DNA of 35,856 bases from a virus, in IMG/VR virus record IMGVR_UViG_3300003690_000157, positions 1-35,856 of that record; one strand, 5' to 3'. How positions within the stretch are numbered: the stretch's first letter is position 1; each line of letters starts with the position of its first letter. The notes below the pieces were generated by a model. It was given only the letters and a program-made list of their open reading frames with translations, did not search any database and was not told the origin of the DNA. Positions 1 to 35,856 of this stretch are shown one piece after another. The position numbers and the translations under genes are program-made.

Positions 1-209
1 TTGCTCAATTGCTTTACATCCTCAATTAAATTTTGCAAATCCAATTTCATTTTGACCTGATTCTCGATCACATCTTTCTTATTCTCTTCCTCGAAGCTCT
101 TGTACATCTGGTCGACGCGCGAATCCAATTTTGAAATGTACCATATGACTCCAATGCCCTGAACGAGCACGAACGCCACAACGGTAAATAATATCTTAAA
201 TCCGTTCAT
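1..209 (-). CDS. Membrane-anchored coiled-coil protein (partial)
   Basis: Reads from an ATG at 209 leftwards out of the window, so only the first 69 residues are present and the C-terminus is missing. Residues 5-23 form one hydrophobic membrane segment (FKILFTVVAFVLVQGIGVIW). The rest is charged, rich in Glu, Lys, Gln and Leu, and likely a coiled coil outside the membrane. It starts 3 bases after a small lipoprotein gene. The pair resembles a spanin set (inner-membrane coiled coil plus outer-membrane lipoprotein), although the order is reversed relative to Rz/Rz1. The spanin role is inference. Confidence 0.6.
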   Translation of the reverse strand, partial: MNGFKILFTVVAFVLVQGIGVIWYISKLDSRVDQMYKSFEEENKKDVIENQVKMKLDLQNLIEDVKQLS

Positions 210-212
210 AAT

Positions 213-461
213 CTACTCCCATATGAATTCTTGTTTCACGGTTATCTGCATTGAATCCTTCCTCTGATCCTTGCTGTCATTAGCCTTGTCCACTTCATCC
301 TGTCCATAGGTTGTAGTGACACTGATTTTATGTGGTTTCATCGACATACCTTCATACATACTGCACCCCATCATATTAAGGGCAGAAATTATTGCCAAAC
401 TGAACAACACGCCCCTAGGCGTAGAGAACAGTAACCGATGTAACATTGGTAAGCGTAGCAA
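213..461 (-). CDS. Small phage lipoprotein
   Basis: A short protein with a hydrophobic stretch (VLFSLAIISALNMMG, residues 18-32) followed by Cys33, which looks like a lipobox; after cleavage about 50 residues would remain, lipid-anchored. The mature part is polar and ends in VKQEFIWE. The start is uncertain: the ATG at 461 overlaps the upstream gene by 47 bases, whereas a GTG at 410 lies just after the upstream stop but would give a signal peptide without positive charges. It sits among late genes, downstream of small virion-type proteins. Outer-membrane attachment and a role in lysis (o-spanin-like) are inferred from the signal and position only. Confidence 0.6.
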   Translation of the reverse strand: MLRLPMLHRLLFSTPRGVLFSLAIISALNMMGCSMYEGMSMKPHKISVTTTYGQDEVDKANDSKDQRKDSMQITVKQEFIWE

Positions 462-738
462 AGCAATCAGTTGGAAATCTTAATCCTGTATTATTAAAAT
501 CAACACTTACAGTTGCTGTAGCCGAGCCAGGTGTAGCCACGTCTACTAAGGTTGTTCCACTCGTTCCATCATCCTTTAGGACAATAGAACCCGCGCTAGC
601 CCCACACACAGCCTGAATTGATGTCACTCGCGCAGGCGCGAAATATATTCTTGCAGGGCTATTACCAGTTGCTGTTTGGGTAACTTTAGTTGTTACAGCT
701 CCACTCGATGTCAGTGTTTTACTTTTTATTCCGTACAT
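415..738 (-). CDS. Small structural-type protein
   Basis: The start at 738 is chosen because TAGGAG lies 6 bases upstream; a longer reading frame to 777 has no such site. The 107-residue product is rich in Thr, Ser, Val, Ala and Gly, low in charge, and alternates in a way that suggests a beta-sandwich. I recognise similar small proteins, without assigned function, from marine phages next to capsid genes. A capsid- or neck-associated virion protein is plausible from composition and position. It is downstream of the capsid terminator together with the 795-1226 gene. Confidence 0.6.
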   Translation of the reverse strand: MYGIKSKTLTSSGAVTTKVTQTATGNSPARIYFAPARVTSIQAVCGASAGSIVLKDDGTSGTTLVDVATPGSATATVSVDFNNTGLRFPTDCFATLTNVTSVTVLYA

Positions 739-794
739 ATTTTTTCTCCTATAAAACGAGCGGGGACTGCTCCCCACTCAGATTAAATTAATGA

Positions 795-1226
795 TTACGC
801 AAGATTATTATTCTGTATATATTCTACAGTAATAATCCCTCGTCCAGTTGTGGCAGCGGATGAAAGCACATAAAGTGTAACATCCGAAGTTCCGACATCA
901 GTCCAAGCATCCATATCTGTAATCGTACCACTAGTTCCAAGTTTTATTACATCTGCTGCTGTTCCTACTGCTAAAGCGGTAAACAATTCAGTTGAAGTTG
1001 CACTTGTTCCCATACTCATATTAGCCGCACCAGGTGCAGTTGTAATATACAAAGTGATTGCTGTGATTTGGCTGTTGGCAGGAATAATCATTCCTGTACT
1101 TGCAGCACTTGCTGCCGTCTGAGTCCACGCTGCTGATTGTGCCATTTTGACAAATCCCACATTCGCGGTACTTCCTTCTCTTATCGTTCCAGCCTTAACT
1201 GGACCTGAAAAAGTTGTTGTGCCCAT
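795..1226 (-). CDS. Putative virion surface/decoration-type protein
   Basis: 143 residues starting MGTTTFSGPVKAG, preceded by a strong site (AAGGAGG, 6 bases before the ATG). It is almost free of charged residues after position 30 and rich in Ala, Thr, Ser and Gly, with likely beta strands. Proteins with this N-terminus recur in uncultured marine phages beside the capsid gene (from memory). Such proteins are probably virion components exposed on the head or neck, but no function is assigned. It lies about 105 bases downstream of a terminator, so it may have its own promoter or depend on read-through. Confidence 0.65.
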   Translation of the reverse strand: MGTTTFSGPVKAGTIREGSTANVGFVKMAQSAAWTQTAASAASTGMIIPANSQITAITLYITTAPGAANMSMGTSATSTELFTALAVGTAADVIKLGTSGTITDMDAWTDVGTSDVTLYVLSSAATTGRGIITVEYIQNNNLA

Positions 1227-1331
1227 TGTAAACCTCCTTGGTTATATAGACCTTCGCTATGCAGCCTCTATACTGTCTCCTAGTGCGTCTGCATAACTAA
1301 ATTAAAATACTAGGTGAATAATTTATAAAAC

Positions 1332-1360
1332 AAAAAAGGCGGTCTTGCAACCGCCTTTTT
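1332..1360 (-). terminator. Rho-independent terminator after the capsid gene
   Basis: GGCGGT (1338-1343) pairs with ACCGCC (1350-1355) around a 6-base loop, extended by A5 and T5 arms, so it can work in both directions. On the minus strand it follows the capsid reading frame by about 25 bases and ends in a run of six T. It would end or weaken transcripts after the abundant capsid message. Confidence 0.85.
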
Positions 1361-1383
1361 CTCTTGGGAGGATCCAAAAAATT

Positions 1384-1959
1384 TTATGAACCTTGTGATC
1401 CAAACACACATCTAGGATCTGACCATCCAAAGCTGTATCTCTCACGTGCTTTGTATCTCATGTTTCCTGTGTCAAAGTCACCTTCCATACCTGTGGAAAG
1501 CGCCGCTCTGACGAAGTGTTTTAATCCATTAGGAGCATCGGTTTTAATGAACCATGCATCAATATCAGTTAAATAGTGGTTTACTGTATAACCGTCAGGG
1601 AGAATCCCCATGTTTTTGATTGCATTAATATCGTTATCCGCAGTTCCAACTCTAAGAGTGGAATTAAGAAGACGATCGGCCACAAATTGCGTGTTGACAG
1701 GAATAAATAATTTTCTTGCCTTCATCGCAACTTTTAAGCCTCGTTCATCAATAAACCCAGCAATGGAAATCATTGCTGACTCTAATGAGGTTTCGTTAAG
1801 GTCTGCATCAGTTGCATTTCTGTTTGACCAGTTGCCTCCCAATGCTGTTGGGTGAACAGCGTTTACAAGTGAAACACCATCTCCTCCAGCAGTTGCGAAT
1901 GCATTGTTCAAAATATTTGCACCCTTAACTTGTTTAGTATACGCCATTGACCTAGCCAA
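1384..1959 (-). CDS. Major capsid protein, C-terminal fragment (frameshifted)
   Basis: This frame is open from 2037, where it reads LAFSLTEEAVEDNLYD before the first Met at 1959; no ribosome-binding site precedes that Met, so it is not an independent gene. The sequence (ANILNNAF, LNETSLESA, FIDERGL, KARERYSFGWSDP) matches what I recall of HK97-fold major capsid proteins of marine phages. It should be one protein with the fragment at 2031-2255: the two parts together give about 265 residues. The junction is a -1 shift at a run of five T (2033-2037). About ten residues that relatives carry there (TARYTHETIA, from memory) are absent too. Confidence 0.8.
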   Translation of the reverse strand: MARSMAYTKQVKGANILNNAFATAGGDGVSLVNAVHPTALGGNWSNRNATDADLNETSLESAMISIAGFIDERGLKVAMKARKLFIPVNTQFVADRLLNSTLRVGTADNDINAIKNMGILPDGYTVNHYLTDIDAWFIKTDAPNGLKHFVRAALSTGMEGDFDTGNMRYKARERYSFGWSDPRCVFGSQGS

Positions 1960-2030
1960 TGACTTTGTATATCGAGCTGATAAAGTGTCGTATAAGTTAT
2001 CTTCAACGGCTTCCTCAGTTAAACTAAATG

Positions 2031-2255
2031 CTAAAAAGATTCTTGTGCAGTATCGAAACCGACACCAGCACCTTCCGCTTTCACAGCAGCTTCACCGAAT
2101 CCAACTAACATTACTTCTTCTTCAAAAGCTCTGTCGCTTGATTCTTGTTCAAAGATCTCTGCTGCTTCGTTTTCGTAACGAGCATATTCCATACCGAACA
2201 GTGCGTTCAGACCAGGTTCGAGTTCTTTGGCAAGTTGAGCTCTATTAATAGCCAT
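2031..2255 (-). CDS. Major capsid protein, N-terminal fragment (frameshifted)
   Basis: 74 residues from an ATG with AAGGAG upstream: the expected N-terminus of the major capsid protein (LEPGLNALFGMEYARYENE, then SERAF-like and GFGEAAVKAEG). It runs into TAG at 2033-2031 straight after DTAQESF, exactly where the family continues. The rest of the capsid protein follows in the -1 frame. Either the genome carries a disabling lesion, the sequence has an assembly or homopolymer error with a small deletion, or ribosomes shift frame here. The first two are more likely, because conserved residues are missing as well as the frame being wrong. Confidence 0.75.
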   Translation of the reverse strand: MAINRAQLAKELEPGLNALFGMEYARYENEAAEIFEQESSDRAFEEEVMLVGFGEAAVKAEGAGVGFDTAQESF

Positions 2256-2273
2256 ATGTCAAATCTCCTTATC

Positions 2274-2879
2274 CTAGCCTACACTAAGTACGGTAGGTAT
2301 AGCTTGTACGTTTAACCTAACAATCGCTAATCGACCAGCAGCGGTAGCATCCGCGTTGCCTGGAGAATCCTCGAAACCGAGTATTCTCAAGTTAAGTGTA
2401 GCAGTTACATCTGCAGTACTAACCGCAAGTTCTCCATAAGAAACACCAGTAGTGGTGCTTCCAGTGATAGAGGTTGCGAAGTTAGCGTTTGCGAAAACAA
2501 GACCATCAGCGGCAGCGGCGTCACAATTAATTGTGTACAACGCGTAGGGGTCGTCAACAATGGACGCTTTACAAGCTGTGCTTGATTTCAAGCTAGCAGT
2601 TCCTGGATAGTAGTTAGACCATCTAGGTTTGCCAGTGAGATCAGTATATTCACATCCGATAAAGACACCAAGGTTAGCAACAGTACCACCAGCGGCAGCT
2701 CCAGCATAACTAATCACTCCCGTGTTTAACGGGATAACTGGTTGACCATAGTAAATAGCGTTAGCTACTCCTGTGATCGCACTAGTTTGAATGCTATACG
2801 AACCTACACCCTGGTTGTTATAGTTGCCCCCGACTTGTCGGTATGGGCGTAGCCCAAAAGCAGCATCTATATTTGCCAT
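2274..2879 (-). CDS. Head decoration/structural protein
   Basis: 201 residues beginning MANIDAAFGLRPYRQVGG, with AAGGAG 6 bases before the ATG. Low charge, rich in Ala, Gly, Thr and Val, with probable beta structure; it ends NVQAIPTVLSVG. Proteins with this N-terminus sit directly upstream of the capsid gene in marine phages (from memory) and are usually considered head or virion proteins without a proven role. Its gene lies between the scaffold block and the capsid gene, where a decoration or head-completion protein is expected. The role is inference. Confidence 0.65.
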   Translation of the reverse strand: MANIDAAFGLRPYRQVGGNYNNQGVGSYSIQTSAITGVANAIYYGQPVIPLNTGVISYAGAAAGGTVANLGVFIGCEYTDLTGKPRWSNYYPGTASLKSSTACKASIVDDPYALYTINCDAAAADGLVFANANFATSITGSTTTGVSYGELAVSTADVTATLNLRILGFEDSPGNADATAAGRLAIVRLNVQAIPTVLSVG

Positions 2880-2924
2880 GATTGTCTCCTTTAAGACATT
2901 ACGAAGAAAGCATCGACCTTCTTA

Positions 2925-3389
2925 TTAAGGTTTTTTGCCTCCTCCAAACGTTACTCTACTTTGCCTTTCCTTATGGATTGGCATCGAAGGATGCTCATCT
3001 TTGTGTAAATCTCTATCAATAGATGCTTGTTGATCTGAGGTTTGGCGCTGGAAGTAAGCGTCTCTGTCTTCCTTTACCTCGATCGGGCATCGCATTAATA
3101 TTAATCCTCCAAAACCTATAACACCGTCGTGTTTCCCGCCACTCATGACAGCTAAGTCAGGGCGGTCTGGGTACTCATCGGCGCGAACCGCTTCGTATCC
3201 TGATCGTATTCGTTGCAAGACGTTTTGTTCATCTTGCTGACCACGAAATTCACATCGTACCCACCTATGGTGAAAACCTTTTGGTGGATCGGGAGCCTCT
3301 AGGCTAGAGGGAGGTACCCAACCTCTTTCACGAGCAACCTTCTCGCGGGTTTCAGTTTTGCGTGACGTTTTATTTATCTTAGTACTCAT
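2925..3389 (-). CDS. Hypothetical late protein
   Basis: 154 residues, strongly charged, with an Arg/Lys-rich N-terminus (first 25 residues), a central part containing GWVPPSSLEAPDPPKGFHHRWVR and a basic Gly-rich end (TFGGGKKP). The ATG follows GGAGG and starts one base after the scaffold stop codon, so the two are cotranslated. Similar proteins accompany the scaffold and capsid genes in marine phages. The basic tails suggest contact with nucleic acid or with the acidic scaffold, but no function can be assigned. Confidence 0.6.
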   Translation of the reverse strand: MSTKINKTSRKTETREKVARERGWVPPSSLEAPDPPKGFHHRWVRCEFRGQQDEQNVLQRIRSGYEAVRADEYPDRPDLAVMSGGKHDGVIGFGGLILMRCPIEVKEDRDAYFQRQTSDQQASIDRDLHKDEHPSMPIHKERQSRVTFGGGKKP

Positions 3390-3390
3390 G

Positions 3391-4332
3391 CTACGCCTCC
3401 TTCACGTGTTTGGCATATTCCTCTAAGGGCACACCGAGTTTTTTCGCAATAGCTATCTGCGAGGGTGTGAGTCTCACAGTACGGCGTCCAGTTTTTGTCG
3501 ATCGATTTGCAGAGGCAACCGTCTGGACTCGTCGGTTGTCCTTGTTCTTATCCTCAAATTTATGAGGAAACTCTTCTCTCATACGTTTGTTCAATTCACT
3601 ATAGTACTCATCACTCTTGCCGTCAAACCCTTCTTGAGAGATAAGTTTTTTATGAATCGACAACGCTGTGTAAGTCATGGCTTCATTATCGCCAAACCAA
3701 GAATTTTTCCCCGCCCATGCTTCCGCTTTCGGGTCGGGCTTAACCTTGTTCAATGGCAATGGCTGTTCTATTTTAGTATCCTTGCCTTCCTTACGAGCTT
3801 GTTCAAATTCCTTGCGTTGCTTAATCGTGGCGTTGGCACGTTCCTCTTCAATGGAAAGTCTAGCAATCGCTTTTTGCGCTTCCACCTGCGCCTTTACATC
3901 ATTATGGGTAATCGCTTTTTCTAAAACTTGTTGAGCCTTGTCTAATTCGGAAGAAACACGCTTTTGATATTCATCAATATAACCCGCATCAACCTTAGTA
4001 ACTTTTCCTTTTAATTCATCCCGTTCCTTCTTTATGGACTCAGCAAATCTTAAAGCTTCCTCTTTTTGCCGTTCAGCCTCTCTAATTTTAAAGGTCATTT
4101 TATCAATACGCTTCTTAACGGCTTGAGAATATTCTTCTTCTTCAGAAGAATCTTTTTCCTTATCCTTATCTTTTTCCTCCTCCGTGACAGTCTTCACTGT
4201 CTTTTCTTCTACAACAACTTTTCCTTCTTCCTCTTTTTCTTTAATTTCTATATCCATGGACTCCCCTGACGTATCAAGCGGAACCATCTTATCGGCATCT
4301 GACTGTACTGTATTTACTGTTTCTTGTGGCAT
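3391..4332 (-). CDS. Capsid scaffolding protein
   Basis: 313 residues with GGAGGT before the ATG. The first 80 residues are extremely acidic and repetitive (KEKEEEGKVVVEEK, DKDKEKDSSEEEE); residues about 80-190 are a long charged coiled coil (KIREAERQKEEALRFAES); the C-terminus is basic (NRSTKTGRRTVRL then SQIAIAKKLGVPLEEYAKHVK). An acidic, helical body with a basic C-terminal helix that binds the coat protein is the normal design of phage scaffolds. The position two genes upstream of the capsid gene agrees. No protease domain is visible. Confidence 0.75.
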   Translation of the reverse strand: MPQETVNTVQSDADKMVPLDTSGESMDIEIKEKEEEGKVVVEEKTVKTVTEEEKDKDKEKDSSEEEEYSQAVKKRIDKMTFKIREAERQKEEALRFAESIKKERDELKGKVTKVDAGYIDEYQKRVSSELDKAQQVLEKAITHNDVKAQVEAQKAIARLSIEEERANATIKQRKEFEQARKEGKDTKIEQPLPLNKVKPDPKAEAWAGKNSWFGDNEAMTYTALSIHKKLISQEGFDGKSDEYYSELNKRMREEFPHKFEDKNKDNRRVQTVASANRSTKTGRRTVRLTPSQIAIAKKLGVPLEEYAKHVKEA

Positions 4333-4344
4333 GGTACCTCCATG

Positions 4345-4758
4345 TTAAATAAATGTTTTTGGCAAGATATCACGCGGGTGATCAATCGTTGCTAATATTT
4401 CATCATCATTGATGATTCGTAATTCACCGCCTTCAATGGAAATACGCGAACCCGCATATTTGGCGATAATAACCCAATCCCCCTCTTTGCACCAAGGTTT
4501 ATCGGGAAACCGTTCCTTGTCCTTATAAGCGTCGGGACCTACTTTTAAGACTTTACAAATGTTTGTTGTAACCTGGGCCTCTTCAATTGTTTTATCGGTA
4601 AGATGAAGTCCGCTCTTCGTTTTTGATTTAAGTGTTAAAGGTAAAATTACAATACGGAAGCCTGTTGGCTGGGGAATTTTTTCTACTTCTTTCTTTTTTT
4701 TCTGTGTACGTTTTGTGTCAAGAATGTGTTTTGGTAAGATCAGACTGTTCGTCGTCAT
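4345..4758 (-). CDS. GroES-like co-chaperonin
   Basis: The body (residues about 33-130) follows the Cpn10 fold order: FRIVILPL strand, then the mobile-loop-like KSKTKSGLHL (compare the GroES KSAGGIVL loop that binds GroEL), KVLKVGPDAY, KEGDWVIIAKYAGSRI, GGELRIINDDEILATI. It is 137 residues against about 97 for bacterial GroES because of a basic N-terminal extension. Phage homologues such as T4 gp31 replace host GroES so that GroEL can fold the capsid protein, and the location beside scaffold and capsid genes supports that use. AGGAG precedes the ATG; the gene overlaps the upstream one by 41 bases. Confidence 0.8.
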   Translation of the reverse strand: MTTNSLILPKHILDTKRTQKKKKEVEKIPQPTGFRIVILPLTLKSKTKSGLHLTDKTIEEAQVTTNICKVLKVGPDAYKDKERFPDKPWCKEGDWVIIAKYAGSRISIEGGELRIINDDEILATIDHPRDILPKTFI

Positions 4759-4942
4759 AAAGCTCCTGTTTTTTCAGCAGGTCCGTGAGTTCCTGTTGTA
4801 TTTCATTGTAACCATGTAATTTCCCTAAAAGATATTTATAATCCTCTAAAGTCTTTACATCGCTTGTTATAGCTTCATTAACATTATCTTGTCTAGTTTT
4901 TAATGTCTGCCTAATATAATCAATAATTTTTATTATATCCAT
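4718..4942 (-). CDS. Small helical hypothetical protein
   Basis: 74 residues, predicted all-helical with heptad-like spacing (VKTLEDYKYLLGKLHGYNEIQQELTDLL lies at residues 29-56). It starts 3 bases after the lysozyme stop and overlaps the GroES-like gene by 41 bases. Similar short proteins occur in the same place in marine phages (from memory). A small coiled-coil virion or assembly factor is possible; function unknown. Confidence 0.55.
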   Translation of the reverse strand: MDIIKIIDYIRQTLKTRQDNVNEAITSDVKTLEDYKYLLGKLHGYNEIQQELTDLLKKQELYDDEQSDLTKTHS

Positions 4943-4945
4943 AAG

Positions 4946-5374
4946 CTACGCGTGTGACCGTACAATCTCCGCTAAACTTTCACAACGTTTCTTTGTTTGT
5001 TTATGCCAGCGTGAATCTTTCATCTGCAAATGCGCTTCGTGGTAGTCCTTTTCTTCAAGTGATTTTATAAATTTCTTAAAATGCGAAACACCTGTTGGAC
5101 CCAGTTGAAAAACCATCTCCACGGTTACGCCCCAAATTTCACGTGGAAGATCTTTTATATGGCCAACAACTTTCATGGCCCCTTTATGGGCTTTTTCTAG
5201 ATCTTTCTTAAAGAGATCCATTAATTGTTCCTTGGGATATTCAACGCCCTCCTTAAAAGGAAAGTCATCCTTTGTAATGAGATGGCCCACCCCAATTGTT
5301 TTTTTACCCAGTGAATCTTTATAAAGTGATGACCTAAAGCCCTCCGCTTCAAGAATTCTATCTTCTAGACTCAA
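4946..5374 (-). CDS. T4-type lysozyme (endolysin, GH24)
   Basis: Muramidase that hydrolyses the MurNAc-GlcNAc bond of peptidoglycan at the end of infection. Counting from the TTG start, Glu11, Asp20 and Thr26 (in ILEAEGFR and YKDSLGKKTIGVGH) fall at the same numbers as the T4 lysozyme catalytic triad, and His31 is kept too. At 142 residues it is a single catalytic domain with no signal peptide or cell-wall binding domain, so it needs the holin (5973-6383) to reach its substrate. The TTG overlaps the upstream TGA by 4 bases (coupled translation). Confidence 0.9.
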   Translation of the reverse strand: MSLEDRILEAEGFRSSLYKDSLGKKTIGVGHLITKDDFPFKEGVEYPKEQLMDLFKKDLEKAHKGAMKVVGHIKDLPREIWGVTVEMVFQLGPTGVSHFKKFIKSLEEKDYHEAHLQMKDSRWHKQTKKRCESLAEIVRSHA

Positions 5375-5586
5375 CTGATCTTAGTAGGTGTTCTTCTTGA
5401 TTTTTTATCGACGCCATACCCACGGGAATACATAACGGTTCCACCTTTATTATATCCTCTAAGTTCATCGACAATTCTTCTCTTCTCAGCTTTTAGATTT
5501 CCTTTGCCCAGGCTTGTGTCCGCTCTTTCAGCGTCCACTCGACCAAGCTCTTCCAATCTATTCATTCTTCTTGTGTTATGTGCCAT
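5371..5586 (-). CDS. Small basic hypothetical protein
   Basis: 71 residues from the ATG at 5586, chosen because GGAGGT lies 5 bases upstream. The sequence is Arg/Lys-rich (MAHNTRRMNRLEELGRVDAE), with a Gly-rich middle (RGYNKGGTVMYSRGYG) and a basic tail (KKSRRTPTKIS). Short proteins with a KGGxVxxRGxG-type stretch are common among marine-phage late genes and may bind DNA inside the head. Translation is coupled to the lysozyme through a TTGA overlap. Confidence 0.55.
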   Translation of the reverse strand: MAHNTRRMNRLEELGRVDAERADTSLGKGNLKAEKRRIVDELRGYNKGGTVMYSRGYGVDKKSRRTPTKIS

Positions 5587-5646
5587 AATGACCTCCATTA
5601 AGTTAATTTCAAATAATATAACCTTTATACATTCAAAAAACTATTA

Positions 5647-5826
5647 TTATTTCTTGAAACCTTTTAGGGTTTCCGCCAACCGTGCACGCTGTCCAAGTTT
5701 CCCTGGCTTCTTCGCGGCTTTGGCTAACGCTTTAGCGGGAATATCCTTTCCCTTTTTAATCTTCAAGGACTTCCGTAAGGAACCTGGTTTTTTAATGGCT
5801 TTTTGAATCCATTTTTTATCCGCCAT
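5647..5826 (-). CDS. Small lysine-rich protein
   Basis: 59 residues starting MADKKWIQKAIKKPGSLRKS and ending LKGFKK. About one third is Lys or Arg and it carries two KKPG repeats (residues 12-15 and 39-42). I recall close relatives from pelagiphage and other marine-phage genomes, always small and uncharacterised. High basicity suggests DNA binding or packing in the virion. The ATG sits immediately after the preceding TAA, with only a GATGAG-type site inside the upstream gene. Confidence 0.7.
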   Translation of the reverse strand: MADKKWIQKAIKKPGSLRKSLKIKKGKDIPAKALAKAAKKPGKLGQRARLAETLKGFKK

Positions 5827-5828
5827 TT

Positions 5829-5963
5829 TTACTCATCCTCATCTTCTGCTTCATCAATAATTTCTTCCACCTTTTCAATAATCACTTCTTCCTTTGCATG
5901 AAGAGCTGCGAGTTTATCTAATTCCTTCTGTATTTTTTGTAGGGGGGTTTGTTTCAAAGCCAT
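5829..5963 (-). CDS. Small acidic helical protein
   Basis: 44 residues, MALKQTPLQKIQKELDKLAA then a Glu/Asp-rich end (EEIIDEAEDEDE). AAGGAG lies 6 bases before the ATG, and the stop is 2 bases from the next ATG. One amphipathic helix is likely. The strong charge contrast with its basic downstream neighbour invites a binding partnership, which is only a guess. Confidence 0.6.
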   Translation of the reverse strand: MALKQTPLQKIQKELDKLAALHAKEEVIIEKVEEIIDEAEDEDE

Positions 5964-5972
5964 ATTTTCTCC

Positions 5973-6383
5973 TTATTTTGTTAAGCCCTTAGTTTTTTCA
6001 AAACTTCTGAGCCCCGCAACTCCGAGCATTGAAGTAACAATAGCCAGTAAGGGGCCAGTTTGAATTTCAGGAGCTACTATATCAAGTCCTGAGAATTTTG
6101 CATACCATTCAATTGAGGGGGAGAGTATGAACTCAAAAATTAGCGCGAAGGCTCCCGTCCAGCCGATCATCGGGCGCCAGCCCGCAACAAAAATCGACTT
6201 ATGGGAACCTTCTTTCAGATTTACGGAAATTTGTTTCTCCGCAAGCTTCTGCTTAATTCGTTGCATGAGAATTTTCTTATCGAGTTTTTCTTCCTCTGAA
6301 GTATGTAAATCATCAATAACGCTAGAAATTTGTTTGAGGGCTCCGTTCTTACCGCCTAATAGTCCTGTCAGGAGACCGAGCAT
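5973..6383 (-). CDS. Holin of the three-TM (GTA-type) family
   Basis: 136 residues. A charged helix (about 20-60) is followed by the family signature KSIFVAGWRPMIGWTGAFAL (61-80), then hydrophobic segments at about 72-90, 93-110 and 112-127. This arrangement fits the Holin_3TMs family of gene-transfer agents and phages. It would form inner-membrane holes that let the GH24 lysozyme reach the wall. The ATG abuts the TAA of a small membrane protein, giving a membrane-gene pair, and the lysozyme gene lies four genes downstream. Confidence 0.8.
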   Translation of the reverse strand: MLGLLTGLLGGKNGALKQISSVIDDLHTSEEEKLDKKILMQRIKQKLAEKQISVNLKEGSHKSIFVAGWRPMIGWTGAFALIFEFILSPSIEWYAKFSGLDIVAPEIQTGPLLAIVTSMLGVAGLRSFEKTKGLTK

Positions 6384-6518
6384 TTACGCTCCAGCGCCTG
6401 ACATTTTCCATAGGATGAACAGAACAATAACGACAATAACGCCAGCTTTGATCCAATCTTTAAGCTGCCACTCGTTCCATTCCTTGAGCCATGCCCAAAT
6501 ATCTTTTAAAAGTTTCAT
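6384..6518 (-). CDS. Small single-pass membrane protein
   Basis: 44 residues: a Trp-rich amphipathic N-terminus (LLKDIWAWLKEWNEWQLKDW), then one membrane helix (AGVIVVIVLFILW) and a short tail. A near-perfect AAGGAGG lies 6 bases before the ATG, and its stop touches the holin ATG. It could be a holin partner or antiholin. Related tiny proteins with the same Trp-rich start occur beside holins in marine phages (from memory). Confidence 0.7.
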   Translation of the reverse strand: MKLLKDIWAWLKEWNEWQLKDWIKAGVIVVIVLFILWKMSGAGA

Positions 6519-6621
6519 AAAAACCTCCTTAGTTAAATTAATGGGTAGTTAAGCTGAACTCAGTTTCAAATTCAACTATTTTTTTCATCATGCGCGCAAT
6601 TTTTACATTGACACGATAAAA

Positions 6622-6825
6622 CTAAAAAGTGCCTTTAAAAGGAACCTTCTTAATTTGTACTTTGCTTCGTTGTCCTTGAGGACCTTTCCCCAAATTATCT
6701 ATCACTACGGGGCCGTCCACAACAACGTTGTATTGTCCCAACGCAGTTCTCTTGTTCTTTTGAGCGCGAAACGTTGGTGTTTCAGGAACAACTTTGGTTA
6801 TTGTCTTTTTATAATTAGTCGCCAT
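6622..6825 (-). CDS. Small basic hypothetical protein
   Basis: 67 residues with TAGGAG before the ATG. Basic (Lys/Arg about 25 %), with a GQYNVVVDGPVVIDNLGKGP core likely to be beta structure and a basic end (VQIKKVPFKGTF). No family recognised. It lies between the portal-side small genes and the holin pair, 8 bases after the previous gene. About 100 bases downstream hold nothing I can support. Confidence 0.5.
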   Translation of the reverse strand: MATNYKKTITKVVPETPTFRAQKNKRTALGQYNVVVDGPVVIDNLGKGPQGQRSKVQIKKVPFKGTF

Positions 6826-6833
6826 CTTCTCTC

Positions 6834-7046
6834 CTAATGTAAAGTTGGTGGTTTTTCATGAAACTGTATTAATACATCTTCGATGCCATGTACAGTTTCA
6901 TGATGTTTGATTATGATTTCATTAGCTTTCACAATCAAGGCTTCGGCAAAAATAATAGCTTGCGGGGGTGTTCTCACACTCTCTCCAATGCATTTTTCTA
7001 GAACCTTGAGATAACTCTCAAATGCTTGCTGTGGTGTATCCATCAT
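6834..7046 (-). CDS. Small helical hypothetical protein
   Basis: 70 residues, mainly helical (QQAFESYLKVLEKCIGESV, AIIFAEALIVKANEIIIKHH). The ATG overlaps the stop of the gene before by ATGA, so translation is coupled. No motif recognised. Comparable small proteins follow the portal gene in marine phages. Confidence 0.5.
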   Translation of the reverse strand: MMDTPQQAFESYLKVLEKCIGESVRTPPQAIIFAEALIVKANEIIIKHHETVHGIEDVLIQFHEKPPTLH

Positions 7047-7231
7047 GTTTTCCTCGCCTTGTTTAATGCAATAGCAATTGCTTGCTTATGCTTCGCTTGT
7101 TTTTTACTTATACCTCTTCTCGATGCTAGTGTACTAATGCCTTTTTGTCGAGATTTACTTGGCACTGATGTTTTCAGTTCCCGAATGTTGGAAGAAACAG
7201 TCTTCTTACTTTTTCCTGTCTTTAAAGGCAT
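7043..7231 (-). CDS. Small highly basic protein
   Basis: 62 residues, about 30 % Lys/Arg: MPLKTGKSKKTVSSNIRELK, then KKQAKHKQAIAIALNKARKT. The C-terminal KQAIAIAL(N/S)KAR pattern recurs in small proteins of many phages and is unassigned. It overlaps the end of the portal gene by 26 bases and the next gene by 4, so it is embedded in the portal operon. DNA binding is plausible from charge only. Confidence 0.6.
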   Translation of the reverse strand: MPLKTGKSKKTVSSNIRELKTSVPSKSRQKGISTLASRRGISKKQAKHKQAIAIALNKARKT

Positions 7232-9596
7232 CCCGTACTCTCATGTTCGTGCGATCCATGTTCATTTTTTTCAAATTAACATTCGCGCGCAGTTGGGCAA
7301 TATCTTCCTGTGACTGTATTTTTTCGTTATCAATTTTATCTTTTTGCGCAAGTTTTTTCTGATCCAAATTCAGTTTGCCAAAGTCGTATTCCTTCTCTGC
7401 TTGATCACGCAAAGCACGTTGCTGTAATTCTTGTTGCTTGAGTTGAATCACGGGATCTGGCTGACCTTCCCCGCTTAACTCTGCTTGTTGCTGTTTCACT
7501 TCTGCCATGAACTGTGCTTCCAAGACCGCAATCTGTGACTGCACCATTGGTTCCACGTCCCCTTCCGCCGATTGACCCATTTGCGTTTCCGCTTGTTCCA
7601 ATTGCATGGCTACTGCTTCTTCCGCCTTCAAGGTGACATGTTCCTGGATATGCTTGTTCAAGTCGATGGCGATTTGAGGCATTATCTCCAAGACTGGGGA
7701 TGTTCCAAAAAGTAAATGGGATTGTATATGGGCATCATGATTTTGTCCTTCATACGCTTGAATGGAATCGCTTTCCAATAATTTTTTTTGTTCCTGTGTT
7801 GGGCTCAATGGTTCGGGTTGATCCTCTTTCATAATCTTGTCAATATCTTTTACTCCAAGCGCCTCGTACATTCGTCGATAGGCTTCCCGCATATTGTGCA
7901 TCTGTGGTGCACTTGTTGCTAGCTGCAATTGAGTTTGAGCCAATTGGATGCGTTGCGCCATGGAGAAAATATCAGGATTAGCGACAGGGACAATGTCCAC
8001 TCGGTCGTCGAAATCCTCTTGTTTGATAGAACGATCCCCTCCCACTACCATGTAGGGGTATTCGGGGGGAAGATAGATGGAAATAACCTTGGCAAGGAGT
8101 CCAAATTCTTTTTTCATAGAATAGTACAGTCTCTTGTGGATGGAACTCATGATCCTTGAACCGCGTTCAAGTAATGCAATCGTTGTTCCCACGGGAGCTT
8201 GTTGATTGGCATCACCAACTTGCATATCCGCAATTTGCGCAAAGCGTTGTCCCGCTTGCACGACAAATCCTAGAAGAGTGAATAATGTTTGTGACGGTTC
8301 CTTGTATGGAAGTGGTAATAGTCCTGCCCTAATTTCCCCACTTGGAGCGTCCACGTCCCTGAATTCCCCTGGCTGTAATGGTGTGTCATCATCCTTGATC
8401 CGTAGACCGCGCGCCTTGAAGCCCGCTGGCAAATTCGACAAGGTTCCCGCATCAAGCAGTTGCCTCAGCGCCGTTGTCGCAGTGCGCGACAATCCACCAA
8501 TCAAGTGAATTAACCCAAAGCCATAAAATCCAAGTCCTGGGAGAAATTTAAAATGAACAAAATACTGTTTCTTTTTGAAGAGCTCATCGTCTTCATTATA
8601 GTTGCGTCTGACCGCAAGAACGGTTCCCGACTGTTCATCCAAGGTAACAAGGTATGGCAGTTTAATTCCCGTCTTCTTGTCCTCTTGCGTGTCCTCATAA
8701 CCGACCAAGTCCAATGAAACATGGAACTCTAATAATTCTCGAACCATGCTTTCCCCCGTCGCCTGCACCCCCTCCAACTGATGGATCTTATCCGTCACAT
8801 TGGCGGTGGAGTAGGTTGGGGTGTTGGGTTGATACGGCACAAGATCCACGTCGCGGTAAAATCCGCTCACCTGTTTCTTGCGTACGTCATTGTCTGTTAG
8901 CTTGACGATATGGGTAATGCGTTCACATGACTCCAAGTCGGTCGCGGTATAGGGCACCACGAGATCTTCGGCGGGAACAAATTTAGATACCGCGCGCCCT
9001 AGCTCCGCATCATAGTAGACTTTTTTAAATGTCGATCCCGAGAGCGGCAAATAAAAAAGCATCTGATCGAGTTCTGGAGTGTACTCCTCCATCACTGTTG
9101 TAATTTGATAATTCATGAATTCCTTCACGCGCTGCGCCTGCTGATAAATCTCGGGCGTTTCCTTGCCCATGACACGTGTACGGACTGGCCCGTCTGCGGG
9201 CATGAGTTCCTTGTAAGCTGCTGAACTGAATTGTGTAACGGCTTCCGCCAAGAGAGGGTGGGTGACACCGCTAGCCCCCTGGAAGGGACGGGTGCGATCC
9301 ACGTACTTGAAACCGAGGAGGTTCAAGCCTTGCGTATAGGTATGCTCCCATTCATCGCGAGAAGACTTGTCGTTTTGGAATTCCCCCAACAAGTCGGATG
9401 ACATTCTTCCCAATTCGGTATCGTCCATGTCCTCCGCTAAATTCTTGTAGAAGTCATCGTCCTCGAGTGGCGCTTCGTCGACCTCGACTGTCTCTGAAAC
9501 AATCTCGATATCAACGGGTTGTCCCGTGTCTATCGCCTCTTCAATGACATCACCTACGACAGAATTAAGTTTCTTGTCTATGTTGTCTTTTGGCAT
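7206..9596 (-). CDS. Portal protein
   Basis: 796 residues, within the size range of long podovirus-type portals. It forms the dodecameric ring at one capsid vertex through which DNA enters and leaves and to which TerL docks. Visible features: an acidic N-terminus, HPLLAEAVTQFSSAAYKELM near residue 110, central beta-rich parts (SGSTFKKVYYDAELGRAVSKF), a GFGLIHLIGGLSRTATTALR helix near 360, GTTIALLERGSRIMSSIH (about 475), and a long Gln/Glu coiled-coil C-terminus (after 640) that could form the barrel or an inner tail. It lies downstream of TerL and the 886-residue protein. Only a weak ribosome site (AGG) precedes the ATG. Confidence 0.85.
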   Translation of the reverse strand: MPKDNIDKKLNSVVGDVIEEAIDTGQPVDIEIVSETVEVDEAPLEDDDFYKNLAEDMDDTELGRMSSDLLGEFQNDKSSRDEWEHTYTQGLNLLGFKYVDRTRPFQGASGVTHPLLAEAVTQFSSAAYKELMPADGPVRTRVMGKETPEIYQQAQRVKEFMNYQITTVMEEYTPELDQMLFYLPLSGSTFKKVYYDAELGRAVSKFVPAEDLVVPYTATDLESCERITHIVKLTDNDVRKKQVSGFYRDVDLVPYQPNTPTYSTANVTDKIHQLEGVQATGESMVRELLEFHVSLDLVGYEDTQEDKKTGIKLPYLVTLDEQSGTVLAVRRNYNEDDELFKKKQYFVHFKFLPGLGFYGFGLIHLIGGLSRTATTALRQLLDAGTLSNLPAGFKARGLRIKDDDTPLQPGEFRDVDAPSGEIRAGLLPLPYKEPSQTLFTLLGFVVQAGQRFAQIADMQVGDANQQAPVGTTIALLERGSRIMSSIHKRLYYSMKKEFGLLAKVISIYLPPEYPYMVVGGDRSIKQEDFDDRVDIVPVANPDIFSMAQRIQLAQTQLQLATSAPQMHNMREAYRRMYEALGVKDIDKIMKEDQPEPLSPTQEQKKLLESDSIQAYEGQNHDAHIQSHLLFGTSPVLEIMPQIAIDLNKHIQEHVTLKAEEAVAMQLEQAETQMGQSAEGDVEPMVQSQIAVLEAQFMAEVKQQQAELSGEGQPDPVIQLKQQELQQRALRDQAEKEYDFGKLNLDQKKLAQKDKIDNEKIQSQEDIAQLRANVNLKKMNMDRTNMRVRDAFKDRKK

Positions 9597-9602
9597 ACTT
9601 TT

Positions 9603-12263
9603 TTATAACCTATTCACATCAACAAATCCACCATAATGGAAGTGCGGTATTTCTACAATACCACCTCTGCGTTTTAATGTAATATTTTTTTTCGTTAAAA
9701 GATTTATGATTTTTTTTGAATCAAGGATTTCTTTTTGCCATCGCTCGTCTCTTTCTTTGTCGGCGGCTTGCGCAATTTCGACAAGCCGAATGAAATAGTC
9801 GAGGTTGAAGTTGGGAGCCCCATCTTTTTCCATTCTTTCGCTGACACTTCTCTCAAACTCATCTAAATTCTCCTTATAACCATCGGTTTCTACAAAATTA
9901 GAACCCCAAGTAGCCTTGTTATACACGAAATCAAGCTCTTTTCCAAATACTTTATCTAACCCTTGTTCCAATTTCACCTTATCAGGAAGACCATCAAAGG
10001 ACAGAATTTCGGCTATAAAGCCCCCCGCTACAGGTCTAATATTGAAACCATACCCTGTTTCAGCACTTAATTGCTTCAACTTATTTTCATCAATGCGTGT
10101 TTTGGCAAAGATCCACGCCGTCATTCCGTTTTTATGGTCGTCAGGTATTTCACCCGTGAACGTCTTGAAATTACTAGCCGCCACTGAGGATTGATTAAAG
10201 TTTTTTCCCAAAAACGAAATAATCCAATTTCTCTCTTTTTCCTCGATGTCGATTAATGGAATAATCATATTGACGCTGGCATCCCCTTCAAAAGTTCCGT
10301 ATCCCATTTGCATACGAGAAACATCTGTTTTTTTGTTCATCACTAAAGAGACAAGATTTTCAATAAAGGAGGGTTTTTTATCCTGCTTTAAAATTAATTT
10401 CCTGATAATGGATTTGTTAATCTTGTTAACGTCGTTATGGAGCTTCTTGTCCTCGGGAAAATAATCAAGAAGTTGCTTAATCTTTTTTCCCACCTCGGTG
10501 TTAAAGCTTCCCACCTCAATGGTAGCTTTATAAGCTTCTTGATAGGGGATAACCGTTTTCTGCAACTTCTCCACGAAGGAAGGTTGCATCAGTTCATTCA
10601 TATTGAGCTTGCCGTCCTTAAAAATCATTCCCTCTTCCTGGAGTTGCTTAATCAATTCAGGTCCCACCTGTGCGAAGTTCGTCGATCCTTTCGGTCGGAT
10701 CTTCGACCACAATAAAGACTCCAATTCAAATGGTTGTAACTCCTGTCCTTCGGGAAGCGTCTTGTTTACTTCCGCCGTCAAATCGGCGAGCGCCGTTGTC
10801 ATCAAGGCGTAGAGCTCGGGTTGCGCCGCGAGTACTTGCGGATCCACCCCGAAGATCTTTGCCACCCATTGATCGTTAACGGTGTTCGGGACACGATCCG
10901 TGATCCCCGCAAAATACTTGAACGTATCGGAATAGTTTCCGAACTTGGGTGTGTTCACCGTGTTTTCTGGATTTAAAAAGAATTGGTTTAAACTAGCTTG
11001 CATTTTTAGTCCCATGCGCGTCGGTTGCCCTAGAAGATAGTCCGAGAAGATTCCCATCGCCAATCGTAAATTTTCCTTGGGAGTTTCACCGCCCGAGGTA
11101 ACCGAGAGAATGTTGAAGAACATATCCTTGTCTTCCTTGGTATGCCCCTCAAGAAAATTATCCAACCACTGACTGCTCTTTTGCCACCAATAGCGTTCAT
11201 CGGCATTGCCTTTTAAGGCATCATTGAGCAAATTGACAGTCGGCATCTTAAAGCCGTAACGGTTAATGACATCTTGTAAATCAACGTTGACTTGGCTATC
11301 AAGGGACGCGATCGATTGGTCACCGATCGTGTCCACCGTTTTCTCATCAAATTCATAATCAATAACGGGCGCATCCTTTTTGGAATAATCGATGGTGCGC
11401 AAATCCACTTCACCGAAAATTTTATTCGGGTTGAGTGCTTCAATATATTGAATGGTGTTCTTGTCCTTCGCTAGAAAACTTTGTGTGTCGGGTAATGGTT
11501 TTATTTCCTTCACCGTTTTAATTATTTCATCAGTTTCTTTTGTCCAATCAATTTCTTCTTTTATGGTATTCTTAAAGCCGCCGTGATTGTCTTCAATCCA
11601 TTCTTTTGCCTCTTTTAAAGTATCGACAGTATCAATATTTCTATCCTCAAAAGTAATGTTCCAAAAATCGTAGGAATGCTCCTTGTAAATGTTCTGATTG
11701 CTAATCCCAAAAGTCTTGCCATCAATTGTTGCTTCATAATACCCTAACCCCTCGTGCTTCGTTGTCAGCTTGGTTCTCTTCTTGTATTCCTTTGCCATCT
11801 TGACAAGTTGCTCTTGGCTCCATCTTTCCGCCTTGTTCTCCAATTCCCGAAGGATCACGTCCAATGATATGTTGGCAAGTTCCTTCAGCCACCTATTAGG
11901 ATCCTTTTCAGGATCGGGGGGACCTACATCTTGTCGCGGTAACTTTTCTAGATCCTCCTCCGTGACATCAATGACTTCCTCATCATCCTTCTTGGATTGG
12001 ACAACGACGCCCGACAGGTCGGTGTCCGCGATCACTGGTTTAATGTAGCTTTCATCCCATGTCTTGAATGTCTTAATGCGATTAAGCTCCGCTAGTTCGG
12101 GAAACAACTTCTCGTAAGGGATCAGATTGTCGGGATCGTAATCACGGCTAGAGAGATCGACACCCTTGTTGCTGGCGAGTTTCTCCAAATAGGGGATCGT
12201 CACTCCGAAGTAAGCGGCTAACGGAATTATTATGGGCGCTGCTAATGCTAGTTGAACTACCAT
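9603..12263 (-). CDS. Large late protein of unknown function, possible internal virion protein
   Basis: 886 residues between TerL and portal. The N-terminus has one hydrophobic stretch (VQLALAAPIIIPLAAYFGV, residues 3-21); the rest is soluble, rich in Lys, Glu and Asp, with several long helices and no enzyme motif I recognise. It ends in a Gly/aromatic tail, KRRGGIVEIPHFHYGGFVDV, a style of ending I recall on similar marine-phage proteins. Size, an N-terminal hydrophobic segment and position suggest a protein packed in the virion and ejected with DNA. It starts directly after the TerL stop, with AAGAGT as the only ribosome site. Confidence 0.6.
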   Translation of the reverse strand: MVVQLALAAPIIIPLAAYFGVTIPYLEKLASNKGVDLSSRDYDPDNLIPYEKLFPELAELNRIKTFKTWDESYIKPVIADTDLSGVVVQSKKDDEEVIDVTEEDLEKLPRQDVGPPDPEKDPNRWLKELANISLDVILRELENKAERWSQEQLVKMAKEYKKRTKLTTKHEGLGYYEATIDGKTFGISNQNIYKEHSYDFWNITFEDRNIDTVDTLKEAKEWIEDNHGGFKNTIKEEIDWTKETDEIIKTVKEIKPLPDTQSFLAKDKNTIQYIEALNPNKIFGEVDLRTIDYSKKDAPVIDYEFDEKTVDTIGDQSIASLDSQVNVDLQDVINRYGFKMPTVNLLNDALKGNADERYWWQKSSQWLDNFLEGHTKEDKDMFFNILSVTSGGETPKENLRLAMGIFSDYLLGQPTRMGLKMQASLNQFFLNPENTVNTPKFGNYSDTFKYFAGITDRVPNTVNDQWVAKIFGVDPQVLAAQPELYALMTTALADLTAEVNKTLPEGQELQPFELESLLWSKIRPKGSTNFAQVGPELIKQLQEEGMIFKDGKLNMNELMQPSFVEKLQKTVIPYQEAYKATIEVGSFNTEVGKKIKQLLDYFPEDKKLHNDVNKINKSIIRKLILKQDKKPSFIENLVSLVMNKKTDVSRMQMGYGTFEGDASVNMIIPLIDIEEKERNWIISFLGKNFNQSSVAASNFKTFTGEIPDDHKNGMTAWIFAKTRIDENKLKQLSAETGYGFNIRPVAGGFIAEILSFDGLPDKVKLEQGLDKVFGKELDFVYNKATWGSNFVETDGYKENLDEFERSVSERMEKDGAPNFNLDYFIRLVEIAQAADKERDERWQKEILDSKKIINLLTKKNITLKRRGGIVEIPHFHYGGFVDVNRL

Positions 12264-13721
12264 CTAGTAATACTCTTGCGCTTGCTTATATTCGGGTACG
12301 GGGTCTTCATAGTCATCCTTCAGTGATACAAAATTTCCTTGACGGTAGCGCATGATCGCCTGTGTCATGCTGTCCACCAAATCATCGTGCTCACCATAAG
12401 GGAATGCGGCGCATTCTTCAATCATTTCCTCGGCGAACTTCTTGTTGGGCGCCCACACCATTCCGCTCTCGAACACGGGGGCGATGGAGTTGACGCGCGT
12501 CAGCTTGTCGTGACCCTTGGACGGCGAATAGCTCATCACGGGAATTCCCTTCTGCCGCAATTCCTGGATGAGGGGCATCCCGCTCGCCTTCGCCTCGACG
12601 ACGATGGTGTCGGGATCCCAATACTTGTATTGCTGGAACGCAATTTTTTTTAGTTGCGGAAATTCCCAACGATCCTTTTGACAGTCGAGCAAAATAATAT
12701 TGTCCTTGTAGTCGGCGGTCTGGAAAATGCCCCACGTCGAAATGGCGCTGAAGTCCGCCGTCTCCTTCTTGGAGTACGCGGTATCATAACTTTGGATGAC
12801 GTGAATGAGTTCGGGAATCTTTTCCTTCGTCCACTTCTTCCACCACTCGCGCTTGATGATCGCGCCCTCCTCACTCGTCGGGTTCTGTTGATACTGCGCC
12901 TCCCACGACATGGTCGGCAGGTTCGCCTTAATTTTTTCAAGTTCATCCTTGCTCCAATATTCTGGCCAGATCGGTTTTCCGCTCGGCATGATTGCGGGAA
13001 ACTCAATCACCTCCCACTGATCCGCCTTCACTTCGGCTTGCTGCCGCATCAAACGCGCCGTGAGATCGCGCTCGCTCCACCTAGTCATGATAATCACAAT
13101 CGCACCGCCTGGCTGCAACCTTTGACGAGGTCCAGACATGTACCACTCAAAGGCATTGTCGAAGGATGTCTCCGTCAAGTTCTGTTCCGAATGGGGATCG
13201 TCGATAATGAGCAGATCGGCTCCCCGTCCCGTAATCGCGCCCCCCGTGCCCGCGCCAAAGTATTCCCCGCCGTGGTTCGTGTCCCACCGTCCCGAAGCCT
13301 TGGAGTCTGCACGCAAGCTCACGTCCTTGAAGATCTTTCTGTACTCCTCATCGTTCATGAGGTTCCTCATTTTTCTCCCGAAGCGATAAGAAAGTTCCGC
13401 GGTGTGTGTTGCTTGGATAATTTTTGTTTTTGGTTTCTTGCCCATCAACCATGCGGGGAACAAGAAGGATGAAAACTCGGACTTGCCGTGACGCGGTGGC
13501 ATATTAATGATTAAGCGCTTCAATGTTCCGTTGGCAATCTCTTCAAACTTTTTTGCCATGATTGTAGAGTGATATCCCCCGATAAAGTCGGGCCAAACAA
13601 TCCTTACAAAGTGCAAAAAGCTATCTTGAGCCTTATTGCTATCATCATGCATCGCAATTGCGAGCATTAGCTTCAATTCCTCGTCTGAATACTTTTCAAA
13701 TTTTTTATTTTTTGGTTCCAT
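12264..13721 (-). CDS. terL: Terminase large subunit
   Basis: 485-residue packaging motor, docking at the portal. ATPase domain: Walker A MPPRHGKS (74-81), Walker B LLIIDDPH (170-177), coupling motif IIMTRWSERD (210-219). RNase H-like nuclease domain: SYDTAYS with Asp313, VVEAKASG with Glu376, and GEHDDLVDS with Asp446/447/450, which are the metal-binding acids that cut concatemers. TAGGAG lies 7 bases upstream of the ATG. It is the first large gene of the long leftward operon. Its codons end in G or C more often than those of its neighbours. TerS is separated from it by a plus-strand island. Confidence 0.95.
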   Translation of the reverse strand: MEPKNKKFEKYSDEELKLMLAIAMHDDSNKAQDSFLHFVRIVWPDFIGGYHSTIMAKKFEEIANGTLKRLIINMPPRHGKSEFSSFLFPAWLMGKKPKTKIIQATHTAELSYRFGRKMRNLMNDEEYRKIFKDVSLRADSKASGRWDTNHGGEYFGAGTGGAITGRGADLLIIDDPHSEQNLTETSFDNAFEWYMSGPRQRLQPGGAIVIIMTRWSERDLTARLMRQQAEVKADQWEVIEFPAIMPSGKPIWPEYWSKDELEKIKANLPTMSWEAQYQQNPTSEEGAIIKREWWKKWTKEKIPELIHVIQSYDTAYSKKETADFSAISTWGIFQTADYKDNIILLDCQKDRWEFPQLKKIAFQQYKYWDPDTIVVEAKASGMPLIQELRQKGIPVMSYSPSKGHDKLTRVNSIAPVFESGMVWAPNKKFAEEMIEECAAFPYGEHDDLVDSMTQAIMRYRQGNFVSLKDDYEDPVPEYKQAQEYY

Positions 13722-14050
13722 AGGGACTCCTAAGCCTTTTTACCCTAAAAAAGGGGGTATATCTCGAAAAAAAAGTTTCATATGAAAAATTGCTCGCTGA
13801 ATATTCAAAACTTAGCCCTTGTGCTCGCTCGCTCCTATTACTTGGACGCGCTAGGGTATTGATTTTTCGCTGTTTTCCGCCATTTTTAATATAAAACGTA
13901 AGTCCCCCGCCCTTTTCATGGTTATTCCCTTGTTTTCCGCGATTAATCATCATTAACACAGTTCTTACACAAAACTTACACAGTCCATGTCCCGCGAGCC
14001 GTGATCCGTGACTCATGATCCATCTGAACTTTCCCAAAGTGTAGCCATGG
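13722..14050. other. Leader region upstream of TerL with hairpins and heptamer repeats
   Basis: About 330 bases without a convincing gene. Contents: a hairpin CCTTTTT (13735-13741)/AAAAAGG (13748-13754) just upstream of the TerL ribosome site; a possible minus-strand promoter (TTGAAT at 13808-13803, 17-base gap, TCATAT at 13785-13780); and four tandem 7-base units around GTGANCC at 13994-14021. A frame stays open across it from 14256 to 13705, but it overlaps the nuclease gene out of frame, contains hairpins and low-complexity runs, and looks spurious. A packaging site or leader of the late operon is possible. Confidence 0.5.
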
Positions 14051-14099
14051 CTATACTTCCTTCCTGGGGCTATGTTTATTGGTTCGTGAACCGTGAGCC
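13994..14099. repeat. Degenerate 7-bp repeats, unit GTGANCC
   Basis: Tandem units GCGAGCC, GTGATCC, GTGACTC and ATGATCC fill 13994-14021. Two more, GTGAACC and GTGAGCC, fill 14086-14099 inside the end of the nuclease gene. Between them lies the 12-base palindrome TAGCCATGGCTA (14042-14053), which contains the nuclease stop codon. The fixed 7-base phase argues against chance. Protein binding (for example by TerS) or repeat expansion are both possible. Confidence 0.55.
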
Positions 14100-14473
14100 G
14101 CGCGCAAGTGCGAACCGATCGCGTCCCAACCGATCGCGGTTGGTGGTTCGTTGGTCCCGTTCTTTGTGAGATGAAGAGATCTTGATCCTTCATACAAAAA
14201 GAAGCGCTCTCCACGAGGGGGAGGCGCGTGATGAACAATGAAGTAACTGCACCCACCCGACATATCCCATAGCTTTAAATTCATTGATACTTGATGAGGA
14301 GACAGCCTAATTGTATCTCCTCTTGCTATCTTACACTCAACAAAGATTGTATCCGATTGTGGCGCAATGCCAATCAAATCGGGAAAACCTTGCACTGTTG
14401 TTGTCTCTATTCGCATCCAATGCAATAAAGTTATGTTCTTCCTTATTAATTGAACAAGTTGTGTTTCTTTCAT
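14051..14473 (-). CDS. PD-(D/E)XK nuclease (VRR-NUC-like)
   Basis: 140 residues. The core matches restriction-endonuclease-fold nucleases of the VRR-NUC/Hjc type: GFPDLIGI (Asp32), IFVECK (Glu46, Lys48) and a following SPHQ (Gln61), the usual D...ExK...Q pattern. Such phage enzymes cut branched or nicked DNA and may resolve junctions before packaging; its position directly upstream of TerL fits. Residues after about 105 (HLTKNGTNEPPTAIGWDAIG and on) look disordered and are encoded by the heptamer and inverted-repeat region, so the tail may be recent. The ATG has only a weak ribosome site. Confidence 0.8.
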   Translation of the reverse strand: MKETQLVQLIRKNITLLHWMRIETTTVQGFPDLIGIAPQSDTIFVECKIARGDTIRLSPHQVSMNLKLWDMSGGCSYFIVHHAPPPRGERFFLYEGSRSLHLTKNGTNEPPTAIGWDAIGSHLRAAHGSRTNKHSPRKEV

Positions 14474-14530
14474 TTAATATCTTTGTAGTATAATTAATGT
14501 GTTTATACTAGGATACATTATAAAGTACCA
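14474..14530. promoter_or_regulatory. Divergent promoter region
   Basis: A 57-base AT-rich gap between divergent genes. TATAAT at 14489-14494 could serve the plus-strand island, and TATAAT on the minus strand (14522-14517) could serve the nuclease/TerL operon. Neither has a good -35 box, so activator or phage-specific control is possible. Confidence 0.4.
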
Positions 14531-14800
14531 ATGAGCACAAACATGAAACCAAAAATAATTCACACTAAAACATTTTCTTGTGATGATAACCATCCTATTG
14601 TGTGGTACACTTTTAATGCCAATAACAAAGCAATGTGTGAATACTGCTCTACTCACTTTGTTTATGAACCAAAAGAAGAAAAGACCCACTCGGAAGAAAT
14701 GCAGGATGAATTAGAGCCTATCCCCTGTCCGATGCACGAGGACTATGATGACCTAGAGTCAAGTGATGATTATGTAAATAAAATTTTAAAAGGTAGTTGA
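14531..14800 (+). CDS. CHCC-type zinc-finger protein
   Basis: 89 residues. Cys17, His21, Cys36 and Cys39 in FSCDDNHPIVWYTF...AMCEYCSTHFVYE match the zf-CHCC pattern seen in NDUFS6-like proteins and some phage proteins (HP.V, then C..CST.FV). The C-terminal half is acidic (EEKTHSEEMQDELEPIPCPM) and has one more Cys. Likely binds one zinc ion; partner unknown. First gene of a plus-strand island set between TerS and TerL; its stop overlaps a possible TTG start of the next gene. Confidence 0.7.
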   Translation: MSTNMKPKIIHTKTFSCDDNHPIVWYTFNANNKAMCEYCSTHFVYEPKEEKTHSEEMQDELEPIPCPMHEDYDDLESSDDYVNKILKGS

Positions 14801-14802
14801 TA

Positions 14803-15018
14803 ATGAAAACAGAGGAAGTGATGAAAATACTAGAAGAAAATAAAATTACGAATGTACATCCAACACCCAAATGCAAGGGACATCTTTGTGAGAAGAATGC
14901 AACCATTGAAGATCCTAAGGGATATTTCTACTGTGATGAATGCTATACTCTGTTTAGCTATACACGAAAAAATTATTGGTCTAACCCCAATGCAAAGGGA
15001 CAATCCGATAAAAAATGA
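14803..15018 (+). CDS. Small zinc-ribbon protein
   Basis: 71 residues from the ATG at 14803 (GGTAG 6 bases upstream; a TTG at 14797 is an alternative giving a 4-base overlap). Cysteines fall as KCKGHLCEKN and FYCDECYTLF, a four-Cys zinc-ribbon pattern. No family recognised. Coupled to the next gene by ATGA, so the two are made together. Confidence 0.6.
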   Translation: MKTEEVMKILEENKITNVHPTPKCKGHLCEKNATIEDPKGYFYCDECYTLFSYTRKNYWSNPNAKGQSDKK

Positions 15019-15572
15019 ACATCCTATCTGGTTTCTGTGCTACATTATTAATGTTATGCCAACCATTCATCAGTCAATATGATTTCAAATACAACAACAA
15101 CAAAGAGTTTGTTCAAGGTATCATACAATGCACACAATCATTTAATGCAATTATTCCGCCTCAACATCGTGTCATTATCGTTGTTAGTGTGGCACAAGCT
15201 GTCTTGGAGTCTGATTGGGGTGGGTCACGTTTTGCTAAATTAGGTAATAACTTCTATGGTATTATTGAAACTGATCCAACAGAACCTCATATAACAGCTC
15301 TGAAGGATCCCAATGTATTGGTAAAAATTTATGGTCGTAAATGTGAAAGTGTTGCCGACTACATTGGTTTATTAAATACTAATAAACATTTTGTAGAATA
15401 CCAAGAAATAAGAATGAAACAATTCGTGACTGGAGTTGTTGATATTGATAAACTTGTTACTACTCTTCACATTTATGCAAAAGATCCATTTTATGTTTAC
15501 AAGATTAAAGACACAGTTAAATACTTGTATATTACCTATCCTGCTCTTTTCAAAAAACCAACCGAAGCTTAA
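15015..15572 (+). CDS. Bax/FlgJ-like glucosaminidase (GH73)
   Basis: 185 residues. After a hydrophobic N-terminus (MNILSGFCATLLMLCQPFIS, a probable signal or anchor) comes VVSVAQAVLESDWGGSRFAK and LGNNFYGI, the GH73 signature; Glu65 in LESDWG is the expected catalytic acid. Later parts (ESVADYIGLLNTNKHFVEY and TLHIYAKDPFY) match the Bax-like N-acetylglucosaminidases, which cut the GlcNAc-MurNAc bond. Export through Sec would let it reach peptidoglycan without a holin. It could aid lysis, entry or superinfection control. Its end overlaps the convergent TerS gene by 4 bases. Confidence 0.8.
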   Translation: MNILSGFCATLLMLCQPFISQYDFKYNNNKEFVQGIIQCTQSFNAIIPPQHRVIIVVSVAQAVLESDWGGSRFAKLGNNFYGIIETDPTEPHITALKDPNVLVKIYGRKCESVADYIGLLNTNKHFVEYQEIRMKQFVTGVVDIDKLVTTLHIYAKDPFYVYKIKDTVKYLYITYPALFKKPTEA

Positions 15573-16117
15573 CTAGACTGATGTTCGATTTGTTTTGGTT
15601 TTGGATCCTTAGTATTTTCCTCACCTGTATTTATTTCTATTACATTTTCTTCTCCGACTATTCCAATTCCTTTATTCTGTAGATCACCCAAACGTTTCAT
15701 TAATTCTTCCCTAGGCAAATTCTCAACAGCACTCTTTAGTTGAATTGTTGGGTCATACAACCCGCCTGCTTTACCGCGCAACTGCTCCGCATTAATGGAA
15801 GCAGAAAAATGCTTTTCATCCTCAGCCTTCTTTCCAAGATCGTCAAGTCGAGCTAAATGCTTGTCAAGGTTAACAGAATATTTATTCTGCTGTTCTTTTT
15901 TCATGTCATAAATAGCTTCGGCTACTAATGGATACTTATTAGGATCCTGTAACTCATAGGCACTCTTACGGGCAATAGCATCACTATAACCTGCTTTACG
16001 TGCCGACTCAGATCCTGATTGCAAACCCAATAAAGTTTTGGTGCAAAACTCATAGACAAATCTTAACTGCTTTGGTGTCAGCTTGCGTGATTTTCTTCCG
16101 TCAACTATTCTTACCAT
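15569..16117 (-). CDS. terS: Terminase small subunit
   Basis: 182 residues. The N-terminal half carries the Terminase_2 pattern: LTPKQLRFVYEFC, then SESARKAGYSDAIARKSAYE and KYPLVAEAIYDMKKEQ, a helix-turn-helix that binds the packaging site, followed by a helical oligomerisation part (DKHLARLDDLGKKAED) and an acidic, probably disordered tail. TerS recognises phage DNA and hands it to TerL. The gene lies about 1.9 kb from terL, with three opposite-strand genes between. It starts 1 base after the upstream gene, whose promoter probably drives both. Confidence 0.85.
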   Translation of the reverse strand: MVRIVDGRKSRKLTPKQLRFVYEFCTKTLLGLQSGSESARKAGYSDAIARKSAYELQDPNKYPLVAEAIYDMKKEQQNKYSVNLDKHLARLDDLGKKAEDEKHFSASINAEQLRGKAGGLYDPTIQLKSAVENLPREELMKRLGDLQNKGIGIVGEENVIEINTGEENTKDPKPKQIEHQSS

Positions 16118-16118
16118 A

Positions 16119-16367
16119 TCACTTCTCTATAAATGTTGGAGTATGCTCCCCGACATATGCACCTACAATATTAAAATCAAAATACTCCCTCGCATCCGTC
16201 TCTGACATTTTATCTCGAGTCTTCAATATTTCAATAATTTTATTCTTATTATAAGCGACGGAAAAATTATTAAATGTTTGAGCCACTCCGATTATGGCTT
16301 TATCAAACCCATCCGCCAAGAGCAAATCAGGATAAAATTCCTGTATCTGTTTTACATTCATATACAT
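16119..16367 (-). CDS. Conserved small phage protein
   Basis: 82 residues (or 80 from the second ATG). The sequence PDLLLADGFDKAIIGVAQTF, later FNIVGAYVGEHTPTFIEK, matches small uncharacterised proteins that I recall from many phages next to packaging genes. Acidic and mixed alpha/beta. It precedes terS in a two-gene leftward operon with a credible promoter. Confidence 0.65.
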   Translation of the reverse strand: MYMNVKQIQEFYPDLLLADGFDKAIIGVAQTFNNFSVAYNKNKIIEILKTRDKMSETDAREYFDFNIVGAYVGEHTPTFIEK

Positions 16368-16376
16368 GTACTCATT

Positions 16377-16404
16377 AGTATAAAAATTAATAATATAACA
16401 ACAA
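16377..16404 (-). promoter_or_regulatory. Sigma-70-type promoter for the terS operon
   Basis: On the minus strand: TTGTTG (16404-16399), 16-base gap, TATACT (16382-16377), ending 10 bases before the ATG at 16367. That is close to a leaderless message unless the start is the second or third ATG. Confidence 0.45.
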
Positions 16405-16428
16405 TAATTTTAAACAGCATAATTTAAC

Positions 16429-16670
16429 CCAAAAGTAGTGTCAGGTTGACCAAAAGTAGTGTCAGTATATATTCTTTATTATACAAAGGAAATTCCACTT
16501 TTTCAATTTTTACTTACACTACTCTTACACTTCTATTTTTAAAGTAGTGTCAGCGTATAGGGTATATTACATAACGGAAAACATACAACCTTACACTACA
16601 TAGTCTCTTTTGCACCACTAAAAATAATTTTATTTTCAATGTACCCTAGAATAAGTGTAAGGAGTGTCAG
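16429..16670. repeat. Cluster of AGTAGTGTMAG repeats in both orientations
   Basis: CCAAAAGTAGTGTCAG occurs at 16429-16444 and again at 16450-16465 (21-base period); AAAGTAGTGTCAG at 16541-16553; the inverted form CTTACACTACT at 16513-16523 with CTTACACT directly after it (16524-16531), and CTTACACTACA at 16590-16600; degenerate forms AAGTGTAAG and GGAGTGTCAG at 16653-16670, where AAGGAG is also the ribosome site of the next gene. Nothing here codes for protein. Operator sites, iterons or an endonuclease target are candidates. The whole gap 16368-16670 is AT-rich. Confidence 0.7.
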
Positions 16671-17009
16671 GTGACGGCGAGAAAGAAAACAACCTTGGCT
16701 TACATCGGGGGACTGATTGATGCCGACGGATATGTTGCATTGGTCAAGGGCAGCAGCAGACCTAATCCCGTTCCCACAATCAAGCTAGAGATGACTGATT
16801 TTGCCACCATCCATTGGGTACATCAAAAAATGAATATAGGGGCTCTGTATAGCCATAAAAGAGCGAATTTGAGGCATAATCGAACCTATTCGTGGAAAGC
16901 CACGAACCGCCAAGCATTAAAAGTGGCTAAAACACTAGAGAAATTCATGCGCCTGAAGCGCAAAAGAATGCATGAAATAATCGCATTTTATGAAAAAAAA
17001 GCTTTGTGA
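16671..17009 (+). CDS. LAGLIDADG homing-endonuclease-like protein
   Basis: 112 residues from a GTG with AAGGAG 8 bases upstream. YIGGLIDADGYVAL (11-24) is the LAGLIDADG helix; Asp19 is the metal-binding acid. Only one motif is present, so it would act as a homodimer of half-size subunits. The rest follows the fold order beta-beta-alpha (PVPTIKLEMTDFATIHWVHQ, then KRANLRHNRTYSWKATNRQA, then a basic C-terminal helix). Such enzymes cut long DNA targets to copy their own gene; here it is free-standing rather than in an intron. The repeat cluster directly upstream, reaching into its ribosome site, may be its operator or target. Confidence 0.8.
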   Translation: MTARKKTTLAYIGGLIDADGYVALVKGSSRPNPVPTIKLEMTDFATIHWVHQKMNIGALYSHKRANLRHNRTYSWKATNRQALKVAKTLEKFMRLKRKRMHEIIAFYEKKAL

Positions 17010-17013
17010 TGGG

Positions 17014-17067
17014 GGTAAGATGGTATAATAATATACTATAAATTATAATAAAAACAGAAAGATAGAA
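17014..17067 (+). promoter_or_regulatory. Shared accessory-operon leader, copy A
   Basis: The block TATAATAATATACTATAA followed by ATTATAA, about 17024-17048, and then GAAAGATAGAA before the ATG, matches a second block at 22681-22739 nearly base for base. It contains CTATAA, one base, TTATAA: an inverted repeat with one mismatch. It likely provides the promoter and an operator for the gene set starting at 17068; no standard -35 box is visible. Confidence 0.55.
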
Positions 17068-17406
17068 ATGAAAAACACACATAAGTATATTACCGAAGAA
17101 GCGAAAACCGATGAGGGTTTAAACATTCACGATACAATTTCTTTTCATTGTTTTAATCCTAACGGTTTGAATGCCACTAAAACTAAACAAGATGATGAGA
17201 TAAGTAAACTCGTTGACGAAGGCAAAGCCAAGTCGGGCGCAATCGTTGCTTACGGAATATTCAGTCATTTTGAAAGAGACGGACTTTTTGAAGTTTTAAA
17301 AGTGAAAAGAGTTTCAAGAAATAGAATGAACAGTGCTCTTCGTTCGTTCGAGGAACACAATAAAACAGCGCAAGAATTTATTAATGAAACTAAGGGAGAA
17401 AGATAA
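17068..17406 (+). CDS. Hypothetical accessory protein
   Basis: 112 residues, charged and soluble, mixed alpha/beta (GKAKSGAIVAYGIFSHFERD; a basic VKRVSRNRMNSALRSFEEH helix). No family recognised. It is the first gene after leader copy A and ends in Gly-Glu-Arg-stop, encoded by the ribosome-binding sequence of the next gene (GGAGAAAGATAA). Confidence 0.5.
   Translation: MKNTHKYITEEAKTDEGLNIHDTISFHCFNPNGLNATKTKQDDEISKLVDEGKAKSGAIVAYGIFSHFERDGLFEVLKVKRVSRNRMNSALRSFEEHNKTAQEFINETKGER
17395..17406 (+). repeat. Recurring gene-junction element GGAGAAAGATAR
   Basis: The same 12 bases end one gene (Gly-Glu-Arg-stop) and supply the ribosome site of the next. Copies: 17395-17406, 17687-17698 (GGAGAAAAATAG), 17832-17843, 23271-23282 and 24084-24095; AGAGAAAGATAG and CAGAAAGATAG form the leaders at 22740 and 17068; GGAGAAAGA without a stop lies at 24397-24405. 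Confidence 0.75.
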
Positions 17407-17407
17407 A

Positions 17408-17698
17408 ATGTTTATAGAATATATAGTTTACGGGATCGTTGATAATTTTGTTCTTATCCTCGGAGCCTTTTTTGGTTTGGAAGTGGAAAAAATTATTCCA
17501 AAAAAATACCGCGTTGGTTTGGGCGCGGTTGTCGGAGCGGGATTAGGGAATGCCGCTTCAGATTTCTTGGGCGGTATTACAACTGCCTCTGTTGACTTAG
17601 CAGTCGGAACAAGTCTCGGTTGCATCATCGCATTAGTTTTAATTCCTATCATTGTTGTCGTGGGAAAACTAAGACGAATTTATAAGGGAGAAAAATAG
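17408..17698 (+). CDS. Glycine-zipper membrane protein
   Basis: 96 residues from the ATG at 17408, chosen because the junction element GGAGAAAGATAA is directly upstream. Two or three hydrophobic segments: FIEYIVYGIVDNFVLILGAF (2-21), GLGAVVGAGLGNAASDFLGG (38-57, small-residue zipper), and LGCIIALVLIPIIVVVG (about 70-87), then a basic tail. The pattern resembles small membrane proteins of unknown role in cyanophages and other marine phages. Holin-like or superinfection functions are possible but unsupported. Confidence 0.6.
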   Translation: MFIEYIVYGIVDNFVLILGAFFGLEVEKIIPKKYRVGLGAVVGAGLGNAASDFLGGITTASVDLAVGTSLGCIIALVLIPIIVVVGKLRRIYKGEK

Positions 17699-17699
17699 A

Positions 17700-17843
17700 A
17701 TGACACAATTATTTATACAAGTAATTTTATTTGTGGCAATAATCGTAGGACACATTTATTTGTGGAATTTGCCAAGAACTAATGGGAGATCATTAAATAC
17801 ACAAAAAATTATTGACCATTTAAAACTTGATGGAGAAAGATAG
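17700..17843 (+). CDS. Small single-pass membrane protein
   Basis: 47 residues. One membrane helix at the N-terminus (QLFIQVILFVAIIVGHIYLW), then a short basic-polar tail ending LKLDGER from the junction element. The ATG follows GGAGAAAAATAG. Function unknown; it neighbours another membrane protein. Confidence 0.6.
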   Translation: MTQLFIQVILFVAIIVGHIYLWNLPRTNGRSLNTQKIIDHLKLDGER

Positions 17844-17844
17844 A

Positions 17845-18018
17845 ATGACAATTGATTGGACAAACAAACAAGAAGTAATTGACTTTATTGCGCGTTGCGA
17901 AGAAACGGGCAAGATCTACAACGGCGAATTGGGAAGCATTAAAAAATCGCTGAACCGATTTCTGCTCGATGCGAAGAAAACATATTCCTTCAATACTAGT
18001 ACAATTGGGACGCGCTAA
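17845..18018 (+). CDS. Hypothetical protein, probably the N-terminal part of a split gene
   Basis: 57 residues from an ATG two bases after the junction element GGAGAAAGATAG. Helical (WTNKQEVIDFIARCEETGK). The last residues (TSTIGTR) look unlike the rest. The frame used by the next gene is open from 18000 and reads YNWDALRGDCLINEILTEDG before its TTG, overlapping this gene's end. A one-base lesion near 17995-18002 would split one longer protein into these two frames. Confidence 0.5.
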   Translation: MTIDWTNKQEVIDFIARCEETGKIYNGELGSIKKSLNRFLLDAKKTYSFNTSTIGTR

Positions 18019-18044
18019 GGGGCGACTGTCTTATTAATGAAATC

Positions 18045-18935
18045 TTGACCGAGGACGGAAAACGATTTCACTACCGCGTGCAGTGGGGATTTAATAGCGG
18101 GGAATGGAAAGAGGAAAACGAGAAATTCTTTAATACCCTTGATCTAGCGCTCGCCTTTTCATATGACTATATTAATAAGAACAAGGTGAACGATCTGAAG
18201 CTTTATTATTTTTACCCTAAAAAGGTTCAGGCGCTCTGCAAGCACGACCCGTCGAACGCGAAGAATATTCCAATTACCATCGGGCGCATTGAGGAAGTCA
18301 TCACATCCTACCCGCAATTGATTTCATCGGTTGACGGAGCGCGTCTCTACATTAATGAGTTGCAGGACATCTACACCATCTATCAAAAAATAGACTTGTG
18401 GAGATACACGGACGACAATGAAAAAGTATGGGAGCTATGTTACGGCAAGCGCCCGCCAACGGAAGATCCCGCGTATCGCTTGGCGCAACTAAGACGTTGG
18501 GCGGAAGAGGACAAGGCGACCTGCGGATACTGCGAGCGTGGCATTGAAATCGATCATAACAAGAATAACAAGGACAAGATTTATGATCACGGATTTACCA
18601 TCCGTCGTGGATACCGTCAGGATTGCTGTGGTGGCTCTAAACTGCTTCCTTGGGAGAAATCGCCCGAAGCGAAGATTTTATTGGTGAGCGACCTAGGGCA
18701 GGGCTTAAAGAGGGCTCAAATACAGCTAATGGAGGCTCAACAGAGCACGGAAGCAGAAATTAGGTCTAGGGTATACATTTACGCGTCCGAGATCAGATAC
18801 CTTGAAAAAAAGCTCATTGAGGAGCAATTCAAGGTGAAGGAATGGAAATTAAGCAAGACCCCCCGCGAACAATTTCCTGACACATTTAAACAACGCGGGG
18901 AGAAAGTTTTAGAAAGGGAGAAAGAAAATGATTAA
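18045..18935 (+). CDS. Zinc-binding hypothetical protein
   Basis: 296 residues if started at the TTG, which lacks a ribosome site; the frame is open back to 18000, suggesting that the true N-terminus is the 17845-18018 frame. The feature to note is TCGYCERGIEIDHNK followed by DHGFTIRRGYRQDCCGG and PWEKSPEA: two Cys, a His and two more Cys in the order of a zinc-ribbon domain that I recall from phage and bacterial proteins of unknown role. The C-terminal third is a coiled coil. It ends inside the ribosome site and start of the next gene (8-base overlap). Confidence 0.55.
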   Translation: MTEDGKRFHYRVQWGFNSGEWKEENEKFFNTLDLALAFSYDYINKNKVNDLKLYYFYPKKVQALCKHDPSNAKNIPITIGRIEEVITSYPQLISSVDGARLYINELQDIYTIYQKIDLWRYTDDNEKVWELCYGKRPPTEDPAYRLAQLRRWAEEDKATCGYCERGIEIDHNKNNKDKIYDHGFTIRRGYRQDCCGGSKLLPWEKSPEAKILLVSDLGQGLKRAQIQLMEAQQSTEAEIRSRVYIYASEIRYLEKKLIEEQFKVKEWKLSKTPREQFPDTFKQRGEKVLEREKEND

Positions 18936-19209
18936 AACACTAACGGAATTAAGATCACTTAATAAAAAATGGTTCTTGCCATCAAACAAAAAGTTTTTTG
19001 GGGATCTTAAATATTGGTTGTTAAGTGGCAAACGATCCACGAACAAGTATCTTGTAAGAAAGTCTGATTGTTGGTCGGATATGTTTGGAAACAGCAAGAA
19101 ATACTATTTCCGAATAAATCCAATTTCAGTCGATGGAATTATCGGACAAGTTATGGATAATGACTTCACGACACTTGAAGAAGTGAAACAATTTTTAAAG
19201 GAGAAATAA
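18928..19209 (+). CDS. Hypothetical phage protein
   Basis: 93 residues, ATG 7 bases after GGGAG. The pattern of a Lys/Phe-rich start (NKKWFLPSNKKFFGD), a GKRSTNKYLVRKSDC strand pair, KYYFRINPISVDG and a final TLEEVKQFLKEK helix resembles small alpha/beta proteins found across phages (from memory). Function unknown. It is coupled to both neighbours. Confidence 0.55.
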   Translation: MIKTLTELRSLNKKWFLPSNKKFFGDLKYWLLSGKRSTNKYLVRKSDCWSDMFGNSKKYYFRINPISVDGIIGQVMDNDFTTLEEVKQFLKEK

Positions 19210-19470
19210 ATGATTGAAAGAAAAGAAATAAAGAAAGTATTGAAGACCATCAACAGTGGACAATGGTTGCAATTGGAAGGTTCAGTAGGTCGTTATTGCA
19301 ATGACTTTATGGAGTCTAAAATAATCATCAGAGATGAAAAAGCCAACAAAGAAAAAGGGGCAATTTGTTTTACGGATGGTTATGGAAGATCCCAACAACA
19401 ATCTTGGTTTAAGATTGATTGGGAAAAATTCAACGAACTGCAAGACGAAGAAAGATTGGAGGTGGCGTAA
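19210..19470 (+). CDS. Hypothetical protein
   Basis: 86 residues, starting directly after the preceding TAA with AAGGAG inside the upstream gene. Charged, with beta-rich middle (KIIIRDEKANKEKGAICFTD) and Trp-containing ends. No family recognised. Its stop shares one base with the next start (TAATG). Confidence 0.45.
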   Translation: MIERKEIKKVLKTINSGQWLQLEGSVGRYCNDFMESKIIIRDEKANKEKGAICFTDGYGRSQQQSWFKIDWEKFNELQDEERLEVA

Positions 19471-19925
19471 TGGGATATTCACATTACTTTACACAAACAA
19501 AAGACTTTAGTGATGACCAATGGAGCAAGATCCGCGCAGTAGCCAATACGCTTTTGCGAAAAGCGGAACATATTGACCGCTCCACGAAGTACGATCAGAA
19601 GCTGTTCATCACCAAGGATGCCATCCGTTTTAATGGCATTGGAGACGAGGGGCACGAGACTTTTTACCTCAAGAAAAAACTGCGCCCAACCGAATGGGAA
19701 AGTGGGGGAGGTTCTTTTGAAAAAGGGGAAGAGTTTCAGTTTACTAAAACAGCAAGAAAGGACTACGATAAATATGTCGTGGCGATGCTTTGCATGATTA
19801 ATTATCTAGCGCCCGATGTGTGCAGGATTGAAAGCGACGGCGATAAAGAGGAATGGAAGGATGGATTGCGTTTGGCAAGAAATAATCTTTGCGCCCTTGA
19901 TGTTGTTGTTCCAAAGGGGGTGTAA
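19470..19925 (+). CDS. Conserved phage protein, MGYSHYF family
   Basis: 151 residues from the ATG at 19470, chosen for the TAATG coupling and a GGAGG 7 bases upstream. Starts MGYSHYFTQTKDFSDDQW and contains DAIRFNGIGDEGHETFYL, FTKTARKDYDKYVVAML and ESDGDKEEWKDGL; this set of motifs is shared by a widespread, uncharacterised phage and bacterial family that I recognise from memory. The invariant His, Glu and Asp residues suggest an enzyme or metal site, but none is established. First of an overlapping run leading into the DNA-modification genes. Confidence 0.65.
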   Translation: MGYSHYFTQTKDFSDDQWSKIRAVANTLLRKAEHIDRSTKYDQKLFITKDAIRFNGIGDEGHETFYLKKKLRPTEWESGGGSFEKGEEFQFTKTARKDYDKYVVAMLCMINYLAPDVCRIESDGDKEEWKDGLRLARNNLCALDVVVPKGV

Positions 19926-20866
19926 TGTCTGACTTGATCTACATCATCGGCTACGCCGACATTGATTTGAAAAAAGAAAACGACTACAAGGTTGGCAAGT
20001 CGAGCGAAAGGAATCTATCAAGCAGATTGTCGGGGATCCAAGTGGGATCCCCGCGCGCCTTCAAGATCTACGCGACGTTTCCCGTCGATGACCCCCAATT
20101 GGAAAAGAGATGCCATTACGCCCTCACAAACCACAGTATGAGGGAAATTAAGCCCCGTCAGGGGGAATGGTTCAACGGCAAGCTAAAGACCATCAAGGAG
20201 GTCATTATAGAGACGCTCCGAACCAATAAAAGAGAGATTGATAACAACAGCAACCCGCACTATTTGAAACTGTTGGATGATTTTGCCAATGAAAAAAAGA
20301 AATGCAATGAGGCTGAAGAGTCATTCAGTCACAATTTTATTCGGTTGCACAAATTATTACACGATACAATTGACCATTATGTTTTTCTCAAGGAGGAGCA
20401 AAAGAGACTCAAGAAGGTGGGAGAGGAGCTCAAGATATACGATGAGGAAAAATTTCGCTACACGAGGCACGACTCGAACATCAAGGAGGATGTGCGGGGC
20501 TTCATGGATTGGTTGAAGTTGCTCTACAAGATGAGCGACAAGCGCAACATTGACATTGACAATCACCGCTTGCAGAACCCGCATCAAGAATTGCAACCGC
20601 ATGATCGTTACAAGCGCATTGATATTTGTTGCCTCGATGACTATGGCGGCGACGTCTACAAGTACTACCCCAAGGACGACGACGTGACATGGGACACGCC
20701 CCCTTCCAAGTGGACGCCCTACGAGCGGGACAATGAAATCGTGGGATGCGCCACCAAGAATTTTAATTCGAGGATCAATCAGCGATTGTATAACGAGGAG
20801 AAATTTACATTGGAGATTGACGAGAACTTTAGGGAGGAGAAGGATGAACCAACTGAAACTCTTTAA
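19925..20866 (+). CDS. T5orf172/MUG113-type GIY-YIG nuclease-like protein
   Basis: 313 residues. The first 90 carry the GIY-YIG-superfamily order: IYIIGY (5-10), DYKVGKSS, a SRLSGIQVGSPRAFKIYATF block, then LEKRCHYAL with the likely catalytic Glu, and QGEWF. The remaining two thirds are helical and charged, with no known domain, perhaps for DNA or partner binding. It shares one base with the gene before (TAATG) and overlaps the methyltransferase by 23 bases. Being in one operon with a methyltransferase and a Mom-like protein hints at a nuclease that spares modified phage DNA; this is inference. Confidence 0.75.
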   Translation: MSDLIYIIGYADIDLKKENDYKVGKSSERNLSSRLSGIQVGSPRAFKIYATFPVDDPQLEKRCHYALTNHSMREIKPRQGEWFNGKLKTIKEVIIETLRTNKREIDNNSNPHYLKLLDDFANEKKKCNEAEESFSHNFIRLHKLLHDTIDHYVFLKEEQKRLKKVGEELKIYDEEKFRYTRHDSNIKEDVRGFMDWLKLLYKMSDKRNIDIDNHRLQNPHQELQPHDRYKRIDICCLDDYGGDVYKYYPKDDDVTWDTPPSKWTPYERDNEIVGCATKNFNSRINQRLYNEEKFTLEIDENFREEKDEPTETL

Positions 20867-21914
20867 CATTCGTTTTTTCGACGTGCGCACTTGCGCCATT
20901 GAGGAATTGTTTAAATTCAAGCTGAACAAGATCAATGAATTCCTTAGCGAGGAGGAAAAGGATATTTACTGCGAGCGCGTCTGTAGCCACTATCATGACG
21001 TTGTGGGCTTTCCCTACTACGGGGAGGAAGTTAATCTTTCAAAAGAATTGGATCGCCTTAAAAATAATGACGTTAGAAAAATTCTTCTCGAGGGCAATGA
21101 ACTTCAACAAGTTATGTTGGGACTAGGAATATGTAATGTATTTCATCCTCATATGTGGGACGTGAAATGCCGCAATCAAAAGACTCCGAAAGAAGTTTTT
21201 CTTGATAAGGAATTATTCAAGCGGGCGATCAGGAAGCGGTTGCGCATGAGTGATTCTAGGCTAGGGGTTTTTAACATCCGCAAGAGTTTAAAAATTTTTA
21301 GTGGCGCTCAGTCTGTCTCGAATTTCAGACCAACTATTGCGCGCTATATATATATGACCTATTGCGAGGCGGGAGCCACGGTGCTCGATCCCTGCATGGG
21401 GTATGGAGGCAGGCTCTTGGGATCCATTGTCTCCCCGACCATTCATTCCTATCACGGAGTGGATCCGTGCGTGAAGACCTACGACGGCAACTGTCGCTTG
21501 GACGTTGAATTGAATGAGAGTAGCCACAATAAATTTTTTAATATTCCCTTCGAGGATTTTACAACCACCATGCTTTATGATTTTGTCTTTACAAGTCCGC
21601 CCTACTTTGATCTTGAAAAGTATAGTGATGAACCAACACAAAGTTACATCCGCTATCCGCAATACGAGGAATGGGTCAAGGGATTTTTACAACCCCTAAT
21701 TGAAAAGTCCTACGCGTATCTCAAGGAGGGAAAGTATTTTGCCATCAATGTGCACGGGGCAAAGTTAATTAAGGAAGTGAAGGCATTGTGCGCGGGCGCG
21801 GGATTTAATCTTGAGGATACCCTGCACATGCGATTATCACGGATCCCTGGGAAAGGGATCAATAAGCTCAAGACTAAATTCAAGACCGAACCAATTTTTA
21901 TATGGAAGAAATGA
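20844..21914 (+). CDS. Site-specific DNA methyltransferase-like protein
   Basis: 356 residues from the ATG at 20844, with GGAGGAGAAGG upstream. SAM-binding motif LDPCMGYGGRLLG (181-193), acidic VDPCVKTY (206-213), and TSPPYFDLEKYS with SPPY at 251-254, the amino-methyltransferase catalytic motif (N6-adenine or N4-cytosine, beta-like order). The first 170 residues are a separate domain, possibly for DNA recognition. It overlaps the Mom-like gene by 13 bases, so the two are cotranslated. It may methylate DNA, or prepare or act with Mom; the exact base cannot be told from sequence. Confidence 0.8.
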   Translation: MNQLKLFNIRFFDVRTCAIEELFKFKLNKINEFLSEEEKDIYCERVCSHYHDVVGFPYYGEEVNLSKELDRLKNNDVRKILLEGNELQQVMLGLGICNVFHPHMWDVKCRNQKTPKEVFLDKELFKRAIRKRLRMSDSRLGVFNIRKSLKIFSGAQSVSNFRPTIARYIYMTYCEAGATVLDPCMGYGGRLLGSIVSPTIHSYHGVDPCVKTYDGNCRLDVELNESSHNKFFNIPFEDFTTTMLYDFVFTSPPYFDLEKYSDEPTQSYIRYPQYEEWVKGFLQPLIEKSYAYLKEGKYFAINVHGAKLIKEVKALCAGAGFNLEDTLHMRLSRIPGKGINKLKTKFKTEPIFIWKK

Positions 21915-22675
21915 AAGCGCATCAACGAATTATTAGGGAGAAAAAATCAATCGAGCAGTCAGGCGATCTGTTCGGCAACTATTGGGAGTCCCTTGACGTG
22001 GACATCACCAAAAGTGAAGTCAGGGCGATTGACTACAAGACCGCGAAGAAAATTATCTTGGAATACGAATGGCTCGGCACGATGGGCACGACGCAGTTTC
22101 ATTACGGATTGTACTTTGACGGGACCTTGGCGGGCGTCACCTGCTTTGGATACTTTCAGGCGATGAACACCAATAGCGGAGGACATCCCTACGCCCCGTA
22201 CGTCGGCGTCGAGCACGCAAAGAAGGGCATTCAGCTTTCACGCGGTGCCTGCGTGCATTGGGCGCATGAACATTCAGGGAGCAAACTGATTTCGCAGTCC
22301 CTGAAATTTATGAATGAAAAAGGATACAAGTACGCGATTGCCTTTTCGGATCCCGAGGCGGGGGAGATTGGAACATTGTATCAGGCAACCAATTGGTACT
22401 ACCTAGGATTTGCAAAAAGCAATCATCACGACGTGTATACGACGACGGGACAACTGTACATGAACGATCGTGACTTTCACAAGAAGCATGGCTTTAGTGG
22501 CAAGGAAAAACTCGACGCGTGGGTGAAGGACAAGCCGCACCTCTGCATTCGGTTGCGCAAGCCCAAGGGGCGCTATATTTTTTTAATGGGCACCAAGAAG
22601 GACCGCAAGGAAATGTGGAAAGTTTTGCAGCCTAAGGTAAAACCATACCCAAAAAGGGGCGGAAATGAGGGATAA
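21902..22675 (+). CDS. Mom-like DNA modification protein
   Basis: 257 residues (or 254 from the ATG at 21911, which overlaps the upstream stop as ATGA). It fits the Mom family of GNAT-fold proteins; Mu Mom changes adenine to a methylcarbamoyl derivative and so blocks many restriction enzymes. Visible features: AKKIILEYEWLGT (48-60), YGLYFDGTLAGVTCFG (68-83), QLSRGACVHWAHEHSGSKLI (111-130), then YAIAFSDPEAGEIG and LYQATNWYYLG (about 144-169), which are the family's best-kept blocks. In Mu, mom expression is delayed; here it ends a four-gene overlapping run with a methyltransferase. Confidence 0.85.
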   Translation: MEEMKAHQRIIREKKSIEQSGDLFGNYWESLDVDITKSEVRAIDYKTAKKIILEYEWLGTMGTTQFHYGLYFDGTLAGVTCFGYFQAMNTNSGGHPYAPYVGVEHAKKGIQLSRGACVHWAHEHSGSKLISQSLKFMNEKGYKYAIAFSDPEAGEIGTLYQATNWYYLGFAKSNHHDVYTTTGQLYMNDRDFHKKHGFSGKEKLDAWVKDKPHLCIRLRKPKGRYIFLMGTKKDRKEMWKVLQPKVKPYPKRGGNEG

Positions 22676-22680
22676 ATTAA

Positions 22681-22739
22681 GGGGTTGACTATATAATAAA
22701 ATACTATAATTTATAGGAAACATTTAGAGAAAGATAGAA
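22681..22739 (+). promoter_or_regulatory. Shared accessory-operon leader, copy B
   Basis: TTGACT (22685-22690) precedes TATAATAAAATACTATAATT (22693-22712) and then AGAGAAAGATAGAA before the ATG. It contains a perfect inverted repeat, CTATAA-T-TTATAG (22704-22716). The block matches copy A at 17014-17067. TATAAT at 22705 is only 14 bases from TTGACT, so a repressor or a phage-specific factor may act here. Confidence 0.6.
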
Positions 22740-23282
22740 ATGAAACGCAAAAACAAAAAACTAAAAATCAACGTATCTTTACCGCGCCTAAGTTGGGTGC
22801 AAAACAATTATAAAGACGCCGTTAAGTTTTTTCTGAATGAACTTAATATTTCTGCAAGACTGCAAAACACTTTGAACATAAAAATACACATTAGAAAAAC
22901 TGTTCTAAAGAAAAATGTTTTAGGAAATTGTAATCTTGAAAACAATGGTTCTCTCTCTACGAAAGATTTTAAAATCACTTTAACTGATGACAGATCTTAT
23001 TTCCAACAACTAAAAACTTTGGCGCATGAATGTGCTCACGTTGAACAAGCGTGTAGAAATCGTTTACAAGTAAGAGTTTGGTCTTCTGATAATCAAACGC
23101 ACGTTCGTTGGGAAGGAAAAGAATTAGGGGTTTACTTGCGGGACGTTTCTTACGAGGACGCTCCGTGGGAAATCGAAGCGCGTAAGTTAGAAGACAAATT
23201 AGTGAAAGCGTTTTACACTAGCTATAATAACTGTGAGGGATGTATGTGCCCCTCTTCACATAAGCCTAACGGAGAAAGATAG
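22740..23282 (+). CDS. HExxH zinc metalloprotease-like protein
   Basis: 180 residues. LAHECAH (94-100, HExxH with His96, Glu97, His100) is the zinc site; Glu144 in APWEIEA is a likely third ligand, as in gluzincins. The core size fits small SprT- or IrrE-like peptidase folds. A C-terminal CEGCMC cluster may hold a second metal. It would cleave a host or phage protein, target unknown; anti-repressor or anti-defence roles are speculative. First gene after leader copy B and ends in GER-stop from the junction element. Confidence 0.7.
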   Translation: MKRKNKKLKINVSLPRLSWVQNNYKDAVKFFLNELNISARLQNTLNIKIHIRKTVLKKNVLGNCNLENNGSLSTKDFKITLTDDRSYFQQLKTLAHECAHVEQACRNRLQVRVWSSDNQTHVRWEGKELGVYLRDVSYEDAPWEIEARKLEDKLVKAFYTSYNNCEGCMCPSSHKPNGER

Positions 23283-23285
23283 AAA

Positions 23286-24095
23286 ATGAAAAATTATTTA
23301 TATATCTCAATCGGGCAAGGAAGTATTTATTACACGCTAAGAGAAGTTCGCACTGAAATTGGTTATGTTGAAAAAAGCGAATATGGTGTGAATGAACATT
23401 ATCAGGATAATGATTATTATCGTTTTAATTTATCTACTGATAAAAATACCGCCATCGAAAAAGCACGTCAAATATCACAACAAGAAAATAAACCGATTGC
23501 AAAACCTAATGGCGATTTAATTGTGACGGGTAAGATAGGTGATCTTGCAAAAGAAAAAGAAATTAAAAAAACTGAAAAATTTAATATTGATGCTATTCCT
23601 AGAATTAAGGGAAGCGGATCTTTTGGTTTTGGTCAAGAATTAACTGAAGAAGAAAAAGCTGAAAAAGCAAGAAAAGAAAAAGAATATTTTGAACAACTAC
23701 AAAAAAGAGATGAAAAAGCAAAACTTTTTTATTCCAATCCTATTTGGGCAAAAATTAGAAAAGAACTATTTTCTCAAGTTGTAGGTAAAATCATAGTAAG
23801 GGACCGAGACAATCAGAAGCATAATTATTGGCAGGATTTTTACTTTGAAGGCGGAAAAAATAATTTAGCAAACCGCAAAAGAATTAGGTTTCACTTTGTG
23901 AATAATAATCAATTGGGGTTTGTATATGAAATGTATAAATGCATTTTAAATAAAGAAATTATCTACGGAAGAGCAGTAGATATAGTGTTTGAAATTTATG
24001 CGAAAAAATTTGGTCGCAGGAATTCAAAGGAATACAATAAAGTTAGTGATGAGCTTTATGGTATATTAGAACAATCATCAGACGGAGAAAGATAG
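23286..24095 (+). CDS. Hypothetical accessory protein, AT-rich
   Basis: 269 residues. The N-terminal 95 are beta-rich (YLYISIGQGSIYYTLREV); then a charged coiled coil (TEEEKAEKARKEKEYFEQLQ) and a C-terminal alpha/beta part (QDFYFEGGKNNLANRKRIRF). Codons are strongly A/T-ended, unlike the 19925-22675 genes, which suggests separate origin. Bounded on both sides by the GGAGAAAGATAG junction and ends SSDGER. No family recognised. Confidence 0.5.
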   Translation: MKNYLYISIGQGSIYYTLREVRTEIGYVEKSEYGVNEHYQDNDYYRFNLSTDKNTAIEKARQISQQENKPIAKPNGDLIVTGKIGDLAKEKEIKKTEKFNIDAIPRIKGSGSFGFGQELTEEEKAEKARKEKEYFEQLQKRDEKAKLFYSNPIWAKIRKELFSQVVGKIIVRDRDNQKHNYWQDFYFEGGKNNLANRKRIRFHFVNNNQLGFVYEMYKCILNKEIIYGRAVDIVFEIYAKKFGRRNSKEYNKVSDELYGILEQSSDGER

Positions 24096-24098
24096 AAA

Positions 24099-24416
24099 AT
24101 GACTGATATAAAATTAAAGAAAAGACTATACGACCATATCGGCGCACAATTGTTCAGCGCTGAATTTAAAAAGAAGGATAATTCTATACGAACCATTCTT
24201 GGCAAGTTGCCATCGAACGATAAGTTTTTCGCAGGCGGGGAACTGCTTGGCGACCGCGCACATTTACTCGAATGCATCGATGTAAATATTTTAAAAAAAG
24301 ATCCCGACAAACCACAAAGGGCTTGGAGAAGCATTCAGTTGAATAATCTCATCAGCCTGAAAGTACGTGGTGTGGAACTTGTTGGGAAAGAGGAAGGAGA
24401 AAGAAATGCTGCTTAA
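24099..24416 (+). CDS. Small beta-barrel-like phage protein
   Basis: 105 residues. The order FKKKDNSIRTILGKLPSND, later VNILKKDPDKPQRAWRSIQ and NNLISLKV resembles small SH3-like beta-barrel phage proteins that I recall (KKDGS.R....., then WRSFR...I). Nucleic-acid or protein binding is the usual guess. It starts three bases after the junction element and overlaps the next gene by 11; the ribosome site GGAGAAAGA of the next gene again encodes Gly-Glu-Arg near its end. Confidence 0.55.
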   Translation: MTDIKLKKRLYDHIGAQLFSAEFKKKDNSIRTILGKLPSNDKFFAGGELLGDRAHLLECIDVNILKKDPDKPQRAWRSIQLNNLISLKVRGVELVGKEEGERNAA

Positions 24417-24744
24417 AATAGGGGCGCACGTTCTTGTGCGACCAAGTTGGGGAAGGGATGCACCCGTGAACGGTGTTGTTGACAGTATCTCCATCGCCCT
24501 TCGCCCGTCAGATGTGGCGGGCGAAAGTGGCGCCAAGGTTCAGGAGTACGACACGAGCCTCAAGTATATGGGGTCTTTCGGCTATACAACCGAGAACAAT
24601 GATAGTAAGTGGGCATATTTTTATCAGCTTGACGAACCCAAGCCCAAGGATGAGAGTGATCTAGAAGTGGAGGCGCACGAGGCGTGGGTGGATGAGCAGA
24701 TCAATAATTATGTGGATCCCGCTGTAATTGCTAAAGGAGTGTAA
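24406..24744 (+). CDS. Hypothetical protein
   Basis: 112 residues from the ATG at 24406 (AAGGAG 7 bases upstream). Starts with beta-rich LLKIGAHVLVRPSWGRDAPV, possibly an SH3-like or KOW-like barrel; the end is acidic and helical (DESDLEVEAHEAWVDEQINN). No family recognised. Uses more G/C-ended codons than 23286-24095. Confidence 0.5.
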   Translation: MLLKIGAHVLVRPSWGRDAPVNGVVDSISIALRPSDVAGESGAKVQEYDTSLKYMGSFGYTTENNDSKWAYFYQLDEPKPKDESDLEVEAHEAWVDEQINNYVDPAVIAKGV

Positions 24745-24745
24745 A

Positions 24746-24853
24746 ATGACCCTGACAAACATATTATTACTGATTATTACAATTGAATTGGGGGCGCTAT
24801 GGTTCGCCATATTGACCCTCGGTAAAGTCATTCTTGAGGAAAGAAAAAAATGA
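24746..24853 (+). CDS. Tiny membrane protein
   Basis: 35 residues, almost wholly one membrane helix (LTNILLLIITIELGALWFAI) with a charged end (EERKK). ATG follows AAAGGAG by 6 bases; the stop overlaps the next ATG (ATGA). Function unknown. Confidence 0.55.
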   Translation: MTLTNILLLIITIELGALWFAILTLGKVILEERKK

Positions 24854-25032
24854 AAAAGAATGGTAAGATCATCGAGCCCATCGACGCCGAGGAAGTTTTA
24901 TTTTGGCGTCGGGTGGGCAACCTCAAAAAAATGATCAAGGTTGCTGAAGGAATGAAGGATGCAGTTTATCAAGCCATGTGGCGGGATAAGCTCATCGAGC
25001 TTTCCAAGAACATAGATAAGAGAAGAGCATAG
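24850..25032 (+). CDS. Small helical protein
   Basis: 60 residues, charged and helical (EEVLFWRRVGNLKKMIKVAE, RDKLIELSKNIDKRRA). Coupled to the tiny membrane protein by ATGA, with its stop touching the next gene's ATG. No family recognised. Confidence 0.45.
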   Translation: MKKNGKIIEPIDAEEVLFWRRVGNLKKMIKVAEGMKDAVYQAMWRDKLIELSKNIDKRRA

Positions 25033-25197
25033 ATGCCCAAGGAACACAAGGATCAAAGTGCCATATGTTTCAAGTGCCAAAGGGAATATCTCACTTACAA
25101 CATGTTGTTGATTAAAGGACTATTTGAATATATGTGCATAAAATGTTATAATTTAAAATATTTCATAAAAGGAGAAAAGCATGAAAGAAAACGGTAG
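25033..25197 (+). CDS. Small zinc-finger protein
   Basis: 54 residues. Cys12 and Cys15 (ICFKCQ) and Cys35 and Cys38 (MCIKCYN) form a four-Cys zinc knuckle pair. It starts directly after the previous stop and runs 17 bases into the ribbon-helix-helix gene. A strong promoter for that regulator is nested in its second half, so the sequence serves two purposes. Confidence 0.6.
   Translation: MPKEHKDQSAICFKCQREYLTYNMLLIKGLFEYMCIKCYNLKYFIKGEKHERKR
25124..25152 (+). promoter_or_regulatory. Sigma-70 promoter for the ribbon-helix-helix gene
   Basis: TTGAAT (25124-25129), 17-base gap, TATAAT (25147-25152), 28 bases before the ATG at 25181. The best-matching plus-strand promoter in the window, and it lies inside the zinc-finger gene. 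Confidence 0.65.
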
Positions 25198-25363
25198 TAA
25201 GAAATTTTACAATCAGATTATCACGGCTGAAACGAGAAAACTGCTTGACAGACAATGTCAAAAGTCAATGCGTTCCCGCCCAAAACAGATCGAGTATCTC
25301 GTAAAACGAGAATCAAAGATCATGTTGCCCGACTATCATCTAGTTAAATCTAAAACTAATTAA
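25181..25363 (+). CDS. Ribbon-helix-helix-like regulator
   Basis: 60 residues, basic. KKFYNQIITAETRKLLDRQC, then SRPKQIEYLVKRESKIM fits the Arc/CopG order: short strand, helix A, turn, helix B. Such dimers bind inverted repeats; the CTATAA-N-TTATAG sites at 17036-17048 and 22704-22716 are candidates, which is inference. AAAGGAG precedes the ATG. Its own promoter is directly upstream. The stop overlaps a convergent gene by 8 bases. Confidence 0.6.
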   Translation: MKENGSKKFYNQIITAETRKLLDRQCQKSMRSRPKQIEYLVKRESKIMLPDYHLVKSKTN

Positions 25364-25547
25364 GAAAAAATATGGGGTTGTCCGCGGTGGGTTTGAGATG
25401 TTTTCTGAGGATCTCTAATCCATCATAGATAATAATCTCCCATTCCTCTTTCGAGTATTGTCTATCGTGAACCTTATCCCAAAATTTTACGGAAATTCTG
25501 CCACATTTGGGACACGTTCGTATCCGCCGTATCGGGCTTTCGGGCAA
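25356..25547 (-). CDS. Small zinc-ribbon protein
   Basis: About 63 residues. TCPKCGRISVKFWDKVHDRQ has a CPxCG knuckle followed by an acidic helix (YSKEEWEIIIYDGLEILRKH). The start is unclear: the TTG at 25547 has its nearest AAGGAGG 17 bases upstream, and there is no ATG in frame. A non-standard start (ATC) 5 bases after AAGGAGG would give an extended N-terminus. A good promoter precedes it, so expression is likely. Confidence 0.5.
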   Translation of the reverse strand: MPESPIRRIRTCPKCGRISVKFWDKVHDRQYSKEEWEIIIYDGLEILRKHLKPTADNPIFFLN

Positions 25548-25586
25548 TTGGATGCTGATACAAGCCTCCTTAAATTAATCGCCCGA

Positions 25587-25614
25587 ATTATAGCCTTTTT
25601 GTTATAAAATGCAA
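25587..25614 (-). promoter_or_regulatory. Sigma-70-type promoter
   Basis: On the minus strand: TTGCAT (25614-25609), 16-base gap, TATAAT (25592-25587). It lies between Hsp20 and the zinc-ribbon gene and would drive the latter. Confidence 0.6.
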
Positions 25615-25630
25615 TAAAACTGTAAAAATT

Positions 25631-26113
25631 TTATTTTATCTCTATTGTTTTTGCCTTTTTTCCTTCGGGAACAATGCGCTCCAATGATACTTTTAAGAGC
25701 CCATCCTTGAGTTCCGCCCCTTTTACTTCTACATCATCGGCAATAGTGAATGACCTAGTGAAATGGCGACGCGCAATTCCCTGATGGATGACGTTATCGC
25801 CCGCCGCATATGTTTCTTTTCTCAGCTTCCCACCAAAGGACGTGTCAATCCAAATTGGCGCTTCATCCATACTGACTGACTTAATGGTTAAAAGATTGTC
25901 CGCATAGTTTACGGCGATATCCTTTTTGCCATAGCCCGCCACAGCCACTTCAATGTCATAAAGTTGGTCGGATTTTTTTACAATGTTGTAGGGCGGGTAG
26001 GGATTTGCTGTACGAAATTCCCCCTCATCGAACATGCGCTCGAAATGATCGAACATACTGTCGAAGCCTACGGATATTGGTCTGAGTTGATTAAAAATAG
26101 ATAATGCTTTCAT
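25631..26113 (-). CDS. Hsp20/alpha-crystallin small heat-shock protein
   Basis: 160 residues, like bacterial IbpA. The alpha-crystallin domain spans about 40-145: YPPYNIVKKSDQLYDIEVAV, GYGKKDIAVNYADNLLTIKS, RRHFTRSFTIADDVEVKGAE and the typical ADLKDGLLKV-like AELKDGLLKVSLER; a C-terminal IEI replaces the IxI anchor. It is an ATP-free holdase that keeps unfolded proteins soluble, known from T4-like cyanophages and marine phages. It is translated from AGGA 7 bases before the ATG, and that site is folded into a ROSE-like hairpin, so heat-induced translation is expected. It has its own promoter at 26198-26225. Confidence 0.9.
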   Translation of the reverse strand: MKALSIFNQLRPISVGFDSMFDHFERMFDEGEFRTANPYPPYNIVKKSDQLYDIEVAVAGYGKKDIAVNYADNLLTIKSVSMDEAPIWIDTSFGGKLRKETYAAGDNVIHQGIARRHFTRSFTIADDVEVKGAELKDGLLKVSLERIVPEGKKAKTIEIK

Positions 26114-26116
26114 AGT

Positions 26117-26190
26117 AATCTCCTTTTAAAGCAAGATTTATTAGGATCCATTATGGCATCCTATGAAGATACTTGGTGGCAAGTATCTTC
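26117..26190 (-). promoter_or_regulatory. ROSE-like RNA thermometer in the hsp20 leader
   Basis: The leader RNA (minus strand) folds into three successive hairpins. First: GAAGATACTTG (26190-26180 by complement) with CAAGTATCTTC, 11 pairs and a 4-base loop. Second: TAGGAT...ATCCTA, 26163-26142, extended by CCAT/ATGG with one bulge. Third, 26138-26117: AAUC pairs with GAUU, and UUGCU pairs with AGGA leaving the G bulged, around a UUAAA loop. UUGCU opposite the ribosome-binding AGGA is the ROSE signature of small heat-shock genes. Melting would free the ribosome site. Confidence 0.75.
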
Positions 26191-26197
26191 GCTTATT

Positions 26198-26225
26198 AAT
26201 ATACATCTTATTTTTTAAAATTCAA
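26198..26225 (-). promoter_or_regulatory. Promoter of the hsp20 gene
   Basis: On the minus strand: TTGAAT (26225-26220), 16-base gap, TATATT (26203-26198). Transcription would start about 26191, exactly at the first leader hairpin, giving a leader of roughly 78 bases. Confidence 0.6.
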
Positions 26226-26227
26226 TA

Positions 26228-26268
26228 CCTAGGTGGCGGGAGTCGTAGGAGGAAATAAGCCACCTAGG
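26228..26268. terminator. Strong hairpin between hsp20 promoter and upstream gene
   Basis: CCTAGGTGGC (26228-26237) pairs perfectly with GCCACCTAGG (26259-26268) around a 21-base loop. On the minus strand it lies 50 bases after the DnaJ-type zinc-finger gene, followed by TATTGAATTTT, which is a weak T-run. It may end upstream transcripts so that hsp20 is independently controlled. The plus-strand loop holds AGGAGG, without a gene after it. Confidence 0.5.
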
Positions 26269-26317
26269 TTTCTCCTTCAAGATTTCTGAATGAGGTTAAA
26301 AAGAAACATGAAGGAAA

Positions 26318-26560
26318 CTAGTCAAGAACGATTCTCAATTTGCGAAACAAGGTACGATCGAGGCACGCCCCGTGGTAGATGGCTATACTCGGCTTCCCCA
26401 ACCAATTCGTATCTTCATATGTTTGTAAGACAAATTTGTCATCGGGAATTTCTCCTTGAGAATTACAGGCTTTGCACGGAAGTTCAACTTTTTCAGCCTC
26501 GAATTCATGGCGTGTAAAGCCATCTCCACCACAATTGGGACATATTTTAAATCCCTCCAT
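26318..26560 (-). CDS. DnaJ-type zinc-finger protein
   Basis: 80 residues from the ATG at 26560 (TAGGAA upstream); a longer start at 26626 would overlap the gene before. CPNCGGDGF and CKACNSQGEI are CxxCxGxG repeats of the DnaJ zinc domain, but only two of the usual four, enough for one zinc site; no J-domain is present. The C-terminal part is unassigned. It stands next to Hsp20, and may bind unfolded protein or simply be a small zinc protein. Confidence 0.65.
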   Translation of the reverse strand: MEGFKICPNCGGDGFTRHEFEAEKVELPCKACNSQGEIPDDKFVLQTYEDTNWLGKPSIAIYHGACLDRTLFRKLRIVLD

Positions 26561-26598
26561 ATCTTTTTTCCTATTGTAATGTTCGGGGTTCCACGGCA

Positions 26599-26781
26599 TC
26601 AGAGCTTGCTTCGGCATTGGCTGCAAAAGCGGTCAAACTTGCTGTGACGTGTATAGTCCTTGGAGCAGATGTTGCACTGGAATGTGCCCAGACCTGATTG
26701 CCCTGGAAAATGCTTGTTGGACTGTGCTCCCCGTGGATACGATTTTCTTCTTTTGGTCGAGTAGTGTCTTGGCCCTGTCAT
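26599..26781 (-). CDS. Small zinc-finger protein
   Basis: 60 residues. A basic N-terminal half (STKRRKSYPRGAQSNKH) and a C-terminal finger FQCNICSKDY...RFCSQCRSKL (Cys36, Cys39, Cys53, Cys56). Basic, so DNA or RNA binding is plausible. ATG overlaps the previous stop by 4 bases. Confidence 0.6.
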   Translation of the reverse strand: MTGPRHYSTKRRKSYPRGAQSNKHFPGQSGLGTFQCNICSKDYTRHSKFDRFCSQCRSKL

Positions 26782-27002
26782 TTTATTTTTACCTCCGCTG
26801 TTGTTTCAATCCATACCCGCGCCCCGCACGAAAGCGGTTTGTCGGGACGATAGACAACCTTGGACGCCCCAAGAATTTCAACTTCCTTTCCGTAGGTATT
26901 GGACTTGCTTGTTTTAACTGTGATAACGGGATCGTTTGTCCCCCATTTGGCGTTGTGCTTGATCTTATGCATATTAATATGGATGCGCTTTAGATGAGCC
27001 AT
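26778..27002 (-). CDS. Conserved small phage protein
   Basis: 74 residues: LKRIHINMHKIKHNAKWGTN, then PVITVKTSKSNTYGKEVEIL and DKPLSCGARVWIETTA. The beta-rich TVKTSKSNTYG...VEI...KPLSCGA.VWIET pattern is one that I recall from many marine-phage genomes, without known role. It overlaps the helicase gene by 13 bases, so it is in that operon. Confidence 0.6.
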   Translation of the reverse strand: MAHLKRIHINMHKIKHNAKWGTNDPVITVKTSKSNTYGKEVEILGASKVVYRPDKPLSCGARVWIETTAEVKIK

Positions 27003-28453
27003 TTTTTTACTCCTTCTTCTAGCACGGAAGAGGCAAGATTAATCTTGTTCCGTAATGCATAAATAATTTTTTCATCCACAGTTCCCTCTGAAACTAAATC
27101 GATGTAAGTAACTTTATCATCGGTTCCTATTCGATGGTTTCGTGCCTCTGCCTGTTCCCTTATCTCTAAGTCATAGCTGTTGGAATAAAAAATAGTAAGG
27201 TTAGCAGCCGTTAGGGTAATGCCCCGTCCCCCTGTCATCGGTTGACCGATAAAAAACAAGGGGTTTGTCTCCTCCTGAAATCGCCTAATATTTTCCTGGC
27301 GTTCCTTTTGGGGAGTATCCCCGTAAAACGAAACCACGGATGACGAACCATATTTCTCGGCAAGTGTTTGTTCTATCATTTTAATGTCGTGGCGATAATT
27401 CGCCCAAATGATCGCTTTCCCACCATGCTCTTCTAGAATAGCCAATAATTCCTTGACACGGTTATTCGGCAAACCAATGATTTTTCCGTCATCAGTCGCC
27501 ATATGACCACAAACAATTTGATGGAGCCTAATCATCTGGGCGAGCACCGACGCAGTAGTCAGTGTTACTTTGTCGAGTTGCACTAATGCATATTTTTTCA
27601 TCTGCACGTAGGCATCGAGTTGTTCCTTGCTCAAGATTACAATTCTTTTCATCCATACTTGTGGAGGAAGATCTAGCGCGTCTTTTTTTAAAACGCGGTA
27701 GGAAAATTTCTTGAGCTTATAGTTTAATTCTTCTAGGTTCTTGTAGCCCGTTACTTTATTGAAGGCGCGACCACCAAAGGACAGACGTTGCATTTGGCAA
27801 TAGCGATTGCGAAACGTATAGATGGAACTGAACCCTAGTAATTCATGGTTTAAAAAATTACATTGTGCGTAAAGATCTTCAGGTGACTTGGTAATGGGTG
27901 AACCCGTCATGATGATACGGTAGCGGGCAAGGTTGCCGAGTTTCGTTAAGGACTTGGTACGCAATGCCGTGGGATTTTTAATGGTGGTGCTTTCATCAAC
28001 CGTTAAGATTGCCTTGCGCGTCATGAGAAAACGATCGGCGAATTTTTTTCCCCGCTCTATCGCGAAGGCTTCTACATTCATGATTAAAATATTAAAACAG
28101 ATTTTAGTGGCATCCGATATAAAAAGAGACAAGAGTTCCTGTTCGTGTTTCTTTGTCTTGTCTCCCGTCCACACAACTACATTGCGTTCGACATGGTCAG
28201 CCATATGGGTTTCAATTTCATTGACCCATGTTCCCTTTACTCCGTTGGGGCATACCACAAGAAGACCTTGAATATATCCATTGTCGTATAAGTAGGAGGC
28301 GCAATCAATAAGGACTTTTGACTTGCCACATCCCATTTCCATGAGAAGGGCGAACTCTTTTTCACCTCTTTTAAAGTGATTGAGCATCATTCCCCAGGAG
28401 TAGAGTTGATGATTGTAGGGAGTGGTTTTAAATTTATATTGTAAATTTCTCAT
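26990..28453 (-). CDS. SNF2-family helicase/ATPase
   Basis: 487 residues from the ATG at 28453 (AAGAGAAAG upstream; an ATG at 28480 has none). SF2 motifs: I, MEMGCGKS; Ia, LLVVCPNGVKGTW; II, LTVDEST (DEST in place of DEAH); III, IIMTGSPITK; then C-terminal motifs IV, AIIWANYR, V, GRGITLTAANLTIFY, and VI, QAEARNHRIG. This matches phage SNF2-type proteins that move along duplex DNA; in phages they are linked to replication and recombination, not nucleosomes. It heads a leftward operon with its own promoter, divergent from the replication module. Confidence 0.9.
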   Translation of the reverse strand: MRNLQYKFKTTPYNHQLYSWGMMLNHFKRGEKEFALLMEMGCGKSKVLIDCASYLYDNGYIQGLLVVCPNGVKGTWVNEIETHMADHVERNVVVWTGDKTKKHEQELLSLFISDATKICFNILIMNVEAFAIERGKKFADRFLMTRKAILTVDESTTIKNPTALRTKSLTKLGNLARYRIIMTGSPITKSPEDLYAQCNFLNHELLGFSSIYTFRNRYCQMQRLSFGGRAFNKVTGYKNLEELNYKLKKFSYRVLKKDALDLPPQVWMKRIVILSKEQLDAYVQMKKYALVQLDKVTLTTASVLAQMIRLHQIVCGHMATDDGKIIGLPNNRVKELLAILEEHGGKAIIWANYRHDIKMIEQTLAEKYGSSSVVSFYGDTPQKERQENIRRFQEETNPLFFIGQPMTGGRGITLTAANLTIFYSNSYDLEIREQAEARNHRIGTDDKVTYIDLVSEGTVDEKIIYALRNKINLASSVLEEGVKKWLI

Positions 28454-28483
28454 GCTTTCTCTTGTTTTATTAAAAAACAATAT

Positions 28484-28512
28484 TTTATAATATTTTATTT
28501 GATTTTTTTCAA
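28484..28512 (-). promoter_or_regulatory. Sigma-70-type promoter for the SNF2 operon
   Basis: On the minus strand: TTGAAA (28512-28507), 17-base gap, TATAAA (28489-28484), about 31 bases before the ATG at 28453. Confidence 0.55.
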
Positions 28513-28526
28513 CATATAATTATATA
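28499..28526 (+). promoter_or_regulatory. Possible promoter for the replication module
   Basis: TTGATT (28499-28504), 16-base gap, TATATA (28521-28526), 22 bases before the ATG at 28548. It overlaps the leftward promoter, so the two may compete and act as a switch. Confidence 0.45.
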
Positions 28527-28547
28527 TAGTATTTTAGAAAGGAAAGA

Positions 28548-28889
28548 ATGACAGAAAAAGGTAAAGTTTTTGTGATACAAGAGGTATCAAAGTTTAATGT
28601 GATCCCTGCCCAGGAGTATGGAACATTAATTCCTATATTTGAGGAAGGAAAACAGATCATGTTATCCCCAGCTCCCGCTATCCGAAAACTAAAGCAAGTT
28701 CTCAAAGATTTCAACGACAAGGATTATCTTCTTTTGATTGGAGACCCAAGTATTATTGGTGTGGCATGTTCCATTGCATCGGACATTAACCAGGGAAAAT
28801 TTAAAATGTTGAAATACGATCGTCGTTCTTATACGTATTATCCCATACAGGTAGACTTATATGAAAGGAGCATGAAACATGACGGATAA
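28548..28889 (+). CDS. Conserved phage protein of the replication module
   Basis: 113 residues, ATG after GAAAGGAAAG. GTLIPIFEEGKQIMLSPAPA, then KDYLLLIGDPSIIGVACSIA and GKFKMLKYDRRSYTYYPIQV match a small family that I recall from many phages as the first gene of the early module, with no known function. Mixed alpha/beta. It overlaps the next gene by 11 bases. Confidence 0.65.
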   Translation: MTEKGKVFVIQEVSKFNVIPAQEYGTLIPIFEEGKQIMLSPAPAIRKLKQVLKDFNDKDYLLLIGDPSIIGVACSIASDINQGKFKMLKYDRRSYTYYPIQVDLYERSMKHDG

Positions 28890-29451
28890 AAATAAAGTTG
28901 ATTTTCTTTCTTTTTTGAATGAGGAAGAAACAAAATCGACGGTCAATATTACTGAAATTAAAGATGTTTCCGAAGCCTCTAATCACTTTTTAAAAGTGGA
29001 AAGTGATATCCTATCATTAGAGGAACAAATAAAATTAAAAAAATTAGAGTTACAACAAACTAATGATACCATTGTTACGTTGATGGAAAGTCGCGGGGTT
29101 AAATCAATTAAACTTGTTAATGGTGATGCGGTAAGCTTTACACCGTTTTACAAGGGTTTTATCTCCAAGGCGCATGAAGCTGAAGCTTTTGGTTGGTTGG
29201 AACAGAACAATCACGGTGAATTGATAAAAAATATCGTGAGTATACAGTTTGGGAAAGGGGAAAATGACAAGGCAAGTAAACTTATAAACAGTCTGCAAGC
29301 CGATGGATTATCCCCCGACCAAAAACGCAAGGTCGAGTCCATGACCTTGAACGCCTTTTTAAAGGAACAAATAAACAAGGGCGAAAATATTCCCATTGAA
29401 ACATTTGGTGTGTTTATTGGTAATAAAGTGAAAATTAAAAGAGGAAAATGA
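28879..29451 (+). CDS. Conserved coiled-coil phage protein (Gp157-like)
   Basis: 190 residues, with AAAGGAG 8 bases before the ATG. The N-terminal half is a coiled coil (SDILSLEEQIKLKKLELQQT); then LMESRGVKSIKLVNGDAVSF, AFGWLEQNNHGELIKNIVSI and ETFGVFIGNKVKI, motifs that I recall from a widespread phage family found beside ssDNA-binding proteins. The layout resembles Gp157-type proteins. Function not established. Coupled to the following gene by ATGA. Confidence 0.6.
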   Translation: MTDKNKVDFLSFLNEEETKSTVNITEIKDVSEASNHFLKVESDILSLEEQIKLKKLELQQTNDTIVTLMESRGVKSIKLVNGDAVSFTPFYKGFISKAHEAEAFGWLEQNNHGELIKNIVSIQFGKGENDKASKLINSLQADGLSPDQKRKVESMTLNAFLKEQINKGENIPIETFGVFIGNKVKIKRGK

Positions 29452-30278
29452 TTATGAATAAAGTAACAGTAAAAAAGAATACCGCTGTAAGTACAGATGT
29501 CGTTGACTTTTCTGCCATGAGTGGTTCAGGGTTTGAAAATGTAACTTCATCAGAGGTTGCAATTCCATTTTTAAAAATTGCAAGTTCGCAATCCCCAGAA
29601 ATGAAGAAGACTAATTCTAAATTTGTCAATGGATTAGAGGAAGGATTTATTTTTAATTCTGTCACAAAAGATTTTTGGGAAAACATTAAGGTTATCCCAT
29701 GTTATTTCCGTGTCAGGGGCGTGGAGTGGGAACCATTAGGTACGGGAACGGGCGCGCCTGTTAATATTTACAGGCCCGAAGATATTCCTACCCTTCATAG
29801 AGGCGCCGATGGCGAGGATCATTACATGGTTAATGGTCAGCCAAGCCAAACTTATATTGTCAGAACGGCTGAATATTTTGTTCTGCGCATGAATGCCGAT
29901 GGTTCTTTTGAGCCCGCGCAAATTATCATGCAGAAAACTCAATATAAAAAGTCCAAGTATTGGAACACAACTATGCTGAGTCAAAAAATGAAGTCTCCTG
30001 ATGGTCAATATAAGGATTTACCAATGTTCGCCCACACCTATACGATGTCGGCTGTTCATGAGTCCAACAGCAAGAATGATTGGTGGGGATGGAAAATAGA
30101 TTTGGATAAATCAGTAAATGATTTGGCTAATCCTGCTTATCTTGTGAAGGAGGCACAAAATTTTAAAGAATTAGTGAAGTCAGGTGACATAGATCCTGCT
30201 CCTGAACAAACAACAATCAATAAAGAAGAAACAATTGTTACTCATAAAGACGATGTAACATTTGGGACTTCTCAGTAA
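29448..30278 (+). CDS. Putative ssDNA-binding protein
   Basis: 276 residues. IPFLKIASSQSPEMKKTN, ENIKVIPCYFRVRGVEWEPL, SKYWNTTMLSQKM and PMFAHTYTMSAVHESN recall a conserved phage replication protein with an OB-like beta-rich core and an acidic or polar tail (EETIVTHKDDVTFGTSQ). The tail style and operon position suit a phage single-strand-binding protein such as gp2.5, but the match is by context and not by a clear motif. A strong terminator follows. Confidence 0.5.
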   Translation: MIMNKVTVKKNTAVSTDVVDFSAMSGSGFENVTSSEVAIPFLKIASSQSPEMKKTNSKFVNGLEEGFIFNSVTKDFWENIKVIPCYFRVRGVEWEPLGTGTGAPVNIYRPEDIPTLHRGADGEDHYMVNGQPSQTYIVRTAEYFVLRMNADGSFEPAQIIMQKTQYKKSKYWNTTMLSQKMKSPDGQYKDLPMFAHTYTMSAVHESNSKNDWWGWKIDLDKSVNDLANPAYLVKEAQNFKELVKSGDIDPAPEQTTINKEETIVTHKDDVTFGTSQ

Positions 30279-30303
30279 AGTTACTCCTAAGGTTGATGGT
30301 GGG

Positions 30304-30336
30304 AGGGGGCGGTATCATAATCCGCCCCCTTCTTTA
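30304..30336 (+). terminator. Rho-independent terminator
   Basis: AGGGGGCGG (30304-30312) pairs with CCGCCCCCT (30322-30330) around a 9-base loop, followed by TCTTTAT. It separates the ssDNA-binding operon from the primase gene, whose ATG is 24 bases further and has no clear ribosome site. Confidence 0.8.
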
Positions 30337-30353
30337 TAACTATTGGTTGTTGT

Positions 30354-31925
30354 ATGAACGTAGAAAAATTTAAAAATATATTTACGGGCTTAGACCGAGC
30401 CCACGGTGAATACCGTTATTCTGAAACAAGAGTCAACGGAAAGCACGATGGAAAAATGTTCACTAAGCATGAACCTCCGACATTGGAAATGTACGAGGAT
30501 CATCTTAGCGGTAAAATGCCCGCTCTTGGTATTGTCCCCATTCGAGACGACGGAACAGCTTCGTGGGGGTGCATTGATATTGATGAGTATCCTCTAGACC
30601 ATAAAAAAATATTATCAAAAATTAAGAAACTCAAGCTTCCGCTTATTATGTGCTCTTCCAAATCATTTGGGGCGCATCTTTTTTTATTCTCAAAAAAACC
30701 ACAATCAGCAAATTTATTTCAAGAAAAACTGAAAGAATTCTCTGCCTATATTGGCTATGCGACTGCCGAAATTTTTCCCAAGCAAACAAAATTAATTAAT
30801 GAAAGGGATACGGGGTCGTGGCTTAATCTTCCTTATCACGGGGAGACACGCTATGCCTTCCTAGATAATGGGGAAGGCGCATCGCTAGAAGAATTTTTAA
30901 CAATGTATGATCAATGCGTTTGTAATGATATTTCTAAAATTGTTGTTGCAGTTGATAAAGAAGTTATTGTGGATGGCCCCCCTTGCCTGCAATTTTTAAC
31001 AAGCAAGGGTTTTCCTGAGGGGACACGAAACAATGGTTTATTTAATGTAGGAATTTTTTATTACAAAGCGGATCCCGATGGATGGGAAAAGCTACTCGAA
31101 GAATATAATCTAAAATATATGGATCCACCCCTTCGACCCAATGAAGTAACCACAATTCAAAAACAAGTGCGCCAAGAAAAAGCGGATGGCACTCCCAAAT
31201 ATTCTTACAAATGTAACGATCAGCCGATTGTGGCTGTATGTCGAAAAGGATTATGCAAGACGAGAAAATTTGGAATAGGAAATGCTTCGGATGAACATCC
31301 AACCTATGCCGAACTCTCTGTCTTGGATGCCACCCCTCCTATTTGGTTTGTGAATGTCAATCTCAAACGCGTGGAAATCAATGATGTGGGAGATCTTTAT
31401 AACTTTAATATTTTTAGAAAGATTATTGCCGAACAATTAAAAATTTGGATCCCACGCATGAAGGCGCAAGATTGGGATGATATTGTAGCCATTTTATTTC
31501 AAAATATTAATGTTAATGAGGTTCCCGAGGATGCCTCCAAGGTTGGGGAGTTCAAGGATTACTTACAGGAATTTTGTCAGGATCGTGGTGAGTCTTTTTC
31601 GATGGATGAACTTGGGATGGGAAAAGTCTTTACCGAAGATGCAAAAACTTATTTTCGGTTAGGGGACTTGTGCAAATATCTTGAATCGACAAAAAATTTT
31701 AGGGTGTCTAGACCATGGGTCGTGCAACGGTTAAGGGATATGAAAGGATCGGATACAATCATCTATCCTCAAAAATTGCAGACGCGCGCATGGTGGATCC
31801 CTGAATTTCAGCAACAGATCAAGGATGTACAGTTACCTGATTTAAAGGAAGAGAAAAAAGAGAAAGAGAAAGAGGATGAGGTTTTAGGCGGAGAGAATGT
31901 TGATGATGAGGAGATTCCGCTTTAA
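30354..31925 (+). CDS. AEP-superfamily DNA primase (TOTE-type)
   Basis: 523 residues. GIVPIRDDGTASWGCIDIDE gives the DxD metal site (Asp75, Asp77); CSSKSFGAHLFLF gives the SxGxH motif (His108); AEIFPKQ and GSWLNLPYH follow, the order of the TOTE conflict-system primase domain. Next comes a PriCT-like helix part (GTRNNGLFNVGIFYYK) and a Cys cluster (YKCNDQ...VCRKGLCKTRKFG) that may hold zinc or Fe-S. The C-terminal 90 residues are charged and acidic. It would make RNA or DNA primers for replication. Its stop shares a base with the methyltransferase start. Confidence 0.85.
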   Translation: MNVEKFKNIFTGLDRAHGEYRYSETRVNGKHDGKMFTKHEPPTLEMYEDHLSGKMPALGIVPIRDDGTASWGCIDIDEYPLDHKKILSKIKKLKLPLIMCSSKSFGAHLFLFSKKPQSANLFQEKLKEFSAYIGYATAEIFPKQTKLINERDTGSWLNLPYHGETRYAFLDNGEGASLEEFLTMYDQCVCNDISKIVVAVDKEVIVDGPPCLQFLTSKGFPEGTRNNGLFNVGIFYYKADPDGWEKLLEEYNLKYMDPPLRPNEVTTIQKQVRQEKADGTPKYSYKCNDQPIVAVCRKGLCKTRKFGIGNASDEHPTYAELSVLDATPPIWFVNVNLKRVEINDVGDLYNFNIFRKIIAEQLKIWIPRMKAQDWDDIVAILFQNINVNEVPEDASKVGEFKDYLQEFCQDRGESFSMDELGMGKVFTEDAKTYFRLGDLCKYLESTKNFRVSRPWVVQRLRDMKGSDTIIYPQKLQTRAWWIPEFQQQIKDVQLPDLKEEKKEKEKEDEVLGGENVDDEEIPL

Positions 31926-32470
31926 TGGATAATATTCCTTTTCCAAACAAGAAATATAATATTATTTATTCTGATCCTGCTTGGAGTTTTAAAACTTATT
32001 CTGCTAAAGGAATGAAAAAAAGCGCTAACAATCATTATGACTGTATAAGCGTTGAAGACATAAAAAGTTTACTAGTGAAAGACATAGCTGAAGATAATTC
32101 AATATTATTTATTTGGATTACTTATCCTTTATTAGAGCAAGGATTAGAAGTTATTAAAGCTTGGGGTTTTACTTATAAGACCTGTGCTTTTAGTTGGATT
32201 AAAAAGAATAAAAAATCTGATAGTTTGTTTTGGGGGTTAGGATATTGGACAAGAGCTAATAATGAAATTTGTTTATTAGCAACTAAAGGAAAACCAAAAA
32301 GAATTTCTGCTAAAGTTCATCAAGTAATAATTGAAAAAATAAGAGAACATTCACGAAAACCAGATTGTGTAAGAGATCGCATAGTAGAATTATGTGGTGA
32401 CCTTCCTCGCATTGAACTTTTTGCAAGAGAAAAAGTAGATGGTTGGGATCATTGGGGAAATGAATTATGA
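31925..32470 (+). CDS. MT-A70-type adenine methyltransferase
   Basis: 181 residues. The catalytic motif reads DPAW (17-20) where most of the family has DPPW; then HYDCISVEDI, LFIWIT, AFSWIKKN, LGYWTRANNEICLLATKG and SRKPDCVRDRIVELCGD complete the MT-A70 pattern. It would transfer methyl from SAM to N6 of adenine in DNA. It sits between primase and helicase genes by 1- and 4-base overlaps, yet its codons are far more A/T-ended than theirs, which suggests later insertion. Confidence 0.85.
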   Translation: MDNIPFPNKKYNIIYSDPAWSFKTYSAKGMKKSANNHYDCISVEDIKSLLVKDIAEDNSILFIWITYPLLEQGLEVIKAWGFTYKTCAFSWIKKNKKSDSLFWGLGYWTRANNEICLLATKGKPKRISAKVHQVIIEKIREHSRKPDCVRDRIVELCGDLPRIELFAREKVDGWDHWGNEL

Positions 32471-33849
32471 ATAACATAAACATTATTTTAGGTCCCCCTG
32501 GGACGGGCAAGACCACCCGCTTGCTCGACATCTGTCAAGAGAAAAAAAGTGAAGGAATTAATTGGGATAGGATCGGATTTTTTTCCTTTTCACAGAAAGC
32601 GGCTTACGAAGCGCGGGACAGGGCATGCGAAAAATTTAAAGCGAGCCGCAATGACTTGGTTCATTTCAGGACGTTGCATAGCTATGCGTATCGACATCTT
32701 CCCGGCTTGATCAATATGTCGCGGCTCAAGGGTGTTCCCTTGCGCGAGGCATGGAACGGGAATATGGATACATTGCTGTGGTCTAAATTGGATTACTTAA
32801 ACCGTGCCATCATCGGATATAAAAAGGAAAGAAAACTGTTTGATTATACGGACATGATCGTTGATTACGTGGGGAGTGATGTTTCCCCTCAGTTTGATGT
32901 GCTGTTCATTGATGAGGCGCAGGACATGCCTAAAATACAGTATGACATGGTCTTTAAGCTTATTGAAGGGAGCAAGGAAACATATTTGGCGGGTGATGAT
33001 GACCAAGCCATTTTTCGCTGGAGCGGAGCGGACGTGGATCAGTTTATTAAATTAAAGGGCAACGTGGAAGTGTTGGGCACATCGTACCGTTGTCCACGAC
33101 GCGTGTATCGTTTAGCCAATACCATTATAGGAAGGGTTAAGTTACGGCGACCAAAAACCTGGGAACCGAAGGAAGAGGAGGGCAAGGTGATACGCGTCAC
33201 CGATCTTCGCTACATTGATTTTTCAAAGGGGAAATGGCTGTTCCTGGCACGGACAAAACGCATTCGAAACGAGGTGATCGAGGATTACTTATACTCCAAG
33301 GGGTATTGGTACGGACGGGGGGATTACCGACCCGTGACACCAAGTGTGATCAGTGCCATTGATACATGGCAGCAACTGCAAAGGGGAGAAGCCGTTTCCA
33401 TGGGAGAGGTTAAAACACTCTACAATAAAATTAAAAGCGGAACGGGAATAAAAAGAGGAGGAAAAAAATTCAAGGAGGAGGACAAGGAAAAACTTTTCAC
33501 CATGCAAAACTTAATCGAGTCACAAGGCTTGATCGCTCAAGGGGAATGGTATGAGGCTTTGGATCGAGTCAAGCTATCGGATGTTGCTTACTTGCGCCGC
33601 TTGGAAAAAATGGGAGAAGATATTAAAGGGGAACCACGTTTGCGCGTGTCAACTATTCATAAAGCCAAAGGAGGAGAATGCGATAATGTTGTAGTCTTGC
33701 TCGATGTGGGAAAAATAGTGTATAATGCCTATATAAAAAATCCTGATGACGAACATCGTATTTTTTATGTCGCCGTCACTAGGGCAAAGGAATGTCTATA
33801 TATAGTAGAGGCACAGAGCGAAGAGGGGTATATGATGTATTATGTCTAG
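32467..33849 (+). CDS. UvrD/Rep-like SF1 helicase
   Basis: 460 residues. Motif I GPPGTGKTT (9-17), Ia FFSFSQKAA, II LFIDEAQD, III AGDDDQAIFRWSG, IV TSYRCPRRV, V STIHKAKGGE, VI FYVAVTRAKE: the full SF1A set. It unwinds DNA 3' to 5', probably at the fork or in recombination. It is shorter than UvrD (about 720), lacking large 1B/2B insertions. ATG overlaps the methyltransferase stop by 4 bases and it overlaps the next gene by 8. Confidence 0.92.
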   Translation: MNNINIILGPPGTGKTTRLLDICQEKKSEGINWDRIGFFSFSQKAAYEARDRACEKFKASRNDLVHFRTLHSYAYRHLPGLINMSRLKGVPLREAWNGNMDTLLWSKLDYLNRAIIGYKKERKLFDYTDMIVDYVGSDVSPQFDVLFIDEAQDMPKIQYDMVFKLIEGSKETYLAGDDDQAIFRWSGADVDQFIKLKGNVEVLGTSYRCPRRVYRLANTIIGRVKLRRPKTWEPKEEEGKVIRVTDLRYIDFSKGKWLFLARTKRIRNEVIEDYLYSKGYWYGRGDYRPVTPSVISAIDTWQQLQRGEAVSMGEVKTLYNKIKSGTGIKRGGKKFKEEDKEKLFTMQNLIESQGLIAQGEWYEALDRVKLSDVAYLRRLEKMGEDIKGEPRLRVSTIHKAKGGECDNVVVLLDVGKIVYNAYIKNPDDEHRIFYVAVTRAKECLYIVEAQSEEGYMMYYV

Positions 33850-34234
33850 GACGGAAAAAGAAAAGATACCTGTATCGGCGGAACTTTTAGAAGAAGCTAA
33901 AAAACTTGTGGAAAAAGATCGTCATGAAGATTATGGCGACAAGTTGAAGAATCATCAGAACATCGCGAAACTGTGGGGCGCCTTTCTTGACGTGGAAATA
34001 TCGGCGCACGACGTCGCCATTTGCATGGGTCTTGTGAAGATTGCACGACTGAAGCACGCCCATAAAAAGGACAGTTATTTAGATCTAGCGGCATACGCCG
34101 CCATCGCAGGGGAAATAGAGGAACGGACAGACCGTCACCAGTCCTTTAAAAGTGAAGGGGAGAGACGGGGACGAATTACAGAGGAATACGTTAAATCCCT
34201 GAACAAGGTCATGGATAAACTGGAGGAAAAATGA
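33842..34234 (+). CDS. DUF6378-like phage protein
   Basis: 130 residues. DRHEDYGDKLKNHQNIAKLWGAFLD, in two parts here, then ISAHDVAICMGLVKIARLK and DSYLDLAAYAAIAGEIEE is the DUF6378 pattern, all-helical and reminiscent of MazG-like nucleotide pyrophosphohydrolase folds. A role in nucleotide control is plausible. It ends in Glu-Glu-Lys from a CTGGAGGAAAAATGA junction that is also the next ribosome site and start. Confidence 0.7.
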   Translation: MSRTEKEKIPVSAELLEEAKKLVEKDRHEDYGDKLKNHQNIAKLWGAFLDVEISAHDVAICMGLVKIARLKHAHKKDSYLDLAAYAAIAGEIEERTDRHQSFKSEGERRGRITEEYVKSLNKVMDKLEEK

Positions 34235-34467
34235 AAGGCTGGAAAGTAAAATTTCAAATGATTGTGAAAGCAAAAAACAAGACGGAAGTGAAAAAAATTA
34301 CTAAGGAGTATTTCAAAAAAATGCCTTTATTCTCTGCGAACAGAAGTGCGCATAATCAATTCTATATTGACACCTATATGCAACCACGGAAAAAAAAGAA
34401 AGAATGTAAAATACCGACAGAAATAATAGAGAACAAAGACGGTTCGGTGGACGTGGTGTTTTTATGA
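34231..34467 (+). CDS. Hypothetical protein
   Basis: 78 residues, very basic (about 25 % Lys), with an N-terminal strand-helix part (GWKVKFQMIVKAKNKTEVKK) and a C-terminal strand pair (IPTEIIENKDGSVDVVFL). It overlaps the gene before by ATGA. No family recognised. Confidence 0.45.
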   Translation: MKGWKVKFQMIVKAKNKTEVKKITKEYFKKMPLFSANRSAHNQFYIDTYMQPRKKKKECKIPTEIIENKDGSVDVVFL

Positions 34468-34480
34468 AACTGGAGAAAAA

Positions 34481-34735
34481 ATGAAGAAATACATAGACTG
34501 GAATGGACTGTTAAAAGGGACTATTGATGTGGATGTTGATGATTTTGTCAATTTTATTTTTATACGATGTGCCCAAAATAGAAAAAAAGATTGGAGGAAA
34601 GAAGATGTAAACAAAGAGTTTGAAGACATTTGTTGTACTACTGCTGCTTTTATTAAATATGCGGGTTTAAGAACAGATAGTAAATTCATAACTGAATTTA
34701 CAAATATATTAAACAATTCACTGGAGAAAAAATAA
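34481..34735 (+). CDS. Hypothetical protein
   Basis: 84 residues, mixed charge, mainly helical, with two adjacent Cys (EDICCTTAAFIKYAGL). The ATG is 7 bases after CTGGAG; it ends with the same junction (LEKK-stop, CTGGAGAAAAAATAATG), sharing one base with the next start. AT-rich. No family recognised. Confidence 0.45.
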   Translation: MKKYIDWNGLLKGTIDVDVDDFVNFIFIRCAQNRKKDWRKEDVNKEFEDICCTTAAFIKYAGLRTDSKFITEFTNILNNSLEKK

Positions 34736-35394
34736 TGCCTCCTTATTTTTATCACGGAAAAAACCCAGAGGCCCGAAGACGGGTACTGCCTGGGTATCCA
34801 AAGGACTTTGTTTTTAAAGACTATGATGAGTACAAACAATATTTTGTCGGCGATAGGATAATTTGTCTTTTATGCGGCAAGCATTACAGGGCTCTTGGCA
34901 GTCACCTTAAAGTATCGCACGAGGTGGACACTGAGGATTATAAAAAAAAGTATGGTATATTTTGGACTAAGGCATTAACGTGCAATGATTTACGTAAAGA
35001 TCAATCAGATATTGCAAAAGAAAGAATTGCTAATGGCGAATTTCTTCCTACTAGTATTGAAGCAAGGAGAAAACGAGGAGTGTTTGCACGGAAGCACATT
35101 GTAAAAGGAAGAAGAAATCTTCCACTTCATAAAGTTTATCCCGCAGAAAACATAAAAAATTATAATGTTTCACATGGTCGTACAGGAGAGATAACCAAAG
35201 CCAGGGAAGCAAATCGATCTAAAAGAGGAACCCCAGAGTTTAAGAAAAAAATGGCAGATAGGCCTCAAACTCAAGCCTTCATAGAAAAATATAAAAATTA
35301 TTGGAAGGGACGAAAACAATCAGAAGAGCATATTAGAAAAAGAGCCGAGGCTCTCAAAGCTTATCATATCAAATTAAAGGACACGTTTAAATGA
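34735..35394 (+). CDS. MucR/Ros-type zinc-finger protein with NUMOD3-like repeat
   Basis: 219 residues. IICLLCGKHYRALGSHLKVS, then HEVDTEDYKKKYG is the Ros/MucR finger (C..C...L..H....H) with its usual follow-on. The C-terminus has a basic GRKQSEEHIRKRAEALKAYH, similar to the NUMOD3 DNA-binding helix of GIY-YIG and HNH homing enzymes; the region between (KKRGVFARKH, NRSKRGTPEFKKKMAD) is basic and repeats the same style. No nuclease centre is seen. It could be a regulator or a homing endonuclease that lost its catalytic part. Confidence 0.7.
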   Translation: MPPYFYHGKNPEARRRVLPGYPKDFVFKDYDEYKQYFVGDRIICLLCGKHYRALGSHLKVSHEVDTEDYKKKYGIFWTKALTCNDLRKDQSDIAKERIANGEFLPTSIEARRKRGVFARKHIVKGRRNLPLHKVYPAENIKNYNVSHGRTGEITKAREANRSKRGTPEFKKKMADRPQTQAFIEKYKNYWKGRKQSEEHIRKRAEALKAYHIKLKDTFK

Positions 35395-35856
35395 CAAAAA
35401 ATACCCCAAGAAGCAAGGATGAAAAACGAACAGTAGGAATGTTTCCTGAAAGCTGTCGAGAAATTACTTTTAAGTATAATGATTTTTATGAAGAAAGAGG
35501 TAATTATGGATGGCCCGAGGACTCTAATTTATTACTTTCTCCTACAGGGATACTTGATGGCACAAAAGATAAATCTGGATTGGAAGATTGGAGAAAAAGA
35601 GTGGGGGAAGAAGAAGCGGATCGTATTACTGAAGAAGGAAAAAGCATTGGAAAAAGTATGCACAAATATCTTGAAAATTCTATCTGGAAATTTTGCATTA
35701 ATCCTCGGATCACTGAATGGGTATCAATATATGCAAAACGTCCTCCCCTTGTCAATCCCGCATATCACCCCTACGCTGAGCTCGCAACTAAGATGGGAAA
35801 TATAATATTGGAAAAAGGATTAAAGGATCGCTTAGAATGGGTCTACGGATTAGAAG
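35391..35856 (+). CDS. RecB/Cas4-like exonuclease (partial)
   Basis: Open to the window end: 155 residues from an ATG that overlaps the preceding stop (ATGA). LLLSPTGILDGTKDKSGLED, then WRKRVGEEEADRITEEGKSI and GKSMHKYLEN match the N-terminal part of PD-(D/E)XK exonucleases of the RecB/Cas4/MGME1 kind (SPT..L......W...VGE..A..I...G...G..MH..LE); His91 and Glu95 are the first active-site residues. The catalytic D...ExK would follow beyond the edge. In phages it degrades DNA ends for recombination. Confidence 0.75.
   Translation, partial: MTKNTPRSKDEKRTVGMFPESCREITFKYNDFYEERGNYGWPEDSNLLLSPTGILDGTKDKSGLEDWRKRVGEEEADRITEEGKSIGKSMHKYLENSIWKFCINPRITEWVSIYAKRPPLVNPAYHPYAELATKMGNIILEKGLKDRLEWVYGLE

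Follow-up and report, generated by a model that had tools for sequence, protein, structure and literature searches.

A 35.9-kb virus record of 41% GC (the window, meaning the whole stretch of DNA analysed here) carries an hsp20 gene whose leader is likely a ROSE-type RNA thermometer, a reading to which we assign a probability of roughly 0.78. The temperature response itself is inferred, in the absence of probing or expression data. That the anatomy of the leader is ROSE-type we hold to be very likely. Our analysis shows the position of the element, its signature, a two-hairpin architecture with a bulged G, covariation in the first of these two hairpins (hairpin II) and, across the genomes we checked, a strong link to chaperone genes. 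Repression in the cold, melting on warming and a benefit to infection are all inferences.

The original prediction had described a promoter, three hairpins and a masked Shine-Dalgarno (SD) sequence in the minus-strand leader at 26111-26225, and all of these elements were found where it placed them (Table 1). Hairpins I and II are stable and hairpin III is weak; the leader with the first bases of the coding sequence folds with a z-score of -5.4 relative to shuffles, mostly owing to hairpins I and II. The core of hairpin II can also be written AGGAU-g-CCAUAAUGG-AUCCU. Hairpin III ends 3 bases before the start codon (ATG, 26113-26111), and G26132 is unpaired in its predicted form; UYGCU is conserved, and non-canonical pairs in its core are putative. 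The promoter match is weak, as about two 9/12 matches per kb are expected by chance, and we dropped it as evidence for the leader although the near relative L001 shares it. Just upstream of it we observed a ten-pair hairpin with UUUCCUCCU in its loop (26268-26228, minus strand), also kept in L001, and upstream of hsp20 a small protein (26318-26626, minus strand) that weakly matches the DnaJ zinc-finger domain (E 1e-4, short of the Pfam cut-off).

Table 1. Features of the hsp20 gene and its leader in the window
Feature	Position	Strand	Basis and remarks
hsp20 / IbpA-type small heat-shock protein gene	25631..26113	-	160 aa; Pfam HSP20 PF00011, E 1.6e-13
Putative promoter, TTGAAT-16-TATATT	26198..26225	-	TTGAAT 26225-26220, 16 bases, TATATT 26203-26198; 9/12 consensus; weak alone; same in L001
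Hairpin I, GAAGAUACUU(GCCACC)AAGUAUCUUC	26165..26190	-	Predicted fold; found in window and L001 only
Hairpin II with bulged G, U-AGGAU-g-CCA(UAA)UGG-AUCCU-A	26142..26163	-	Fold; ROSE_3 first-hairpin layout; covariation in relatives
Hairpin III, AAUC-UUGCU-UUAAA-AGGA-GAUU, masks ribosome site	26117..26138	-	Sequence; fold if RNA ends at AUG; R1 match
UUGCU anti-SD, ROSE signature	26130..26134	-	UYGCU here in most distinct viral leaders
AGGA Shine-Dalgarno	26121..26124	-	7 nt before ATG
AAAGCA, codons 2-3 (Lys-Ala), complementary to UGCUUU of the anti-SD	26105..26110	-	Third bases unchanged on tree of relatives

Among named phages, the nearest relatives of the window's Hsp20 are found in the Pelagibacter phages Mosig (59.6% identity) and HTVC008M. 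Pelagiphage terminases are likewise among the nearest to the window's large terminase, which is 58-60% identical to those of phages HTVC027P, HTVC023P, 023Pt_psg01 and DSL-LC04.

We gathered hsp20 genes from IMG/VR, named phage records and bacterial genomes. Of 173 distinct viral hsp20 leaders, 161 (93%) had a UYGCU with an AGGA after it at SD spacing. Two records in the viral set, L010 and L315, are unverified as phage and may include host DNA, but they are too few to alter the result. Within the same loci, the motif preceded 151 of 164 hsp20 genes compared to 3 of the 283 other genes whose SD is AGGA, and one of these three is a phage dnaK. An upstream hairpin with a bulged G was present in every one of the 161 viral UYGCU leaders, with a C after the bulged G in 155, whereas a G-C at the bulge position occurred in 3% of shuffled segments.

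The compensatory changes that the original prediction called for in relatives were found, strongly for hairpin II and sparsely for hairpin III. In a MAFFT alignment that was not structure-fitted (A5, 30 rows), 100% of hairpin II cells were paired with 43 double changes, and the covariation score was 0.71 compared to at most 0.14 when the pairing was slid. The rows of A5 were picked for having such a hairpin, which inflates the percentage paired and the pair changes less so; model-fitted alignments agree on the covariation of hairpin II. Hairpin III covaries little, both of its strands being nearly fixed, and most of its pair changes are confined to the Y position and to the outer pair (C-G to U-G, A-U). 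Because the sequence is nearly fixed, support for hairpin III rests more on conservation opposite the SD than on covariation. The SD columns are misplaced in MAFFT alignments A4 and A5 because loop lengths vary, and A6 was restricted to one loop length. Together, the covariation of hairpin II and the near-universal UYGCU facing the SD support the predicted ROSE-like reading. Two variants were also seen: L138, L152 and L154 keep hairpin II with its bulged G but lack the UUGCU hairpin, hinting at a separate role for hairpin II, and in L003, L166, L175 and L189 the anti-SD reads UGUCU instead of UUGCU, possibly with a shifted bulged G.

A covariance model (R1) built from 15 phage leaders, with the window and L001 left out, matched the 35.9-kb window at 26162-26116 on the minus strand with 46.6 bits (E 4.8e-9), the runner-up reaching 10.4 bits (E 1.4). 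R1 matched 20 of 22 whole phage records, and in the annotated ones its best match lay directly before hsp20. Best matches include Mosig 8369-8427, HTVC008M 91903-91965, P-SSM4 141645-141692, S-RIM2 136608-136656 and Bellamy 135920-135970. Training sequences necessarily match the model, but the window, Mosig, HTVC008M and the cyanophages lay outside the training set. P-SSM4 (NC_006884.2) has a second, weak R1 match at 463-523 on the minus strand (22.2 bits, E 0.012).

The Rfam ROSE models, proposed as a check on the original reading, failed to match the window at any threshold, even E 10, and with one exception matched some relatives only below threshold. Phage relatives gave 24-42.9 bits with ROSE_3 (RF02523; threshold 43), including full-length matches at the right place for the hsp20 gene of L348 (42.9 bits) and for Methylophilales phage Melnitz-3 (34.1 bits) and further full-length matches of 30.5, 28, 27.9 and 27.7 bits. 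The Pseudomonas record L010 exceeded the Rfam ROSE threshold, while the other matched relatives fell below it. Two other RNA elements were considered and rejected: a preQ1-II riboswitch match was at chance level (17.6 bits, threshold 47), and a fourU thermometer is ruled out by an SD that faces UUGCU, not four U. A separate hsp20-bearing virus contig, L066, carries a glutamine riboswitch above threshold at 1622-1670 (RF01739, 57 bits).

Pelagibacter phages, Methylophilales phages and cyanophages (phages of Prochlorococcus and Synechococcus) all carry the element, the cyanophages being P-SSM4, S-B64, S-RIM2, S-TIM4, S-SKS1, MA10 and Bellamy, as do Pelagibacteraceae genomes whose Hsp20 is nearest to the phage proteins. 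Four phages lack it or have an altered form: Cyanophage S-TIM5, Vibrio phage PWH3a-P1, Salicola phage SCTP-2 and Pseudomonas phage Callisto (UUGCG). Because cyanophages carry it too, the element does not indicate a proteobacterial host, and the earlier inference of such a host failed. The Hsp20 proteins of cyanophages are reported to lie closer to bacterial class A than to their cyanobacterial counterparts (PMC3827213), which fits a joint transfer of gene and thermometer and agrees with the ROSE_3-like form of the cyanophage leaders. The original statement that no ROSE element is well described in a phage is consistent with our search, limited to open-access literature, in which we found none. 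In 62 of the 161 viral leaders, a distance of 4-7 nt separates the hairpin II core from the end of an upstream TATAAATA, the T4 late promoter motif, so that transcripts would begin at about hairpin II. In the main ibpA genes of SAR11-type bacteria (L248-L299), the leader has one more hairpin, with ACGCUUAAGGAGGU preceding the start; this may be another variant of ROSE.

According to a review (PMC4166951), ROSE invariably accompanies small heat-shock genes. We found ROSE-like leaders about 10-60 nt before phage dnaK (Hsp70) genes in L318, L319, L323, L324, L327 and L328, some matching the phage model over both hairpins. Three of them (L318, L319 and L323) read CUCU-UUGCU-UAAUA-AGGA-GGAG, and L324 and L327 scored 39.5 and 33.1 bits. 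ROSE-like leaders also preceded phage groES (L330-L333 and L345-L347, at about 940-1000; 25-37 bits), with UYGCU opposite the SD in 7 of the 18 groES loci found. One 14.6-kb contig (L348, G010) carries dnaK-groES-groEL-hsp20; its groES and hsp20 have clear ROSE-like leaders, its dnaK only a weak one. These genes were named by Pfam for one dnaK and by reading of the sequences for the rest. The terminase profile PF03237 found none on the dnaK and groES contigs; their phage nature therefore rests on IMG/VR and, in part, on neighbours that match phage protein families, and is least firm for G009 (L327/L350). Among virus contigs with ROSE-like-led groES or dnaK, L333 (497-805) and L350 (5537-5927) carry a permuted, beta-type tmRNA, and L350 also carries many tRNAs.

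Folding at 10 to 45 C, also proposed as a check, proved equivocal. Only for an RNA that stops at the AUG is hairpin III the minimum-energy fold; with coding sequence, ViennaRNA favours pairing of GCUUU with AAAGC of codons 2-3 over the SD pairing by about 2 kcal/mol, and prefers it at every temperature in that range. Base-pair probabilities in leader folds shift little with temperature. We therefore rejected temperature folding as proof of sensing, as the competing fold wins once coding sequence is included. A Pseudomonas ibpA-type control retains its hairpin with coding sequence, whereas many phage leaders do not.

In the thermometer reading, the stable upstream hairpins would fold first, and in the weak last hairpin UUGCU, with one G bulged, would pair with AGGA and hold back translation of Hsp20. 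Warming would open this hairpin and let ribosomes bind, so that the holdase could be made fast from mRNA already present. The two-hairpin layout has been proven a thermometer in Pseudomonas ibpA by probing and reporters (PMC3669281). The original suggestion that the phage makes holdase only when the host is warm or stressed remains an inference. Second layers may exist in the form of Hsp20 feedback on its own leader, like that of E. coli IbpA, and of competition by AAAGCA from the coding sequence.

Feedback could also be the whole explanation: Hsp20 or host IbpA would bind the leader and block translation until drawn away to unfolded proteins, with melting a minor factor. We regard this as unlikely, and RNA binding by phage Hsp20 is inferred. 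E. coli IbpA represses its own mRNA via the 5' UTR and needs Arg93 to do so (PMC10474464), and 210 of the 212 viral Hsp20 proteins that were scored have the matching residue (Arg116 in the window's). E. coli IbpA residue numbering was used in aligning Arg93 to phage Hsp20. The retention of hairpin II in the three leaders without a UYGCU hairpin also speaks for feedback. Against it, proteobacterial IbpA proteins share this Arg, which may be retained for other reasons, and feedback leaves the conserved UYGCU opposite the SD unexplained. Since phage Hsp20s keep the Arg required by E. coli IbpA, feedback may act on a thermometer element too, and it is conceivable, by inference, that the element is also a site of Hsp20 autorepression. 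Two further alternatives fare worse. The hairpins might merely stabilise late phage mRNA or be a relic of gene capture without regulation; RNA in the 62 leaders with the late promoter motif would start with hairpin II, but a relic would not covary, and stabilisation does not explain why 93% of leaders place UYGCU opposite the SD or why the element also occurs on other chaperone genes, making this very unlikely. A 13-codon upstream ORF (26151-26110) that overlaps the hsp20 start as ATGA could control hsp20 by translational coupling; it is preceded by AGGA and kept in L001, but just 24 of 161 viral leaders have an ORF that ends at the hsp20 start, with differing sequences, and we rejected it as a regulator for lack of conservation, leaving it all but excluded.

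A two-state switch would refine the thermometer and not replace it: UUGCUU would have two alternative partners, the SD (closed state) and AAAGCA in the first codons, and the competing arm would help to set the balance or lock the region of the start codon a second time. We consider this possible but rather unlikely. In phage Hsp20 proteins that start Lys/Arg/Gln-Ala, the Ala codon is GCA in all 93 distinct cases, and Lys is AAA in all 79 where Lys precedes. The third bases of AAAGCA, which falls within codons 2-5 of phage hsp20, are unchanged on the tree, compared to up to 18 changes in neighbouring codons and 6-21 changes in four other conserved Ala codons. In viral genes, complementarity was higher than in every one of 200 synonymous shuffles, an excess that bacterial genes did not show, and the ViennaRNA fold favours the AAAGCA pairing. 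However, an association between UUGCU and AAGCA that at first looked strong was not supported once kinship was controlled, there being too few independent pairs; the UCGCU group shows no matching change to AAGCG, the AAAGCA arm is absent from cyanophages and several other groups, and its constraint could serve something else.

Returning to the ROSE-type thermometer, the same leader stands before most hsp20 genes of the marine phages examined, and we infer that many phages probably delay the chaperone until warmth or stress. If true, temperature governs how much chaperone many marine phages make, a point of relevance to infection as the seas warm. The phage-trained model finds elements that Rfam misses, and the results suggest that phages spread a proteobacterial-type thermometer along with its gene. 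A bolder reading, taken as one joint claim, is slightly more likely to be wrong than right: that phages have a ROSE-controlled protein-folding regulon in which hsp20, dnaK and groES lie under the same thermometer, unmatched by Rfam at threshold; that it was carried with hsp20 into cyanobacterial phages; and that one large phage group gained the competing AAAGCA arm and with it a two-state switch.

The closest known system is ROSE_3 of Pseudomonas ibpA (RF02523, PMC3669281), which likewise occupies about 60 nt of the 5' UTR of ibpA/hsp20, begins with a stable hairpin with a bulged G (GAUGCC..GGxUC; ROSE_3 consensus GAUGCC..GGGUC) and pairs U(U/C)GCU to the SD in a second hairpin. In contrast, the leader described here is phage-borne and A+T-rich, has an extra 5' hairpin I and the competing AAAGCA, and has an Rfam score below detection. 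Classical ROSE elements (Bradyrhizobium hspA and E. coli/Salmonella ibpA, with 3-4 hairpins) share U(U/C)GCU facing the SD of a small heat-shock gene and the series of several hairpins, of which the window has three, but the window's last hairpin is shorter and has no Rfam match. Lambda cIII, the SPbeta blyA fourU and the Caudoviricetes sigma70 fourU (PMC11182007, PMC10586365) also place a phage gene under RNA temperature control; lambda cIII acts in the opposite direction, with more translation when cooler, the blyA and sigma70 thermometers are fourU, and none of the three is ROSE or controls a chaperone gene. The cyanobacterial hsp17 and hspA thermometers likewise mask the ribosome site of a small heat-shock gene. 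One Anabaena thermometer has a ROSE-like sequence (PMC4166951), whereas Synechocystis hsp17 uses a single, different hairpin and the cyanophage leaders resemble ROSE_3.
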